Assembly (NCBI GenBank): GCA_021323655.1
Contig: JAJPKO010000045.1
Span: 1 to 64,000, forward strand
Origin: Acidobacteriaceae bacterium
GTDB lineage: Bacteria; Acidobacteriota; Terriglobia; Terriglobales; Acidobacteriaceae
Reading direction: 5' to 3'
DNA length: 64,000 nucleotides
The notes below the pieces were generated by a model that was given only the letters and a program-made list of their open reading frames with translations, did not search any database and had not been told where the DNA came from. This document shows positions 1-64,000 of this stretch, piece after piece. Made by a program: the position numbers and the translations under genes. Each line of letters starts with the position of its first letter. Positions within the stretch are counted from its first letter, which is position 1.

Positions 1-70
1 GCGCTTTAGGCGCAAGCAAGTCAGCGGGCCAGCGGTACTTCAATCGCCGGCCCGCAGGAAGATTAAAACG

Positions 71-388
71 ATGGTTGGACAAAGAATACGCATTCGGCTA
101 AAGGCCTATGACTACCGGGTGCTCGACACTTCGACGGGAGAAATCGTAGATACCGCGAAGCGCACGGGTGCACAGGTAGCCGGGCCGATTCCGTTGCCGA
201 CGATTAAGAACAAGTATTGCGTGCTGCGTTCGCCGCACGTGGACAAGAAATCACGCGAAGCCTTTGAGATTCGCACGCACAAGCGCCTGATTGACATTCT
301 TGAGCCGACCCAGCAGACGGTGGACGCTCTGATGAAGCTCGATCTTCCTGCGGGCGTGGACGTCGAAATCAAGGCATTCGAGAAATAG
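71..388 (+). CDS. rpsJ: 30S ribosomal protein S10
   Basis: Small-subunit protein S10 of the 30S head, which with NusB also takes part in transcription antitermination (family knowledge). The 105 residues match the usual length, and the S10 signature [17 protein letters not shown] is visible in the middle. The ATG is preceded by a GGAAGA-type ribosome binding site. It is the first gene of the long ribosomal cluster. The 70 bases upstream hold no gene I can see and are probably the spacer after a preceding gene such as tuf, which lies outside the window. Confidence 0.98.
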
Positions 389-442
389 CAAACAACCCGG
401 CAGTGCGCCTGAGTTCCCGGCGCATGATGAGGAGAGAAGACC

Positions 443-1192
443 ATGGCAGTTACAGGAATTATCGGCAAAAAGATCGGCATGACTCAGGTTTTTGATGAGA
501 AGGGCGAAGTCCATCCGATCACCGTCCTCCAGGCGGGTCCCTGCGTGATTACGCAGCTCAAGACCGCCGCGAAAGATGGTTATGACGCGGCACAGATTGG
601 CCTGGTGGAGTTTGTGAAGGCCTCCAAAATCACCAAACCGATGCAGGGTCATTTTGCCAAGAGCAGCGTTCCGCCAGTCAAGCTGGTCAAGGAAGTTCCA
701 GTGGAACTGGCCAGCGCAAAGAAGACCGAAGACGGGCAAGAGAATGGCAATGGCCTGAAAGCGGGCGACAAAGTTCTCGTAGACATCTTCTCTGACGAGA
801 AGTATGTGGATGTCGTGGGGACGAGCAAGGGCCGTGGCTTCGCAGGCGTAGTTCGCCGCCACCGTTTCGGCGGCGGCCCCAAGTCTCACGGGCATATGTT
901 CCAGGTTCAGGGTTCGATTGGCGCATCGTCATTTCCTTCTCGTGTGTTCCCAGGGCAGCGCATGCCAGGGCACATGGGTGTAGACCGAATTACGGTCCGC
1001 AACCTGCGCATTCGCGGAATTGATCTGGATGAAAACCTCATCATGGTCGAGGGTGCTGTGCCGGGACCGCGCGACGGATATGTTGTGATCTCAAAGGCCA
1101 AGGCCCCGCCACGTGAGCGCCGTGGATTTGCAGGGTCGGGCACAGTGGATCCGCTGAAGGCTTCCAAGAAGGCTTCAGCAAAGAAGAAATAG
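443..1192 (+). CDS. rplC: 50S ribosomal protein L3
   Basis: L3 binds 23S rRNA near the peptidyl-transferase centre and is an early assembly protein. The N-terminus [17 protein letters not shown] and the central block GGGPKSHGH are typical. At 249 residues it is longer than the usual ~210. The extra length is a charged insert around residues 92-107 and a basic Lys/Ala tail, a feature also seen here in L22 and L29. It follows rpsJ by 54 nt with GAGGAGAGAAG before the ATG, and is followed by a ~118-nt spacer carrying an inverted repeat. Confidence 0.98.
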
Positions 1193-1201
1193 CAAGCGAG
1201 C

Positions 1202-1304
1202 GGCGCATGGCGCGCCGTCGGCAAGTCAGCAAGTCTGCAGTCAGCGAAATCAAAAAAAGCTGACTCGCTGACCGAAGGGTTGACTGGCCGACTAGCTGAA
1301 AGAG
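1202..1304 (+). repeat. imperfect inverted-repeat spacer rplC-rplD
   Basis: The spacer is built from repeated words such as GTCAGC, GCTGAC and GACTGGC. AGTCAGC at 1239-1245 pairs perfectly with GCTGACT at 1259-1265, and further partial pairings flank it. No coding frame is apparent. It resembles the low-complexity palindromic spacers found elsewhere in this cluster, with a somewhat different word set. It would lie inside the operon mRNA just upstream of rplD. Confidence 0.6.
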
Positions 1305-1310
1305 AAGACA

Positions 1311-1979
1311 ATGGCAAACATTGACGTATTCGATCTCGGCGGACAGAAGGTAGGCTCTCTTGAGCTGGCCGACGAAGTCTTTGCTCCGAGCAATGTAAAT
1401 GAGGCGCTTCTATGGGAAGCGGTCAAGCATTATCGCGCCTCGCTGCGCCAGGGCACGCACGCGACCAAGAACCGCAAGCTGGTCTCAGGTTCTGGTAAGA
1501 AGCTCTGGAAGCAGAAGGGGACAGGCCGCGCCCGTATTGGCTCGGTTCGTTCGCCGTTGTGGCGGCATGGCGGGACCGTGCATGGCCCGCAGCCCCGGTC
1601 GTATGACTATGCCTTCCCGAAGAAGAAGTTGCTGGGCGCATTGCGTGCAGCGCTTGCGGCCAAGCTGCAGGACGGACAGTTGGTCGTAGTCGAGAGCCTG
1701 GAGATGAAGGAGCCCAAAACCAAGCTCTACCGTCAGGCGCTCAACAAGCTGGAAGCCAAAAAGACCGCGCTTCTGGTGGAAAACAGCAAGGAGCTCGGCC
1801 CGAATGTAATTCTCGGTGCGCGCAACCTGAAGGGCGTGGAGCTTGTGCTCAATAATGAAGTGCATCCCTATGACCTGCTGCGTTATGAGCGTGCCATCTT
1901 CTCGCGGCCCGCGCTTGAGCAGTTGCAGGAAGTACTGAAGAAGACAGTTTCCCGGCGCAGAAAGGCGGAGGTGGCCTAA
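1311..1979 (+). CDS. rplD: 50S ribosomal protein L4
   Basis: L4 lines the polypeptide exit tunnel with its extended loop and in some bacteria autoregulates its own operon. Seen here are the loop region KQKGTGRARIGSVRSPLWRHGG and the following FPKKK segment, both characteristic of L4, in a protein of 222 residues (usual length about 205-220). The ATG follows GAAAGAGAAGACA, a purine-rich ribosome binding site. The stop codon overlaps the rplW start by one base (TAATG), so translation of the two genes is probably coupled. Confidence 0.98.
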   Translation: MANIDVFDLGGQKVGSLELADEVFAPSNVNEALLWEAVKHYRASLRQGTHATKNRKLVSGSGKKLWKQKGTGRARIGSVRSPLWRHGGTVHGPQPRSYDYAFPKKKLLGALRAALAAKLQDGQLVVVESLEMKEPKTKLYRQALNKLEAKKTALLVENSKELGPNVILGARNLKGVELVLNNEVHPYDLLRYERAIFSRPALEQLQEVLKKTVSRRRKAEVA

Positions 1980-2272
1980 TGCCAACAACCTACACAGTGA
2001 TTCGTCGTCCCCTCATCACCGAGCGCGCGCTTGGAGCGAAAGAGACCGAGGGTACTCTGGTGTTCGAGGTTGCGCCGAAAGCGACCAAGACCGAAATCAG
2101 GCAGGCAGTGGAAGCACTTTTCAAGGTGAAGGTCTCTGCTGTCCGCACGGCAAACTATCCGGGCAAGGAGCGCCGTCGCGGCCGCTTCGCCGGATATCGG
2201 CCTGACTGGAAAAAGGCATACGTTCGTTTAAAAGCTGGCGAGAAGATGCCGGAGTACGTTGACAACCTGTAA
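1979..2272 (+). CDS. rplW: 50S ribosomal protein L23
   Basis: L23 sits at the tunnel exit and is the docking site for trigger factor and the signal recognition particle. The N-terminus YTVIRRPLITERA and the later segment GRFAGYRPDWKKAYV are diagnostic, and the 97-residue length is normal. The start overlaps the rplD stop by one base, indicating coupling. An ~80-nt spacer precedes rplB. Confidence 0.98.
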   Translation: MPTTYTVIRRPLITERALGAKETEGTLVFEVAPKATKTEIRQAVEALFKVKVSAVRTANYPGKERRRGRFAGYRPDWKKAYVRLKAGEKMPEYVDNL

Positions 2273-2354
2273 CAGCGCACAAAGTACAGAGCTCAGGAAA
2301 ATGATCTGAGCAGGCGCTGGCGTAAGTCAGCCAGCGGTTAGAGAGAAGATTACG

Positions 2355-3179
2355 ATGCCGATCAAGACATACAGACCGATCACGCCAACGCTGCGGTTTC
2401 AGACCACGCTGGTGAATGACGACATCACGACAGACAAGCCGCACAAGCCGCTGCTCGTCATCCGGCAGCGCACCGGCGGACGCCGCAATTCCGGCGATCT
2501 GACCATCCGCCATCATGGCGGCGGCCACAAGAAGAAGCTGCGCCTGATTGACTTCAAGCGCGACAAGTTCGGTGTTCCCGGCAAAGTCGCCACCATCGAG
2601 TATGATCCGAACCGCTCCTCGCGCATTGCCCTCATCAGCTATGCTGACGGCGAGAAGCGCTACATTATCCAGCCAGTGGGCTTGAAAGTAGGCATGACCG
2701 TCATGAGCGGTCCTGATGCCGACATTCTGGTGGGCAATGCTCTTCCGCTTCGGAACATCCCCGCCGGTACCACCGTCCACAATGTGGAACTTCGCCCGGG
2801 AAAGGGCGCGCAGATGGCGCGTTCGGCCGGCGCGCAGGTGCAGCTGGTCGCGAAGGAAGGCGATTATGCTCTGCTGAAGTTGCCTTCCGGTGAAACCCGC
2901 AAGGTCCTGGTGGACTGCATGGCGACGATCGGCCAGGTGGGCAATACCGACCATGAAAATGTCGCGATCGGCAAGGCGGGACGCAATCGCTGGAAGGGTA
3001 TTCGTCCGACCAACCGTGGTGTTTCGATGAACCCAGTGGACCACCCGCATGGCGGTGGTGAGGGCAAGACCTCTGGTGGACGCCACCCGGTCACCCCATG
3101 GGGACAGCCTACTCGCGGATACAAGACCCGCAACAACAAGCGGACGGATGCATTTATCGTCAGCCGCCGCAGCAAGTAG
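2355..3179 (+). CDS. rplB: 50S ribosomal protein L2
   Basis: L2 is a primary 23S rRNA binder required for subunit association and peptidyl transfer. It has 274 residues, the standard length, and shows the conserved C-terminal block [14 protein letters not shown] with the functionally important histidine, followed by RHPVTPWG. The segment [20 protein letters not shown] near the N-terminus is also typical. It is read from ATG after GAGAGAAGA, and rpsS follows 23 nt downstream. Confidence 0.99.
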
Positions 3180-3202
3180 CAGCTAGGAGCTAAAGAGGTT
3201 TT

Positions 3203-3490
3203 ATGGCACGGTCAACAAAAAAAGGCCCGTTTGCAGACGGGCACTTGCTGGAAAAAATCGAAGGGCTGAACCGGGCGAATGACAAGAAGGTTGTCCGTAC
3301 CTGGTCCCGCCGCTCGACCATCCACCCAGAGTTTGTGGGGCACACCATCGCGGTCCATAATGGCAAGAAATTTGTGCCGGTTTATGTGACCGAAAACATG
3401 GTAGGGCACAAGCTCGGTGAGTTTGCGGCAACGCGCACGTTCAAGGGGCACTCGGCAAAGGCCGCGGAAACTACGGCGAAGGCCAAGTAG
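3203..3490 (+). CDS. rpsS: 30S ribosomal protein S19
   Basis: S19 lies in the 30S head and contacts S13 and the A-site tRNA. The 95-residue sequence starts [15 protein letters not shown] and contains [30 protein letters not shown] and [16 protein letters not shown], all classic for S19 (shown here only as landmarks). An AGAGG-type ribosome binding site precedes the ATG. It is separated from rplV by 27 nt. Confidence 0.99.
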
Positions 3491-3517
3491 AGAATTTAGA
3501 AGGTTTGAGGCAAGCCA

Positions 3518-4030
3518 ATGCAATTGGATACACGGGAATTCCGGGCTGAAGCGCGCTTCCAGCGGGTATCACCGCAGAAGGCGCGGCTGGTGCTCGATCT
3601 GATTAAGGGCCGCGGCGTCGAGGAAGCGCTGAATACGGTGGCCTTCACCAGGAAGGCGGTCGCTCCCATGGTGGAGAAGGTTCTGCGTTCCGCCATCCAG
3701 AACGCGAATTATCTCAGCCAGGAGCAGGGACTTGACGTGGATGTAGACAATCTTTACGTCAAGCAGGCGCTCGCGAATGAGGGACCGCGGATGAAGCGTA
3801 TTCGCCCGGCTCCGATGGGCCGCGCTTATCGCTACCAGCGCCGCCTGGCCCACATTGTGATTTCAGTCGCGGAGCGTACGCAGGAAGGCCTGGTCCAGAA
3901 AGTGGAAGCTGAGTCCGCGCCTGCTGCCCCGGCAAAGAAAACGGCAGCAAAGAAGAAGGCTCCGGCAAAGAAGGCCGCAGTGAAAAAGACGGCAGCAAAG
4001 AAAACTGCCTCCAAAAAGAAGGCTGAGTAG
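3518..4030 (+). CDS. rplV: 50S ribosomal protein L22 with long basic tail
   Basis: L22 contacts all 23S rRNA domains and its hairpin lines the exit tunnel next to L4. Residues 1-125 are an ordinary L22, including [17 protein letters not shown] and the tunnel hairpin [17 protein letters not shown]. Residues about 131-170 form an added tail made almost only of Lys, Ala and Pro (for example [18 protein letters not shown]), like a histone H1 tail. The total of 170 residues compares with ~110 in Escherichia coli. The stop lies 16 nt before rpsC. Confidence 0.98.
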
Positions 4031-4046
4031 GGGGCGAGAGGAAACT

Positions 4047-4718
4047 ATGGGACAGAAAGTCCATCCTTACGGATTTCGAATCGGCGTAAACAAGCCATGG
4101 CGTTCGCGCTGGTTTGTCGAGCGTGACTATGACAAGCTGCTCGTCGAAGATGTCCAGCTCAAGAAAGAGCTCAAGGACAAGCTGAAGGCCGCAGGCGTAA
4201 GCTCGGTGGAAATTGAGCGCCCGGGAAATAAACTGCGCATCATCATCCGCACCGCGCGTCCCGGCATCATCATCGGGCGCAAGGGCGCTGAGATCGAGAA
4301 GCTGAAAGTAGACCTGCAGAAGCGCACGAACCGCGAAGTCTTCATTGACATTCTCGAAGTCAACAAGCCTGAGCTGGATGCGCAGCTGGTGGCCGAGAAC
4401 ATTGCCCTCCAGCTGGAGAAGCGTGTCGGCTTCCGCCGTGCGATGCGCAAAGCAGTGGATTCCGCACTGCGCTTTGGCTGCAAGGGAATCAAGGTGCGCG
4501 TTTCGGGCCGCCTGAATGGCGCTGAAATCGCCCGCTCCGAGTGGTATCTGCAAGGACGTTTGCCGCTACACACGCTGCGCGCGGACATTGATTACGGATT
4601 CGCGGAAGCGCGTACCACCTATGGTGTCATCGGCGTCAAGACGTGGATCTACCGCGGCGACATTTACCAGCAGAAGCGGCGCGAGCCACAGGCTGCGGTT
4701 GGAACATCAGTATTTTAA
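4047..4718 (+). CDS. rpsC: 30S ribosomal protein S3
   Basis: S3 forms part of the mRNA entry channel with S4 and S5 and contributes to helicase activity there. It starts [14 protein letters not shown], carries a KH domain with [14 protein letters not shown] at about residues 70-83, and has the C-terminal S3 domain with [20 protein letters not shown]. The 223-residue length is usual. The ATG has a GAGAGGAAAC ribosome binding site. The stop is followed by an 82-nt spacer of palindromic words. Confidence 0.99.
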
Positions 4719-4798
4719 AAAGGCACAGCGCTCAGGGCGCAGGGCACAGAAAACCGAGACCTGAAACCTGAGACCTGAGAACTGATTTGAGGGTTTCA
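4719..4798 (+). repeat. CAGGGC-family repeat spacer rpsC-rplP
   Basis: This spacer contains GGCACAGCGCTCAGGGCG followed by repeats of ACCTGA/CCTGAG words. The first arm is close to the reverse complement of the segment CGCCCTGAGCACTGTGCC found in the rpoA-rplQ spacer, so the two spacers carry the same element in opposite orientation. There is no open frame of interest. A GAGGG motif at its 3' end supplies the rplP ribosome binding site. Confidence 0.6.
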
Positions 4799-4800
4799 TT

Positions 4801-5238
4801 ATGTTGATGCCAAAGAAGGTCAAGTATCGCAAGCAGCAGAAGGGCAAGATGCGCGGCAAGGCCTGGCGCGGATCCGAGCTGTCATTTGGCGACTACGGCC
4901 TGAAAGTCATGGAGTGCGGCTACATTACGGACCGCCAGATCGAGGCCAGCCGTATTGCGATGACGCGTTTTATCAAGCGTGGCGGCAAGGTCTGGATCCG
5001 GCTCTTCCCGGACAAGCCAATCACCAAGAAGCCGGCCGAAGTCCGAATGGGTTCCGGCAAGGGACCGCTCGATCACTGGGTGGCAGTTGTTCGCCCCGGC
5101 AAGATCCTGTTTGAGATGGAAGGCGTTGCGCCGGACATTGCACAGGAAGCGATGCGCCTGGCTTCGAACAAGCTGCCGCTGAAGACGCGTTTTGTTCAAC
5201 GCCATACCGTGCAGGCAGCTGCGTCGGCCAGCAAGTAA
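4801..5238 (+). CDS. rplP: 50S ribosomal protein L16
   Basis: L16 organises the A-site side of the large subunit. Typical segments are [36 protein letters not shown] and [17 protein letters not shown]. It has 145 residues, near the usual 136-144. Two in-frame ATGs exist; the first is preferred because GAGGG lies at good distance upstream, while the second (two codons later) would give the more common MPKK N-terminus. Confidence 0.98.
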
Positions 5239-5298
5239 CAAGATTTGTGGGAGACGCGGCTTTCATGGGCCGTTGTCCCGGAGAGAAGACGAAAAGAA

Positions 5299-5574
5299 AT
5301 GGAACTGGAAAAGATCCGCAACCTGAGCGACAGCGAGCTGCGTGTTGAGGAGCAGAAAGCGGGCGAGCAGCTCTTCCGCCTGCGCTTTCAGGCCAAGCTC
5401 GGCCAGACCGAAGGTGTGAAGAAGCTGCGCGAGCTCAAGAAAGACATCGCGCGTATCAAGACCATTGCGCGCGAGCGCGAGCTGGGCCTGCATGGCAACG
5501 CTCCCAAGGCCGAATCCGAAGCACCCGCCAAGCTGGCGAGGAAGAAGAAGTCCACCAAAAAGGAGGCTCGCTAA
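5299..5574 (+). CDS. rpmC: 50S ribosomal protein L29
   Basis: L29 is a small helical-hairpin protein near the tunnel exit beside L23. The start chosen is the ATG giving MELEKIRNLSDSEL, preceded by GGAGAGAAGACGAAAAGAA; an upstream in-frame ATG would add 18 residues with no family support. Of the 91 residues the first ~65 are a normal L29 (LRFQAKLGQTEGVKKLRELKKDIARIKT in pieces). The rest is a Lys/Ala-rich tail, echoing the tails of L3 and L22. Only 3 nt separate it from rpsQ. Confidence 0.97.
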   Translation: MELEKIRNLSDSELRVEEQKAGEQLFRLRFQAKLGQTEGVKKLRELKKDIARIKTIARERELGLHGNAPKAESEAPAKLARKKKSTKKEAR

Positions 5575-5577
5575 ACC

Positions 5578-5895
5578 ATGGCGACAGCAACACAGAGCGA
5601 GACCCAGAAAGAATCGCGCCGCAACGAGAAGGTCGGCACCGTCGTTTCCACCAAAATGCAGAAGACCATTGTCGTGGAAGTGGAGATGCGCAAGGCGCAC
5701 CCGAAATACAAGCGCATCGTGCGGATGAGCAAGAAGTTTTATGCGCATGACGAGCAGAATTCAGCGCGCGTGGGCGACATGGTCCGTATCCGCGAGACCC
5801 GCCCGCTGAGCAAGCTGAAGCGCTGGCAGTTGGAAGAGATTGTCCGCCGCTCGGCCCTGGCGCAGGTAGAAGAGACAGTACCGGCCGCCGAGTAG
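5578..5895 (+). CDS. rpsQ: 30S ribosomal protein S17
   Basis: S17 is a primary 16S rRNA binder with an OB fold. The segments [28 protein letters not shown] and [18 protein letters not shown] identify it. It has 105 residues with an N-terminal extension of about 15 residues rich in Gln, Thr and Ser ahead of the core. The ATG lies 3 nt after the rpmC stop, where AAAAGGAGG inside the end of rpmC provides the ribosome binding site, so the pair is probably coupled. Confidence 0.98.
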
Positions 5896-5928
5896 GCCGC
5901 CACTAAGAAGCAGTAAGGAGAGATCACG

Positions 5929-6300
5929 ATGGCAGTGCAGATGAGAACCATGCTTGAGGTCGCCGACAATTCCGGTGCGCGCAAGCTGCAGATGATCCTG
6001 CCGCTGGGTGGCGCAAGCGGCAAGAAGGCCGGACTGGGCGACGTGATTACCGCCGCCGTCAAGGAAGCCTCGCCGGATGGCCAGGTCAAGAAGGGCAAAG
6101 TGGTCAAGGCAGTGGTTGTTCGCACCCGCAAGGAAACGCGCCGTCGCGACGGCACATACATCCGTTTTGATTCCAATGCCGCCGTGCTCATCAATGAGGC
6201 CGGCGAGCCTGTAGGAACGCGCGTTTTTGGCCCTGTGGCACGCGAACTGCGTGAAAAGAAGTTTTTGAAGATTGTTTCGCTCGCTCCCGAAGTTCTTTAA
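5929..6300 (+). CDS. rplN: 50S ribosomal protein L14
   Basis: L14 sits at the subunit interface, forms bridge B8 and is the target of ribosome silencing factor Rsf[17 protein letters not shown] near the N-terminus and the C-terminal [23 protein letters not shown] are diagnostic, and the 123-residue length is standard. It is read from ATG after AAGGAGAGATCACG, one of the strongest ribosome binding sites in the cluster. Confidence 0.99.
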
Positions 6301-6327
6301 TTTCAGGGCGCAGATAAAGGAACCATT

Positions 6328-6654
6328 ATGAGTTTGAACATTCAGCGCAATGACACGGTAGAAGTGATTGCAGGCAGCGACAAAGGCAAGCGCGGCCGGG
6401 TGCTGCGTGTCTTTCCGGGCGAAGACCGGGTCCTGGTCGAGCATGTGCGCGTGGTAAAGAAAAATGTCCGCCCCAATCCGCAGCGCAATATCAAGGGCGG
6501 CATTGCCGAGCAGGAAGCGCCATTGCACATTTCCAATGTGCTCCTGGTCTGCCCCAGCTGCGGTCCTACGCGCGTAGGACATAAGTTGGAAGGCGACACC
6601 AAAGTTCGTGTCTGCCGCAAGTGCGGACAGACACTGGCGCCCAAAAAGAAGTAA
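6328..6654 (+). CDS. rplX: 50S ribosomal protein L24
   Basis: L24 is an assembly initiator that binds the 5' end of 23S rRNA. The KOW motif lies in DTVEVIAGSDKGKRGRVLRV at the N-terminus. The C-terminal half keeps a CPSC...CRKC zinc-ribbon-like pair seen in many bacterial L24 proteins. It has 108 residues, the normal length. AAAGGA precedes the ATG. A 108-nt spacer with a strong hairpin separates it from rplE. Confidence 0.98.
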   Translation: MSLNIQRNDTVEVIAGSDKGKRGRVLRVFPGEDRVLVEHVRVVKKNVRPNPQRNIKGGIAEQEAPLHISNVLLVCPSCGPTRVGHKLEGDTKVRVCRKCGQTLAPKKK

Positions 6655-6656
6655 TC

Positions 6657-6691
6657 GTCCAGGCGCGCCGAAGGCGCGAGTGCCTGGACGG
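6657..6691 (+). other. strong hairpin in rplX-rplE spacer
   Basis: CGTCCAGGC (6657-6665) pairs perfectly with GCCTGGACG (6683-6691), and inside it GCGCC pairs with GGCGC around a GAA loop. The hairpin starts two bases after the rplX stop. There is no T-run after it, so it is more likely an mRNA processing or stability element, or an attenuator, than a full terminator. The operon clearly continues beyond it. Confidence 0.55.
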
Positions 6692-6762
6692 CCAGTCTCT
6701 CCGTAACGGTACACGGTGGAAGCACCAATCCGAGACCGGAGAAGAAAAGAGAAGAAGCAGAA

Positions 6763-7311
6763 ATGGCAGCAAGGCTGAAAGACAAGTATCAGAAGGAAAT
6801 CAAGCCGGCCCTCCAGAAGGAGCTTGGCCTTGAGAACGCAATGGCAGTTCCGCGGATCGAAAAGATTGTCCTGAACATGGGCCTGGGTGAGGCCACTCAG
6901 AACAACAAGCTGCTCGACCCGCTCGTTGCCGACCTGACAGCCATCACCGGGCAGAAGCCCGTTCTGACCAAGGCCAAGAAGTCCATTGCCGCCTTCAAGG
7001 TCCGTGCAGGCATGTCCATCGGCGCCATGGTTACGTTGCGTGGCGATGCGATGTACGAGTTTCTCGACCGCCTGATTTCCATTGCGCTGCCCCGTGTGCG
7101 CGACTTCCGCGGCGTTTCCACCCGCAGCTTCGATGGCCGCGGAAACTATACGCTCGGATTGCGCGACCAGTTGATCTTCGCTGAAATTGATTATGCGAAG
7201 GTGGAAAAGCTGAAGGGCATGAACGTCACCATTGTGACGACTGCGAAAGACGACAACTCGGCACGCGCGCTGCTCCGGCAGTTCGGTATGCCATTCCGCC
7301 AGTCGGCATAA
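6763..7311 (+). CDS. rplE: 50S ribosomal protein L5
   Basis: L5 belongs to the central protuberance and binds 5S rRNA with L18. [34 protein letters not shown] and [20 protein letters not shown] are L5 landmarks, and 182 residues is the normal length. The ATG follows GAGAAGAAGCAGAA. rpsN follows after 21 nt. Confidence 0.99.
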
Positions 7312-7332
7312 GGAATCGAGGATTTAGAGACT

Positions 7333-7518
7333 ATGTCAACCACTGCAAAGCGAGTCAAAGACGCCCGCAAGCCGAAGTTTTCTTCCCGCAAGCACAACCG
7401 CTGCAAGTTGTGTGGACGTCCGCGCGCATATCTGCGCAAGTTCGGCATGTGCCGTCTGTGCTTCCGTCAGCTGGCGCTCAAGGGGGAGATTCCCGGAGTC
7501 GTGAAGTCCAGCTGGTAA
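7333..7518 (+). CDS. rpsN: 30S ribosomal protein S14, zinc-binding type
   Basis: S14 is a 30S head protein. This is the short zinc-type (61 residues) with C24-x2-C27 and C40-x2-C43 around the loop [12 protein letters not shown], as opposed to the ~100-residue zinc-free type induced in some bacteria under zinc limitation. It lies between rplE and rpsH as usual. The N-terminus [16 protein letters not shown] is basic. The following 119-nt spacer contains two small hairpins (GACC/GGTC and CTCTGA/TCAGAG). Confidence 0.98.
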
Positions 7519-7637
7519 GATGCTGACCGCGCCTGGTAAACGCGCCTCGGCGCAAACACTTTTTTGACCTTTGGGTCAGAGCCATTCCCGCAGGTTCTCT
7601 GAAAAAATCAGAGCGAACGGGGGATGAAGGAGAAACG

Positions 7638-8036
7638 ATGAGCTTTACCGATCCAGTAGCAGATTTTCTGACGCGCCTGCGCAACGCGATCCGTGCGCGC
7701 CACCAAAAGCTGGATGTTCCGGCCTCTAAACTGAAGACCGAGATTGCCCGCATCCTGAAGGAAGAGGGCTATATCGCCAACTACAAGACCTCGGAAGAAA
7801 ATGGCCGCAATATTCTGCGCGTGTACCTCAAGTACGGCTCGAACAACGAGGCTGCCATTCGCGACCTTTCCCGCGTGTCTCGCCCCGGCTGCCGTGTGTA
7901 TGTCGGACGCGATGAAATCAAGCGCGTTCAGGGTGGACTCGGCATCAACATCCTCACCACCCCCCGCGGCGTTATGACGGGAAAACAGGCCCGCAAAGAA
8001 GGTGTTGGCGGCGAGATTCTCTGCGAAGTCTGGTAG
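7638..8036 (+). CDS. rpsH: 30S ribosomal protein S8
   Basis: S8 binds helix 21 of 16S rRNA and in enterobacteria represses the spc operon by binding its mRNA. MSFTDPVADFLTRLRNAIRA at the N-terminus and GVMTGKQARKEGVGGEILCEVW at the C-terminus mark it; 132 residues is normal. It is read from ATG after GAAGGAGAAACG. The gene is followed by an unusually long 216-nt spacer with hairpins before rplF. Confidence 0.99.
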   Translation: MSFTDPVADFLTRLRNAIRARHQKLDVPASKLKTEIARILKEEGYIANYKTSEENGRNILRVYLKYGSNNEAAIRDLSRVSRPGCRVYVGRDEIKRVQGGLGINILTTPRGVMTGKQARKEGVGGEILCEVW

Positions 8037-8133
8037 TAAGACCGGGCCGCGCCGGGCGGACGCGCTTCGTGCGGTTCCTGCCTGGTGGAGGGGCTGTCAC
8101 AGAGTGAAGGCTTCATAGGAGTTCAGGTGGAAC

Positions 8134-8188
8134 CATCGGGGCTTCAGCCCGATGAATGAAGTTGGAAAACAAGGGGGCTTCGGCCCCG
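8134..8188 (+). repeat. palindromic hairpins, REP-like, rpsH-rplF spacer
   Basis: Two hairpins lie in the long rpsH-rplF spacer. The first is CATCGGGGC-TTCA-GCCCGATG (8134-8154) with one bulged G. The second is GGGGC-TTCG-GCCCC (8174-8187) with the very stable UUCG tetraloop. The core GGCTTCAGCC of the first is the exact reverse complement of the core GGCTGAAGCC of the element near 24650, which suggests a dispersed REP-like family. Confidence 0.55.
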
Positions 8189-8252
8189 GGTTTAACAGGC
8201 TGCAGTGGAACGCCCTCACCGGCGGGACTCGCAAGCCCAAAAGGATTCAGAA

Positions 8253-8792
8253 ATGTCACGTATTGGTAAGAAGCCGATTCCGTTGCCGCAGGGTGTGAAG
8301 TATTCCGTGAAGGGCAACACGGTCCTGGTTGAGGGCCCAAAGGGAAAGATCGAACAGGTCATTCCTTCCGGCATCAAGCTTGAAACAAAAGATGGACACA
8401 TCATCGCCGAGCGCGAGAGTGATTCTCAGGCCGCAATCCATGGCCTGACCCGTGCTCTGGTGGCAAATGCGGTTGAAGGCGTAACCAAGGGCTGGTCCAA
8501 GGACCTCGACATCGTCGGCATCGGTTACCGTGTGGAAATGAAAGGCAAGGACACCGTGGTGTTCACGCTGGGCTATTCCCACCCGATCGAATTCCCGCTG
8601 CCCACCGGCATCACCGCAGCGATTGATTCGAAGCAGACCCGCATCACCATCAGCGGCATTGATCGACAGAAAGTCGGCCAGGTGGCTGCTGATATGCGCA
8701 CTCTTCGTAAGCCCGACCCCTACAAAAACAAGGGCGTGCGTTATGCGGGCGAGAAGCTGAAGAAGAAGGCTGGTAAGGCCGGAGCGAAGTAA
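8253..8792 (+). CDS. rplF: 50S ribosomal protein L6
   Basis: L6 lies near the factor-binding region of the 50S subunit. The start selected gives [15 protein letters not shown], preceded by AAAAGGATTCAGAA; an upstream in-frame ATG would add 16 residues inside the repeat-bearing spacer and is unlikely. It has 179 residues with the usual C-terminal [22 protein letters not shown]. The internal pair of L6 repeats is normal in length. Confidence 0.98.
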
Positions 8793-8794
8793 GT

Positions 8795-8860
8795 AGTTAG
8801 TTGTTGGTCGCCAGTCCCCGGCATCTCAGGCTGATAACTGGGGACTGACAACTAAGAGCT
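8795..8860 (+). repeat. AGTTGTTGG-family inverted repeat, rplF-rplR spacer
   Basis: The left arm reads TTAGTTGTTGGT then CCAGTCCCC. The right arm reads GGGGACTGACAACTAA, close to the reverse complement. The arms can form an imperfect hairpin about 20 bp long around a ~20-nt loop. The same words return in the spacers after rpmD, infA, rpmJ and rpsD. No protein is encoded. Confidence 0.65.
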
Positions 8861-8914
8861 GTTTGTCCCGAACGTGGCTGCAGGGCGGTCACGCTGTTAG
8901 GAAGGAAAAAAATC

Positions 8915-9271
8915 ATGATTTCGCAGAAGAACAGAGATGAGATTCGCAGGCGCATTCACTCCCGTATCCGCGAGAAGGTTACGGGCACCGCGGAGCGTCC
9001 GCGCCTGAGCGTTTACCGCTCGCTCAATCACATTTATGCTCAGGTGATTGATGACACAAAGGGTGTGACCGTGGCCTCAGCTTCCAGCAAGGCCGCCAGG
9101 CTGAAGACCGGCGGCAACGTCGCTGCGGCAAAGGAAATTGGCAAGCTCGTTGCGGAACGCGCGCAGGAAAAAGGCATCAAGAAGGTGGTGTTTGACCGTG
9201 GTGGCTATCTCTATCACGGGCGTATCAAGGCGTTGGCAGATGCCGCGCGCGAGTCCGGCCTGGAGTTTTAG
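8915..9271 (+). CDS. rplR: 50S ribosomal protein L18
   Basis: L18 binds 5S rRNA in the central protuberance together with L5 and L25. [26 protein letters not shown] (in part) and the C-terminal [26 protein letters not shown] are typical. It has 118 residues, the normal length. A GGAAGGAAAAAA site precedes the ATG. It lies between rplF and rpsE as in most bacteria. Confidence 0.98.
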
Positions 9272-9359
9272 TCAGTCAGGTTTTGAATGGGCACGGCTCC
9301 GGCCGCGCTGAAAGACAAGATAGATTTAGGGCTCTGGCCCTTGAGGAATCAGGAAGCGA

Positions 9360-9869
9360 ATGGCAATACTGAGAAAAAAATTGGATGCCGGGCAGTACAA
9401 CCTGAAAGACCAGGTGGTCGCCATCAACCGCGTGACGAAAGTGGTCAAAGGCGGTAAAAATATGTCCTTTGCAGCGCTGGTTGTGGTTGGCGATCCCGCC
9501 TCCGGCGTGGTTGGATATGGCTCCGGCAAAGCAAAAGAAGTACCGCAGGCCATCCGGAAGGGCATCGAGTCAGCAAAGAAGAACCTGATTCGCGTGAACC
9601 TGACCGAGACCACAATTCCGCACCAGGTCCTCGGACGCTTCGGTTCAGGCCAGGTGCTGCTTAAGCCGGCGCCGGAAGGTACGGGCGTCATTGCCGGCGG
9701 CGCAGTGCGTGCCGTCATGACATCGGCCGGCGTGCAGAACGTGCTGACCAAGAGCCTGGGCACGGCAAATCCGCATAACGTGATCAAGGCCACCTTCGAC
9801 GCACTCGGGCAGTTGCGTGACCGTCAGGAAGTGGCTGCGGTGCGTGGCAAGCAGGTTGAGGAGTTATAG
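9360..9869 (+). CDS. rpsE: 30S ribosomal protein S5
   Basis: S5 shapes the mRNA entry pore and affects decoding accuracy. Landmarks are [27 protein letters not shown] in the double-stranded RNA-binding-like N-terminal half, and [19 protein letters not shown] later. It has 169 residues, the normal length. rpmD begins 2 nt after its stop, so the two are probably coupled. Confidence 0.99.
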
Positions 9870-9871
9870 TC

Positions 9872-10060
9872 ATGGCAGAGACCAAGGCGAAAATCAAAAT
9901 TCAGTACTACCGTTCCTTTATTCAGGCCCCGGTGAAGCACAAGAAGGTCGTGAAGGGTCTCGGCTTTACCCGTCTGAACCAGGTCGTCGAACGCGAGGAC
10001 ACGCCTTCCATCCGTGGAATGGTGAAGACCGTGCCGCACCTGGTGCGTATCATTGATTAA
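9872..10060 (+). CDS. rpmD: 50S ribosomal protein L30
   Basis: L30 is a small 50S protein near 5S rRNA that is absent from some bacterial lineages. The 62-residue sequence contains KIQYYRSFIQAPVKHKKVVKGLGFTRLNQ (in part) and RGMVKTVPHLVRI, which fit L30 well. It starts 2 nt after rpsE, and GTTGAGGAG inside the end of rpsE acts as its ribosome binding site. The spacer that follows holds a palindromic repeat. Confidence 0.97.
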   Translation: MAETKAKIKIQYYRSFIQAPVKHKKVVKGLGFTRLNQVVEREDTPSIRGMVKTVPHLVRIID

Positions 10061-10070
10061 TGATTAATGG

Positions 10071-10156
10071 TAGTTGTTAGTTACCCGCCCCAGTAAAACC
10101 AAAAAGTTGGCAGTTGCAGATGTTCAGGAACGAATAACTGACAACCAGCAACTGGG
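10071..10156 (+). repeat. AGTTGTTGG-family inverted repeat, rpmD-rplO spacer
   Basis: TAGTTGTTAGTTACCCGCC near the start is partly complementary to AATAACTGACAACCAGCAAC near the end, and GGCAGTTGC/GCAACTGGGG words are repeated inside. It shares its vocabulary with the spacers after rplF, infA, rpmJ and rpsD. No reading frame or ribosome binding site is evident within it. Confidence 0.6.
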
Positions 10157-10214
10157 GAATAAAAAACATGCGAGTCAGCCGGTGTAAGCCCGGCTGGCGT
10201 AGAGCGAGGACACA

Positions 10215-10655
10215 ATGAATCTTTCCAATCTGAGAAGGCCAAAAAACGCCAACAGGAACAAGAAGCGCGTCGGCCGTGGTATGGGCTCCGGACACGGTAA
10301 AACTTCGACCCGCGGACACAAGGGACAGGGCTCCCGTTCCGGATCCAGCCTGATGCGCGGTTTTGAAGGCGGCCAGATGCCGCTGCACCGCCGTCTGCCC
10401 AAGCGCGGCTTTACCAACATCTTTCGCGTCGAATACAACACGCTGAACCTGGACCGCCTGGTCGAGCTGGGTGAGACCGAGCTGACGCTGGAATATTTCG
10501 AGAAGAAGGGCCTCATCAAGAAAAAGAACGGGCTACTCAAGATTCTGGGCAATGGTGAACTGACGCAGGCCATTACGGTCCACGCGCACAAGTTCTCCAA
10601 AGCAGCCCAGGAAAAAATTGAGAAGGCGGGCGGCAAGGCCATTCTGGTAGCGTAA
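10215..10655 (+). CDS. rplO: 50S ribosomal protein L15
   Basis: L15 is a late-assembly 50S protein. The glycine/arginine-rich N-terminus (KKRVGRGMGSGHGKTSTRGHKGQ in pieces) and GGQMPLHRRLPKRGF are diagnostic. It has 146 residues, the normal length. The C-terminus, KAAQEKIEKAGGKAILV, is also typical. It precedes secY as in nearly all spc operons. Confidence 0.99.
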   Translation: MNLSNLRRPKNANRNKKRVGRGMGSGHGKTSTRGHKGQGSRSGSSLMRGFEGGQMPLHRRLPKRGFTNIFRVEYNTLNLDRLVELGETELTLEYFEKKGLIKKKNGLLKILGNGELTQAITVHAHKFSKAAQEKIEKAGGKAILVA

Positions 10656-10663
10656 GGGAAGCG

Positions 10664-10681
10664 AGGGCCGAATGGCCCTCC
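10664..10681 (+). other. hairpin in rplO-secY spacer
   Basis: GAGGGCC (10664-10670) and GGCCCTC (10675-10681) form a perfect 7-bp stem with a GAAT loop in the 41-nt gap between rplO and secY. No T-run follows. It ends 15 nt before the secY ATG, so it may influence secY translation rather than terminate transcription. Confidence 0.45.
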
Positions 10682-10696
10682 GGGACATCAGTTTTC

Positions 10697-12094
10697 ATGC
10701 TAGAGAAATTTGCGAATATCTTCCGTATCCCTGACCTGCGCAAGCGAGTGCTCTTTACCATGGCCATGCTCGCTGTCTACCGCCTCGGGTCTTTCATTCC
10801 CACTCCCGGTGTAAACACCACGGCACTTGAGCAGTTCTTTGATCTGCAAGGGGGAAGCGCCCTTGGCCTGGTCAACCTGTTCAGCGGCGGCAACCTGCGC
10901 CGACTGACTGTCTTTGCGCTGGGAATCATGCCGTACATCACGGCCTCCATTATTTTCCAGTTGCTTACCGTGGTTTATGAGCCGCTGGCCCGCCTCCAGA
11001 AAGAAGGCGAGCTTGGCCGGCGCAAGATCACGCAGTGGACGCGCTACATGACCGTCGGGCTTGGCATTGTCCAGTCTCTGGCCATTGCGCTGACACTCTC
11101 TCATGGAGCAGGCGGCCTGCAACTGGTGTTGAACCCCGGTCCCGGGTTCGTCTTCATGACCGTCATCACCCTGACCACAGGCACCACCTTCATTATGTGG
11201 CTTGGTGAGCAGATTACCGATCGCGGTATCGGCAACGGCATGAGCTTGCTGATTTTTGCCGGAATCGTCGTCGGCCTTCCGCGCGCCATCCAGGAACTGA
11301 TTGAGACGGCGCGCTCCGAAAAATTCGGTCCTTTTACCGTTCCAGCGCTGATTCTGCTGGTGGCGGCCATGATTGCCGTGGTCGTCTTCATCGTGTATGT
11401 GGAGCGCAGTGAGCGCCGCATTCCGGTGCAGTATGCCAAGCGCATCGTCGGGCGCCGCATGATGGGTGGCCAGTCCACGCACCTGCCGCTGCGGGTCAAC
11501 TCCGGTGGCGTCATGCCGATCATCTTTGCCGCCTCCGTACTTTCAGCTCCGCTGCTCTTTGCGCAGTCGTCGTTTGTTCGCAACAGCGCGGTCCTCACTC
11601 GCATCTTCGACGCGCTCCATGCCGGCGAGCCCTGGTACGAGTTCCTGTACATGGTCGCCATCATCTTCTTCGCCTATTTCTACATTTCGATCGTCTTCCG
11701 CCCGGATGACATCGCTGACAATATGCGGAAGTACGGTGGTTTCATTCCCGGAATCCGTCCCGGCAAGCGCACCTCAGACTTCATCAATGACATTCTGACG
11801 CGCATTACGCTGGTAGGCGCGCTGTACCTGATCGTCGTTGCCATTATTCCGCAGATTCTCATCAGCGGTATCCATCTGAACCACCTCTGGCTGGTAGGGC
11901 CACTGTTTGAGCACATGCCGCTCTGGGTAACCAACGGCCTTGGCTTCAACTTTTACTTCGGTGGAACTTCGCTGCTGATCGTCGTCGGCGTGGCCATGGA
12001 CACGGTCAATCAGGTGGAGTCGCAGTTGATCATGCGCCACTACGAAGGCTTCTCGTCGCGCAGCGCACGAATCCGTGGAAGGCGGGCCTGGTAG
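10697..12094 (+). CDS. secY: preprotein translocase subunit SecY
   Basis: SecY is the channel subunit of the SecYEG translocon in the inner membrane, carrying secreted and membrane proteins. It is 465 residues long with about ten hydrophobic segments. Landmarks are RLGSFIPTPGV in the first segment, TQWTRYMTVGL, GIGNGMSLLIFAGIVVGLP, VYVERSERRIPVQYAKR and PGIRPGKRTSDFI. The length is slightly above the usual ~440 because of a somewhat longer loop. adk begins directly after its stop. Confidence 0.98.
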   Translation: MLEKFANIFRIPDLRKRVLFTMAMLAVYRLGSFIPTPGVNTTALEQFFDLQGGSALGLVNLFSGGNLRRLTVFALGIMPYITASIIFQLLTVVYEPLARLQKEGELGRRKITQWTRYMTVGLGIVQSLAIALTLSHGAGGLQLVLNPGPGFVFMTVITLTTGTTFIMWLGEQITDRGIGNGMSLLIFAGIVVGLPRAIQELIETARSEKFGPFTVPALILLVAAMIAVVVFIVYVERSERRIPVQYAKRIVGRRMMGGQSTHLPLRVNSGGVMPIIFAASVLSAPLLFAQSSFVRNSAVLTRIFDALHAGEPWYEFLYMVAIIFFAYFYISIVFRPDDIADNMRKYGGFIPGIRPGKRTSDFINDILTRITLVGALYLIVVAIIPQILISGIHLNHLWLVGPLFEHMPLWVTNGLGFNFYFGGTSLLIVVGVAMDTVNQVESQLIMRHYEGFSSRSARIRGRRAW

Positions 12095-12820
12095 GTGGCG
12101 GTAGCGGTGGGTCAAAAGCAGGCAGATGGCGGGAATGCAGTCAAGATCGTTCCCGGTCCGGTCCTCCTTCTCGGCGCACCCGGAGTAGGAAAGGGCACCC
12201 AGGCGAAGGCCATTATGGCCGCCTGGGGGGTTCCGCAGATCTCTACCGGCGACATCCTTCGCGCAAACGTCTCCGGTGGCACGGAATTAGGTCAGGCCGC
12301 GAAGGCCATCATAGACCGGGGTGAGCTCGTGCCTGATGCCCTGGTCAATGAAATGGTCGCCGACCGCCTGACGCAACCCGACACCGCGAGCGGCTATATC
12401 CTGGACGGCTTCCCCCGCACGCTGGGCCAGGCGGAATGGCTGGACAGGCACCTCGAAGCCAGCAGCAACCGGCTTCCGGTGGTTGCTGTCAGCATTAAAG
12501 TAAGCTATACTCAGTTATTGCGCCGAATTACCGGCAGGCGCAACTGTCCAGTCTGCAAGAGCATTTATAACATCTACTTGCAGCCGCCGAAGGTAGATGA
12601 GATTTGCGACCTTGACGGCACGCCGTTGGCGCGGCGCTCTGATGACACAGAAGCAGTTTTCGAGGAGCGGATGCGGACCTATGATTCGCTGACAGCTCCG
12701 GTCGTGGAGCATTATCGTGCCCAGGGGCGCTTTGAAGAAGTGGACGGTGAGCAGCCGGTGGATGCAGTCACAGCCGCTGTCATGGCTGCTGTTTTGCGTC
12801 TGAGAGGGACAGCAGTCTGA
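12095..12820 (+). CDS. adk: adenylate kinase
   Basis: Adenylate kinase converts ATP plus AMP to two ADP in the cytoplasm. The P-loop GAPGVGKGTQ lies at residues 28-37, and the lid has a zinc site with CPVC and, 17 residues on, CDLDG (a Cys3-Asp pattern known in several adenylate kinases). There is no ATG near the N-terminus. GTG immediately after the secY stop gives 241 residues with a ~22-residue leader before the kinase fold; an in-frame GTG four codons later is the alternative. Its stop overlaps the map start (TGATG). Confidence 0.95.
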   Translation: MAVAVGQKQADGGNAVKIVPGPVLLLGAPGVGKGTQAKAIMAAWGVPQISTGDILRANVSGGTELGQAAKAIIDRGELVPDALVNEMVADRLTQPDTASGYILDGFPRTLGQAEWLDRHLEASSNRLPVVAVSIKVSYTQLLRRITGRRNCPVCKSIYNIYLQPPKVDEICDLDGTPLARRSDDTEAVFEERMRTYDSLTAPVVEHYRAQGRFEEVDGEQPVDAVTAAVMAAVLRLRGTAV

Positions 12821-13572
12821 TGGCCATCGTGATTAAGACGTCGCAGGAAGTAGAAAAAATGCGGCGCAGCGGAGCGGTCGTTCGAGAGATCCTCGAGTAT
12901 GTGCGTGGCTTTGTCAAGTCAGGAGCTACCACGATGGATCTTGAGAATGCGGCCGTCCGGAAAATCGAAGAGCTGGGCGTCAAGCCGGCATTTAAGGGAT
13001 ACCACGGTTATCCCTGTGTGCTGTGCACTTCGATCAATCAGGAGGTCGTCCACGGGATCCCATCGGCAAAGCGGGTCCTGCGTGAGGGCGACATCGTTTC
13101 GATTGATACCGGCGTGATCATAGACGGCTACTATGGCGATTCTGCGATCACGGTCCCGGTGGGTGAAAAAATCGCTCCGAAGGCGCAGCGTCTGCTCGAT
13201 GTAACCAAAGCCTCGCTTGAGCGTGGAATTCAGGCCGTCAGGGCAGGAGCAACGCTCGGCGATATTGGCGCCGCGGTACAGAATGTGGTGGAAGCCGAAG
13301 GCTTCAGCGTTGTACGTGAGTTTGTCGGGCACGGTATTGGTACCTCGCTGCATGAAGACCCGCAGGTCCCGAATTTTGGCCGGCGCGGCCAGGGTATGAA
13401 GCTGCGCGAAGGGATGGTCCTCTGCATCGAGCCGATGGTCAACTCGGGTAGGCCCGACGTACAGGTCCTGGCGGATGGCTGGACGGCCGTCACGCAGGAC
13501 GGAAGTTTGAGTGCGCACTTTGAGCACACGGTTGCCGTTACGAAAGATGGCGCTGTAGTGCTGACGCAATAG
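12820..13572 (+). CDS. map: methionine aminopeptidase, type I
   Basis: Removes the initiator methionine from nascent proteins. The five metal ligands of the family are visible: D96, D107, H171, E204 and E235, in the contexts SIDTGVI, YYGDSA, VGHGIG, CIEPMV and HFEHTV. It has 250 residues, the normal length for the short type I form without an N-terminal zinc domain. The start overlaps the adk stop by one base, so translation is probably coupled. Confidence 0.98.
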
Positions 13573-13616
13573 ATCATTCAGGGTCAGCCAGGGCTGACAG
13601 AATCGGGATTCAGCGA

Positions 13617-13835
13617 TTGTCGAAAGAAGACGCGATTGAAGTCATGGCGACGGTGCTTGAGACGTTGCCTAATGCCATGTTCAAGGTTGAGCTTGAGAAC
13701 AAGCACCAGGTACTGGCGCATGTCTCAGGCCGCATGCGGAAAAACTTTATTCGCATCCTCCCCGGGGATCGGGTCGCCGTAGAGCTGAGCCCCTATGACC
13801 TGACACGCGGAAGGATCGTTTACCGCTACAAATAA
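13617..13835 (+). CDS. infA: translation initiation factor IF-1 (TTG start)
   Basis: IF-1 binds the 30S A site during initiation. The 72-residue OB-fold protein ends with the typical [27 protein letters not shown] (partly quoted). Full length requires initiation at TTG, giving [19 protein letters not shown]; the first in-frame ATG is nine codons later and would remove the first beta strand, so TTG is preferred. No strong Shine-Dalgarno sequence is seen upstream. A weak start on a translation factor could matter for regulation. Confidence 0.95.
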
Positions 13836-13837
13836 GT

Positions 13838-13905
13838 TCTTAGTTGTTGGTTGTCGGTCCTGAGTGGTTTTACTGGCAACTGGGGACGAATAACTAACAA
13901 CCTGG
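13838..13905 (+). repeat. AGTTGTTGG-family inverted repeat, infA-rpmJ spacer
   Basis: The left arm TTAGTTGTTGGTTGTCGGTCC and the right arm GGGGACGAATAACTAACAACC are imperfectly complementary over about 20 bp. ACTGGCAACTGG lies between them. The left arm shares TTAGTTGTTGGT exactly with the rplF-rplR spacer. The right end merges with the GGAG ribosome binding site of rpmJ, so folding could expose or hide that site. Confidence 0.65.
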
Positions 13906-13914
13906 AGTTGATTG

Positions 13915-14028
13915 ATGAAAGTTCGTGCATCTGTAAAGAAAATTTGCGACAAGTGCAAGGTCATTCACCGCCGCGGGGTGGTGCGCGTGATCTGCGAGAA
14001 CTCAAAGCATAAACAGCGTCAAGGCTAA
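13915..14028 (+). CDS. rpmJ: 50S ribosomal protein L36
   Basis: L36 is the smallest 50S protein, a zinc ribbon near the base of the L7/L12 stalk. This 37-residue gene begins [16 protein letters not shown] and has zinc ligands C11, C14, C27 and H32 in the standard spacing, so it is the zinc-binding (C+) form. GGAG precedes the ATG at suitable distance. It sits between infA and rpsM, its usual place. Confidence 0.97.
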
Positions 14029-14031
14029 GGA

Positions 14032-14100
14032 TAGTTATTGTTGCCAGTTGTTGGTCCCCGGAACAGTTGACTGGAGACTGGTGACTGGCCAACAGGCTGG
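14032..14100 (+). repeat. AGTTGTTGG-family repeat, rpmJ-rpsM spacer
   Basis: The element contains TTGCCAGTTGTTGGTCCCCG, which recurs with one change in the rpsD-rpoA spacer. It is followed by the words ACTGGAGACTGGTGACTGGCC that pair loosely back with the left part. It begins right after the rpmJ stop. No coding potential was seen in it. Confidence 0.6.
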
Positions 14101-14142
14101 GATCTGCAAGTGTTGGGGCGAGTTAGCCAGGAAAGGCTTGCG

Positions 14143-14232
14143 ATGAACCTCATGATCCGGAAACAGCCTCACAACCCGCCGTACTCGAAGAGGACGGCAC
14201 AACCGCCCCGGGGAAATCCGGGAGCAACTTAA
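14143..14232 (+). CDS. possible 29-residue ORF before rpsM
   Basis: An ATG preceded by AGGAAAGG six bases upstream opens a frame of 29 codons, very rich in Pro, Arg and Gln, ending 10 nt before the rpsM ATG. It has no family I recognise. It could be a leader peptide coupling translation to rpsM, or simply chance in a GC-rich spacer. The good ribosome binding site and the position right before rpsM are the only support. Confidence 0.25.
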
Positions 14233-14242
14233 GAAGGGAACC

Positions 14243-14629
14243 ATGGCACGTATTGCTGGCGTTGATCTGCCCCGCCAAAAGCAGGCCCGGATCGCGCTCA
14301 CTTACATCTACGGCATCGGAAACCCTCGCGCATTGAGCATTCTGGAAAAGGCGAACGTGGATCCGTTCAAGAAAATCCAGGACCTCGGTGAAGACGAGGT
14401 AAACCGCATCCGCCAGGTCATTGAAGACGAAGGCTCAGTCGAGGGCGACCTGCGCAAAGATGTCTCAATGCACATCAAGCGGTTGATTGATATTCAGTCC
14501 TATCGCGGACTGCGGCACCGCCGCAGCCTCCCGGTACGCGGACAGCGCACCCACACCAACGCACGCACCCGCAAGGGCCCGCGTAAGGGCACGGTAGCGA
14601 ACAAGAAGAAAGCGACGGCGAAGACCTAA
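14243..14629 (+). CDS. rpsM: 30S ribosomal protein S13
   Basis: S13 in the 30S head contacts the P-site tRNA and forms bridges with the 50S subunit. [26 protein letters not shown] at the start (partly quoted) and [28 protein letters not shown] near the end are standard. It has 128 residues. AAGAAGGGAACC precedes the ATG. The stop overlaps the rpsK ATG (TAATG), so the two are probably coupled. Confidence 0.99.
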
Positions 14630-15045
14630 TGGCAAAAGCACAGCAGGGCGCCGGAAAGGCCGCCAGGAACAAGAAATTCAAAAAGCGCGAACGCAAGAAT
14701 GTGCCCTTTGGCGTGGTGCACATTCAGGCTTCGTTCAACAACACCATCGTCACCATTACCGACCAGCAGGGCAACACCCTTTCATGGAAGAGCTCGGGTT
14801 CACTCGGCTTCCGCGGGTCGCGTAAAGGGACCCCGTTCGCCGCGCAGCAGGCCGCCATCAACGCCGCCAACCAGGCGCGTGAGCACGGACTGCGTTCGGT
14901 GGATGTCCGCGTCGCCGGCCCCGGCTCGGGCCGTGAATCGGCCATCCGCGCGCTCGCCGCTGCGGGAATCGAAGTGCGCTCCATTCGCGACGTTACCCCG
15001 ATTCCGCACAACGGCTGCCGCCCGCCGAAGCGCCGGAGAGTGTAA
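14629..15045 (+). CDS. rpsK: 30S ribosomal protein S11
   Basis: S11 forms part of the platform and the mRNA exit channel. [40 protein letters not shown] and the C-terminal [18 protein letters not shown] are diagnostic. It has 138 residues, slightly above the usual ~129 because of a basic N-terminal stretch. The gene directly after it, 3 nt away, is not rpsD but a DUF1272 protein, an unusual insertion into the alpha operon. Confidence 0.99.
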
Positions 15046-15048
15046 AAG

Positions 15049-15231
15049 ATGCCGCTTGCGATGCAGGGGGAGTGCCAGCTATGCAAAACACCACTCCCGC
15101 CTGAATCGGAGGCGTATATCTGTGTCTACGAGTGTACGTTTTGTCCCGATTGCTGGCAGGCTTTACAAAAAATCTGCCCCAATTGCGGAAACGAACTGGT
15201 TTGCCGACCCAGAAAAAAGTCCTCAGAATAG
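15049..15231 (+). CDS. DUF1272 small zinc-ribbon protein inside alpha operon
   Basis: A 60-residue protein with eight cysteines in paired knuckles: C9-x2-C12, C25-x3-C29, C32-x2-C35 and C43-x2-C46. The phrases ECTFCPDC and CPNCGNEL match the DUF1272 family, whose function is unknown. It probably binds one or two zinc ions. It starts 3 nt after rpsK with GAGAG upstream and ends about 100 nt before rpsD, so it is surely co-transcribed with ribosomal genes. A role in zinc handling or ribosome biogenesis is only a guess from context. Confidence 0.85.
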   Translation: MPLAMQGECQLCKTPLPPESEAYICVYECTFCPDCWQALQKICPNCGNELVCRPRKKSSE

Positions 15232-15337
15232 CCAGATAGCTGGCGCCTGAGGACTGGCGACTGTAAACTAATGAATGGACCGGGACGAAGCGCTCTCGCG
15301 CGTAAACCGGTCGTCACCTGAAGTCAAGGAGAAGAAA

Positions 15338-15967
15338 TTGGCACGTTATACCGGTGCAGTATGCCGCCTTTGCCGTCGCGAAGGCATGAAGCTCTTCCTG
15401 AAGGGCACCAAGTGTTTTTCTGACAAATGCCCCATTGAAAAGCGCAATTTTGCCCCCGGCCAGCACGGCCGCGACCGCAAGGCGAAGGTGGTGGGTTACG
15501 GCCTCCAGCTTCGTGAAAAGCAGAAGGCAAAGCGCATCTACTTCACCCTCGAAGGTCAGTTCCGCGAGTACTACGAGAAAGCGTCGCGCGCCCAGGGCGT
15601 TACCGGCGAACTGCTCTTGCAGCAGCTTGAGCGCCGCCTCGACAACGTGGCCTACCGCCTTGGATTTGCTTCCTCGCGCCGCCAGGCCCGCCAGATCGTT
15701 CGCCATGGGCATGTGGAAGTCAACGGCCGCAAAGTGAACATTCCTTCATTTCAGGTGAGCGTGGGCGACGAGATCAAGGTTCGCCCCAATAGCCAGAAGC
15801 TGACCGTGCTTGAGACCTCGCGCGAGTTCGCGAGCCACCAGCCCGCCCCCAACTGGCTCTCGGTAGACCATGCAAATCTGTCCGGCAAGGTTCTGGCCCT
15901 GCCCAAGCGCGAAGATATCCAGTTGCCGGTCAACGAACAGCTGATCGTCGAACTGTACAGCAAGTAG
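15338..15967 (+). CDS. rpsD: 30S ribosomal protein S4 (TTG start)
   Basis: S4 nucleates 30S assembly and in Escherichia coli represses the alpha operon. The best start is TTG at 15338, giving [18 protein letters not shown] and 209 residues, the family length. AAGGAGAAGAAA sits just upstream; an in-frame ATG 21 codons earlier lacks such a site and would add an alien N-terminus. Cysteines C9, C12, C26 and C31 make the zinc knuckle of the C+ form. The S4 RNA-binding domain ([23 protein letters not shown] in part) follows. Confidence 0.96.
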
Positions 15968-16046
15968 TGAGTTGCCAGTTGTTGGCCCCCGGTAAGTCTG
16001 GTTTTACCTCGGGGACTGGGCACTGGAGACTGATCACTACAAACCA
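15968..16046 (+). repeat. AGTTGTTGG-family repeat, rpsD-rpoA spacer
   Basis: It contains TTGCCAGTTGTTGGCCCCCG, nearly identical to the rpmJ-rpsM spacer element. The right half, CGGGGACTGGGCACTGGAG, is partly complementary to the left, and a small GGTAA/TTACC hairpin lies in the middle. It begins right after the rpsD stop. No coding signal was seen in the ~150 nt between rpsD and rpoA. Confidence 0.6.
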
Positions 16047-16123
16047 ATAACTCTTTCTCAGGAGAGAAAACAGACGTAGACACTGCAGAATGCTTCGCAG
16101 GTCACGTCAGGAGCGAAACGATA

Positions 16124-17218
16124 ATGCTTTGGAGAGGATTTCAAAAGCCGAAACGGTTGGCGGTGGATACCGATACGCTGACCAACACCTACGGAAAGTT
16201 CAGTGCCCAGCCATTTGAGCGCGGCTTCGGGACCACCGTGGGCAATGCCCTGCGCCGCACCCTGCTTTCATCCATTGAAGGCGCGGCCGTCACCGCCGTC
16301 AAAATTGAAGGCGTCCTGCACGAGTTCCAGTCCATCACCGGAGTCGTGGAAGATGCCACCGACATCATCCTGAACCTGAAGCAGATCCCGTTCAAGCTTA
16401 ACGGCGAAGGCCCCAAGGCCCTCTACCTGCGCGCCGAGCAGCCCGGCGTCGTCACTTCAGGCATGATCGAGGCCGACGGCGACGTGGAAATCCTCGACAA
16501 AGACATCTACATCGCCACCGTGAGCGAAGGCGGCAAGCTGGACATGGAAATGCGCCTGAAGCGCGGCCGTGGCTACATCTCCGCTGACAAGAACTTTGAC
16601 TCCGACCTCGGTATCGGCTTCATCCCGGTGGATTCGGTCCACTCACCCGTCCGCAAGGTCAACTTCACCGTGGATGCAGCGCGTCTGGGCCAGATCACCG
16701 ACTATGACAAGCTCACGCTTGAAGTCTGGACCAATGGCTCCGTGCTTCCCGCAGACGCCATCGGCCTTGCTGCCAAGCTGCTCAAGGACCACATGAGCAT
16801 CTTCATCAACTTTGAGGAAGAGATCGAAGCCGAGCAGCAGGCCGACGAGGGCCGCGTGCAGCTGCGCAACGACAATCTCAACCGCTCAGTCGAAGAGCTG
16901 GAGCTGAGTGTCCGCAGCTACAACTGCCTCAAGAACGCCAATATCCAGACCATCGGCGAGCTGGTACAGAAGACTGAAGCCGAGATGCTGAAGACCAAGA
17001 ACTTCGGCCGCAAGTCCCTCAATGAGATCAAGGAAATCCTTGCCCAGATGGGGCTTTCGCTCGGCATGAAGATTGACGAACACGGCAATGCGGTGCCTGG
17101 CCCGACCAGCGTTCTGCCCTCTGCGCAGCTCGCAGCCAGCCGGTACAACCAATTTGACGAAGAGGAAGGACTGGATGAGGCGGACATTCCGCTCCAGTCC
17201 GAACCAGAAAACTTCTAA
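16124..17218 (+). CDS. rpoA: DNA-directed RNA polymerase subunit alpha
   Basis: The alpha subunit dimerises to nucleate polymerase assembly and contacts UP elements and activators through its C-terminal domain. The N-terminal domain shows [23 protein letters not shown]. The C-terminal domain includes [23 protein letters not shown] and the helix-hairpin-helix region [15 protein letters not shown]. It has 364 residues, longer than the ~330 of Escherichia coli because of an acidic tail after the C-terminal domain. It is followed by a 143-nt repeat-bearing spacer. Confidence 0.99.
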
Positions 17219-17358
17219 CAGAGCACAAGGGCACAGATCTCAAAGACCTGGGCCCTGAACTCTAAGAAATTTTACGGTCACAAACCACAGGCGGCAGGCC
17301 CCAGTACAGAAAACTGAGGTCCTGCGCCCTGAGCACTGTGCCCTGATAAGAGAGACTA
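17219..17358 (+). repeat. CAGGGC-family inverted repeat, rpoA-rplQ spacer
   Basis: GAGCACAAGGGCACAGATCT on the left and TGAGCACTGTGCCCTGATAA on the right form an imperfect long inverted repeat, with GGCCCTGAAC and CAGGCGGCAGGCCCCAG inside. The right arm is the reverse complement of the rpsC-rplP spacer element with few changes. Nothing in it looks coding. It separates rpoA from rplQ in the same transcription unit. Confidence 0.6.
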
Positions 17359-17361
17359 GCC

Positions 17362-17838
17362 ATGCGCCATCGCAATGCAGGATACAAACTCGGACGTAAC
17401 ACCAGCCATCGCCGCGCTCTTCTGCGCAACCTGGCCACGTCCGTCATTCTGGAAGACCGCGTCGAGACGACCGTAGCCAAGGCGAAGGCCGTGCGTCCTC
17501 ACGTGGAAAAACTCATTACCTTGGGCAAGAAGGGCGACCTGCATGCGCGGCGTCAGGCCCTCGCTTTCCTCCAGACCCGCGACGCGGTCACCCGTCTTTT
17601 TGACACGGTTGCCCCGCGTTACGGCGACCGCAACGGCGGCTATCTGCGTATCGTACGCCGTGGCTTCCAGCGCGGAGACGGTGCCGAGAAGGCATTCATT
17701 GAACTTCTCGGGGCCGAGGCCATTCTGGACGAGAAGCGCCAGAAGCGCGCCGAAGCTCGCCAGAAGCGCCGCGAAGAGCTGCAGAAGGCCATGGAAGCCG
17801 AACAGCAGCAGGCCGGCGAAGGCGGCGAACAGGCCTAG
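17362..17838 (+). CDS. rplQ: 50S ribosomal protein L17
   Basis: L17 lies near the tunnel exit. [25 protein letters not shown] at the N-terminus (part of the family core) is unmistakable. It has 158 residues, longer than the ~127 of Escherichia coli. The extra residues are a helical, charged C-terminal tail ([19 protein letters not shown]) ending in Gly-Glu-rich sequence. It closes the ribosomal cluster and is followed by a hairpin terminator. Confidence 0.98.
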
Positions 17839-17855
17839 AGAGTACAAAATACGAA

Positions 17856-17890
17856 AAAAGCGCACTCTGCTTCATACAAAGTGCGCTTTT
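17856..17890 (+). terminator. intrinsic terminator after rplQ
   Basis: AAAAGCGCACT (17856-17866) and AGTGCGCTTTT (17880-17890) form a perfect 11-bp stem with a 13-nt loop. The right arm ends in TTTT, and the left arm is A-rich, so it may work in both directions. It lies 17 nt after the rplQ stop and is the natural end of the ribosomal transcription unit. Confidence 0.85.
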
Positions 17891-18327
17891 CGAGCTTTAG
17901 GCCAGTGGATGAGTCACCAGCACAGGGGCCTCCTCAGATCTTGTCAATCCTTACGAAGGTAACACTCCAACCCTAAACAGTCCAGAATCATGTACATCCC
18001 CAACCAACCCCCAAGCCGGGAATTTCCCCTCTACCTGATATCCTGAAAGAAAGAAAAGTGTGAGCGGGGTGAAGAGCTACCACGACCTCCTAAAAACTCA
18101 TCTCATTTATCAATTCACAAACCGGATTCAGTCTAACTCCATTAATTGAAAATACAGAATCCCCGTGCAGTCTGTGGGGCTGTTGCTTACCCCCTCGTAA
18201 GTTGTTGAAAATACTGGGATGAATCTAACTCGCGCAGAATCAATAGGATAGCGGGGGATGATCCCTCGCTAAGTGATTGAAAATAAAGAAAAATGGATCT
18301 GGGCAGAGGAGGGGGTACCAGCATGCC
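17891..18327. repeat. gene-free stretch with degenerate TTGAAAATA repeats
   Basis: No gene is visible between the terminator and the acetyltransferase. TTGAAAATAC occurs at 18146 and 18205 and TTGAAAATAA at 18277. Two copies share a longer frame, ACCCCCTCGTAAGTTGTTGA from 18189 and ATCCCTCGCTAAGTGATTGA from 18261, and GAGGGGGTACC near 18308 is an inverted partial match to the ACCCCCTC word. The stretch is lower in GC than its surroundings. It looks like decayed copies of an intergenic repeat. Confidence 0.45.
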
Positions 18328-19014
18328 CTAGGCCGGACGTTTCATCGCTACCAGATAGAGTGACCGTCTTATCCTGAACCCTGACCTTTCGTACACACGG
18401 ATCGCCGCAGCATTGTCCTGCCGCACTCCAAGGAACGGGGTCTCGCCGTGCTCCAGAATCCCGCTGGCAACCGCCGCCACCAGGCCATTGGCGTATCCCT
18501 TGCCTCTGTGGTCAGGGTGAGTGCAGACCGCGCTCACCTCTACCCATCCCGGAGGATTCGTCCGCCTTCCTGTCATCGCAACCAGTTGTCCTGCCACCCG
18601 AATTCCCCGGTACCCGCCCAGCTCAATCGTGCGCTGGCGAAATGGACCCGGCTCTGTCAGGCGGGCAAGCGCAATCATTTCTGGAACATCGTTCGTGCCC
18701 AGGTCTTCGACCGCATACCCACGAACCGGAGGTGCCAGCGCCTCACACACCATCTGCTCCATCATGGTGTTCAGGGTGAACCGCCATCCTTCCGGAATCC
18801 GGGGATGGGTATCAAGAAATAGGACGACAACGTCCTCCGGCCCCAGCAGCTCGGCCAGTGCACGATACGCTTCAGGAGTCTGCTCGCGCACCGCCGCCAG
18901 TGGTCCAACGTCAGCGTGGTAGCGCATGGCCAGACCATCCCCGACGGCAAACCCGGCATGGTTCCCTGAGAGCGAATGCCAGATTGGATTATCAAGCGCC
19001 TTCGCGTTGTTCAT
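18328..19014 (-). CDS. GNAT family N-acetyltransferase (FR47-like)
   Basis: A predicted acyl-CoA-dependent N-acetyltransferase of 228 residues. The acetyl-CoA binding motif is VCTHPDHRGKGYANGL at about residues 163-178, followed by LGVRQDNAAAIRVYERSGFR, the standard end of the GNAT fold. The N-terminal half is more divergent and resembles the two-domain FR47 subgroup. Substrate unknown. It stands alone, facing the ribosomal cluster, with AAGAAG just before its ATG. Confidence 0.9.
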   Translation of the reverse strand: MNNAKALDNPIWHSLSGNHAGFAVGDGLAMRYHADVGPLAAVREQTPEAYRALAELLGPEDVVVLFLDTHPRIPEGWRFTLNTMMEQMVCEALAPPVRGYAVEDLGTNDVPEMIALARLTEPGPFRQRTIELGGYRGIRVAGQLVAMTGRRTNPPGWVEVSAVCTHPDHRGKGYANGLVAAVASGILEHGETPFLGVRQDNAAAIRVYERSGFRIRRSLYLVAMKRPA

Positions 19015-19068
19015 CTTCTTGATAAATAATGGATGATTCGGTCACCGCAAACGCCGCAGAGAATCTGA

Positions 19069-19330
19069 ATGGGAAAACGAATCGGTCATGGGCTTCTGTA
19101 TTTGGCACTGCTCCTGCTCACCGCGTGGGCCGTCCTTGCGCTCTATTTCGATGTGCGCATCGCCTGGCTGCGCTGGCCGGCGATTTGTCCTCTACCTTGC
19201 CGCGGTCGTCTGGGCTGTCTTCCGTTCCTGCCGCTTCTGGCGGCGCGTTGAAGGCAATATCGCAGGAGACAGCCTGCCCTTCGCAGAGCTGAAGCGGCGA
19301 GCCTACATCAATCCGGCCGCAAAGGCCGCA
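19069..19330 (+). pseudogene. frameshifted N-terminal remnant of a DUF4105-like membrane protein
   Basis: The first ~38 codons read as a membrane segment, LLYLALLLLTAWAVLALYFD followed by AWLRWPA, similar to the N-terminus I associate with DUF4105 proteins. At about 19183 the frame breaks; one frame over, the hydrophobic segment resumes as FVLYLAAVVWAVFRSCRFWRR and then fades into unrelated sequence. The two halves join into a two-helix N-terminus with a single-base shift, but nothing resembling the catalytic C-terminal domain follows. I infer a decayed gene; a sequencing error would not explain the missing downstream part. Confidence 0.4.
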
Positions 19331-19390
19331 GACAGTGATCCGAATTTTTCGCGGAAGATTCGCGAAGGCAGACCTGGATTCGGCAACAAT

Positions 19391-19795
19391 CTATAACAAA
19401 CCCGCGAGGAACGGCGCGACTGTATGGAAGGCAATTCCGCCAAACTTCGCAATTGTTCCCGCAATGCTTCCAATCGCGGTCAGTTCACTCTGCGCCGCGC
19501 CGGATGCCTTGACCAGCAGATTCAGCTTCTCCAGCCCTGACTCCAGCTTGCTCTTCGCTTCTGGCTCTTTCACGTCCTGGCTCATGGGCTGAACCACACT
19601 CTCTACAATCGTGCTCTTCATCGCGTCCGGCATGCTGGATTTCTGTATCTCAGCCTTAAGCTCATCAATCAGCTTAAGGAGCCGCTGCTGGTCTGCCGCA
19701 TTGTGGATGGAGGCGCGCGCTGAGGCGCCTGCGCCAATCGCAATTCCCTGGCCGGAAACGCTGCCGCCCACATAAGTCCCGCTGTTGTCTCTCAT
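19391..19795 (-). CDS. protein with Gly-Ser motif and helical C-terminal part
   Basis: Function unknown, 134 residues. Residues 5-27 read as a Gly/Ser/Ala-rich beta-like motif (YVGGSVSGQGIAIGAGASAR). A charged helix follows (QQRLLKLIDELKAEIQKS), then an amphipathic helix and a C-terminal hydrophobic segment around GSIAGTIAKFGGIAFHTVAPFLAGLL, possibly membrane-active. Its ATG overlaps the stop of the preceding gene (ATGA), so the two are coupled. The same Gly-Ser motif ends that upstream protein. Similar motifs occur in small proteins of bacterial conflict systems, but no specific family is claimed. Confidence 0.75.
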   Translation of the reverse strand: MRDNSGTYVGGSVSGQGIAIGAGASARASIHNAADQQRLLKLIDELKAEIQKSSMPDAMKSTIVESVVQPMSQDVKEPEAKSKLESGLEKLNLLVKASGAAQSELTAIGSIAGTIAKFGGIAFHTVAPFLAGLL

Positions 19796-20586
19796 AGATT
19801 TGCTCCGGTTTCCGCGCGGACCGCGGTAGATGCAAGGCTGTGTTCTCCCACCGCGATACCAGCGCCCTGAATGCTTCCATTCACATTCACCGAATGATCA
19901 TCCATATGAATGGTGACGTTATAGATTGCGCCAGCAGGAACGGACATCACTGGCATCTGCTCTTTGGTTCTCGGGTTCACAATGTTCAATTGCACCTGGT
20001 CCGGGTGCTTCGGGTCCGCCACAGCAATCACAGAAGAGGGCAGCGGGCTCCCGCCGGAAGTATTAATGCCTCCCACGAATTGCAGACACGGCGCCAGGAA
20101 TTCGCTCCATCGCTGAGTCTGCACCATCACCATGACCTTCACCGTGGACTGTGGCCCCTGTATCAGCAGGACCAGCACGTGGATGGTGATGTTAAAAGGA
20201 GGCATCCCGACTGCGTCGAACTCTCTTCCCAGGGCCAGTCCGGTTTGCAACGGAACCTGCCGCATCGGCGTGAAGTTGAATACGTATTGCACCTGTAAGG
20301 ATTGCGCCAGCCCCCACGCCACATCCGGGGATTCGAGGTTTTGTATCCCCATCATGGCCATCTGGGCAGTCGTAAGGTCCATCTCTTCGACGGCCACAAT
20401 GGCCGGAGTGAACTGGCTGAGCTGCGACCCTGACGGCAGGAGCACAAACATGCTGAGGGGCTGCGGAATGCCGCGCATCCGCGCCATCATGGCCGAATAC
20501 TGCATCATCGGGTTTGGAGGAACAACGACAAACCCCTCTGGCAGTGCAGCTGTAAAGTTCACTCCGCGGATGACTCGTTGGTCCAA
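19792..20586 (-). CDS. uncharacterised protein with C-terminal Gly-Ser motif
   Basis: Function unknown, 264 residues. The body is beta-rich and hydrophobic without a signal peptide, with many Met residues near the N-terminus (MMQYSAMMARMRG). The C-terminal ~45 residues read YNVTIHMDDHSVNVNGSIQG then GAGIAVGEHSLAS, closely related to the N-terminal motif of the next gene. The start is TTG; an in-frame GTG eight codons later is an alternative, and neither has a strong ribosome binding site. The stop overlaps the next start. It lies 91 nt after the Kdo-hydroxylase-like gene on the same strand. Confidence 0.75.
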   Translation of the reverse strand: MDQRVIRGVNFTAALPEGFVVVPPNPMMQYSAMMARMRGIPQPLSMFVLLPSGSQLSQFTPAIVAVEEMDLTTAQMAMMGIQNLESPDVAWGLAQSLQVQYVFNFTPMRQVPLQTGLALGREFDAVGMPPFNITIHVLVLLIQGPQSTVKVMVMVQTQRWSEFLAPCLQFVGGINTSGGSPLPSSVIAVADPKHPDQVQLNIVNPRTKEQMPVMSVPAGAIYNVTIHMDDHSVNVNGSIQGAGIAVGEHSLASTAVRAETGANL

Positions 20587-20677
20587 AGTGCGAGAAGTAT
20601 AGGCCCGGAGATGAGAAAATGCACGGAATTATTTTGCAGAAAGCTCGGGGCATTGGTTGTGTCGCAAGGCTTCTCAT

Positions 20678-21619
20678 TCAGGCAGAGAAGAATGTCCCGG
20701 GCCTTCCCACGAGCGGCGCACCTGCAATTTCTTCCAGCACCTTCAGCGGAGAACTCGCCGGCGCAACCAGCGCCTGCGGACGTACCAGAAACGTCTGTTC
20801 GAGAGCATATTGTCCAGCAAGGACTGCATGCGGAACCGTGTCCGTGTAGGCCATCCAGCTCGATCCCGGCGGAAAATTGAAATTGTATTTTGGGCACTCG
20901 GCCTGGAACCCGGGGTTTTCTTTCAGAAAATTATGAAAGCGCATCATGAAGTCGTCATAGGGCGATCGCTTGATGGAAGGAATTGCCGCGCCCAGTCCAA
21001 TCCCACGTCCCACGGCCTTTGCAGCGCGGACAAAAGCACCGTCTACCCGCGGAGCAATCTGCTGCGGCGCAAATTGTTTCACCACTTTCGCAAAAGGATC
21101 ACTCACGACCCAGTCCCGCGTCCGTGAAGGATGAATGTTGTTAAAGAAGCGCAGAATCCGCGCTCCATGCGTGGGCCGCGTAGGAAAAGCATCGGTATGC
21201 AAAAGGTCATTGCGGCGGCGCAGCGGAAGGTCGCGGCCCTCTTCTTCCTGAGGGCGAAAGCTTGCGTAGTCAAGCTGCCAATTGGCCTTATAAGGAGCGA
21301 GAAATTCCGTCAGAAACTCAGTGACGGTCCGGGAATACTGACGCATGATCGTCTGCAATCGCGCCACTGCCTGCGCATTGGCAGTCTTTGTGTCCACACC
21401 ACTCAGTTTGTCCAGGTTTGGTTTGTAAGCAATGTTTTTATGGAGCGAGCTGTCTGTCTGCTGCTGCCCCAGCAGAAATGTAATGTCGTCCTGCGGAATC
21501 TGGACCGGTGTTTGCGGAAAATATAGAATGTCGCCTGCTTCCAGTTGCGCGCACCACTGGCGCGTCTCTTCTGACGAACGGCCTGCCAGCGCTTCTGCGG
21601 AAATCGTAATCACCGCCAT
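20678..21619 (-). CDS. kdoO: Kdo hydroxylase-like Fe(II)/2-oxoglutarate oxygenase
   Basis: Resembles the Kdo 3-hydroxylase family (KdoO), which converts the outer Kdo sugar of lipid A-Kdo to Ko. The iron-binding H-x-D is LLHTDAFPTRPTHG with H141 and D143, and a distal histidine H229 lies in MRFHNFLKENPGF. The C-terminal VPHAVLAGQYALEQTF is also family-like. The ATG used gives 313 residues; a TTG 13 codons earlier would overlap the upstream membrane-protein gene. It probably acts at the cytoplasmic face of the inner membrane. Assignment is by recalled motif pattern, without a search. Confidence 0.75.
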   Translation of the reverse strand: MAVITISAEALAGRSSEETRQWCAQLEAGDILYFPQTPVQIPQDDITFLLGQQQTDSSLHKNIAYKPNLDKLSGVDTKTANAQAVARLQTIMRQYSRTVTEFLTEFLAPYKANWQLDYASFRPQEEEGRDLPLRRRNDLLHTDAFPTRPTHGARILRFFNNIHPSRTRDWVVSDPFAKVVKQFAPQQIAPRVDGAFVRAAKAVGRGIGLGAAIPSIKRSPYDDFMMRFHNFLKENPGFQAECPKYNFNFPPGSSWMAYTDTVPHAVLAGQYALEQTFLVRPQALVAPASSPLKVLEEIAGAPLVGRPGTFFSA

Positions 21620-21644
21620 AAATCGAACCTGCCCAACCCCACCA

Positions 21645-21917
21645 TTACCTTTGCGCAAGCTTTCTGCGCGCCCACGAACTGAGAAGCACTACCAGGCTCA
21701 AAGCCAGTACGCCCGCGCCCACCGGAAGAGCGAAATATTCGTAGCTATTTGCAAAATCCACATGGTGTCCGGACACGTTATAAAAGAGAATGCCTAAGAT
21801 AGCCAGGAAGCAGGTAGCAAAGAAGGCAGCGACTCCCAGCGAAATGGCCATCAACAAGCTGGCCACAAAGCCGAAGCCGGAAAACCTGCCGCTTTGCGGA
21901 TGTGTAGCAGCGCCCAT
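21645..21917 (-). CDS. small two-helix membrane protein
   Basis: A 90-residue protein with hydrophobic segments at about residues 18-48 and 62-82 and a basic C-terminus (SSWARRKLAQR). It belongs to no family I recognise. It lies directly upstream of the Kdo-hydroxylase-like gene on the same strand with a 25-nt gap, so the two are likely co-transcribed. Its ATG is only 21 bp from the divergent ATG of the next gene, leaving almost no room for two separate promoters. Confidence 0.6.
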   Translation of the reverse strand: MGAATHPQSGRFSGFGFVASLLMAISLGVAAFFATCFLAILGILFYNVSGHHVDFANSYEYFALPVGAGVLALSLVVLLSSWARRKLAQR

Positions 21918-21938
21918 AACAAGCTAGAATACAAGTTT

Positions 21939-22676
21939 ATGGCTGGAACCGCCCAGATCGAATTGTTGTCAGCACAGAAAGTAGCACAGGAATCGCAAAT
22001 TCTCCAGGCCCCGAATGGTGTCTGTTACACCCAGTTTGGAGATACCCTTCTTTCCGCCCCGGATCTGGAGCGGCTCGTGCAGGCCGTCCCATCCGGGATA
22101 GCCGTCGCGCTCAAACGCCGCGCCTATTACTTTGTTCCTCTCACCATCAGTGAAGACGACTCGACCCTGGTCGCGCCTACCTACACGATTGACTACAGCG
22201 ATCGAGCCATCTGCCACCGGAATGTGCATTTTGGTAATTCCGAATGTATTTTCATTTCCACTCGTCTTATGCAGGACCGCTTTGCGCTGGCTTTTGAGTT
22301 CTTCATCAATGTGGGTCGTCACTTTGTGGATGAAGCTGGTGTGCCGGCGAGCTTCTCGGACCTTATCTGGTCGCAGGCCCAGGCCGATGTTCGCGGAGAA
22401 ACCAGCCACGATGCATGGGAACATCGCCATCACGCCGTCGCCTCTGGCCACGTGGACGAAAAGGCAAAGAACTCCTTCTTTGAGGCTGCATTTGCAGACG
22501 CGATCGCCATCTATATGCTCTCGTTGACGATAGACTTCGACTATACGGACCTGCGCGAGCGCGAATATCCTTTGCTGGCAGCTCCAGCGCTGGCGGAGCG
22601 TCTGCGGCATATCGCTGGACTGTTTCCTCCAAATCCCGGATACGAGTTTGAGATTCGATACAGACGGCGCAATTAA
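21939..22676 (+). CDS. uncharacterised protein
   Basis: Function unknown, 245 residues, soluble, no signal peptide. The N-terminal half is beta-rich. The C-terminal half is helical and contains a His-rich stretch (HDAWEHRHHAVASGHVDEKA) followed by FFEAAFADAIAIYML. The start chosen gives MAGTAQIELL; an upstream ATG 15 codons earlier overlaps the divergent gene. TAGAAT lies about 8 nt before this ATG in the position of a -10 box, so the mRNA may be leaderless. Confidence 0.75.
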   Translation: MAGTAQIELLSAQKVAQESQILQAPNGVCYTQFGDTLLSAPDLERLVQAVPSGIAVALKRRAYYFVPLTISEDDSTLVAPTYTIDYSDRAICHRNVHFGNSECIFISTRLMQDRFALAFEFFINVGRHFVDEAGVPASFSDLIWSQAQADVRGETSHDAWEHRHHAVASGHVDEKAKNSFFEAAFADAIAIYMLSLTIDFDYTDLREREYPLLAAPALAERLRHIAGLFPPNPGYEFEIRYRRRN

Positions 22677-22792
22677 GTACGCACCGAATCGCTGCAACCC
22701 GTCTTTATTTCACATTGTTTCTGAGCTTTTGCGTTGCCAAGTCTGTTATCCTTCCACTTCCTTTTTGGAAGCCTTTTAGGAGGACCTTACGC

Positions 22793-24565
22793 ATGCTTGA
22801 CCACTCCCGCCGGATTCTGCCGGCACTGCTACTCATTGCCACTGTTCCAGCTTTTGCTGCGGACAAGTCCAAAGCCAAAGCTACTGCTGATGACGATGCA
22901 CCTTCTTATGCGCAGGCCCAGCCGGCCACAGAAAACATTGATCTCACAATGTACCAGCGCATTCGCGAAGAGGAGCTCCAGCATTCGCACATTATGGAGT
23001 ATGCGTCCGCGCTGACGGACGATATTGGACCGCGCCTTACCGGCTCGCCCAACATGGCCAAAGCCAATGCCTGGACGCGGGACCAGCTTACTGCGATGGG
23101 TTGTGTGAATGCGCATCTGGAAGACTGGGGCGAGTTCGGAATGGGCTGGCAGCAGCTCAACACGTGGGTGCGCATGACTTCGCCCGATACCGCCGTATTT
23201 ATCGCGCAGGCTACGCCATGGTCTCCTTCCACGAACGGTGCGGTGAGCGGCGAAGCGGTCTACGTCAATATTCAGGATGAGAAGGACTTTGACAAATATA
23301 AAGGCAAGCTTGCAGGCAAGGTCGTCTTTCTGGGAGAGATGCGCGATGTTCCTCCCGTAGACAAGGCACTCTTTGAGCGCTATTCCGACAAGGAGCTGGA
23401 AGAAATTGCAGAGTATCCGGTCAGTGACCGCGAAGCGCGTGATTTTCAGGCCCGCCTCCGCGTCTACCTGCAGCGCTATCAACTGGCAGACAAGATTGCG
23501 CAGTTCCTGGCTAATGAGAAGGCGCTCGCCGTTGTCCGGCCCAGCCGCGACGGCAAAAATGGCGGAGGCTCCGGCGGCACCATCTTTGATGACAACGGAG
23601 CTGCGCTCGGACGCCAGCCCTATCTCGCCGACCACAAGGTCAAGCTGCCCGTCGTTGTCATGGCGATCGAAAACTACGGTCGCGTTTACCGTCTTCTCGA
23701 GGCCCACGTTCCCGTCACGATCGAGATGGACGTGGAGACAAAGTTTACCGGTGACCACGAGCACGGTTATGACACGGTCGCGGAGATTCCGGGTACCGAT
23801 CCGAAGCTGAAGGATGAAGTGGTGATGGTCGGCGGCCATCTCGATAGCTGGATTGCAGGCACGGGAGCAACCGACAATGGGGCCGGCTCTGTAGTGGCCA
23901 TGGAGGTCATGCGCATCCTGAAGGCGCTTGATGTGCATCCACGCCGGACCATCCGCATCGCGCTCTGGAGCGGGGAAGAAGAAGGACTCTTCGGGTCACG
24001 CGGATATGTCAAGCAGCACTTTGGCTATGCGCCTCCGCTGACGACACCAGACCAACAGGCCCTTCCCGAGTTTCTGCGCAAGACGGGGCCGCTTGAAATT
24101 AAGCCGGAACAAAAGCTCATTTCGGCGTACTTCAACGTGGACAACGGTTCCGGACGGATCCGCGGCATCTATTTGCAGGGGAACGCGGCCGTTGCGCCGA
24201 TCTTCGCGCAATGGATGGCTCCGCTCAAAGACCTGGGCGTGACAACCATCTCGATGCGCAATACCGGAGGCACGGACCATCTTTCGTTCGACGCGGTCGG
24301 CATTCCCGGCTTCCAGTTCATTCAGGATGACCTTGCCTACGAAAGCCGCACGCACCACTCCAACATGGATACCTATGAACAGCTGCAGGCGGCAGACCTG
24401 AAGCAGATTGCAACGGTGGAGGCGATCTTTGTTTACAACGCAGCGATGCGCGACCAGATGATTCCGCGCAAGCCGCTGCCGCACCCTGAGCTGCGCGACA
24501 AGCTGAATGCGCCGATTCCGAACCTCTTCCCGGGAGCCATTCCTCCTGCCGAGGAGAAAAAGTAA
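22793..24565 (+). CDS. secreted M28 family metallopeptidase with PA-type insertion
   Basis: A predicted zinc aminopeptidase exported by a signal peptide (RRILPALLLIATVPAFAAD). The M28 ligands are visible: H349 in GGHLDSW, D361 in TDNGAG, the E395-E396 pair in WSGEEEGLFGSRGY, D450 in VDNGSG, and H521/H522 in THHSNMD. A segment of ~150 residues before the catalytic part looks like the PA domain common in this family. It has 590 residues. The ATG follows TAGGAGGACC, far stronger than the upstream ATG. A hairpin terminator follows the stop. Confidence 0.93.
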   Translation: MLDHSRRILPALLLIATVPAFAADKSKAKATADDDAPSYAQAQPATENIDLTMYQRIREEELQHSHIMEYASALTDDIGPRLTGSPNMAKANAWTRDQLTAMGCVNAHLEDWGEFGMGWQQLNTWVRMTSPDTAVFIAQATPWSPSTNGAVSGEAVYVNIQDEKDFDKYKGKLAGKVVFLGEMRDVPPVDKALFERYSDKELEEIAEYPVSDREARDFQARLRVYLQRYQLADKIAQFLANEKALAVVRPSRDGKNGGGSGGTIFDDNGAALGRQPYLADHKVKLPVVVMAIENYGRVYRLLEAHVPVTIEMDVETKFTGDHEHGYDTVAEIPGTDPKLKDEVVMVGGHLDSWIAGTGATDNGAGSVVAMEVMRILKALDVHPRRTIRIALWSGEEEGLFGSRGYVKQHFGYAPPLTTPDQQALPEFLRKTGPLEIKPEQKLISAYFNVDNGSGRIRGIYLQGNAAVAPIFAQWMAPLKDLGVTTISMRNTGGTDHLSFDAVGIPGFQFIQDDLAYESRTHHSNMDTYEQLQAADLKQIATVEAIFVYNAAMRDQMIPRKPLPHPELRDKLNAPIPNLFPGAIPPAEEKK

Positions 24566-24579
24566 CTACTCAGCTAAGG

Positions 24580-24604
24580 AAGGCGCGGCCCATTGCCGCG
24601 CCTT
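24580..24604 (+). terminator. hairpin terminator after M28 peptidase
   Basis: AAGGCGCGGC (24580-24589) and GCCGCGCCTT (24595-24604) form a perfect 10-bp stem with a 5-nt loop, 15 nt after the peptidase stop. The right arm ends in CCTTTCC, a weak T-tract. Position and stability make it the likely end of that transcript. Confidence 0.7.
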
Positions 24605-24647
24605 TCCCCGCTCCGCTCTAAAGGCCCCTTCTTTTTTCATTTTCATC

Positions 24648-24667
24648 GGCACGGCTGAAGCCGTGCC
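24648..24667. repeat. REP-like palindrome with GGCTGAAGCC core
   Basis: GGCACGGC-TGAA-GCCGTGCC is a perfect 8-bp stem with a TGAA loop (9 bp with a two-base loop). Its core GGCTGAAGCC is the reverse complement of the core of the 8134 hairpin, pointing to a dispersed family. It may also help terminate transcription from the M28 gene. Confidence 0.6.
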
Positions 24668-24748
24668 CTTCCAAAACAAACCCAACCGCGACACAACCGA
24701 CGCCCCAGGTAGATTGCCGGGAACGCGAAGGAGTATCATGCTTAGAAG

Positions 24749-25207
24749 ATGCAGCTGAAACGATGGTTCCTGGCAATTGCCGGAGTCCTGATGCTCTCCC
24801 TTTTGTCGAATGCGCAGGAGTTGGGTTACTGGCGTGCTACCAGCTCCACCGCTGAGTCTATTACCGGCGACATTGCTTTTTCTGATGCAAAGCTACTGAT
24901 CAACTTTGCAACGTTTCCGATGGTGCAGGCGCGCGAGCTTTCTTCCGCGGAAGTAAGCGCAGTTTTCGATGCAGACAGCAACTCTCCTGCAAAGGGACAT
25001 CTCTACAAAATAGACATTCCGGCGCAAAAGAAGTTCCTGCACAAGAACACGCTCTGCGGGCAGGAAGAGACGCAGTGGATGGCCACCTACGTCCAGGGCA
25101 AATCGCTCTCCGTAGCATTTTTCTCCGGGCAGAGGCCCCCGGTGTTTACCCTCGACGCCATCCAGAACTCGACCAGCCTGTGTGGGACGTTTTTTTATTC
25201 CCGCTGA
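24749..25207 (+). CDS. small secreted protein of unknown function
   Basis: A 152-residue protein with a clear signal peptide (KRWFLAIAGVLMLSLLSNA, cleavage after about residue 22). The mature part is beta-rich with a cysteine at TLCGQEE and another at SLCGTFF, which may pair. No family recognised. It ends inside the 3' end of the convergent pseudouridine synthase gene (13-nt overlap of coding sequences on opposite strands). Confidence 0.75.
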   Translation: MQLKRWFLAIAGVLMLSLLSNAQELGYWRATSSTAESITGDIAFSDAKLLINFATFPMVQARELSSAEVSAVFDADSNSPAKGHLYKIDIPAQKKFLHKNTLCGQEETQWMATYVQGKSLSVAFFSGQRPPVFTLDAIQNSTSLCGTFFYSR

Positions 25208-26172
25208 AGTTTCTCCATAAATTCCTGAAGTTCACGAGGCAGGGGGGCGCTGAGTTCCAGCGGCTTCGCTGTGCGTGGATGGGCGAAGGCCAGTTCGGCG
25301 GCGTGCAGGAAGTTGCGCTCCAGCGAGAGGCATTCGGCGTTATGGCCTTTTGCCTGCGCCGCAATGCGGCCCGGCGCGCCATAAAGCGTATCGCCCACCA
25401 CCGGATGACCGATTGAGGCCATATGCACACGGATCTGGTGCGTGCGGCCTGTCTCAATGCGCACGCGCACAAGCGTGAATCTGCCAAAGCGCGATTCGAT
25501 GCGCTGCACCACTTCATAGTGCGAGATGGCCGCGCGTCCTCCACTGGCGCGTCGCGTTGTCATGCGCGTTCGACGCAGAGCATCGCGGCTGATGGCGGCG
25601 GTGATGGTGCCCGAATCCTGCTTGAGGTTTCCATGCACCAGCGCGATATAGGTCTTGCGGACCTGACGGCGCGAGAACATCTCCGCCAGCTTGAGATGCG
25701 TTGCGTCATTGCGGGCAACAATGATGAGTCCGCTGGTTTGCTTGTCCAGCCGGTGAACGATGCCTGGGCGTAGCTCTCCTCCCGCGGAAGAAAGCTGATG
25801 ATAGTGATGGAGCAGGGCATTCACCAGCGTGCCGCGGTTTCGGGCATCGTCCGTTGCTCCGGAACCGGCATGGACCATCATGCCCGCTGGCTTGTTGACG
25901 ACTGAGAGATCCTCGTCTTCATAAACAATTTCAAGCGGAATCTCTTCCGCCATGGCGCGCAGCGGCGGCGGTGACGGGTCGCCGAGCACTTCAATGGTTT
26001 CGCCTCCCCGCAGCTTGTGGGATGACCTGACCTCTTTGCCGTCCACCAAAACCTTGTTCTGTGAGAGCAGCATCTGCACGCGCGAGCGGCTTACGCTTTC
26101 AAGCTGTGCGGTGAGCCATGCGTCAAGGCGCTGGCCGGCTGCTTCGGATTGGACAGTATAAGTTTGCGGCAT
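25195..26172 (-). CDS. rluD: RluA family pseudouridine synthase (RluD-like)
   Basis: Converts uridines to pseudouridine in 23S rRNA or another RNA. An S4 RNA-binding domain occupies about residues 13-60 (QRLDAWLTAQLESVSRSRVQ). The catalytic motif GIVHRLDKQTSGLI carries D143, and RTHQIRVHMASIGHPVVGD follows near residue 240. It has 325 residues, matching RluD. Which uridines it modifies cannot be told from sequence alone; the N-terminal S4 domain favours RluD or RluC over RluA. Confidence 0.92.
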   Translation of the reverse strand: MPQTYTVQSEAAGQRLDAWLTAQLESVSRSRVQMLLSQNKVLVDGKEVRSSHKLRGGETIEVLGDPSPPPLRAMAEEIPLEIVYEDEDLSVVNKPAGMMVHAGSGATDDARNRGTLVNALLHHYHQLSSAGGELRPGIVHRLDKQTSGLIIVARNDATHLKLAEMFSRRQVRKTYIALVHGNLKQDSGTITAAISRDALRRTRMTTRRASGGRAAISHYEVVQRIESRFGRFTLVRVRIETGRTHQIRVHMASIGHPVVGDTLYGAPGRIAAQAKGHNAECLSLERNFLHAAELAFAHPRTAKPLELSAPLPRELQEFMEKLQRE

Positions 26173-26244
26173 CAGGTTGCGTCAACGGTGAACCCTGTTC
26201 CCGGAAGGACCTCCGAAGTAATGGCGCACTTGTCTCAATTCTAG

Positions 26245-27261
26245 TTAGTTCTGATTCGGAATTTTCCCTGGGCCTTCCAGACCTTCCGGCCATGAGGGGT
26301 AACGCGCCTGTACCGGAGGCAGCGGTGGAGCATCGTTGGGCAGAACACCGGTGTGAATCAGCCAGTTCCGCAGCAGCAGGGGCCAGGTGGAAAGCTCGGG
26401 AATGTCCCCGCAAAGACCGCACCCATGATTAGCGTAGTCATAGAGGTGCATCTCTACGGGCACGTGAGCGCGCTCGAGCGTGCGATACAGGTCGAGGCTG
26501 TTTTCCACTGGGACTGTAGGGTCTTTGGTTGTGGCAAAAATGAAGGTGGGCGGGGCCTGCGAGTCTGCCGTTAACTGGTTGGACAATTTCTGCGCCAATG
26601 CCGGGTCCGGGTTTTCTCCCAGAAGACTGTGCAGGGAACCGCCGTGTGCCTCCGGTAGCTGCATGCTGACGACCGGATAGGACAGAATCATAAAGTTGGG
26701 CCGGGCGTCGGTCCGGTCCAGGGTGTCGTTGTCCGGGGCGGGAGCGGCGTCGTTGCCATGCACTCCGAGGGTGGATGCAAGGTGCCCGCCGGCTGACGAA
26801 CCCCATACGCCAATGCGGTTTGGATCAATGCCGTAGTCGCTGGCGTGCGCGCGAACATAGCGCATGCCGCGCATTCCATCCTGGATCTCAACGGGATACT
26901 TGTATGGGGCGACGCGATAATCCAGCACGAAAGCCGTTACTCCCTGTGCGTTGAGCCACAGCGCGAATTGAAAACCCTCATGCCCCATCGCTACGTACTG
27001 ATATCCGCCTCCTGGAATGACAAGAACGGCAGCCGTAGTGGACTTTTTTGCCGGGACAAAAGGATAGAGGCGCGGCTTGTCGGCTTCAGTAGTGCCCAGG
27101 GCCCCGGGTGCACCGTCAGGCCACAGGAGAATGGGTTTCGGTAGCTGGCGGAGAATCTCAGCAGCGGAAGGCGCCGGTGCAGGCGTTTGCGAAAGTGAGG
27201 AAGGCGCGTCCATTAAGAGGAAGGCTGCGGCTGCAAGGAGCAGGAAATGGATTTTCTTCAT
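26245..27261 (-). CDS. secreted alpha/beta-hydrolase (esterase/lipase-like)
   Basis: A predicted carboxylesterase exported by a signal peptide (MKKIHFLLLAAAAFLLMDA). The nucleophile is S156 in GVWGSSAGGHLAS, an oxyanion-type motif IPGGGYQYVAMGHEG lies at residues 82-96, and the other triad members are probably D247 in TTKDPTVP and H279 in YANHGCG. The fold resembles BD-FAE and acetyl-xylan-type esterases. The ATG chosen starts the signal peptide; an upstream frame of 29 codons is not conserved in character. The start faces the VWFA gene across a 102-bp hairpin-bearing region. Confidence 0.88.
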   Translation of the reverse strand: MKKIHFLLLAAAAFLLMDAPSSLSQTPAPAPSAAEILRQLPKPILLWPDGAPGALGTTEADKPRLYPFVPAKKSTTAAVLVIPGGGYQYVAMGHEGFQFALWLNAQGVTAFVLDYRVAPYKYPVEIQDGMRGMRYVRAHASDYGIDPNRIGVWGSSAGGHLASTLGVHGNDAAPAPDNDTLDRTDARPNFMILSYPVVSMQLPEAHGGSLHSLLGENPDPALAQKLSNQLTADSQAPPTFIFATTKDPTVPVENSLDLYRTLERAHVPVEMHLYDYANHGCGLCGDIPELSTWPLLLRNWLIHTGVLPNDAPPLPPVQARYPSWPEGLEGPGKIPNQN

Positions 27262-27263
27262 CG

Positions 27264-27363
27264 TGAAAAGTATAGAGTACAGGAGGAAGGGCACTGGCCT
27301 CATAGGGCGCCCCGCAAAAAACTGTGCTTTGCGGCCAGTGCCCTGCACCCTGAACCCTGTAAA
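27264..27363. repeat. CAGGGC-family hairpin between divergent genes
   Basis: AGGGCACTGGCC (27288-27299) and GGCCAGTGCCCT (27333-27344) form a perfect 12-bp stem. The right arm continues as GCACCCTGAACCCTGTAAAA straight into the VWFA ATG, and the same ACCCTGTA word precedes the smpB ATG. The element fills nearly the whole intergenic region where both genes' promoters must lie. Confidence 0.65.
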
Positions 27364-28383
27364 ATGGCCTCAGCCACAATGAAGACGGTCGTTTTCCGGA
27401 AAGTCCTTGCCTGCGCTCTGGTTCCAGCGTTTTCCATTTGCATTGCTGCTGCACAGGCCACGCAGACACAGCAACAGCAACAACCTTCGCAGAACATCAC
27501 GCAGTCGCAAGCCGCCCCAGCCAACGGTCAACAGTCGAAAGACCAGGAATACACCATCACCACTTCGGCCAACGAAGTGAATCTGGTCTTTACTGTGACC
27601 GACAAGCATGGCCGGTTTATCAAAGACCTGAAGCTGAATGATTTTGCCCTGCTCGACGACCAGAAGGCACCGGCGCAGGTCTTCAGCTTTACGCAGCAGA
27701 CCAATCTGCCGCTTCGCGTCGGCATTGTGATTGACACCAGTACGTCCATTCGCCAGCGCTTTCAGTTTGAGCAGCAGTCAGCCAGCGAGTTTCTGTTGCA
27801 GATATTGCGCCCCAGGAGCGATAAGGCCTTTGTGATGGGCTTTGACGTGACGCCTGACTACAAGCAGGACTGGACCAATAATCTTGATCTGCTGAACACG
27901 GGGATCAATGCGCTGCAGCCCGGAGGCGGTACCGCGCTCTTCGACGCGGTTTACAGCGCATGCCGTGACAAGATGCTGGACGCAGCACGCGAGCGCGAGC
28001 CGGTCCGCCGCGCCATGGTTCTCGTTTCCGATGGCAATGACAACCAGAGCCATGCCTATCTGGACGATGCCATCAAGATGTGCCAGCGCGCGCAGACCAT
28101 CGTCTACGCCATCAGCACCAATACCAGCCCAAGCCGGGACCGCGGCGATGATGTGATGGAAAAGATTGCTTTGGCAACAGGCGGACGTGCCTTCTTCCCC
28201 AAACGCATGGAGGAGATGTATTCCAACTTCCAGGACATCGAGGATGAGCTACGCAGCCAGTACTCACTGGTGTATAAGCCGGCTGACTTTATCGCCAATG
28301 GGGCCTTCCGTACGATTTATCTCTTTTGCCTGGACCGGAAATACACTGTCCGTGCCAGCAAGGGGTATTTTGCGACGAAGTAA
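27364..28383 (+). CDS. secreted VWFA-domain protein (acidobacterial type)
   Basis: A secreted protein with a von Willebrand factor A domain, of the kind described as VWFA-related acidobacterial domain proteins. The signal peptide covers about residues 7-31. A Gln-rich linker follows, then a beta domain (FTVTDKHGRFIKDLKLNDF), then the VWA fold with a MIDAS site D124-x-S126-x-S128 (VIDTSTSI) and GGGTALFDA later. It has 339 residues. An in-frame ATG five codons on is an equally possible start. Its stop directly abuts the end of the convergent rfbD. Ligand unknown. Confidence 0.9.
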   Translation: MASATMKTVVFRKVLACALVPAFSICIAAAQATQTQQQQQPSQNITQSQAAPANGQQSKDQEYTITTSANEVNLVFTVTDKHGRFIKDLKLNDFALLDDQKAPAQVFSFTQQTNLPLRVGIVIDTSTSIRQRFQFEQQSASEFLLQILRPRSDKAFVMGFDVTPDYKQDWTNNLDLLNTGINALQPGGGTALFDAVYSACRDKMLDAAREREPVRRAMVLVSDGNDNQSHAYLDDAIKMCQRAQTIVYAISTNTSPSRDRGDDVMEKIALATGGRAFFPKRMEEMYSNFQDIEDELRSQYSLVYKPADFIANGAFRTIYLFCLDRKYTVRASKGYFATK

Positions 28384-29235
28384 TCAGATGCTTTGCAGAA
28401 CACGCTGGAGAGCTTCTTCCCATGAGGGAAGTTCTACGCGAAACGTAGTCTTCAGTTTCTGATTGCTGAGGACGGAGTTCCGCGGACGTCTTGCCGGAGT
28501 GGGATATTCCTCAGTTGTAATGGGAATGATTTCTGGTGTCGCTGCCTGGGTGAAAATCGCGCGGGCGAATCCGTACCAGGAGGTCTGTCCGGCGCAGCTC
28601 ATGTGATAGATGCCTGAAGGAATATCCGCCGCGCCTTTCAGGACAGCCCGCGTAGCGTTTGCAATTGCTGAGGATGAGGTCGGTGCGCCGATCTGGTCGT
28701 CCACAATGCGGAGCTGCGGCTTTTCCTTCCCTAGCCGGAGCATGGTGCGGAGAAAATTTTGCCCGTACGGGCCAAAGACCCAGCTTGTTCTAAAGATGAG
28801 ATACTTTGCGGCTGTTTCCTGAATCCCCTGCTCGCCTGCAAGCTTGGTTTTGCCATATACGCTGAGAGGATGGGTCGCGTCGGTCTCGATCCATGCGCCG
28901 TCTTTGGTCCCATCGAAGACATAATCGGTGGAGTAATGGACCAGCAATGCGCCGGTTTTTGCGGCCTCTTCGGCCAGAACACGCGGAGCTGTTCCATTGA
29001 TGAGCATCGCCAGATCGGGTTCGGATTCGGCGCGGTCTACAGCAGTATACGCAGCCGCATTCAGAATCACGTCCGGACGTATGTCCCGAACAAGAGCACG
29101 CAGCTTTTCTGGGTGAGAAAGGTCTGCGCGTGCACGATCACAGGCAATGACCTCGCCCGCATCCGCAAAGCTGCGCCGCAGTTCTGTGCCTACCTGACCA
29201 TTTGCGCCGAGGAGCAGAAACTTCTGCGGGATCAC
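28384..29235 (-). CDS. rfbD: dTDP-4-dehydrorhamnose reductase
   Basis: Last step of dTDP-L-rhamnose synthesis, reducing dTDP-4-dehydro-L-rhamnose with NADPH. LLGANGQVGTELR gives the nucleotide-binding glycines, HYSTDYVFDG the catalytic Thr/Asp region, and VYGKTKLAGEQ the YxxxK pair. It has 283 residues, the normal length. The start overlaps the rfbC stop by 4 nt. It ends the four-gene rfbBACD operon and abuts the convergent VWFA gene with no gap. Confidence 0.97.
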   Translation of the reverse strand: MIPQKFLLLGANGQVGTELRRSFADAGEVIACDRARADLSHPEKLRALVRDIRPDVILNAAAYTAVDRAESEPDLAMLINGTAPRVLAEEAAKTGALLVHYSTDYVFDGTKDGAWIETDATHPLSVYGKTKLAGEQGIQETAAKYLIFRTSWVFGPYGQNFLRTMLRLGKEKPQLRIVDDQIGAPTSSSAIANATRAVLKGAADIPSGIYHMSCAGQTSWYGFARAIFTQAATPEIIPITTEEYPTPARRPRNSVLSNQKLKTTFRVELPSWEEALQRVLQSI

Positions 29236-29777
29236 GGGAAAATCTCCGCGTCACGCAGGAGTTTGCCTTGCTGGTCTTTCTCAGAGACGATCGCGTCTGC
29301 CGCAGAAATGGGCCATGCTATTCTCAGCTCCGGGTCATTCCAGAGCAGCGTCCGCTCTCCTGTGGGCGAGTAGTAATCCGTCACTTTGTAGGCGAAGCCG
29401 GCAATGTCTGACAGGACCACAAAGCCATGGCCGAATCCTTCAGGGATCAGGAACATGCGCCCATTCTCACCCGAAAGTTTGACTGCCACGTGTTGGCCGA
29501 ATGTAGGTGAGCTGCGGCGTAGGTCTACAACAACGTCCCAGACGGTGCCGTGGGTCACCCGGACCAGCTTCCCCTGGGTGTTCTGTACTTGATAATGAAT
29601 GCCGCGCACAACATTTTTTTTCGAGATGGAAAAATTGTCCTGCACCCAGCGAGTGGGCAGTCCAGCCTCGGCCATCCGGCTTTCGTTGTATGTTTCGCAG
29701 AAGGAACCGCGCGCGTCCTTAAAAACACGCGGCTCAAGAATCAGAACTCCAGGGATTGCAGTCTCAACAATGTTCAT
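29232..29777 (-). CDS. rfbC: dTDP-4-dehydrorhamnose 3,5-epimerase
   Basis: Third enzyme of dTDP-L-rhamnose synthesis, a cupin-fold epimerase. The catalytic histidine is H61 in VVRGIHYQ, with the typical GKLVRVTHGTVWDVVVDLR after it and FGHGFVVLSD and FAYKVTDYYSP further on. It has 181 residues, standard. It starts 6 nt after rfbA and overlaps rfbD by 4 nt. Confidence 0.97.
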   Translation of the reverse strand: MNIVETAIPGVLILEPRVFKDARGSFCETYNESRMAEAGLPTRWVQDNFSISKKNVVRGIHYQVQNTQGKLVRVTHGTVWDVVVDLRRSSPTFGQHVAVKLSGENGRMFLIPEGFGHGFVVLSDIAGFAYKVTDYYSPTGERTLLWNDPELRIAWPISAADAIVSEKDQQGKLLRDAEIFP

Positions 29778-29783
29778 TTGAAC

Positions 29784-30674
29784 TTATGCGCCATCCGGGA
29801 AATACGGCTCATTCAAAAGCGATAAAAGATACTGTCCGTAGCCGCTCTTGCGTACCGGTTCGGCAAGTTTCTCCAGTTGTGCAGCGGTAATATAGCCCGA
29901 GCGGTAGGCGATTTCTTCTGGACAGGCGACCTTCAATCCTTGTCGGCGCTCAATCGTCTGAATAAAGAGGCCGGCCTCGAAGAGCGAGTCATGCGTGCCC
30001 GTATCCAGCCACGCCATGCCGCGGCCCATGATCTCTACGTCGAGGGTACCGCGCTCGAGATAGCAACGGTTCAGGTCCGTAATTTCCAGCTCGCCGCGGG
30101 GGGAAGGCTTCAGCCCGGAGGCAAGCCCGACCACATCGTTGTCATAGAAATAAAGCCCGGTGACCGCGTAGCGCGACTTCGGCTTTGTCGGCTTCTCCTC
30201 CAGGCTGATTGCGCGGCCCTGCGCATCGAACTCTACGACGCCATACCGCTCCGGATCATGCACCGGATAGGCGAAGACCGTTGCTCCTGAGGACTTCTTT
30301 GCCGCGCGCTGGAACTGTGCCGACAGCGATTGCCCGTAGAATATGTTGTCTCCTAACACCAGAGCGCAAGGGTCGTTGCTAATGAATTCCTTTCCGATAA
30401 GGAATGCCTGGGCCAATCCATCCGGGCTGGGCTGCACAGCATAGGAAAAGTTGACGCCCCACTGCTCGCCCGTGCCCAGCAGATCGGCAAAGCGGGAAGT
30501 GTCCTGCGGGGTGGAGATGATCAGAATGTCCCGAATCCCGGCCAGCAGGAGAGTGCTGAGCGGGTAGTAGATCATCGGCTTGTCATACACCGGGAGCAAT
30601 TGCTTGGAAACAACATGCGTCACGGGATAAAGCCGCGTGCCCGAACCGCCTGCCAGCACAATTCCTTTCATCAT
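29784..30674 (-). CDS. rfbA: glucose-1-phosphate thymidylyltransferase
   Basis: Makes dTDP-glucose from glucose-1-phosphate and dTTP, the first step to dTDP-rhamnose. The nucleotide-binding motif [13 protein letters not shown] is at residues 7-19, followed by [25 protein letters not shown] and [20 protein letters not shown] are further landmarks. It has 296 residues, the normal length. The start overlaps rfbB by 4 nt, and the product feeds directly into rfbB, rfbC and rfbD in the same operon. Confidence 0.98.
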
Positions 30675-31771
30675 GCAGTCCGCCCCGCGTAGTTGGTTTC
30701 AATCCACTTCAGGTATGCGCCGGAGCGCACATTTTCCACCCACTCCCGATGGTCCAGATACCATTGCACGGTTTTGCGCAGTCCGGTCTCAAATTTCTCT
30801 GTGGGTGCCCATCCCAGTTCGCGCCTGATCTTCTCCGCATTGATGGCATACCGGCGGTCGTGCCCGGGCCGGTCTTTTACATAGGTAATCAGTTGGCGAC
30901 GGCTGCCAGCCTCTGGGTCAGGAGCAAGTTCATCCAGCAAATCGCAAATCGTAGTCACAACATCAATATTGGCGCGCTCGCTATTGCCGCCAATGTTGTA
31001 GGTTTCGCCCAGACGGCCACGCTCCAGCACCGCGCGGATGGCCGAGCAGTGGTCTTCTACAAAAAGCCAGTCGCGAACGTTTTTGCCATCGCCATAGACA
31101 GGCAGCGGTTTGCCCTCCAGACCATTCAGAATTATCAGCGGAATCAGCTTCTCCGGAAACTGATATGGCCCGTAATTGTTCGAGCAGTTCGTGGTCAGGA
31201 CCGGCAATCCGTAGGTATGGAAATACGCGCGCACCAGATGGTCAGAGGCCGCTTTGGATGCGGCATAAGGGCTGTTCGGCGCGTATGCTGTTTCTTCCGT
31301 AAATGCCGGGTCGTCCGGGCCCAGGGTGCCGTAGACCTCATCGGTTGAAACATGCAGAAAGCGAAACTGCTTTTGCTCTTCTCTACTCAACTCAGAGAAG
31401 TAAGCCCGCGCCGCCTGCAACAGAGCAAATGTTCCAAATACGTTGGTCTGGATAAAGGCATCCGGCCCGACAATCGAGCGGTCTACGTGGCTTTCCGCGG
31501 CGAAGTGGACGATGGCCTGCGGCCTGTGCTCGCGTACGAGCGAACCGACCAGCTTTTCATCGGAGATGTCGCCATGAACAAAGATATGGCGCGCATCTCC
31601 ATCCAGAGAACGCAGGTTTTCGCGGTTCCCTGCGTAAGTCAGATTGTCCAGATTGATGACAGGAGAGCCGACGTGCCGCAGCCACTCCAGAACAAAATTG
31701 GAGCCAATAAACCCCGCGCCCCCGGTCACCAGGATCGGACCAGAACTGTTCGTGCCTGTCTGCATATTCAA
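30671..31771 (-). CDS. rfbB: dTDP-glucose 4,6-dehydratase
   Basis: Second step of dTDP-rhamnose synthesis, an extended short-chain dehydrogenase using NAD+. [12 protein letters not shown] (residues 15-26) is the Rossmann glycine motif, HVSTDEVYG carries the active-site Thr-Asp-Glu, and [14 protein letters not shown] the YxxxK. It has 366 residues, near the usual 355. It is the first gene of the rfbBACD operon. The rhamnose made would go to lipopolysaccharide O-chain or exopolysaccharide, but no glycosyltransferases are nearby. Confidence 0.98.
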
Positions 31772-31909
31772 TGAATACTGTACATCACAGGCATGATCTT
31801 ACGGTCAGTTTTGGAGATTCCGGCTGACAAACTGGACCAGTTTGTGCCATTGGATATAATCCATTGTTTCTGGTCTTGAATCGCCCGTAACAGATGCCTT
31901 ATGTAGGGG

Positions 31910-32200
31910 ATGCGCAGGCCAGACTTTTATTTTCCACGGGAAAAACTTGCTGTTTTCGTGGATGGATGCTTCTGGCATGGATGTAGAAAGTGCGGCCATG
32001 TGCCCAGGACCAACTCAAAATTCTGGTCACTTAAGATCCAGCGCAATATGGAACGCGATGCAAAGAACCTTAAGCTCCTGAGAAGACAAGGGATCAGGGG
32101 CCTGCGTATCTGGGAGCATCAGCTTCGGGCTGATCTTGACGCTTGCGTCAGACGCATAAAGCGAAATCTGGCACTACCCAGACTTGGTCTTCACCGATAG
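31910..32200 (+). CDS. vsr: Vsr-type mismatch endonuclease lacking its N-terminal part
   Basis: Very-short-patch repair nucleases nick DNA 5' of the T in T:G mismatches left by cytosine-5 deamination. The 96 residues align with the catalytic core. D5 in RRPDFYFP corresponds to the catalytic Asp51 of Escherichia coli Vsr, and FVDGCFWHG keeps the Trp and His (W22, H23) of FTHGCFWH. The N-terminal ~45 residues of the family are absent, and a stop codon lies two codons before the ATG. The usual Thr63 is Val. No cytosine methyltransferase is nearby. It may be a decayed gene or a shortened form. Confidence 0.6.
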   Translation: MRRPDFYFPREKLAVFVDGCFWHGCRKCGHVPRTNSKFWSLKIQRNMERDAKNLKLLRRQGIRGLRIWEHQLRADLDACVRRIKRNLALPRLGLHR

Positions 32201-33303
32201 CTCCTCTGGTAGGTCCGTGTCATCCGGTCGTGCCAGCCCAGATGGTCTTCATCAAAGAATGACCACAGGAAGCCAAGGCCCATCGGCAATACGGACAGCA
32301 GCAGGGCGCCGACACGGTTGCGCATCATCCTGCGCGTCGGATTTTCATCATCAAAGGTGCAGAGGGCAATCTTGGCGTAGCGCATTCCCGGCGTTGCATC
32401 AGAATACGTAAAGAAGAGCCACTGATACAGCACAAACAAGGTGCCTAGTGCGATGCCCGCTCCCGCGATGGCCGGTTTCCCAGTGGGTGGATGCGCCGTG
32501 CAAGCCACAAACACAAGCACAAAGACGAAGAACGCCGCCAGGACCAGCGCAATGTCCACGATTCCGGCCATGAGGCGGTCTTCCATCGAGGCCACCTTTA
32601 ACGGCAGATCAAACAAGTAGCTATAGCTCTGCGGGGCAGCCGGTTCAGATACAAGCGCAGCTTCGGCTGGCTTCGCATCCAGCCGAATGGAATGCCACTC
32701 CGGTAATACCGGTTCGACAGCCGGTTCTTTCGAAATCGTCTCCGGTTCGACCTCAAAGATGCGCAGTTGCGAACCTTCCGGGCCGGGTTCGCTCTCCCGC
32801 AGTGGCCCTTCCGCGAGCCGTGGACGCGCTTTGCGAGGCGCCACCAGCTCTCGCGGAAACTCAATCAGCTTCGCGGGCAGAGGTTGCGGCGGCGTTACAG
32901 TCACTTCCTCAAACGGATCAGCCACCTCCACCATCACAGGGCGAGGCGCTCCAGCGACAGGTTTGGGAAGCTCCTCCTCTCGTGCTTCCATCTCGGCCAG
33001 TGCCGCCTGGGTGACGGCGTGCGCCTGGGCAGCAGCCTCGACGGCGGCTTCCGCAGCTCGGGCAGCAGCAGCCTGTGCCGCAATCAGGTCCTTATAAGAG
33101 GGTGCCTTGGAGTAGCGCTCGGCGACACGGGCCGCGACGCTTTTTTTGCCGCCGTCTTCCGCACGCAGATCAAAGCCGGGCAGTGCCGCCTGGTTTTCCG
33201 GCACGCGCGGGCGCCGGGTGCGGTGCGCAGCCAGACGCGCATTGATTTCGTCTTTCCAGTTAGTGGCAGAAGCAGACTGCAATCCCGAGGTCGAAGTGCT
33301 CAA
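32191..33303 (-). CDS. RDD family membrane protein with long N-terminal region
   Basis: Residues ~235-370 are an RDD domain with three hydrophobic segments: MEDRLMAGIVDIALVLAAFF, then LGTLFVLYQWLFFTYSDATPGMR, then the RRMMRNRVGALLLSVLPMGLGFLWSFF region and LGWHDRMTRT at the end (each quoted in part). Residues 1-230 are cytoplasmic-looking, Ala/Glu/Pro-rich and partly coiled-coil (AAQAAAARAAEAAVEAAAQA). RDD proteins have been linked to ion transport and stress, but the role here is unknown. The start is TTG with GGGGAA upstream. The 3' end overlaps vsr by 10 nt on opposite strands. Confidence 0.85.
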   Translation of the reverse strand: MSTSTSGLQSASATNWKDEINARLAAHRTRRPRVPENQAALPGFDLRAEDGGKKSVAARVAERYSKAPSYKDLIAAQAAAARAAEAAVEAAAQAHAVTQAALAEMEAREEELPKPVAGAPRPVMVEVADPFEEVTVTPPQPLPAKLIEFPRELVAPRKARPRLAEGPLRESEPGPEGSQLRIFEVEPETISKEPAVEPVLPEWHSIRLDAKPAEAALVSEPAAPQSYSYLFDLPLKVASMEDRLMAGIVDIALVLAAFFVFVLVFVACTAHPPTGKPAIAGAGIALGTLFVLYQWLFFTYSDATPGMRYAKIALCTFDDENPTRRMMRNRVGALLLSVLPMGLGFLWSFFDEDHLGWHDRMTRTYQRSYR

Positions 33304-33501
33304 TGGAGTTCCCCGTAAAAGTTAACAACCGTGTCTGTTCGAGGAACGAAGGCAGCGGAGACACAAAACCATATCACCAGCAGCACATGTGCTGAAGCGG
33401 CAATGGTACGGTTTTTCAGAAGCCAGAGCAGCGTGCCATCTCCTCCTCAAAGTGCAGACCGGAAAGCCTGTTATGCTGAAATTTCCAGATTGCCCCTCGT
33501 G

Positions 33502-35940
33502 ATGAGAGCCCGCATCTTTTTGTGTATCACGCTGCTGTGCCTCTGTCATCCGCAGCTTTGGCCGCAGGCAGTGACAAAGCAGTTTCCTCCGGCTGCGCTG
33601 CCCCAGGATCCCAGCGTCCCTGTGGCCCGCGTGGTGCCTGCTCCGCCGGGTGGCGTACCCGTGGAAATACGCGCCATCTCGCAGCGCGAAAAAGATGATG
33701 TCTACACTCTTGAAGGCAACGTCTGGATCCACTACCGCGACTACATTATTCAGGCCGACAAGATCGTCTACAACCACGATACGGGTGATGTGGTCGCAGA
33801 TGGCCATCTCACGCTCGATGGCACACCCGATAACGTCCACCTGACGGCCACCCACGGTGAAATGAATGTGGGGGCAGACACCGCCCACTTCTATGACGTC
33901 ATCGGAACCATTGGCTCCGGCACGGAGCAGACGCTTCCACGCAACAAACGGGTGTTTGTCTCGCCCAACCCCTTTGCCGTGACCGGACGCGAGCTGATTA
34001 AGCTGGGACCCGGGAGCTATAAAGTCATAGACGGCACCATGACCTCCTGCCAGCTACCCCAGCCCGACTGGCGCCTTCTGGCGAAAGAGATCAGCGTGAA
34101 CAACGGTATGGCCAGCGCCCATAACACCGTCTTTCAACTGCTGCATGTTCCGCTGCTGTACCTGCCTTACGCGACCCACCCAGTTGATGAGGAGCAGCGC
34201 ACCTCCGGAATTCTGTTACCGATTATTGGTAACAGCACCACCAAGGGGTTCATCTTTGGCGAGGAGGTTTATTTTGCACTCAGCCGCAACTCTGACCTTA
34301 CTTTAGGCACAGAGTACTTCTCGAAACGCGGTTTTTCACCGATGGGTCTTTTCCGGTATCGCGGATTCGGCGAGAACTTCTTCAACGTACGCTTCCACTC
34401 ACTGCTCGACCGCGGCCTTCCGCCCGACCACATTGACCAGGGCGGCGTAGACCTGATGATTGACGGACGCCGCGACTGGGGCAGCCATACGCGTGGCATC
34501 GTGGACACCGAATATCTCAGTTCCTATATCTACCGCCAGGCCTTTGAGGAAAATTACGCGGCTGCCATCAACTCTGAGGTCAAGTCGCAGCTTTTCGGGG
34601 TGCACAATCTCCACGGATATTCCCAGGGCCTGCGTCTGGACCGCTACCAGAGCTTCCAGAACACCAGCACCAATGCTGAAATCCGTCTGCTACACATGCC
34701 CGAACTCCGGCTTGAAGCGGAAGACCATTATCTGGGCGATACTTCGCTGATGTGGGGCGGCATCGCATCGGTTGCCGCGCTGTCGCGTTCAGAACCAGCG
34801 AACAGCTTCAACACAGCCACCTTCCGAGCGCACTTTGTCCCGCGCGTTGATCTTTATCCACACATCGCACTACCTTTTCAGCTCGGTGGCTGGAGCTTCC
34901 GCCCGGAAGCCGCTGTGCGCGAGACGTTTTATGGCAAAAGCCAGACCCCCACTCCGTTGAGCACGGTTCCGTCTCTGCGAAACGCAAGCCTGGACCGTAA
35001 AGATGTTGAAGCGGGAATTGAGATTCGTCCACCGGCCATCGAGCGCGACTTCAGCGCGCCCTGGATCGCGCATCTCCTTGGAGGAGAACTGCGCCACTCC
35101 ATTGAGCCTGACTTCCAGTATCACTATGTCGCCGGGATCGGAAACTTCGACTCCATTCTGCGTTTTGATGACGCAGACATTGCCAGTGACACCAGCGAAC
35201 TCGACTACTCTGTCACGCAGCGGCTTTTTCTGCGCCACCTTCACCCGCATCCATGCAAGGGCGACGAAGCACTCGGGCCGGACGATCTCTGCGGAGGAGG
35301 CACCACAGATTGGCTGACCTGGCAGCTCGCGCAGAAATACTTCTTCAACAACACATTTGGCGAGGCCGTCACCAGTGGCACCCGCAACGTCCTTGCCACC
35401 ACGCTTGACCTGACCGGAATCGCGTTTCTCACAGGACCCCGCACCTTCTCTCCCATCATTTCGCGCCTCCGGTTGCGCACTACTTCCGCGACCGATCTCG
35501 AGTGGGACATGGACTACGACCCTCGCCTGGGCCGCATGACCGCCAGCAACATTTACCTGGGCTACAAAATCGGCGATTATCACTTCAATCTCGGCGACTT
35601 CCACCTGAACGCGCCAGAGGCCCCTGCTACCGTTGGGCAGGGCACGCAGCCCACCAGCATCACCTCCAATTACAGCCAGCTACGGCTTACGGCCAGCTAC
35701 GGCTCCGCCACGAAGCCGGGACTGAGCGCGGGTGGGACACTGGGTTATGACTTCGTTCAGAGCCAGTTGCAATACGGGGCCGTGCAGAGCGCCTGGAACT
35801 GGAACTGCTGCGGCCTCAGCTTTGAAGTCCGCCGCTACTCCCTCGGTGCCGTCCGCGATGATACGCAGTACCTCTACAGCTTTACGTTGGCCGGAGTGGG
35901 CTCCGCCGGAAGTCTGCGCCGCGCCGTGCGCATCTTCTGA
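33502..35940 (+). CDS. lptD: LPS assembly outer-membrane protein LptD
   Basis: LptD is the outer-membrane beta barrel that, with LptE, inserts lipopolysaccharide into the outer leaflet. The start chosen gives a signal peptide (MRARIFLCITLLCLCHPQLW); a longer frame begins 57 codons upstream but its N-terminus has no export signal. An OstA-like periplasmic jellyroll (VYTLEGNVWIHYRDYIIQADK and GDVVADGHLTLDG) is followed by a barrel of many amphipathic strands to the C-terminal phenylalanine. It has 812 residues. It stands alone, divergent from the RDD gene. Confidence 0.93.
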   Translation: MRARIFLCITLLCLCHPQLWPQAVTKQFPPAALPQDPSVPVARVVPAPPGGVPVEIRAISQREKDDVYTLEGNVWIHYRDYIIQADKIVYNHDTGDVVADGHLTLDGTPDNVHLTATHGEMNVGADTAHFYDVIGTIGSGTEQTLPRNKRVFVSPNPFAVTGRELIKLGPGSYKVIDGTMTSCQLPQPDWRLLAKEISVNNGMASAHNTVFQLLHVPLLYLPYATHPVDEEQRTSGILLPIIGNSTTKGFIFGEEVYFALSRNSDLTLGTEYFSKRGFSPMGLFRYRGFGENFFNVRFHSLLDRGLPPDHIDQGGVDLMIDGRRDWGSHTRGIVDTEYLSSYIYRQAFEENYAAAINSEVKSQLFGVHNLHGYSQGLRLDRYQSFQNTSTNAEIRLLHMPELRLEAEDHYLGDTSLMWGGIASVAALSRSEPANSFNTATFRAHFVPRVDLYPHIALPFQLGGWSFRPEAAVRETFYGKSQTPTPLSTVPSLRNASLDRKDVEAGIEIRPPAIERDFSAPWIAHLLGGELRHSIEPDFQYHYVAGIGNFDSILRFDDADIASDTSELDYSVTQRLFLRHLHPHPCKGDEALGPDDLCGGGTTDWLTWQLAQKYFFNNTFGEAVTSGTRNVLATTLDLTGIAFLTGPRTFSPIISRLRLRTTSATDLEWDMDYDPRLGRMTASNIYLGYKIGDYHFNLGDFHLNAPEAPATVGQGTQPTSITSNYSQLRLTASYGSATKPGLSAGGTLGYDFVQSQLQYGAVQSAWNWNCCGLSFEVRRYSLGAVRDDTQYLYSFTLAGVGSAGSLRRAVRIF

Positions 35941-35984
35941 CAAACTGAGATAATCAGAGAGTAGATTTCTCCCATCCGGGAAAG

Positions 35985-36935
35985 GTGGTTTGCTTGCTTC
36001 GAACCCGCTTTTTTTTAGGCTGCCTCGCATTGCTTCTCGCAGCCGGCTGCAAGGCACAGGACACTCCCAACAACGCCAAGGTAGATCGCCGCATTGAGGT
36101 CCTGGTGCGCTCACAGCTGAATGTTCCGCAGGACTGGAAAGTCAGCATCGGTCAGCGCTCAAAGAGTGATATCCCTGGCTTTGACACCGTGCCTGTCACG
36201 TTCTCGTCCATGAGTGACCCGGCCAAGCAACAGACCCTGAATTTCCTGCTTTCGAAAGACGGCAACACGCTTGCACGGCTCTCCAAATGGGACCTCAGCA
36301 GGAATCCTGCCGAGCTGATTTCCACTCAGGACCGCCCGGTGCGTGGAAATCCAGATGCCAAAGTTACCATCATCAATTTTGACGATCTCGAGTGCCCCTA
36401 TTGTGCCCGGATGCACGCGCAGCTGTTTCCCGACACCATCAACCGTTACAAGGGCCTCATTAAGGTCGTTTACAAGGATTTTCCCCTGGTCGAGATCCAT
36501 CCCTGGGCGCTCCATGCCGCGGTGGATGCTAACTGCCTCGCCGCGCAGGACCCCACTGCGTACTGGAATTATGTGGATTATCTCCACACGCACGGCGATG
36601 ACGTAAGCGGCCCGCAGCGCGATCCGGCGAAGTCCGCTGCAACGCTGGACAAGATGGCCCGCGACGAGGGCCAACGCAGTAAGCTCGATACGGACAAGCT
36701 CAACGCCTGCCTTGCCAAACAGGATGACTCGATCGTCCGCGCTTCCATGAAGGAAGGCGATGTGCTGGGTGTGGACGGAACTCCTACGCTCTTTATCAAC
36801 GGTGAGCGGCTCTCCGGAGCGCTGCCGGAAGAGCAGGTCTGGATGGCCATTGACCGTGCCCTGCAGGCCGAAGGCATAACGCCGCCCGCACCGGAGGAAC
36901 CAACCGCTCCCGCAGGCAAAGGTCAGGACAAATAA
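35985..36935 (+). CDS. DsbA-like thioredoxin-fold lipoprotein
   Basis: A periplasmic disulfide oxidoreductase or isomerase of the DsbA/Com1-like family. The lipobox LLLAAGC22 suggests lipid anchoring. Residues 25-110 are an N-terminal extension. The thioredoxin fold follows with active site C137-P-Y-C140, and the cis-Pro loop is GVDGTPTLFING near residue 265. It has 316 residues from a GTG start; a TTG three codons later is also possible. It is followed within 40 nt by the SurA-like gene, so both probably act on outer-membrane protein maturation. Confidence 0.88.
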   Translation: MVCLLRTRFFLGCLALLLAAGCKAQDTPNNAKVDRRIEVLVRSQLNVPQDWKVSIGQRSKSDIPGFDTVPVTFSSMSDPAKQQTLNFLLSKDGNTLARLSKWDLSRNPAELISTQDRPVRGNPDAKVTIINFDDLECPYCARMHAQLFPDTINRYKGLIKVVYKDFPLVEIHPWALHAAVDANCLAAQDPTAYWNYVDYLHTHGDDVSGPQRDPAKSAATLDKMARDEGQRSKLDTDKLNACLAKQDDSIVRASMKEGDVLGVDGTPTLFINGERLSGALPEEQVWMAIDRALQAEGITPPAPEEPTAPAGKGQDK

Positions 36936-36975
36936 GAGATAATTGTGGATACATTGGACAGCTCCAGGGAGATAA

Positions 36976-38070
36976 GTGTTGCTACGCGTACTGAATGTTT
37001 CTAAGTCCTCAGGTTTTGTTCCCCGCCTTCAGCAGATGGCCGTCATCGGCATCGCTGCTCTCGCCATCGCCGGAGCAGCCGGGTGCCATCGCACGCATGG
37101 GCCGGACGTGGTGGCTACGGTCAACGGTAAGCCCATCATGCGCACGGAGGTAGACCAGCTCTACCAGAACAATCTCGGCGACTCGCAGCAACAGCCTTCC
37201 AAAGAGCAGGGAAACATCGTCCGCCTCAATATCATCCGTCAGTTGATTGATGAAGAGATCCTCATGCAGCGCGCAGCGAAGCTCAATCTCACCGCGACCG
37301 ATGAAGAAGTGGACAATCAGCTCAATGAGCTGAAGGCGCCTTTCACGCAGGAAGAATTCAACAAGCGCCTGGCCGATAAGCACCTGACGCTCGATGACCT
37401 CAAGCGCCAGATCCGCCGTTCCAAGACAGAAGACAAGCTGCTCAATAAGGAAATCAACTCAAAGATCAACGTCACAGATGCGGACATTGCCAGTTACTAC
37501 AACGCGCATAAGTCGGAATTCAATCTGATCGAGCCGATGTACCACCTCGCGCAGATCATCGTGACCTCGCAACCTTTGCCGCAGCAGCAACAGACCTCCA
37601 ATCTACAGAACAACAAGGCCACCAACGACGCTGAGGCAAAAAAGGAAATCGAGATGCTGCACAACCGCCTCGAAAGCGGCGAGGATTTCGGCCTTCTCGC
37701 GCAGAACTTCTCCGAGCGTCCTGACACGGCCTCGAACGGCGGAGACATGGGCTTCGTCTCCGAGTCACAACTGCACAGCAGCCCTGATGTCTATGCTGCT
37801 ATTGCGAAAATCAAGCCGGGCCAGATCACGGATGTGCTGCCCGTCTACGATGCGCAGCATAAGACCGTCGGCTATGCCATTTATAAGCTGCTGGACAAAG
37901 AGGCAGCCGGACAGCGCGAACTGAATGATCCGCGCGTGCAGCAGAGCATCCGCAGCCAGCTGCGTGAGGCCCGGTCGCAGCTCCTGCGCAATGCCTATCT
38001 GGAAATGCTGCGCGACCAGGCCCGTGTAGAAAACTACTTCGCCGAAAGCATCTTCAAAAACGGCGCATAG
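36976..38070 (+). CDS. SurA-like peptidyl-prolyl isomerase lipoprotein
   Basis: A periplasmic folding factor of the SurA/PrsA type. The N-terminus is a signal segment ending in AIAGAAGC, a likely lipobox, so it may be a lipoprotein, unlike classic soluble SurA. A SurA-type N-terminal helical region follows, then a parvulin PPIase domain (about residues 185-310: MYHLAQIIVTS, LESGEDFGLLAQNFSERPD and GGDMGFVSESQLHS). It has 364 residues. The start is GTG after CCAGGGAGATAA. It lies downstream of the DsbA-like gene, 40 nt away, in one likely operon. Confidence 0.9.
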   Translation: MLLRVLNVSKSSGFVPRLQQMAVIGIAALAIAGAAGCHRTHGPDVVATVNGKPIMRTEVDQLYQNNLGDSQQQPSKEQGNIVRLNIIRQLIDEEILMQRAAKLNLTATDEEVDNQLNELKAPFTQEEFNKRLADKHLTLDDLKRQIRRSKTEDKLLNKEINSKINVTDADIASYYNAHKSEFNLIEPMYHLAQIIVTSQPLPQQQQTSNLQNNKATNDAEAKKEIEMLHNRLESGEDFGLLAQNFSERPDTASNGGDMGFVSESQLHSSPDVYAAIAKIKPGQITDVLPVYDAQHKTVGYAIYKLLDKEAAGQRELNDPRVQQSIRSQLREARSQLLRNAYLEMLRDQARVENYFAESIFKNGA

Positions 38071-38151
38071 TAATTGCACGCCTTGACCCATATTAGCGAG
38101 CCAAAGTCCCAACACTTTTGCTGTAAAGGAGGAGTAGGCGCGATCTAAAGA

Positions 38152-38622
38152 TTAAGGAAGCTGTTTGCGCATAAAGATCGTCGCCTGCGGGTTTTCGTTA
38201 TAGCGCTCGCAGAATTGATATCCATGCCGACGGTAAAAGCGGATCGCCGGTATCAAGTCTTTCTTCGAATCGAGATACAGAGTGCGACATCCATGTTTTG
38301 ATGCCCAGTCTTCCAGACTCTTCAGCAACGCCTCGGAAATGCCTTTCCCTCTGTATTCCGGACGAACATACATTCTCTTGATCTCGCCGCTCCTGGCAAG
38401 ATGCGCCAGCTGCCGAAGCGCAATACAGCCGACAATCCTGCCATTGACGCTCGCAAGCCATAACCCTGCATCGTCGGCAAAATAATTGCGCGCGAAGCCT
38501 TCCCGGTCTTCTCGCACCATCACGTCAACAGCTTCGTAATATTCGCGCACGATCTCGTACGCCGTATCCAGCTCGTCCATCGTGGCTCGACGGATATCTA
38601 CCGCTTGTAAAGGATCGCTCAT
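38152..38622 (-). CDS. GNAT family N-acetyltransferase
   Basis: A 156-residue acetyltransferase of the GNAT fold. The acetyl-CoA motif is MYVRPEYRGKGISEALLKSL, followed by the TLYLDSKKDLIPAIRFYRRHGY segment. Substrate unknown. It points toward the SurA-like gene with an 81-nt gap lacking an obvious hairpin. The start region is divergent from the short ORF and GH31 gene to the right. Confidence 0.9.
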   Translation of the reverse strand: MSDPLQAVDIRRATMDELDTAYEIVREYYEAVDVMVREDREGFARNYFADDAGLWLASVNGRIVGCIALRQLAHLARSGEIKRMYVRPEYRGKGISEALLKSLEDWASKHGCRTLYLDSKKDLIPAIRFYRRHGYQFCERYNENPQATIFMRKQLP

Positions 38623-38686
38623 ATAGGGCGTGATGACTTTATTGTGCCTGTGCTATGCTGCTGCACACAAGAGAAGGGGTGTCCCT

Positions 38687-38764
38687 ATGAAGCCTGCAAC
38701 TCTTGCCTGTTTGCTCCTCACCATAGCCACAGCTTTTCGCCTGATCGCCGCCTGTCACCATTAA
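38687..38764 (+). CDS. 25-residue lipoprotein-like small ORF
   Basis: An ATG seven bases after GAAGGGG opens a 25-codon frame encoding a perfect short export signal, LACLLLTIATAF, ending in LIAACHH, where LIAAC fits a lipobox. If processed, only the tripeptide Cys-His-His with lipid would remain. It lies in an otherwise gene-free 343-nt gap between divergent genes. It may be a tiny lipoprotein like those of the entericidin type, or chance. No homologue can be named. Confidence 0.4.
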   Translation: MKPATLACLLLTIATAFRLIAACHH

Positions 38765-38965
38765 GCCGTTTACCCCATCACAGACAAGCAGAATACCATG
38801 CTCTCATTCCGGAATTTTGTCCCGACAGCGCGCACTCAATTTGGCTGTCCGTGGACTTCACTGATGGCACCGAGCGGAAAGCAGACGGTAAGTGCCCAGG
38901 GACTTCCTTGCTAAAACGATTTAGAATGAGGGCGCGCATACTCAGCAAGGAGCCTTCGCCCGGAA

Positions 38966-41350
38966 ATGGTCCGTAAACTCTTACTGCTTTTTCTCTGCTC
39001 GACAGCCACTCTTTTTGCGCCTGCGCAATCTCAGTCGCAAAGCCCATACCAGCACTTTGTCATCGAGCGTGGCGCGTCCACCATCGTGCTTGAGCCGTAC
39101 GCACCCAACATTGTCCGAGTAACACTGAGCCTCAAAAAAAATCCGGCCCTCGCCGCTCCCGGATACGGTATCCTCGCATCTCCCTCCACCGCAGGCTGGA
39201 CGCACGAAAAGCAGGGAACAGACGAGGTGTACCGATCCTCGCAACTGGTCGTGGCGCTCAAAGGATGGCGGCGCGGCAAGTACGCTGTTCCGCAATCTGT
39301 CATGGATCCCGGCAAATATTTCAGCGGCTCCACTCCTGGCGCGGACATTGTTTTTTCTACTCCTGATGGTAAAAAGCTCGCCGAAATGGACGGCTGGTCC
39401 ATGTCTGTCCCGAACCACAAGGACGGCAATTCGCAGATCCTCGATGACCGCCGCTCCAGCGATCCTGAGTTTTACCAGGTGGGCGCAAGCTTTGTTTCGC
39501 CCGACGACGAGCACTATTACGGCCTCGGCCAGAACCAGGAAGGCTTCCTCGATCATCGCGGACACGTCGTCCATTGCTGGCACGATTACAACGCTCCCGG
39601 CGGGCAGAGCGTATGTGTGCCTTTCATGGTTACAAATTACGGCTATGGCATTCTGTGGGACAACCCCTCCAAAACCACCGTCGCGCCGGGATTCAACGAG
39701 CGAACCACATGGACGTCAGGAGTAGGCGACCGCGTCTCCTTCTTCCTGATTGCAGGCAAGACCACCGACGAAATCTACGCCGGCTACCGCCTGCTGACCG
39801 GCGCCACTCCCATGTTGCCCAAGGCCGCCTATGGATACATCCAGTGCAAGCAGCGCTATCGCTCGCAGGACGAAGTTCTCGCCGTCGCGGAAGGCTACCG
39901 TGAGCGCCATCTCCCCGCAGACGTCCTCGTCGTGGACTGGTTCTACTTCACCAAAATGGGGCAGATGGACTTCATCCCCAGCCTGTGGCCCGACCCTTCA
40001 GCGATGAACAAACATCTCCACGAGATGGGCTTTCAAACCATGATCAGCGTCTGGCCGCGCTTCGAGCCAGGCTCACGCTACTACGATTTCCTTCTCCAGA
40101 AGGGGTGGTTCGAACATCTCGCCGATGGCACTCCTACAAACGGCTTGCCTTATGACAAAGCTGGCTCTGACATAGACACTACCAACCCCGACGCCGCCCA
40201 CTGGTACTGGGACCGCATTAAGGAAAACATCCTGAGCAAAGGCTTTGATTCCATCTGGGCCGACGAGACCGAGCCCGATCTTCCTCCAAACGGCAGCTAC
40301 CTGCACATCGGTCCGGGCACCAGGTACTTCAATGTCTACCCACTCTTTCACATCGCTGCTATCTACAACGGCTTTCGCAAAGACACCTCGCATCGCGCCC
40401 TCGTTCTTTCGCGCGATGCCTACCTGGGCGCGCAACGCAACGGCGCCATCTTCTGGTCGTCGGACATCACTCCCACATGGGACACATTCCAGCGCCAGAT
40501 ACCAACTGGCCTCGATTTTGCCGCGACGGGCCTGACCTACTGGAGCAATGATACAGGCGGATGGCAGCCGCTGCCCGAAGTCCATCATCCTGCGCACAAG
40601 CCGCTGCTCGATCCTTCGGATGCGCGCGACAACGTCTATGACTACGATGATTATCCCGAGTTGTACACGCGCTGGTTCGAGTACGCGAGCTTTCTGCCCA
40701 TCTTCCGCACGCACGGCAGCCGCCGCTACAACGAGGTCTGGTCCTACGGGAAACAGGCCGAACCGATCCTGGAAAAATATCTGAAGCTGCGTTATGAGCT
40801 TCTGCCTTACATCTACTCACTCGGCTACCAGACCTACAAAACCGGAGCGCCCTACATGCGCGCCCTCTTCATGGATTTCCCTGGCGACCCGAACGTGGCC
40901 GACATTCGCGACGAGTATATGTTTGGCCCTGCGTTCCTGGTTGCGCCGGTCACCAAACAAGGCGCAAACACGCGCAAAGTCTACCTGCCCGCAGGCACGG
41001 GCTGGTATAACTACTGGACCAACCAGCGCATCCACGGCGGACAGACCATCACCGTCAGCGCGCCCATTGATACGCTGCCTCTGTTCGTCCGCGCCGGCTC
41101 CATTATTCCGCTTGGCTCTTACATTGAGAGCACAGCACAGCCGCAGAAGATCGCCAAAGTCAATATCTATCCCGGAGCAGATGCCGACTTCACTCTCTTT
41201 CAGGACGACGGAAACACCTACAACTACGAGAAAGGTGAGGCCAGGATCACTCACCTCCACTGGAGCGACACCGCCCAGCAATTCACGCACACCGGAGCAG
41301 CCGCGTGGAGCGGTCCTGACGCGCAGGTTGTTTCCATCATCAAGCCCTGA
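38966..41350 (+). CDS. secreted glycoside hydrolase family 31
   Basis: Family 31 enzymes are retaining alpha-glucosidases or alpha-xylosidases. The N-terminus is a signal peptide (RKLLLLFLCSTATLFAPAQS). The nucleophile is most likely D433 in SIWADETEPD and the acid/base D500 in FWSSDITPTW. WSNDTGGW and HGSRRYNEVW are further family blocks. It has 794 residues. Whether glucose or xylose links are cut cannot be told; secretion suggests plant polysaccharide fragments. It is read from ATG after GGAGCC and stands alone. Confidence 0.92.
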   Translation: MVRKLLLLFLCSTATLFAPAQSQSQSPYQHFVIERGASTIVLEPYAPNIVRVTLSLKKNPALAAPGYGILASPSTAGWTHEKQGTDEVYRSSQLVVALKGWRRGKYAVPQSVMDPGKYFSGSTPGADIVFSTPDGKKLAEMDGWSMSVPNHKDGNSQILDDRRSSDPEFYQVGASFVSPDDEHYYGLGQNQEGFLDHRGHVVHCWHDYNAPGGQSVCVPFMVTNYGYGILWDNPSKTTVAPGFNERTTWTSGVGDRVSFFLIAGKTTDEIYAGYRLLTGATPMLPKAAYGYIQCKQRYRSQDEVLAVAEGYRERHLPADVLVVDWFYFTKMGQMDFIPSLWPDPSAMNKHLHEMGFQTMISVWPRFEPGSRYYDFLLQKGWFEHLADGTPTNGLPYDKAGSDIDTTNPDAAHWYWDRIKENILSKGFDSIWADETEPDLPPNGSYLHIGPGTRYFNVYPLFHIAAIYNGFRKDTSHRALVLSRDAYLGAQRNGAIFWSSDITPTWDTFQRQIPTGLDFAATGLTYWSNDTGGWQPLPEVHHPAHKPLLDPSDARDNVYDYDDYPELYTRWFEYASFLPIFRTHGSRRYNEVWSYGKQAEPILEKYLKLRYELLPYIYSLGYQTYKTGAPYMRALFMDFPGDPNVADIRDEYMFGPAFLVAPVTKQGANTRKVYLPAGTGWYNYWTNQRIHGGQTITVSAPIDTLPLFVRAGSIIPLGSYIESTAQPQKIAKVNIYPGADADFTLFQDDGNTYNYEKGEARITHLHWSDTAQQFTHTGAAAWSGPDAQVVSIIKP

Positions 41351-41385
41351 AGCCGTTTTGCCGCATCTATGTTCATAAGGACGCT

Positions 41386-41736
41386 ATGATCCAGCTTAAA
41401 CGTGCATACGATGCGGCAACCCCTAAAGACGGTAAGCGCTTTCTGGTAGAAAGACTCTGGCCACGCGGTATCAAAAAGGAAAATCTTCCGCTCGACGACT
41501 GGCTGAAAGACGCAGCCCCGAGTACCGAACTCCGGAAATGGTTCAACCATGATCCGGCCAAATGGGAGGAATTTCAGCGCCGCTATTTTGCGGAATTGAA
41601 ACAGCATTCCGAGGCTCTGGAACCCATCCGCAAGGCCGCCAGAAGAGGTCGCGTCACCCTCATCTACAGCTCGCATGACGCAGAGCACAACAACGCCGTC
41701 GCGCTCAGGACGTTCCTCGAATCGCATAAATCCTGA
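41386..41736 (+). CDS. DUF488 family protein (YeaO-like)
   Basis: A 116-residue cytoplasmic protein of unknown function. FLVERLWPRGIKKENLPLDDW is the typical motif, followed by WFNHDPAKWEEFQRRYFAEL and TLIYSSHDAEHNNAVAL. It is a compact alpha/beta domain with conserved Arg, Trp and Asp residues. It follows the GH31 gene on the same strand by 35 nt, possibly co-transcribed, though no functional link is apparent. Confidence 0.92.
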   Translation: MIQLKRAYDAATPKDGKRFLVERLWPRGIKKENLPLDDWLKDAAPSTELRKWFNHDPAKWEEFQRRYFAELKQHSEALEPIRKAARRGRVTLIYSSHDAEHNNAVALRTFLESHKS

Positions 41737-41749
41737 GCGCCCGAAACTT

Positions 41750-42805
41750 CTACGGCTCGTCGCTGAAGTCCACTGCAAGTACGCGCCCCTCTTTGCTGCT
41801 TTCCCGTGCCAGCTCGATGATGCGCGCCGTCCGCCAGCCATGCTCCGCGGGGACTGCAACAGCCTGTTTTCCCAGCAGAGCATCGCGCACGCTTGCGTAA
41901 TACCCGCGGTAATCGCCTACGTCAGTCTCAATCTTTTCCGGCGCTGCATTTTCCCGGTACAGCGTGCCCCAGTTCTTTTCTGGATCATGCCCAAAATCCG
42001 GGTCCTCGAACTTCGCCCCGTTTTTCAAGGCCTCTTCCTGTGGGTCCAGACCATATTTGATAAAACTGCCTTGCGTCCCATGCAGCGTAAAGCGTGGGCC
42101 CGGAGCGCACGCCAGGTTCGTCGCGCGCAAATACGCCGTCAGTTTTGGATAGAACAGCGTCAAGTCAAAAGCATCATCCACGACAGCGTTCTCACGGTCC
42201 TGACGCACACTGGCAAAAATCCGCTCTGGTTTTCCAAACAGCGTCAGCGTCTGGTCAATCAGGTGCGAGCCAAGGTCATACAGAGTGCCTCCCCCTGGAC
42301 CTCCGTTTTCACGCCACACTTCGCGCCGCGGATTGGGCCGGAAGCGGTCAAAGTGGGATTCAAAGGTCGCGAGCCGTCCAAGCTTTCCGCTGGCGATTAC
42401 GTTCTGCACTGTCCTGAAGTCACCATCCCACCGCCGGTTCTGGTAGACCGAGATCACGCGCTTGCGCTCGCGTGCAAGGCGGGCCAGCCGCGCTGCCTGT
42501 TCTGAGGTGAGCGTGAACGGCTTGTCCACCACCACATCTCGGTCAGCCAGCAGGCACCGTTCCGCAATTTCAAAATGGGTTGGGCTTGGAGTAGCCACCA
42601 CGATAAGCCGAACGCTGGAATCAGCCAACAACTCTTCTACCGAACGGTACAGCTGGATGTGAGGGTACGTTTTTGCGGCATCATCTCCCGTGCGCTGCAC
42701 CACCGCGGCAAGCTCAAGCCCCGGAGTTGCCTCAATCACCGCTGTATGAAAGATGCGCCCGGCAAGACCATAACCAATGACGCCCGTACGAATTATGTCT
42801 GTCAC
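41750..42805 (-). CDS. Gfo/Idh/MocA family oxidoreductase
   Basis: An NAD(P)-dependent sugar-type dehydrogenase. The N-terminal Rossmann motif is GVIGYGLAGRIFHTAV, and the lysine of the family EKP motif appears as VVDKPFTLT. The C-terminal substrate domain has GGTLYDLGSHLIDQ. The GTG start used lies 7 nt after GGGTGGG and gives 351 residues; an ATG ten codons upstream is possible. Substrate unknown. The gene is divergent from the secreted protein gene to the right. Confidence 0.9.
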   Translation of the reverse strand: MTDIIRTGVIGYGLAGRIFHTAVIEATPGLELAAVVQRTGDDAAKTYPHIQLYRSVEELLADSSVRLIVVATPSPTHFEIAERCLLADRDVVVDKPFTLTSEQAARLARLARERKRVISVYQNRRWDGDFRTVQNVIASGKLGRLATFESHFDRFRPNPRREVWRENGGPGGGTLYDLGSHLIDQTLTLFGKPERIFASVRQDRENAVVDDAFDLTLFYPKLTAYLRATNLACAPGPRFTLHGTQGSFIKYGLDPQEEALKNGAKFEDPDFGHDPEKNWGTLYRENAAPEKIETDVGDYRGYYASVRDALLGKQAVAVPAEHGWRTARIIELARESSKEGRVLAVDFSDEP

Positions 42806-43001
42806 AAAGTAGCCCACCCTCTCCATAAATTGCAAAGTACTGTCATTCTAATGAACTTGCGCCAATGATAGCGTTTCCATACCCGTACGCGGTGCTCTGG
42901 TGAAAGCTGCTGACATCCAGAGGTCTGGGTGCCCGCATCTGTGTAGGGCACAACTCCAGCAGAAGTCCCGGGTTTCTGCTGAGTGTAAGGGAGGAGAGAG
43001 T

Positions 43002-43796
43002 ATGAAATATCTTGCATTTGTTGCAGCCATTGCTTTAGCGGCAGGCGTCCAGGCGCAGACAGGTTCCGCATCGGCATCAACACAGACGCAAAGCAGTGCT
43101 GCCCTGCAAGGGAATGGCGCCCAAGCCTCGGCTGCGCAGACGACGAACGTTTCTGCAGAATTGACGAAGAAGGTTGATACGAAGAATGCGAAGGTTGGCG
43201 ATGAAATAACCGCGCGCACTACCAGATCGGCACATCTGAACGATGGAACGAATTTGCCGAAAGGGACACAGTTGTTGGGCCGGGTCACAGGTGTTCAGGC
43301 AAAATCGGCAGAAGAGAGATCATCGCGACTCGCGTTTACGTTTGATCGCGCTGTTCTGCGGAATGGAAACACCTTGCCGATTCATGCCACGGTAATGTCG
43401 CTGAGCGCACCTGTGTCGGCCGCGGCGATGGCGGAAAACGATGACTCAATGAGTGCAGGAGGCCCGGCTCCTGTGGTGGCGAGCGGAGGCGGGCGTGCTT
43501 CCGGCGGGGGACTGCTGGGAGGTGGCACGGTGCGGGGAATTGGCAGTGCTTTGGGTGGAGTCGCTTCTGCCACAGATAACACTCTGCATACCGCCTCAGG
43601 CGTCGGAGGGTCAGCAGTGCGTGGTACCGCGAACACTGCATCATCTGTTACAGAAGAGGTTACAAATTTGCCTGGCGTCGGCTTCAGTGCTGACGGCAAT
43701 GCAGGCGAAAGCGCTGTGCTGAATGCACAGGGCAGGAACATTTCACTGGCGAATGGAACACAAATGACACTGAGTGTTTCAGCACAGAAGCAGTAA
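43002..43796 (+). CDS. secreted Gly-rich protein of unknown function
   Basis: A 264-residue exported protein with signal peptide KYLAFVAAIALAAGVQA. The first half has a beta domain (KVGDEITARTTRSAHL, then LPKGTQLLGRVTGVQAKS) that resembles the barrel seen in VirB10/TrbI-like proteins, though this is only a likeness. The second half is Gly/Ser-rich and low in complexity (GGGRASGGGLLGGGTV). GGGAGGAGAG precedes the ATG, a strong ribosome binding site. Role unknown. Confidence 0.8.
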   Translation: MKYLAFVAAIALAAGVQAQTGSASASTQTQSSAALQGNGAQASAAQTTNVSAELTKKVDTKNAKVGDEITARTTRSAHLNDGTNLPKGTQLLGRVTGVQAKSAEERSSRLAFTFDRAVLRNGNTLPIHATVMSLSAPVSAAAMAENDDSMSAGGPAPVVASGGGRASGGGLLGGGTVRGIGSALGGVASATDNTLHTASGVGGSAVRGTANTASSVTEEVTNLPGVGFSADGNAGESAVLNAQGRNISLANGTQMTLSVSAQKQ

Positions 43797-43809
43797 TATT
43801 AATTTCCGG

Positions 43810-43835
43810 GCAGCGGGCAGGGACATGCCCGCTGC
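43810..43835. terminator. hairpin between convergent genes
   Basis: GCAGCGGGCA (43810-43819) and TGCCCGCTGC (43826-43835) form a perfect 10-bp stem with a 6-nt loop, in the 47-nt gap between the convergent secreted-protein gene and phhA. It is a likely bidirectional terminator despite lacking a long T-run. Confidence 0.65.
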
Positions 43836-43843
43836 TGCAAGAT

Positions 43844-44593
43844 TCATATCAGCCGTTGTTCAGCCGCCTGGACCGCTTCATAAATCTGGTCGAACGATTC
43901 CACCGCATACAGCACCTTCTGCATCTCCGAGACCTTTACCTCCTGGTCCAGCACCTGCTCCAGATTGAAGTCCCGGATATCAGGCCCGCCATGGATCACG
44001 TGCGTAGACTCGCCATGCGATGAAATCAACCCGCTCCCATAGAGTTTGATCTTCCCATTCTGCCGGATCACTCCAAACTCCACCGTGAACCAGAACAGGC
44101 GTCCCATACGCTCCAGTTTGTCTTTCTGGTTGATCAGGTCGAGGCAAACCCGCCCATAGTGCTGAAGAAAATCTGCAAATACCGGATGCGCGTGCATCGG
44201 CACATGCCCAAAAACATCATGGAAAATGTCCGGCTCCGGCGTGTACTCCATCGCCTCGCGCGAGCGGATATAGGTTGTCGTCGGAAACTGCCGGGCCGCC
44301 AGCATCTCAAAAAAAGCATCCGGGGGGAGAAATCCGCTTACCGGAGTTGCATTCCATCCCGTACGCGGCCCCAGCCGCTTATTCACTTCCGCCAGTTCCG
44401 GAATCGTGTCATCCCGCAGCCCAATCTGATGAAACCCATCCAGATACTCAGCGCAGGCGTGCTCCTCAAGCTGAGGCATGCGCCGCCGCACCAGCTCTGA
44501 CCATATAGAGTGCTGCTCCGGGGTATAGGCCTTCCAATCCTGTTGGATAAGAAACGGTTCAGCAATGTGCAGACGCGCAGTCGTAGATGCCAT
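43844..44593 (-). CDS. phhA: phenylalanine 4-monooxygenase
   Basis: Hydroxylates phenylalanine to tyrosine using a pterin cofactor and iron. The iron ligands are H125 and H130 in PDIFHDVFGHVP and E172 in FTVEFGV. TYIRSREAMEYTPEPD precedes them. It has 249 residues, typical of the monomeric bacterial enzyme without a regulatory ACT domain. No pterin dehydratase (phhB) lies nearby. The next gene on this strand upstream is the urocanase-like gene, 366 nt away. Confidence 0.95.
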   Translation of the reverse strand: MASTTARLHIAEPFLIQQDWKAYTPEQHSIWSELVRRRMPQLEEHACAEYLDGFHQIGLRDDTIPELAEVNKRLGPRTGWNATPVSGFLPPDAFFEMLAARQFPTTTYIRSREAMEYTPEPDIFHDVFGHVPMHAHPVFADFLQHYGRVCLDLINQKDKLERMGRLFWFTVEFGVIRQNGKIKLYGSGLISSHGESTHVIHGGPDIRDFNLEQVLDQEVKVSEMQKVLYAVESFDQIYEAVQAAEQRLI

Positions 44594-44959
44594 GACGGAA
44601 AGACCCCCGGCTCAAAACTTCTCAGCATCGCACCGCAGAAGCAGAGGTGTCAACAACACCCTTTTCAATGGCCGGTAAATTATGCTCCACTTGCTAAAAT
44701 GGTTATAGAAGCGCATCTTAAGGGGTGTGCTTTTCTGTCTGATCGCCGCAGCTGTACCCGCTCGTAGGAGCACGTAACTCTCGCACATGCAGGACTTTAG
44801 CGGCAAAGTAGGGGGGAGGTATAGGTCCCCATTTTGCATCCTTGTATATGTAAAAAAGCGGCCGGGTTTCTCACCTTTGCAGAGCAAAGGGTCAGGTCGA
44901 AGACCCCGCGGTGCAGGTTGTTGCGCAGCAACAACCCTTCCGAGACTGCATCAGCAAAA
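44594..44959. other. gene-free stretch with 9-bp hairpin
   Basis: No convincing gene was seen in this 366-nt stretch between phhA and the urocanase-like gene; a 91-codon minus frame has no features of a real protein. GGTTGTTGC (44916-44924) and GCAACAACC (44928-44936) form a perfect 9-bp hairpin with a 3-nt loop, 24 nt downstream of the urocanase-like gene on its strand. It could end that transcript although no T-run follows. Confidence 0.5.
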
Positions 44960-45664
44960 TCAGAAAGTCCCGGCATTCGCTCTGAGCAAAACGGGAACGG
45001 AAATCCTCTCGCGAATCAGGCCATGAAATCGCTCAAGCTCTTCCGCGCTCATGCGAACATAGCGCTCGTGGTGCACTAGGTTTCGCAGGTAGCGGGGAGC
45101 GCGCTGCAACCACAGAGCACGGTTATCGCCCGCAGCATGTCCCATGACCTCGATGGCGAGGGCATCCAGCCGAGGCAGCCATACGGCCGGCTCCTGCTCC
45201 ACGCTCCAGGTCACTTCGCTCCTCCCATCAGGCCGAATGCCCTCGAGAATCGCTGTCCCACGTTGGACGAATGCTTCGGAGCCTGGCTTGCCCGGAAGAA
45301 CAACATCAGGCTGCACTCCACGTTCCAGCATTTCTGTCACAACTGAATTCGGCCCGCTGACAAGCACTACAGACACCGCCTGCTTCCTGCGAATCTCGTT
45401 CTTCAGGATGCGCAGCGCTTCATCAAGATCATTCACCATGAAATCGCAAATTCCCTGACGCAACGCAAACTTCACCCAATGGGGGTCCTCATCTACCCCC
45501 AGCGAAGCGGCGCCTGCTATGTTGGCCGCGGCCGCGGTGACAAGTCCTCCCATGTCCGCTTCACCATAGAAGACCAGCAGCCCTCCCATCGCGGGCGCGA
45601 TGGCGAACAGAGCACAGAAGCGCTCATAAACCTGCGCAGTGGTGAATATGCCCTCAGAATTCAT
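44960..45664 (-). CDS. short protein resembling the NAD-binding part of urocanase
   Basis: A 234-residue protein. About residues 44-122 read like the Rossmann-type central part of urocanate hydratase: AAAANIAGAASLGVDEDP, then CDFMVNDLDEALRILKNEIR, then AVSVVLVSGPNSVV and MLERGVQPDVV, all in family order. Full urocanases have ~550 residues, and the catalytic TDQTSAHDP segment that should follow is replaced by LPGKPGSEA. It therefore probably cannot be a urocanase and may bind NAD or another ligand. It lies 36 nt downstream of the pseudopilin genes. Confidence 0.6.
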   Translation of the reverse strand: MNSEGIFTTAQVYERFCALFAIAPAMGGLLVFYGEADMGGLVTAAAANIAGAASLGVDEDPHWVKFALRQGICDFMVNDLDEALRILKNEIRRKQAVSVVLVSGPNSVVTEMLERGVQPDVVLPGKPGSEAFVQRGTAILEGIRPDGRSEVTWSVEQEPAVWLPRLDALAIEVMGHAAGDNRALWLQRAPRYLRNLVHHERYVRMSAEELERFHGLIRERISVPVLLRANAGTF

Positions 45665-45700
45665 GGCAAAGCAAAGGAGTGAATAATCCTGAAATGTCTA

Positions 45701-46102
45701 TCACCAGCTCGAGTAAGGCTGGCCATTGCTTCCTACTGCATCGGACCCGCTATGAACATCCGAGATGCCCGGCTCTGTCTGGTCCACCGACTCCAGCGAA
45801 TCATCCATCTTGGTCACCCAGGTGCCATTGCTGTGTGTCATCGGGTCTACAGGAATTTCCTTCAGATACCCGCCCTGTACCAGATCATCCAGCGACTGCG
45901 GCCCTTTTTCCTTGTCCATCGTGTAGGAGTCAATCGCCTGCCGCATAATATGCAGGTCTTCCTTAAGCACCGCCTCTTTGGCCGATTTGAGCGACTGCAG
46001 ATAGATTGGAATGGCAATAGACGCAAGCACGCCAATGATCAGCATCACGATCATCAGTTCGATCAGCGTAATGCCCTGTTCTCTTTGCCGTGTCCTTACC
46101 AT
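45701..46102 (-). CDS. type II secretion pseudopilin GspG-like
   Basis: A pseudopilin of 133 residues. The prepilin peptidase site is REQG-ITLIELMIVMLIIGV at the N-terminus, with Ile instead of the common Phe after the cleaved Gly and the usual Glu at position 5. The C-terminal part LVQGGYLKEIPVDPMT is characteristic of GspG, the major pseudopilin. It overlaps the gene before it by 7 nt. It belongs with the second pseudopilin and the secretin, suggesting a shortened type II or type IV pilus-like machine. Confidence 0.88.
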   Translation of the reverse strand: MVRTRQREQGITLIELMIVMLIIGVLASIAIPIYLQSLKSAKEAVLKEDLHIMRQAIDSYTMDKEKGPQSLDDLVQGGYLKEIPVDPMTHSNGTWVTKMDDSLESVDQTEPGISDVHSGSDAVGSNGQPYSSW

Positions 46103-46566
46103 GTGTTGTATTTTGTCCCGTCCAGCGCTGTTCCATCCGATTTCGAGTACACATCAAAAACATTCTGCCCGCCCCAGGAATCGCTGTCCGGGTCGTCCTG
46201 CATCGAGCGCAGCCCCCACTCGTCCTTGCCCGTCATAGGGTCAACAGGAATGCGCCGCAGAAAGCGCACCTTCTTGCCCTGCACATCCACTCCGTTGACC
46301 AGCGTTTGCAGGTCCGGCGGATAGCCAAAGCTGTCCACCTTCGTCTGGAAGGCGTTGCGGTCCGCGGCGTCTTTATAGCGGTCAATGGCGTCCCGCATCT
46401 GCCACAGGTCATAACGCAGTTCACGCTCCTTCTGGCGCTTCACTTCCAGCTTGGTCAGCGGAATGGCCGCCGACGCCAATACTGCCAGAATTGCAACCGT
46501 CACAATCAGCTCTACGAGCGTGAGCCCGGCTTCGCTGCTGCTTCGCGACTTTTGCCTGTACATCAT
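46096..46566 (-). CDS. second GspG-like pseudopilin
   Basis: A 156-residue pseudopilin-like protein. The cleavage region reads SEAG-LTLVELIVTVAILAVLA. RRIPVDPMTGKDEWGLRSMQDD is a variant of the GspG calcium-loop region (PVDPMTG), and VFDVYSKSDGTALDGT ends it. It lies between the secretin and the first pseudopilin, so the operon has two paralogous GspG-like proteins. Compared with the first it lacks MV at the start and has a longer linker. Confidence 0.88.
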   Translation of the reverse strand: MMYRQKSRSSSEAGLTLVELIVTVAILAVLASAAIPLTKLEVKRQKERELRYDLWQMRDAIDRYKDAADRNAFQTKVDSFGYPPDLQTLVNGVDVQGKKVRFLRRIPVDPMTGKDEWGLRSMQDDPDSDSWGGQNVFDVYSKSDGTALDGTKYNTW

Positions 46567-46602
46567 GGCCCTGGTCTTTCCGTGGCACTCGGTGCGTGGT
46601 AC

Positions 46603-48915
46603 TTACTGAACATGCACAATTGCCTGGGAACCGGTCGCCGGCATCGCCTGCTGCGCACTATTTCTGACGACTGGACGGGTGATGGCCACCGATGCATCAC
46701 CCGGTGCCTTTGCCTGGAAGGTAAGCACCACAACAGACCCGCTGCCGCTGACTCCATGCGTGCCCGGAGGCCGTGAGGCAGAAATCGCCACCCCGCCATT
46801 GCCGTCATCGCGATGGACCAGCGCAACCGCCTGTCCATCCTTGCCCAGGAAGTTGCCGCCATCCACATTGATGAGAGTGAGCTTCGAGCTGTCATACTGC
46901 ATCTGCATCGGCACGGAGAACACGTCATTTCCGCCACCAAGATTGACCGCTACCTGGAAAGTAGAGCCGACCTTCTGCGGAACCTGCGGCGCAGCCAGTT
47001 GCAGGCTGATGGGAGCCCCAGCGTTGGCCTGCTGCTGCATTTGTTGCAACGCATTCTGCGCAGCCGCGGAAGGAGTCTCGCCTGGCACCGTTCCCTGCTG
47101 GTCTGCAACAGGAGCAGGCGCTGGCGTATGCACAGCAGGAACGGGCGCCGGGATACGCCGCACCTCCACCGTGTTCTGCGTGCCGGAGTCTACAGCTTTC
47201 GTGTTCAACGGATTGATCTGTTCAGCGCGCACCACATGCGGAATTACAAGGAACACAATTTCGTCATCTTGCGTCGTCCGCGTCTCCGAGCCAAAGATGT
47301 ACCGCAGGATCGGCAGTTCCGCGAGTCCCGGCGTGCCGCTCAGCGAACGGCTCTTCTGCTGCATAAGGATGCCACCCAGAATGCTGGCCTCGCCTTCCCG
47401 CAACCGGATCGTCTGGTCTACGGACCGTTGCGTGATGATCGGCTCATCAATCCCGCCCAGGTTCACCGTACCGTTCGTGTTCGAGACCTCGATCTTCATC
47501 TTGATCGTCACATCGCGGTCATAGTGCACCGTAGGCTTCATATCTATATTGACGCCCACATCCAGGTACTGGAACTGGGTGTTGACCAGCGAGCTGACAA
47601 TTGCGGTGGCTGCGCCAGTCTGGTACGAGCCGGTCGCCACTGGATATTTTTGGCCAATCTTGAGCACCGCCTGTTGTCCGTCTGAGGCCCGCACGCGCGG
47701 GTTCTGCAACACTCGCGTATCAGAATCTGTCAGCAGCAGATTCGCCTGCGCCTGTCCGATTGTGACCGCAAAATTCGTTGCATTCAGGTGCGCCAGATCA
47801 TTCAGCGTAAGGTTGCCAGTGGTCGTGGGATTGCTCGGTGTTGTTGGGTTCGAAGAACTGGACGAGGAAGAACTGGAGCTTTGATTTGCATTCGACTGCT
47901 GGAAATTGATGGATGCCGTTTGCGGAAGCTGAATGCCCAGCTGTCGTGTCTTGTTGCGGCTCACTTCCAGCACCGCCACGTCAATCACCACTTCAGGTTT
48001 GGCTTTGTCCAGGTCGTTGATGATCTTCTGGGCCAGCAGCAGCTCATCCGGCGTGCCGCGCATAATAATGGCGTTCTGGCTCGGAACGGGATAAAGGCGT
48101 GCAGTCGTAAACACCTGACGGAGGGCCGTATTGATGTCATTCAGGTCCTGCTGCTGGGAGACATTGGTCAGATAAAAAGTCTGTACCGCCTGCTCATCCA
48201 GCTCCGTGCGCTTGCCGCGGTTGTTTTCCGCTACAAAAATGGTGTTGTCAGTAATAGGTCGCCAGAATGTCCCGGAAATCGTGCCAATAATCCGCAACGC
48301 GTCGTACAAGGACACATTCGTCAGGTCCACCTGGATGCGCTTCGAGGTATATTGCGGATCAAACAGCACATTGATTCCCGCCAGCTTACCTACCGTCTGG
48401 TAGATCACCCGGCTGTCTTCCACAGAATGGATCGTAATCGGTTCATTTGAAAGAGGCTTGAGTGTGGGCGGACCACCCAGTTCACTCAGCGCTGGAGTTG
48501 TATTCGGCGAGAGCGACGTCTCCTGGTTCGGCGGTGCATTCAGTTTCTCCCGCGTCGCCTGAAGTTCCTGCTGCGCCAGCTCATTGCTGGGGTCAATCTC
48601 AAGCGCGTGCAGAAATTCCGTGACCGCTCCTGTCATCTCTCCCTGGTCGCGCAGCTTCTCGCCCAGCTTTACATGCTCAGCAGCGGCAGAAAAGCGCGTC
48701 CGCTCGTAGGCCGTCTTGAAGCGCAGGTCACTGGGCTTTTGCTGGAACGCTTTGTAATAGTCTTCATAGGCCGTCTGAATATCGTCTTTGGCCTCTGCTT
48801 TCTGGCCCTGCTTGTACCAGTGGTTGGCAGATTGCGCATGCAATGGCCTGGATGGAGCAAAGAGGAAAAGAGAGCCAACGGAAACGATGGCCAGTTTGAG
48901 AGCGTTGTGATTCAT
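46603..48915 (-). CDS. secretin (GspD/PilQ-like) with C-terminal cohesin-like domain
   Basis: An outer-membrane secretin of 770 residues. After a signal peptide (LKLAIVSVGSLFLFAPSR) come TPR-like helices (about 28-120), then an STN/N0-type domain (TIHSVEDSRVIYQTVGKLAG, then INVLFDPQ), an N1-like domain, a Ser/Thr-rich insert (near residue 375) and the secretin core (IREGEASILGG-like LREGEASILGGIL, then FGSETRTTQDDEIVFLVIP). The last ~130 residues (VGSTFQVAVNLGGGNDVFSV) look like a cohesin-type domain. The start chosen gives the signal peptide; a 59-codon upstream extension is not supported. Confidence 0.9.
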   Translation of the reverse strand: MNHNALKLAIVSVGSLFLFAPSRPLHAQSANHWYKQGQKAEAKDDIQTAYEDYYKAFQQKPSDLRFKTAYERTRFSAAAEHVKLGEKLRDQGEMTGAVTEFLHALEIDPSNELAQQELQATREKLNAPPNQETSLSPNTTPALSELGGPPTLKPLSNEPITIHSVEDSRVIYQTVGKLAGINVLFDPQYTSKRIQVDLTNVSLYDALRIIGTISGTFWRPITDNTIFVAENNRGKRTELDEQAVQTFYLTNVSQQQDLNDINTALRQVFTTARLYPVPSQNAIIMRGTPDELLLAQKIINDLDKAKPEVVIDVAVLEVSRNKTRQLGIQLPQTASINFQQSNANQSSSSSSSSSSNPTTPSNPTTTGNLTLNDLAHLNATNFAVTIGQAQANLLLTDSDTRVLQNPRVRASDGQQAVLKIGQKYPVATGSYQTGAATAIVSSLVNTQFQYLDVGVNIDMKPTVHYDRDVTIKMKIEVSNTNGTVNLGGIDEPIITQRSVDQTIRLREGEASILGGILMQQKSRSLSGTPGLAELPILRYIFGSETRTTQDDEIVFLVIPHVVRAEQINPLNTKAVDSGTQNTVEVRRIPAPVPAVHTPAPAPVADQQGTVPGETPSAAAQNALQQMQQQANAGAPISLQLAAPQVPQKVGSTFQVAVNLGGGNDVFSVPMQMQYDSSKLTLINVDGGNFLGKDGQAVALVHRDDGNGGVAISASRPPGTHGVSGSGSVVVLTFQAKAPGDASVAITRPVVRNSAQQAMPATGSQAIVHVQ

Positions 48916-48964
48916 GCAACTCCAGGATAAAAATGTCCGGGGAAAAGGCGTACAGTCGTGGCCG

Positions 48965-49034
48965 ATTATATCAGGGCATGGCGTGCCACGTGCGCGCCCT
49001 GTACCCTGCGCAGCGAACCTTGTACCCTGTACAT
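48965..49034. repeat. CCCTGTACC-family spacer before smpB
   Basis: CGCCCTGTACCCTGCGCAGC followed by CTTGTACCCTGTAC runs right up to the smpB ATG. The words match those at the VWFA start (GCACCCTGAACCCTGTAAAA). There is no Shine-Dalgarno sequence between this element and the ATG, unlike most genes here. Confidence 0.55.
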
Positions 49035-49562
49035 ATGGCCCGTCAGTCCAGTCATCAAGTGGCCCCTGCCGCTCCTCAGAAATCAAAACCACGCGACCCG
49101 GTGGCGGCCGGAACGCGGGATGCTGCGCAGAACCGCGCTGCCGGACACAACTACTTCCTGCTCGACAAATTCGAGGCTGGCATCGCCCTTCGCGGGACCG
49201 AAGTTAAGTCCATCCGCGAAGGAAAAGCCAATCTCAAGGACGCCTACGGCCTTATTAAAGACGGCGAGGCATTCCTGTTGAACGCGCACATCGGCCCCTA
49301 TTCCCATACGGGATACACATCCCATGACGCGCTTCGTACACGGAAGCTGCTGCTCCACCAGGAAGAACTTCGCAAGCTACAAGGCAAGACGCAGCAGAAG
49401 GGTTTTACGCTCATTCCCACCCGCCTTTATTTCCGCAACGGACGGGTGAAGTGCGAACTGGCCCTTGCCAAAGGTAAACAGGACTGGGACAAACGCGAGA
49501 CCGAACGCCGTCGCGAAGCCGACCGTGAGGCCCGAGCAGCCATGGCCCGGTCCAGAAAATAG
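49035..49562 (+). CDS. smpB: SsrA-binding protein SmpB
   Basis: SmpB binds tmRNA and delivers it to stalled ribosomes in trans-translation. The core (AGHNYFLLDKFEAGIALRGT, VKSIREGKANLKDAY, and TLIPTRLYFRNGRVK) is clear, and the basic C-terminal tail KGKQDWDKRETERRREADRE is present. The ATG chosen gives 175 residues with a ~38-residue unstructured N-terminus, longer than usual. No ribosome binding site is visible; CCCTGTAC repeats precede the ATG. No tmRNA gene was seen in the window. Confidence 0.94.
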   Translation: MARQSSHQVAPAAPQKSKPRDPVAAGTRDAAQNRAAGHNYFLLDKFEAGIALRGTEVKSIREGKANLKDAYGLIKDGEAFLLNAHIGPYSHTGYTSHDALRTRKLLLHQEELRKLQGKTQQKGFTLIPTRLYFRNGRVKCELALAKGKQDWDKRETERRREADREARAAMARSRK

Positions 49563-49569
49563 CCAGGCG

Positions 49570-51462
49570 TTATTTTTTATCTCTCAGGTCCAGTACGCTG
49601 CGCACCTCAGCATTAAACAGTTCCATCGCTTGTTTTACCAGCGGGTGTTCCATTGCCTGGGCCTGTATGGAACCGTTCGCCGCAGGGCGAGGTTTCGCTG
49701 TACCGTTGGTCCCGCTCTCCTGGCCAGGAACCACCGTAAACTTCTGGGAAGCGCCCACCGCGCGCATTGCACTCTTCACGATCTTCTCGGCCTCCGGCGT
49801 GAATGTGAGGCCAATCATCGTCTTTGTGCGCGCCACTTCTACCTGGATGGTGTCCCCTTCGAGTGTCCATTGGCCTTCGTCCAGAAAAGCAGCAGCGGAG
49901 TTGTGCCCCTTCTCTTCCAGAGCAGCACAGACTGCCTGCCTTATTCGGTCAAGGTCCGCATCAGGCGCGGCGCTTTCCAGAACGGGAGCGGACATCTCTG
50001 CAGGGGCAAGCGCCAGTGCGCCCGCCGTGACTTCTGCCGAAGCCTCAATCACCCCCACTGCGGGAAAAGCACGTACCGCCGTGCCCTGAGAGGCAATTTC
50101 TACCGGAGTAAGGGCACGGGTCGCAACCGGAGCAGGCGCCTCGCTTGTGATTTTCCGCTCCCGGTCGGCCTCAAACGGCGAAAATGCAGGTTTCGGCGGG
50201 TCCGCCGGACGTACAGCAGGCGGAGCATCCCCCGGTGCTGGTCTCGCCGGGGCAGTATTCGCCTTGGGCAACGCGCCGCCACGCATCGGGGATTTCCCGC
50301 CCGAGGGCATCTGGCTCAGGAACTCCTCAATCGGCAGCAGCCGCTGCAAATGCACCAGCTTGATCAGCCCCAGCTCCAGATGGAAGCGCTGCTCCTGCCG
50401 GTAATTCATCTCGTCATAAGTGCGCAGCATCACCTGCAGAAACCGCGTCAGATCCTCTTCTGAGAAAAGCACTGCCGATCGGGCCGCTCGTGCACGCTCA
50501 TCGGCGGAGATTTGCAGCAGCTCAGAGCCCTCACCCGCAATCCGCGCCATCAGCACGTTTCTCAGGTAACGGACAAACTGCCGCGCCAGCGCCTGCGGGC
50601 TGTTTCCCGCATTCAGCAAAGTATTGATCTCTCCAATCACCGCTACGCTGTTGTTCTCACTCACCGCTTCCAGCAGCCGCTCAAAGACCGTGTTGGGGAC
50701 CGTTCCCATCAGCTCCCGGATCTGCGCTCCATCGAGTCTGGCTCGGCCATCCACGACCGGGGCCGATGCAATTGCCTGGTCCATGATGGAAAGCGCATCG
50801 CGCATGGAGCCATCCCCGGCCTCAGCCAGAAGGGCGAGCGCATCTTCATCGGCGGCAACCTGCTCCTGCCGGGCAATCGCCCGCAGCTGACCAAGAATGT
50901 CGTCAAACTTTACCGCATGAAAGCTGAAATGCTGGCAGCGCGACCGGATGGTCTGAGGAAAATCCTCCGGCTGCGTCGTCGCCATCATAAAGACGACGTG
51001 CTCCGGCGGCTCCTCCAGGGTCTTCAGCAGCGCGTTGAAGGCTGCATCGGTAATCTGGTGCGCCTCGTCCAGAATGTAGATTTTGTACTTGTCCCGCGCT
51101 GGACGGTACCGTGCTGCATCCCGTAACTCGCGAATCTCGTCAATACCACGGTTGGTGGCCGCGTCAATTTCAATCACGTCCACCGCGTTTCCTGCGCGAA
51201 TCTCCGTACACGAGTCGCAGGTCCCGCAAGGCTCCGGCGTGGGCCGTTCTGCTGAACCGATCGCCGTCCGGCAGTTGAGCGCCATCGCCAGAATGCGGGC
51301 GATGGTCGTCTTCCCAATGCCGCGATGGCCGCTGAAGATGTATCCATGAGCAATGCGCCCCTGCTCCAGCGCATTCAGCAGCGTGCGCGTGACATGCTCC
51401 TGCCCGACAACGTCACCAAACCGCTGCGGGCGGTACTTTCTGGCTAAAACCTGATACGCCAT
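49570..51462 (-). CDS. dnaX: DNA polymerase III subunits tau/gamma
   Basis: DnaX is the clamp-loader ATPase and organiser of the replisome. The start gives MAYQVLARKYRPQRFGDVVG; an upstream 25-codon extension is not family-like. The Walker A motif is GHRGIGKTTI (residues 45-54), Walker B is LDEAH (131-135), the zinc module has C64, C79, C82 and C85, and SRC (174-176) carries the arginine finger. It has 630 residues. No obvious programmed frameshift site was checked. Its 3' end faces smpB with a 7-nt gap. Confidence 0.95.
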   Translation of the reverse strand: MAYQVLARKYRPQRFGDVVGQEHVTRTLLNALEQGRIAHGYIFSGHRGIGKTTIARILAMALNCRTAIGSAERPTPEPCGTCDSCTEIRAGNAVDVIEIDAATNRGIDEIRELRDAARYRPARDKYKIYILDEAHQITDAAFNALLKTLEEPPEHVVFMMATTQPEDFPQTIRSRCQHFSFHAVKFDDILGQLRAIARQEQVAADEDALALLAEAGDGSMRDALSIMDQAIASAPVVDGRARLDGAQIRELMGTVPNTVFERLLEAVSENNSVAVIGEINTLLNAGNSPQALARQFVRYLRNVLMARIAGEGSELLQISADERARAARSAVLFSEEDLTRFLQVMLRTYDEMNYRQEQRFHLELGLIKLVHLQRLLPIEEFLSQMPSGGKSPMRGGALPKANTAPARPAPGDAPPAVRPADPPKPAFSPFEADRERKITSEAPAPVATRALTPVEIASQGTAVRAFPAVGVIEASAEVTAGALALAPAEMSAPVLESAAPDADLDRIRQAVCAALEEKGHNSAAAFLDEGQWTLEGDTIQVEVARTKTMIGLTFTPEAEKIVKSAMRAVGASQKFTVVPGQESGTNGTAKPRPAANGSIQAQAMEHPLVKQAMELFNAEVRSVLDLRDKK

Positions 51463-51614
51463 GATTGGTCTGAAAGACGATTGTAATCCGGGTACCCACA
51501 GCAGCCGCTTTGACCTGAGGAAAACTCCACCCCCCAAAATACTCAGCGCGCTATCTTCTTCCGGATACCCCTTTTCCCTTGCATTGCTTCCAACAGAATA
51601 AACAAGCGTGGGTT

Positions 51615-51642
51615 GAGATTACGCGTACCCGCTGGTAATCTC
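51615..51642. promoter_or_regulatory. 8-bp inverted repeat upstream of S24 regulator
   Basis: GAGATTAC (51615-51622) and GTAATCTC (51635-51642) form a perfect inverted repeat with a 12-bp spacer, about 70 bp upstream of the S24-type regulator. It differs in sequence from the longer palindrome nearby and could be a second operator or part of the promoter architecture. Confidence 0.4.
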
Positions 51643-51665
51643 CCAGTAACAATGCAAGTTATTGA

Positions 51666-51693
51666 TTTCATTGATGTAATTACATCAATGAAA
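51666..51693. promoter_or_regulatory. 28-bp perfect palindrome, probable operator
   Basis: The half-site TTTCATTGATGTAA at 51666-51679 is followed directly by its exact reverse complement, making a 28-bp palindrome with no spacer. It ends 19 bp before the ATG of the S24-type repressor. Its length, perfection and position are those of an autoregulatory operator for a dimeric helix-turn-helix protein. Its occurrence near other promoters was not searched. Confidence 0.65.
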
Positions 51694-51712
51694 GCGTAAG
51701 TTCCTGGTCTTC

Positions 51713-52489
51713 ATGGCGTCCATATCCAGACCCAAACCCGATTGGCCCCCGCGCATCGCCGACCTGATGCGAAAACTTCACTTAACCCAGGCAGGGCTGG
51801 CGGAACGACTCGGCGTATCCTCTGCGACCGTCTCCCGCTGGATGAAAGGGACCCATGAGCCAACGGGTGAGTCCTACGTGGCCCTGGGAAACCTTGCAGG
51901 CCCGCCCGACGATGTCTACTTCTGGGAGCAGGCCGGCATCAACACCGCCCGGTTCCCCGGAAGCAGCTCCCGCGTCCTCACCTCGTCCCTGAAGGTGAAG
52001 CTGGACAACTTCCAGTTCATCAGCGGACGGCAGCTCTCCAGAAGCACCCTGGTCGGCAAAGGAAATGCCGTAGCCATCCCCCTTCTGAACATGACCGCCT
52101 ATGGAGATATGGTTCCTCCTGAAGAGAACGTTCGCCTGAGCGACGCCAGAATCGAAGAGGTCCTCACCGTGCCTCTGGCCTGGTGTACCCATCCGGAGGC
52201 CATGATCTGTATCCACATGACCGGCGACTCCATGATTCCCGTCATCGGCCCAAACACGATCATCGCCGTAGATACGGAAATGACGGACAGAAAGACCGTG
52301 GAAAACAAAATCGTCCTTGCTTCCCATCGCAACCTCGGTTTTAAGGTGGCGCTTTTTGAGCGGCTCCCCTCAACCGACATCCTTCTGCCCGCCAATCACA
52401 AATACCCACCCATTGACATCACGCACGACCGGAAATGGAAGATCTTTGGACAGGTACTGTGGTGGCTTACAAAAGCTCCACGCGATTGA
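51713..52489 (+). CDS. HTH-XRE / S24 peptidase-type repressor (LexA/CI-like)
   Basis: A 258-residue regulator. Residues 12-60 form an XRE helix-turn-helix (LTQAGLAERLGVSSATVSRW). The C-terminal part is an S24 self-cleaving fold with the Ser/Lys pair at S173 (MTGDSMIP) and K211 (LGFKVALF), as in LexA and CI repressors. No clear Ala-Gly cleavage site is seen. A 28-bp palindrome sits just before the ATG, so autorepression is likely. No SOS or phage genes are adjacent, so the inducing signal is unknown. Confidence 0.88.
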   Translation: MASISRPKPDWPPRIADLMRKLHLTQAGLAERLGVSSATVSRWMKGTHEPTGESYVALGNLAGPPDDVYFWEQAGINTARFPGSSSRVLTSSLKVKLDNFQFISGRQLSRSTLVGKGNAVAIPLLNMTAYGDMVPPEENVRLSDARIEEVLTVPLAWCTHPEAMICIHMTGDSMIPVIGPNTIIAVDTEMTDRKTVENKIVLASHRNLGFKVALFERLPSTDILLPANHKYPPIDITHDRKWKIFGQVLWWLTKAPRD

Positions 52490-52562
52490 AATGATGTTGC
52501 TCTGGAGCAGCTAGTTTTTCTTCCGACCTGGGAGGTCCAGTTATGCGGGCCATGGGTGGCCT

Positions 52563-52952
52563 TCAGGCATGGTTCGCTTCCGTTTGCAGCAATTTCGCAA
52601 TGGCCCGCAGCATCTCCCCCGGCGCATAAGTACCCACCACATCTGCAACAATCTTCTCGTTGCGCCGTAGCTCTTCTACATACGCCGCGCTTCCGGACGT
52701 TGCCTCCAGCACGAGAAAGCCTGTCTGCGGACGCTCTGCATGCACGGCGCGCACAAAACCTTCCACTTCCGCGCGCCCTATGGTGTGGCAAAGGACGATT
52801 ACATCAAAAGTCCCCTCTTCCATCGCAGACACCGCCTCATGCAGATGTGCCATTTTAGATGTCCATCGTGTGTTCACCACAGCAGAACGTGTCAGCAGCA
52901 ATGTATCGTCATTGCCGACAAGCAGTATGCGCCCGCCCATCTTTTTCTCCAT
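52563..52952 (-). CDS. receiver-like protein without phospho-acceptor Asp
   Basis: A 129-residue receiver-fold protein. ILLVGNDDTLLLTRSAVV starts like a receiver, but the position normally holding the phosphorylated Asp reads VIVLCHTIG, and the Lys/Thr switch positions (FLVLEATSG) are also not conserved. It is therefore probably not phosphorylated and may act as a dimerisation or protein-binding domain. A second ATG four codons on is possible. It lies between the S24 repressor and mazG on the opposite strand. Confidence 0.7.
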   Translation of the reverse strand: MEKKMGGRILLVGNDDTLLLTRSAVVNTRWTSKMAHLHEAVSAMEEGTFDVIVLCHTIGRAEVEGFVRAVHAERPQTGFLVLEATSGSAAYVEELRRNEKIVADVVGTYAPGEMLRAIAKLLQTEANHA

Positions 52953-53081
52953 AATTCCCTTGCTCGGAGGGACGTTGAAGAGGAAGCTTACCTTGCTGTA
53001 ATTGCAGATATGAAATCTTTGTACATCGAAATCCTCCGGCTGACAACTCGTCTCCGCAACGACATCGGTTACAGTAAAGGC

Positions 53082-53960
53082 ATGCCGTCATTCCAGGACG
53101 CAGGCCAGCGGTTTCAGGAGGCCGTCGCCATCATGGCCCGGCTGCGTGCGCCCGGAGGTTGCCCATGGGACCGCGAGCAGACATTTGATTCTATCCGCAA
53201 ATACACGCTGGAGGAGACCTATGAGGTCCTCGACGCGATCGAGCGCCGCGACTGGCCCCATCTCAGGGAAGAACTTGGCGACCTGCTCCTGCAAGTGCTC
53301 TTTTACGCAGAAATGGCCTCCCAGGAAGGGTACTTCAGCATCGCTGATGTCATCTCCGAACTGAACCGCAAACTTGTCCGTCGCCATCCCCATGTCTTTG
53401 GAGAAGAAGCCTCCGCCGCAGCCGGAAACATCGCCGAAGGTCTTGAGACTGACGACATTGACTCGAAGCAGGTCCTGCGCAACTGGGAAGAAATCAAGCA
53501 GCTCGAAAAGTCCTCCAAAGCAGAAAAACAGAGCTGCCTCGACAGCATCCCCCGCTCTCTCCCCGCATTAATGGAGGCCCAGAAGCTCGGCTCGAAAGCA
53601 GCAAAAAGCGGCTTTGACTGGCCCGACCATTGCGGCCTTTTCGCCAAATTGCAGGAGGAAATTCTGGAACTCGAAGCAGAGCTGGCCCACATGGACCAGG
53701 ACGCCGCAGCCGTCTCCCTCGAAATGGGCGATCTTCTATTTACCGCAGTCAATCTCGCGCGCCACCTCAAGATAGACCCCGAAATGGCCCTCCGCGAAAC
53801 TAATGCCAAATTCCGCCGCCGCTTCGCCCTCATGGAGTCCCTGAGCCAAGGCTCGCTGGAAGGCCTCACGCCTCACGAACTCGAAGCGCTCTGGAGCAAG
53901 GCAAAAGCGCAGGAGCAGCCCACGGTAAAGGACTTCGCACAGAATGCCGACTACAAATAG
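53082..53960 (+). CDS. mazG: MazG nucleoside triphosphate pyrophosphohydrolase
   Basis: MazG hydrolyses (d)NTPs to NMPs, cleansing the pool and affecting (p)ppGpp. It has two MazG modules: EETYEVLDAIERRDWPHLRE with ELGDLLLQ, and later EEILELEAELAHMD with LEMGDLLFTAVNLARH, carrying the ExxD metal sites. GGCPWDREQTFDSIRKYTLE is typical. The ATG chosen gives 292 residues with AAAGG just upstream at very short distance; an ATG 24 codons earlier is possible. The last 17 nt overlap the next gene. Confidence 0.92.
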   Translation: MPSFQDAGQRFQEAVAIMARLRAPGGCPWDREQTFDSIRKYTLEETYEVLDAIERRDWPHLREELGDLLLQVLFYAEMASQEGYFSIADVISELNRKLVRRHPHVFGEEASAAAGNIAEGLETDDIDSKQVLRNWEEIKQLEKSSKAEKQSCLDSIPRSLPALMEAQKLGSKAAKSGFDWPDHCGLFAKLQEEILELEAELAHMDQDAAAVSLEMGDLLFTAVNLARHLKIDPEMALRETNAKFRRRFALMESLSQGSLEGLTPHELEALWSKAKAQEQPTVKDFAQNADYK

Positions 53961-54774
53961 GACTACCTTCACCACACCGCAGGGCCGGCAGATTCTCATC
54001 CGGCCTTGTTCCGGTTTCGAGGAACTCGACGCCTGCGTTCAGTTACAGATTGACGTCTGGGGTTATTCCGACGGCGACGTCATTCCTCGCCGCGTATTTA
54101 CCGTCACCCAGAAGATCGGCGGCCAGGTACTCGGTGCTTTCGACATCACCGGAGGCATCCCCGCCACCTCTGAATCTCTCGTTGGCTTTGCCATGTCGCT
54201 CCCCGCCCTCCGCAAGGAACTTGAGCCGTACCTTCACTCTCACATGCTGGCCGTAAGCCCCGACTACCGCAATTCCGGCATCGGCCGTAAACTTAAGCTG
54301 GCGCAGCGGCAGGACGCCATGGCCCGGGGATTCCGCCTCATGGAATGGACCTTTGATCCTCTGGAAATCAAGAATGCTTATTTGAATATTCACAGGCTGG
54401 GCGCCATCGTCCGCCGGTATACCCCCAACTTCTATGGTGTATCCTCATCTCGGCTCCAGGGTGGGCTGCCGACAGACCGCCTGCACGCCGAATGGTGGAT
54501 GAATTCCGACCGCGTGCGGGCAATTGTGGACGGCAACACTCCCCAGCCAGCACGGGTCGAGCAGACAATTACGGTCCCGCGCGAAATTTACCAGTGGAAA
54601 TCATCGGCAGAAGACCATGCGCGGGCATTGGAAGTGCAGACAAGAAACCGCCAGCTTTTTCTCGATGCGTTTGCAAAGGGGCTGGCCGTCATCGGCTTCA
54701 AAACAGATTCCCACGGCAATGGGACCTACGAACTCGGAGCATGGCATGAGCCACCCGCTCCACAACACGAGTGA
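53944..54774 (+). CDS. predicted GNAT acetyltransferase (COG3375-like)
   Basis: A 276-residue protein with a GNAT fold. Motif A reads HMLAVSPDYRNSGIGRKLKLAQR, followed by DAMARGFRLMEWTFDPLEIKNAYLN. It resembles the COG3375 group that often neighbours MenC/N-acylamino-acid racemase genes, and here too the next gene, 12 nt downstream, is such an enzyme. Together they may acetylate and epimerise amino acids. The ATG lies inside the 3' end of mazG. Confidence 0.82.
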   Translation: MPTTNRTTFTTPQGRQILIRPCSGFEELDACVQLQIDVWGYSDGDVIPRRVFTVTQKIGGQVLGAFDITGGIPATSESLVGFAMSLPALRKELEPYLHSHMLAVSPDYRNSGIGRKLKLAQRQDAMARGFRLMEWTFDPLEIKNAYLNIHRLGAIVRRYTPNFYGVSSSRLQGGLPTDRLHAEWWMNSDRVRAIVDGNTPQPARVEQTITVPREIYQWKSSAEDHARALEVQTRNRQLFLDAFAKGLAVIGFKTDSHGNGTYELGAWHEPPAPQHE

Positions 54775-54786
54775 GATTGAGATTGT

Positions 54787-55908
54787 ATGAAGATTGATTC
54801 CATCATTCTGCGTGAAATCCGCATGCCACTGGTGTCGCCCTTCCAGACCAGCTTCGGCACCACCACCGAAAGACGCATCATGCTGGTTGAAATCCGCGCC
54901 GAGGGCCTCATCGGCTGGGGCGAATGCGTCGCCGGGGAACACCCCTACTTCAGTGAAGAGACCATTGACACCGCCTGGCTCATTGCCATGCAGGAACTCG
55001 CCCCCGCCCTGGCCAGCGCCGACCCCGAACACGCAGGCAAGTGCCCGGGCATCTTCCGCCAGGTGCGCGGACACCGCATGGCCAAGGCCGCGCTTGAAAA
55101 CGCCCTCTGGGACCTCGAAGCCCAGATGCGCGGTGTTCCTCTGGCCCAGCTTCTCGGCGGAACACGCGAAGTCATCCCCTGCGGCGTCTCCATCGGCATT
55201 CAGCCCACCATGGAAAAACAGCTCGCCGCCGTCGAAAAGGAGCTCGCCGCCGGCTATCAGCGCATTAAGCTGAAGTGCAAACCCGGTTGGGACGTGGACA
55301 TGCTGGAAGCTGTGCGCAACCGCTGGCCCGAAATTCTGCTCAGTTGCGACGCCAACTCCGCCTACCGCCTCAACGATCTCGATCACCTGGCCACTTTCGA
55401 TTCCTTCGACCTGCTCATGATCGAGCAGCCGCTCTGGTACGACGACTTCTACTACCACTCCATGCTGCAAAAACGCATCCGAACGGCCATCTGCCTGGAT
55501 GAATCCATCCGCAACCGCCGTGATGCGCTGGCCGCCATTGATATGGAGTCCTGCCGCATCATCAACATCAAAAACGGCCGCGTCGGAGGATTCAGTGAGG
55601 CCATAGCCGTCCACAATGCCGCCCAGGAAAAAGGCATCCCCGTCTGGTGCGGCGGTATGCTCGAAAGCGGCATCGGACGCGCCCACAACATAGCTCTGTC
55701 CTCGCTTGAAAACTTCAAGCTGCCCGGCGATGTCTCCGCCTCAAAGCGCTACTGGAAAGAAGACATCATCGAACCAGAGGTCGAAGTCTCACCAAAGGGC
55801 GAAATCCGCGTACCAGATTCACCCGGCCGTGGTTTCGCAGTAAAAACCGCACTGGTAGAAAAACTCACCGTACGCAAGGAAGAAGTTCGCGCTCTGGCTC
55901 TCGCATAA
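54787..55908 (+). CDS. menC: o-succinylbenzoate synthase / N-acylamino-acid racemase
   Basis: An enolase-superfamily enzyme of the MLE subgroup. Catalytic residues are K163 and K165 in RIKLKCKPGWD, the metal ligands D188 (DANSAY), E213 (EQPLWYDD) and D238 (DESIRN), and the other base K262 (IKNGRVGG). GGMLESGIGRAHNIALSSL is also typical. It has 373 residues, as in the NAAAR/OSBS group. Both activities are known in this group. The neighbouring acetyltransferase favours N-acylamino-acid racemisation, and the absence of men genes argues against menaquinone synthesis. The gene symbol is tentative. Confidence 0.9.
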   Translation: MKIDSIILREIRMPLVSPFQTSFGTTTERRIMLVEIRAEGLIGWGECVAGEHPYFSEETIDTAWLIAMQELAPALASADPEHAGKCPGIFRQVRGHRMAKAALENALWDLEAQMRGVPLAQLLGGTREVIPCGVSIGIQPTMEKQLAAVEKELAAGYQRIKLKCKPGWDVDMLEAVRNRWPEILLSCDANSAYRLNDLDHLATFDSFDLLMIEQPLWYDDFYYHSMLQKRIRTAICLDESIRNRRDALAAIDMESCRIINIKNGRVGGFSEAIAVHNAAQEKGIPVWCGGMLESGIGRAHNIALSSLENFKLPGDVSASKRYWKEDIIEPEVEVSPKGEIRVPDSPGRGFAVKTALVEKLTVRKEEVRALALA

Positions 55909-55913
55909 CCAAT

Positions 55914-55936
55914 GGTCCCCGGATTTCGGGGTGACC
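55914..55936. other. imperfect hairpin after menC-like gene
   Basis: GGTCCCCG and CGGGGTGACC (55914-55936) form a stem with one bulged T and a 5-nt loop just after the stop. It may end the transcript but has no T-run. The rest of the 280-nt spacer up to the kinase holds nothing else I recognise. Confidence 0.4.
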
Positions 55937-56188
55937 TGGGTTAAAAGAGAACCATCGTGCAACTCTGAAACACGGAGACTGCAACGTCGAAGGCTTGTGT
56001 GAGGTAGTTCGCCCTCCATCGCCTGAACTCTGGACCTTGACGAATTTACAAGCGCCATCTTGCGCCAGACTTCACCCGCCCACCCATAATTTGCATCTAA
56101 CCTGAATCAGTTTCAGGCATGGGTTACAGAATTTGCTTCTCTTCCCATGATTTCTCTTGCCTTTTCTTGTTTTTGAGGGAACAAGCGG

Positions 56189-59100
56189 ATGGAACTTGCA
56201 ACACCCAAAAATGCGGCCATAGATTTTCCATCTTCAGTTCCCGAAACTGTCTCTCCATCTGAAAAAATCTTCAGCGGAGGTGGCGAGCTGGGTGCCCTCA
56301 TGCGTACCATAGACTGGTCCGCCACTCCGCTTGGACCTATTGAAAATTGGTCGAAGAACCTGAAGACTTGCCTGCGCATTGTTCTCACCTCACGCCAGCC
56401 CATGTTCGTCTGGTGGGGAAAGCAACTGGTCAATCTTTATAATGATGCCTACCGCAGCATCCTGGGCGGTAAGCATCCGGCAGCTCTGGGGCAGCCAGCC
56501 AGTGTCGTATGGCAGGAAATCTGGAAGCAGATAGGCCCACGCGCTGAAACCGCGCTCCGTTCCAATGAAGGCACCTACGATGAAGCTCTGATGCTCATTA
56601 TGGAGCGCTACGGCTACCCGGAAGAGACTTACTACACCTTCTCCTACAGCCCTGTCCCGGATGACGACGGCGGAGTCGGCGGCATTATCTGCGCCAACAC
56701 CGATGACACCCAGCGCATCATTGGTGAGCGGCAACTCGCCCTGCTCGGTGAAATGGCCGCGCGCGCGGCCCATGCGCGCACATGGCGGGAGGCCTGTCGT
56801 CTTTCCGCCCTGGGTCTTTCCACAAACCCCAAAGATATCTGCTTCGCCCTGCTCTACGCCGTCGAAGACGGAAAGGCCCTTCTGGCTGGCTGCACTAAAG
56901 GCATCGAATCCAATGCCACCTTCGCGCCTGAAGTCATCTCCCTCCAGGATGATTCCGTCTGGCCCGTGGGTGAGGCTCTCACCTCCCATGAAATTCGCGT
57001 CATCACCGCGCCAGCAAATAAGTCCTGGACCTTCCCCTCAGGAGCATGGGATCGCGCCCCTGACTCCATTGCCATCGTTCCCGTTGCGCCTTCCGGACCA
57101 ACCGGGCGTGCAGGCGTTCTGGTCATCGGCCTCAATCCCTACCGCAAGCCAGACGAAGCTTACTGTGGCTTTCTCAAGCTCCTCGCCGGGCAGATTTCCG
57201 CCAGCATTGCCAATGCAGAAGCCTACGAGCAGGAGCGGCAGCGCGCCGAGACCCTGGCCGAGCTGGACCGAGCCAAGACTGATTTCTTCAGCAACGTCAG
57301 CCATGAGTTCCGCACCCCTCTCACTCTCATGCTTGGCCCGCTTGAGGAAATGCTGATCCAGGCCAGCGATCGCCTCGCGCCGGAAGATATCGAGCACCTC
57401 ACCATCGCCCGCCGCAATGCTCTGCGGCTGCTCAAACTGGTCAACTCGCTGCTCGATTTCTCCCGCATCGAGGCCGGGCGCCCCCAGGCCATCTATGAGC
57501 CGATGGATCTGCCATCATTCACTGCCGGCGTCGCCAGCGTCTTCCGCGCCGCCATGGAGAAAGCCGGCCTGCGCTTTATCGTAGACTGCAAGCCGCTGCA
57601 CGGGCCGGTCTATGTAGACCGCGAGATGTGGGAGAAGATTCTCCTCAACCTGCTTTCTAATGCCTTCAAGTTCACGCTCGCCGGTGAAGTCGCCGTCACC
57701 CTGCGCGAATCGGAAACCACAGTCGAGCTGAGCGTCCGTGACACTGGTGCCGGTATCCCTGAAAACGAGCTTGCTGGAATCTTCGACCGCTTCCATCGGG
57801 TCCGCGGCATGCAGGGCAGAAGTTATGAAGGTACAGGCATTGGGCTGGCCCTCGTCCATGAGATGGTAAAGCTCCACGGCGGCTCCCTTCACGTGGAAAG
57901 CGTCCTCCATCAGGGCAGTACCTTCACCATTTCGATCCCAAAGGGCAAAGACCACCTGCCCTCCGCTCGGGTCGGTACCGCTTGCGCGCTCCCCTCCGCT
58001 GTGTCCGCAAGCAAAGGCTTCATCGAAGAGGCCGCGCGCTGGGTTCCCGAAGTCCCACCGCCCGCCCCCTCCACTCCCGGATCGCATCAGGACCTCGTCC
58101 TTCTGGCCGACGACAACGCCGACATGCGGGAGTACGTCAGCCGGCTCCTTCACGGCCGCTATCGCGTCCACACCGTCTCCGATGGCGAACAGGCCCTGGA
58201 AGCCGCGAAGCAATTGCACCCTGACCTTGTCCTGACAGACGTGATGATGCCCCGCCTCGACGGCTTCGGCGTCCTCAACGCCATCCGCAGTAACCCGGAT
58301 CTCGAGAGCATCCCCGTCATCCTGCTTTCCGCCCGCGCCGGAGAAGAATCCCGTGTCGAAGGTCTCGACGCCGGGGCCGACGACTACCTTGTCAAGCCAT
58401 TCACCGCCCGCGAGCTCCTCGCCCGTGTTGGAACTCATCTCCGCCTGGCCAAAATCCGGCGCGAAACCGCAGAACGCGAGCAAAAGGCATTCGCGGAAGC
58501 CGAAACCGAGCGCCGCCGCCTGCGCGAGCTTTTCAAACAGGCGCCTGCAGCCATCGGTCTTCTCACCGGGCCTGAACACCGCTGGGAATTTGTTAACGAC
58601 CTCGTGCTCCGTCTCACCGGCAGAACACAGCAGTCCGGCTTCCTCGGCAGGACCGTCCGCGAAACCCTCCCCGAATTGGAAGGGCAAGGCATTCTCGAAC
58701 TCCTGGACCAGGTATACCGGACCGGCGTTCCGGCCGTCGGGCAGGAAGTCCGAATCGTTCTCAATCGCGCCGCATCAGGCTTGCCCTCAGAAGGCTATTT
58801 CAATTTCACCTTCCAGCCAGTCAGAGATGCCGAAGGAAATGTCAACGCCGTCCTGATCCACGCCATTGAAGTCACCGAGCAGGTAAGCGCGCACCACGTC
58901 ATTGAAGAATCCGCTCGCGTCCGCACCACACTGGCCGCTATCGTCGAATGGTCCGACGACGCCATCATCAGCAAAGACCTGAACGGAATCGTCACCAGTT
59001 GGAACGCCGCCGCCGAACAAATCTTCGGCCATACCGCACAGGAGATGGTCGGTCAGTCCATCCTCACCATCGTTCCTCCGGATCTTCACTCCGATGAAGA

Positions 59101-59971
59101 AATGATCCTGAGCACCATCCGCCGCGGTGAACGCATTCACCACTTTGAAACCGTGCGCATGACAAAATCCGGCGAGCTGATTGACGTTTCCCTCTCCATC
59201 TCGCCCATCAGGGACGCTTACGGAAAAGTCATTGGCGCTGCCAAAATCGCCCGCGACATTACCCGTAAAAAGAGATCGGAAGAGGCCCTGCGCATCAGCG
59301 AGCGCCTCGCCTCCGTGGGCCGCCTCGCCGCTACCATCGCGCATGAAATCAACAATCCGCTCGAAGCAACCACCAATCTGGTCTACCTCGCCCGGCAGTC
59401 AGCAGAGAAGTCCGACGTGATCCACTATCTGGACTCCGCGCAGCAGGAGCTTGCGCGCGTCTCTCAGATGGCCCGCCAGACACTCGGCTTCTATCGTGCC
59501 CCATCCACCCGCACATCCATGCACGTAGGCTCTTTGCTGGATTCCGTGGTCGCCATCTTCCAGCCGCGCGCCCGGAACAAAGACATCCAGCTTCAGGCCG
59601 AGATTCGGCAGGACCCGGAAATCACCGCCGTTCCCGGCGAAGTCCGCCAGCTTCTCATTAACCTCGTCGGCAACAGCATTGATGCCGTCCGCGGTCCCGG
59701 CATCGTGCGCCTCCGCGTCTCCGCCGCCCGCCACCGCCCCGGCGTCTTCATCACAGTCGGCGATACAGGCAGCGGAATCCCCCTCGGAATCCGCAAAAAA
59801 ATCTTCGAGCCATTCTTCACCACAAAAGAAGAAATAGGCACCGGCCTGGGCCTGTGGATCTGCCGGGACATCGTGCTGAAACACGGCGGCGAAGTCCGCC
59901 TCAAAAGCTCTACCACTCCAGGAAAAAGCTGGACTGTCTTCTCTATCTTCTTACCGTCTGGTGGCAAATAG
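56189..59971 (+). CDS. hybrid sensor histidine kinase with two transmitter modules
   Basis: A 1260-residue soluble kinase. Order of domains: PAS-like (~25-165), GAF-like (~185-345), HisKA with H372 ([14 protein letters not shown]), HATPase ([38 protein letters not shown]), receiver with D684 ([11 protein letters not shown]) and LVKPF, two PAS domains (~775-1015), then a second HisKA with H1052 ([19 protein letters not shown]) and second HATPase ([30 protein letters not shown]). Two complete transmitters on one chain with a receiver between are uncommon. No partner regulator is next to it. Confidence 0.92.
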
Positions 59972-60038
59972 TTGTCTTGAGTGAAATAGCGGAGGCGTGT
60001 AGTCGAAGCCGCTGCGCCGTGGGAGTGCGCAGTTGTGG

Positions 60039-60074
60039 TTTCCCATGCCTTCGCGTCAGCGAAAGCATGGGAAA
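60039..60074. terminator. bidirectional hairpin between kinase and hlyD
   Basis: TTTCCCATGC (60039-60048) pairs with GCATGGGAAA (60065-60074), and inside TTCGC pairs with GCGAA around a GTCA loop, giving 15 bp with one mismatch. It lies between the convergent kinase and HlyD genes, where a bidirectional terminator is expected. T-runs on both arms are short. Confidence 0.65.
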
Positions 60075-60101
60075 ATTCCTGATTGTAGGTTTTGGGTTTG
60101 G

Positions 60102-61337
60102 CTACTTTACTTTGACCTTTGGAATTACAGACATTCCTGGGCGCAGGAGATGGTCTGAGTTCTGGTTGCGATCGGTCAGGTCAATGCGCACTGGAATGCG
60201 CTGCACCACTTTCACGTAGTTTCCGGTGGCGTTTTCAGGTGGAAAGAGGCTGAGAACGGACCCGGTGGCGCCGCCAATCTGCGTGACCTTGCCATCGTAT
60301 TTGTGTCCTCCATAAGCATCTACGCTGATGGTGACGGGCTGCCCGGGACGCATGTGGGCAAGCTGCGTTTCCTTGAAGTTGGCCGTGATCCAGATGTCGT
60401 CGAGTGAGACCAGCGTGGCCATATTCTGGCCGACACTGACATTCTGGCCGACTTCCACGCTCTTTTTGGTGATGATGCCAGCCGTTGGGGCAATAATTTT
60501 GGTGTAACTCAGGTTCAGCTTTGCCTGTTCCAGAGCAGCGCGTGCCTGTTCCACCTGGGCGGCGGCCTGGTCAGCCTTGGCTTTCTGGATGGCAACCTGC
60601 TGCGGTCCGGTCAGTGCGTTTTTATAGGAGGCCTGGGCCGAGGTCACCTTGTCCCGTGCCATACGCACCGCGGCCTGGGCGGCTGCCAGATTGGCCTTGG
60701 CCTGATCGAGCGCGGCCTGGTTGGCGTTGGCGGTGGCTACCGCAGCGTCATACTGCTGTTTGGAGATTACATCGCGCTGTACCAGTGGTGTATATCGCTG
60801 AAGGTCGGCCTGGGCCTTTTTATTGTTAGCGTCAGCCTGTGCGACAGCGGCTTCTGCGGCCTGCAACTGCTGCTGTGCCTGGACCACCTGGGCCTGTGCG
60901 CTGGAAACATCCGCGTTGGCGGAAGAGAGGGTGCTTCCGGTACTGATGTGGATGACCGGAATATTGACCTTGGCGGCTTCGTAGCTGGCTTCCGCGGCGG
61001 CCAGGTTGGCTTCGTCCTGCTGTATGGCAGTTTCAAAGTCCGTAGGATCCAGTTCTGCGATCACGGTGCCGGCGTCTACGTATTGGTTTTCATCTACATT
61101 GACTTTTGTGACATGGCCGGCGATGCGGGCGCTGATCTGAATAAGATGGCCGGAGACCTGCGCGTCATCCGTGTCCTCGTAATAGGTGGAGTGCCACCAC
61201 CACAGGAGGGCCACGACGACAACGACGGCAGCCACGCCAATGATGATGAAACGGCGGCGCGGCTTTTGACGCTGTTCTTCTTCGGGCTGGTCAATCCAGT
61301 TCTTTTCTTCGGTTTGTACTGTGGTCTGGTCAGCCAC
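60102..61337 (-). CDS. HlyD/EmrA family membrane fusion protein
   Basis: The periplasmic adaptor of a drug or molecule efflux pump. One transmembrane helix lies at residues 29-48 ([19 protein letters not shown]), followed by a lipoyl-like beta domain ([19 protein letters not shown]), a long Ala/Gln-rich coiled coil, and the C-terminal beta-barrel. The GTG start lies 1 nt after the TolC stop with GGAGGA inside that gene, so the two are coupled. It has 411 residues. No MFS or ABC pump component lies adjacent in the window. Confidence 0.88.
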
Positions 61338-61338
61338 T

Positions 61339-62808
61339 TTACTTTCCTCCGACGTAACTCTTGTAACTCTTTTCAGCAACGCCCAGCGCACGTGCCAGAG
61401 AGAGTTTGGCGATATTGTGCTGGTAGAGGCTGCTGACATATTGATCATCTGCCTGGGCCATGGACTGCTGGGCCTGAGAGACAGCGAGATTGTCTGAAAT
61501 CCCGGCAGCATATCTCTGCTGGGCTTCGCTCAGGGCTTCTTTGGCTAGCTCGACGTTATTGCGTGCGACTTCCACCTGCTTTTGCGCTGCCTTAATGTCC
61601 AGGATGCTGTCGCGCACATCGGCGCTGATCTGTCCTTCGAGGTCACTCAACTGTGCCCGTTTGGATTCAAGTTGTGCCTGTGCCTGATGGATATCGCCAC
61701 GGATCTTGCCTTCTTCAAGAACAGGCACGGACAGGGTGCCGCTGGCATTGCCGGTGCCATGCGAGTGGCCCAGGGTGGGGCCGATATCTCCGTAGTCGCC
61801 GGAAAAGCTGACGGTGGGGTAACGTTCGGCAGTGGCGGCAGAGCGGGCCTTTTCGGCAGCCCTGAGCTGCTCCTGCATTGCCTTCAGATCATTGCGGTTT
61901 TCCAGCGCCTGCTTCACGGCGGTTTCCGGATCTACATTGTCCAGAGCGGCGTAAGGCGCGGTGTCGGACAGCTCAAACTTCTGGTCGAGCGGGAGGCCTA
62001 TGATGCGGGCCAACGCGATTTTGTCTTTCTCGTACTGGTTCTGGGCGGTAATCAGGTTTTGCTGCTGGGTCTGGTAGTCCACGCGGGCGCGCAGCTCGTC
62101 GAGAAGCGGGGCCGTGCCCGCCTGGTGGTTTTGTATCGCTTGATCAAGCGATACTTTTGATGTGCTGACCTGGGCCTGCGCGCTGTCAATGCGGGCCTTG
62201 TCGGCAATGACCAGCAGGTAGGCGTTGCCGACGGTGAGGGTGACCATGTCGCGAGCGTCCTGCGCGGAGAGCTTTGCGCTCTGGAAGTTATGCTTTGCGG
62301 CCAGATAATTCTGGAGCGAAGCAACGTTCACCAGAGACCAGTTGAGGGATGCGCGCAGATCAGTGTATCCAAACGGACCAATGATGGTAGGGAAGCCGGG
62401 AATGCGGAGCCCCTGCGCGGCCAGATTGACCTGCTGGACGGACTCTTTGAGCGATGCATTCACGGTGGGCAGGAGGGCCTGCAATTCCTGGAGGCGCGAG
62501 CCATTGGCAGACTGGGTGTTCTGGTTGCTCAGGACCAGTCCGAGGTTATATTTCAGGCCGCGCTGAATAGCGTCATCGAGTGACAGCGGCAGGACGGCCG
62601 ATGAGGGCTTTTCCTGAACGATGCTGCCCTGGAAGCCGCTTCCACCCTGCTGGGCCGAAGGAATCTGATATGGGCTGGGCAGTGAGGGCGCGCTGCTGCC
62701 GGGCTGCTCCTGTGCAAACGCAGCCATGGCCCCGCAAGGAAGCAACAGCAGGCACAGGGCAGCACTCCACCACCTGTTGTACTGGATGATACGCACGAAA
62801 CGATTCAC
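61339..62808 (-). CDS. TolC family outer-membrane efflux channel
   Basis: An outer-membrane factor of 489 residues that carries exported compounds to the outside. The N-terminus is a signal peptide (LLLLPCGAMAAFAQEQ). Two repeats of a helix-coil unit (LSLDDAIQRGLKYNLGLVLS and AVKQALENRNDLKAMQEQLR) are typical. The start is GTG, with GGGA upstream. It is followed by the HlyD gene, with a sigma-factor-like gene upstream 104 nt away on the same strand, so the three probably form one regulated unit. Confidence 0.9.
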   Translation of the reverse strand: MNRFVRIIQYNRWWSAALCLLLLPCGAMAAFAQEQPGSSAPSLPSPYQIPSAQQGGSGFQGSIVQEKPSSAVLPLSLDDAIQRGLKYNLGLVLSNQNTQSANGSRLQELQALLPTVNASLKESVQQVNLAAQGLRIPGFPTIIGPFGYTDLRASLNWSLVNVASLQNYLAAKHNFQSAKLSAQDARDMVTLTVGNAYLLVIADKARIDSAQAQVSTSKVSLDQAIQNHQAGTAPLLDELRARVDYQTQQQNLITAQNQYEKDKIALARIIGLPLDQKFELSDTAPYAALDNVDPETAVKQALENRNDLKAMQEQLRAAEKARSAATAERYPTVSFSGDYGDIGPTLGHSHGTGNASGTLSVPVLEEGKIRGDIHQAQAQLESKRAQLSDLEGQISADVRDSILDIKAAQKQVEVARNNVELAKEALSEAQQRYAAGISDNLAVSQAQQSMAQADDQYVSSLYQHNIAKLSLARALGVAEKSYKSYVGGK

Positions 62809-62912
62809 CTTAGTCCCAGGAAAGGCTCTTACCTAAGAAGATTATGGTCTTTGGATGCAGCCGAGCGTAGAAAAAGTTCAGAAAATTGTGGGGAACAAAG
62901 AGTTTATGTTCC

Positions 62913-63488
62913 TCAGGCGGGTTGACCGGCGCCCGCCTGAAGGAGAGAAGTGGCCAGAGAACAAAGCGCCTGGCGGAAGACTTCGCTGACCTTGTCCGGC
63001 GTCCAGCTGGCTGCGCCTGCTCCGCCGCTGGAACGAAGATTTTCTGCTGTGGCGGCATTGTTTTGTCCGAGCATGGCGCGCTCCACGAAGATGGTCCGCT
63101 GAATGGCGGGAAGGTGCTCGAGCCAATTGCGCAGACGGCTGCGGCCTTCGCCTTCCAGCAGCCAGGTCAGGTGTTCCTGAGAGATGCCGGAGGCGGAAAG
63201 GTCGTCACCTTCAATGCAGCTGGCGGGGCCAGCTTCGGACGATTCGGTTACAGCGAAGCCCTGGGGCTCACGCTGGCTCAGGAGACGAATCGCTGCCCGG
63301 ACGACTTCATTCTGTACGATTACGCTGGCTGCTTCGCCGTCTGCACAGGGATCCACCTCCACCCCGGCGATGGCCTCTTCGACGAGACTGACTGCGTCGG
63401 CCTCATTGCCTACCAGCAAGGCCGCTGTCTGGAAAAGCTTTGCTGCTGTGTCCTGCGCCAGCAGTTCGCTACAACCCTGATCTCCCAT
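62913..63488 (-). CDS. degenerate sigma-factor-like protein upstream of efflux genes
   Basis: A 191-residue protein. The segment LRNWLEHLPAIQRTIFVERA resembles the start of sigma-70 region 4. It is followed by NNAATAENLR, a Gly-Ala-rich insert and WTPDKVSEVFRQAL, where the helix-turn-helix should be, but region 2 is not evident in the N-terminal half. It may be a decayed or specialised ECF sigma factor or anti-sigma partner. The plus-strand frame over the same bases is probably a shadow. The upstream site GAGGG lies 9 nt before the ATG. Confidence 0.6.
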   Translation of the reverse strand: MGDQGCSELLAQDTAAKLFQTAALLVGNEADAVSLVEEAIAGVEVDPCADGEAASVIVQNEVVRAAIRLLSQREPQGFAVTESSEAGPASCIEGDDLSASGISQEHLTWLLEGEGRSRLRNWLEHLPAIQRTIFVERAMLGQNNAATAENLRSSGGAGAASWTPDKVSEVFRQALCSLATSLLQAGAGQPA

Positions 63489-63634
63489 AATGGCTAACCC
63501 TCGCAGTTATTTTTATCCTCGTTGAGGAGACATACCCGCGTCAAATTACGACCGGAATGGCCCGGTTTTTTCATATTGTTCATCACATAGGGTGTCGGGA
63601 TTCGGTAAACTTTGCATCTGACTCTGTGATTTTT

Positions 63635-64000
63635 ATGAGCACTCGTTCGAAACAGCCACAAAATCTTTTGATTGGCCGGGATGAGTCCTGGATGCAATTT
63701 AACCGCCGGGTGCTGGAAGAGGCGCAGGATGCCTCGAATCCGTTGCTGGAGCGGGTGAAGTTTCTGGCGATTACGGCCAGCAATCTGGATGAGTTTGTAG
63801 AGATTCGGGTGGCAGGGTTATTGCAGCGGATTGAAGATGGCTATACCGAAGCCGGGCCGGAAGGGATGACTCCGCAGCAGACGCTGGACCTTTTGAATGA
63901 GGACATGCAGTCCTTTGTCGCCGAGCAGTACCGGTGCTGGAACCAGCAGCTTGTGCCTGCGTTACGAGGGGCGGGAGTGCGGGTGCTGGGGTGGGAGGAG
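63635..64000 (+). CDS. ppk1: polyphosphate kinase 1 (5' part, runs off window)
   Basis: Polyphosphate kinase makes polyphosphate from ATP and can also reverse it. The visible 122 residues start MSTRSKQPQNLL and contain DESWMQFNRRVLEEAQD and FLAITASNLDEFVEIRVAGL, matching the N-terminal domain of PPK1. The frame is open to the last base of the window. It is divergent from the sigma-like gene. Confidence 0.93.
   Translation, partial: MSTRSKQPQNLLIGRDESWMQFNRRVLEEAQDASNPLLERVKFLAITASNLDEFVEIRVAGLLQRIEDGYTEAGPEGMTPQQTLDLLNEDMQSFVAEQYRCWNQQLVPALRGAGVRVLGWEE

Follow-up and report, generated by a model that had tools for sequence, protein, structure and literature searches.

Why should a locus for a secretin and two pseudopilins in a member of the Acidobacteriaceae run directly into a gene whose product resembles only part of urocanase (HutU)? 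The earlier note on this DNA, made from the letters alone, saw in the product a solitary oddity. We find that the short form is real but not solitary: it belongs to a family-wide remnant, of single origin, of a hutU-hutI gene pair. We think it rather probable that the protein is a pseudoenzyme derived from the HutU of this locus and kept for a non-catalytic, probably protein-binding role.

Results

The short gene and its relation to urocanase

The gene for the putative urocanase-derived pseudoenzyme lies at 44960..45664 on the minus strand of the window (the whole stretch of 64,000 nucleotides that was analysed). The product has 234 residues, as the earlier note had described, and its open reading frame is complete, running from an ATG to a stop; the plus strand of the same interval holds no open frame. 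The proposed relation to urocanase is borne out by Pfam, in which PF01175 (Urocanase) matches residues 26-122 (45299..45589, minus strand) with E=1.3e-11 and 45 bits against a cut-off of 23.2. This match covers positions 26-121 of the 209 in the model, the first half of the urocanase Rossmann-like domain, and a whole-genome search finds it in the same place. NCBIfam hutU-type models (1.8e-14 to 1.7e-8) and solved Pseudomonas putida urocanase chains (1.2e-7) agree, the NCBIfam scores being far under the whole-protein cut-offs (for TIGR01228, 33.6 bits under an equivalog cut-off of 375 bits). All 33 members of an alignment of the short-form family match PF01175. Urocanase_N has no match in the short protein, and the three-domain HutU architecture of ~550 aa is absent. 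The Rossmann part of the homology thus stands as originally described, but its supposed end at residue 122 does not: sequence comparison across the family and structure both indicate that residues ~156-234 (44963..45199, minus strand) track the beginning of urocanase's C-terminal domain, stopping before its glycine-rich NGGGVGIG region. The Urocanase_C model is detected in 4 of the 33 members, and similarity among the short frames extends well past the Rossmann part.

Besides the short gene, the genome that contains the window (4.59 Mb in 65 contigs) matches PF01175 at one place, in an intact full-length HutU on contig C60. Searches of this genome with Urocanase_N and Urocanase_C found that separate enzyme only, so no missing pieces of the short protein lie elsewhere in it. 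With the reading frame complete and no such pieces left over, a broken or frameshifted HutU is ruled out, and a split urocanase was rejected because there are no N- or C-terminal pieces besides the intact HutU. The C60 enzyme belongs to a genuine hutU-hutG-hutI group followed by a threonine-dehydratase-like gene (L044, 9184-13240; contig C60, 121000-140000). More generally, where genomes have a HutU as well as a short form, these HutUs fall into several unrelated groups, which suggests repeated replacement. Nine genomes with completeness of at least 96% (G063, which is one contig, and G159, G219, G338, G328, G333, G302, G296 and G350) have the short form as their sole PF01175 match, and searches of six of the nine, including G063, with Urocanase_N and Urocanase_C gave no match. 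The short form therefore persists without any urocanase, and a role in urocanate-based histidine degradation is very unlikely in those genomes.

Predicted structure

A structural comparison with HutU, as the earlier note had proposed, shows a urocanase fold. The AlphaFold model of the window protein, made with the 33-member alignment, has a pLDDT of 95.0 and a pTM of 0.91, and Foldseek with this model as query returned urocanases alone at E<=0.001. In structure comparison, 228-232 of the 234 residues align to urocanases with Z 17.8-19.6; VIA-align places 228 residues onto 1X87 (Z 19.6, rmsd 2.7), and the next fold reaches a Z of at most 9.0. As modelled, the deletions leave a continuous, compact domain. 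We rejected a methyltransferase-like function suggested by fold matches at Z 9.0 and below, as these are far under the urocanase values and involve the Rossmann part only.

Parts of urocanase lost, kept and gained

Short forms are missing the N-terminal domain, the TDQTSAHDP loop and most of the C-terminal domain of HutU, the absence of this catalytic and NAD loop having been recognised in the window protein from the outset. There, the ~100 urocanase residues from TDQTSAHDP through YGNN...GPFRW have shrunk to 33 (residues 123-155; 45200..45298, minus strand). At the place of the dinucleotide loop GGMGGMGG stands GEADMGG (residues 34-40; 45545..45565, minus strand), in which glycines are replaced and acidic residues gained; in the short forms generally the loop has become G-E-x-D-x-x-G-like. 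We considered 20 NAD-contact or catalytic positions, including the catalytic Cys C410, which we take to be those annotated in P. putida HutU; they were transferred by offset, and the letters were checked in 24 full-length enzymes. Across the 96 short forms described below, 19 of the 20 are deleted or not conserved, the sole mostly kept position being G178 (73/96). The active-site Cys is kept in none of the 96, and the QTSAH loop retains Q in three, T in two and H in none. The altered loop and the fate of these positions do not support the original description of an NAD-binding domain protein, and we infer that the short form has ceased to bind NAD+ and acts non-catalytically. The companion claim, that it cannot be a urocanase and probably has a non-urocanase function, is strengthened by the loss of the TDQTSAHDP loop, the catalytic Cys and the NAD positions.

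The best-conserved segment across all short forms is DFMVNDLDEALRILKNEIR (residues 74-92; 45389..45445, minus strand), which contains helix 80-92 of the model. Within it E82, K88 and R92 are conserved at 100% and F75, V77, R85, L87 and N89 at 98-99%. In consensus form, DFxVxxLDEALRILKNExR and RGxxPD are kept with up to 100% identity. This helix segment marks the vertically inherited HutUs of the class and is not common to the other HutUs in short-form genomes. WLxxAPRYLGR, on the other hand, is a conserved motif that the short forms have acquired, the enzymes having WIxLAxKRIxFQ in its place; the window protein has WLQRAPRY (residues 185-192; 45089..45112, minus strand), and the wider consensus is RRWLRxAPRYLGR in short forms against RWIxLAxKRIxFQ in full-length enzymes. 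An interpretation of this arginine-rich motif as a nucleic-acid or c-di-GMP site was set aside, the family being acidic (median pI 5.8) and the window protein lacking the motif's last arginine.

Distribution and phylogeny

A search of genome contigs with the single protein found no relative because the peptides chosen were window-specific; searching with the 33-member alignment found 309. From a search of the bacterial family plus a profile search, 96 short forms were collected with their neighbourhoods and aligned (median 261 aa), L162 being excluded as a short-looking sequence that groups with full-length urocanases and is cut by a contig end. The proposed search for other short forms and their neighbours places most of the 96 at the same pilin locus. 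They vary in length and come from at least 19 genera, all Acidobacteriaceae, with named records in Acidobacterium, Acidipila, Silvibacterium, Terracidiphilus, Occallatibacter, Acidicapsa, Edaphobacter and Granulicella. Among 297 genomes sampled from the phylum, convincing short forms occur in the Acidobacteriaceae alone, the other matches having frames as long as a urocanase, except for a few that contig ends may have cut. Some Acidobacteriaceae genomes (for example G132, G080, G113 and G145) are missing the short gene, which is therefore dispensable there.

All 96 short forms fall into one clade (support 0.84) on a stem of 1.21 substitutions per site (237 aligned columns). This clade is nested inside the full-length enzymes, and its node with L042, L046, L174 and L179, four full-length enzymes that are all at the pilin locus, has a support of 1.0, although the short sequences and long stem make long-branch effects possible for the branching point within the full-length clade. 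HutUs found elsewhere in short-form genomes lie outside that clade, in several separate groups. This pattern suggests that the histidine pathway was lost and then regained from different sources, and horizontal transfer may lie behind the regained HutUs.

The pilin locus

The short gene does sit directly after pseudopilin genes, as first reported: the stop codon of pseudopilin 1 (N_methyl motif, GspG-like; 45701..46102, minus strand) is 36 bases before its ATG. Further upstream are pseudopilin 2 (N_methyl motif by Pfam/NCBIfam; 46096..46566, minus strand), a GspD/PilQ-like secretin (46603..49092, minus strand; true start probably downstream of the listed GTG) and smpB (48933..49562, plus strand; true start probably downstream), the divergent gene that bounds the conserved locus. 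The secretin carries a fused C-terminal cohesin domain, and the locus is conserved through the class; this fusion next to two pseudopilins is worth a second look. A single phenylalanine 4-monooxygenase gene (43844-44593, minus strand; 326.6 bits with NF008877) lies 366 bases past the short gene and is not conserved as a neighbour in other genomes.

Full-length enzymes at this locus occur in the order smpB'-secretin-pilin 2-pilin 1-hutU, in most cases followed by hutI, which is present after 22 of 24 full-length genes as against none of the 96 short forms. At L038, hutU-hutI is followed by convergent EngB-like, Lon and ClpX-like genes (names taken from Pfam domains), and an EngB-like gene is close downstream of the short form in 63 of the 96 loci. 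The shared slot, the missing hutI and this EngB-like neighbour indicate that the short protein is what remained of hutU after the hut genes decayed. Given the nested clade and the same locus, the short form is related to HutU by common descent.

Two further genes were seen at these loci. In 24 genomes, most of them from one genus group, a gene for a secreted protein of ~160 aa (LDGKTGxxxxxSNxLVRxDH...; L126 4918-5397, L133 5377-5907 and 22 similar) with no Pfam match lies between those for pilin 1 and the short form. One genus group has a gap of ~500 bases at this point; a third pilin was considered for it and rejected, the gene there encoding a signal-peptide protein without a Pfam match that is not a constant neighbour. 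Directly 3' of the short gene, again in one genus group, is a gene for a protein of ~100 aa (LRRLQIMVNMVMSVI...; L107 5588-5881, L134 5322-5630 and seven similar), which stays with the short gene even where the pilins are gone.

Selection

Among the 25 closest pairs, the short gene has a dN/dS of 0.16-0.37 (Nei-Gojobori, NG86). The genes beside it range from about 0 to 0.25, and its value is mostly at least twice theirs, which implies that it is under weaker constraint, though constrained. These ratios and 96 open frames indicate that the gene has been maintained by selection after the loss of catalysis, and together they rule out a local pseudogene.

Discussion

We propose that the short form arose once, in an ancestor within the Acidobacteriaceae, from a genuine urocanate hydratase encoded by a hutU-hutI pair directly after the secretin-pseudopilin genes. 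hutI was lost, and the N-terminal domain, the NAD/catalytic loop and the tail of the C-terminal domain disappeared from hutU, reducing the enzyme to less than half its original length. The result is a compact single chain of ~230-300 aa, in which the start of the former C-terminal domain closes off half a Rossmann domain, and this remnant has been maintained since then under purifying selection. It may bind another protein (or itself) through the near-invariant DFxVxxLDEALRILKNExR helix, the adjoining RGxxPD turn and the new WLxxAPRYLGR element. Protein binding is suggested by the conserved charged residues of that one helix. Full-length enzymes of the ancestor clade conserve this helix too, and some of its conservation could therefore be structural. 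Since the full-length ancestor already had the helix segment, the short form may have retained a second role that this HutU had from before.

The position of the gene invites another explanation, in which the protein is a dedicated component or regulator of the adjoining secretin-pseudopilin (type II secretion or type IV pilus-like) machine; the gene would share a transcript with those of the machine, and its product would act on the cytoplasmic side. In 82 of the 96 loci the short form is within 1 kb downstream of the pilins, in some overlapping the pilin stop by a few bases; the window has no match to a terminator or promoter between pseudopilin 1 and the short gene, and the conserved surface is non-catalytic. 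However, this position is a legacy of an ordinary hutU-hutI pair that occupied the slot before, and the linkage is not obligate. Eleven of the 96 short forms are apart from the pilins, with at least 5 kb of upstream sequence, ten having no pilin in that stretch and one a pilin 2.3 kb off. In about seven lineages (L086, L107, L117/L132/L134, L133, L152/L168, L155 and L157) the short form has split from the pilins while its frame stayed open, often with the downstream neighbours retained. Moreover, pilin loci without the short gene are common: those of other families have no urocanase gene, and some in the Acidobacteriaceae also lack it. A pilus or secretion role is thus weakly supported, and a dedicated machine component is unlikely. 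Because the pilin neighbourhood was inherited with hutU and has been broken in about seven lineages, we rank partner binding first and a pilus or secretion role second. That a dead, cofactor-free mini-protein was adopted as an adaptor or regulator of envelope secretion or pilus machinery, keeping the interaction surface of the full-length urocanase, likewise strikes us as doubtful.

A sensor or carrier that still binds a nucleotide or other metabolite, in a Rossmann pocket that has been rebuilt, would fit the confidently modelled Rossmann-like topology (pLDDT 95) and the partial conservation of the rebuilt loop (G174 61%, D177 66%, G180 76%; L038 numbering). It is nevertheless improbable, as the loop is not conserved family-wide, the acidic residues where phosphate would bind speak against NAD-type ligands, and the strongest conservation falls on helix 80-92 rather than on the loop. 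We consider it very unlikely that the gene is a functionless remnant in slow decay: it evolves faster than its neighbours, varies in length and is absent from some genomes, but 96 frames have stayed open since one ancient event with a dN/dS of 0.16-0.37, residues are conserved at 97-100%, and the new motif is absent from the enzyme. That the protein has stayed active as a urocanase, or forms part of a split one, has homology alone in its favour and is hardly credible: essentially all members have lost the catalytic Cys and QTSAH, the window's genome has no extra N- or C-terminal pieces beside the intact HutU, and there are at least eight well-covered genomes that have the short form and no other urocanase.

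Compared with HutU (TIGR01228; PF17391 + PF01175 + PF17392; PDB 1UWK, 1X87, 2FKN), the short form retains half the Rossmann domain, followed as in the enzyme by the start of the C-terminal domain, has the same fold, and descends directly from the locus-resident enzyme. It differs in its length (234 aa against ~555 aa), and the N-terminal domain, the glycines of the NAD loop, the QTSAH loop, the catalytic Cys and the C-terminal glycine region are all missing. The thiourocanate and S-methylthiourocanate hydratases (NF058530, NF058531; PDB 7NED, 8Q9V) share the fold, and the short form scores slightly higher with their models (44 and 53 bits) than with that of hutU (34 bits). These are, however, full-length NAD+ enzymes with cut-offs of 930 and 880 bits, far above the short-form scores, and the short form goes back to an ordinary hutU: L038, the enzyme at this locus, reaches 917 bits with TIGR01228 and is below the cut-off with NF058530 and NF058531. 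Pseudoenzymes are catalytically dead paralogues kept as binders or regulators, and the short form resembles them in having lost its catalytic residues while keeping its fold under purifying selection. In a library of open papers, without preprints and most subscription titles, we found no account of short urocanases, urocanase pseudoenzymes or this locus, which is weak evidence.

The finding carries a warning for annotation, since in about 100 species automatic methods may label this protein a urocanase or NAD-binding protein, wrongly implying histidine degradation. It is also a clear example of how a metabolic enzyme has become a conserved protein that is no longer an enzyme. Because related genera still carry full-length forms at the same position, the course of the losses (hutI, the N-terminal domain, the NAD/catalytic loop) is open to study. 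If it is true that the retained helix surface reflects a second role of HutU, the family would provide a testable example of moonlighting that preceded the loss of catalysis.
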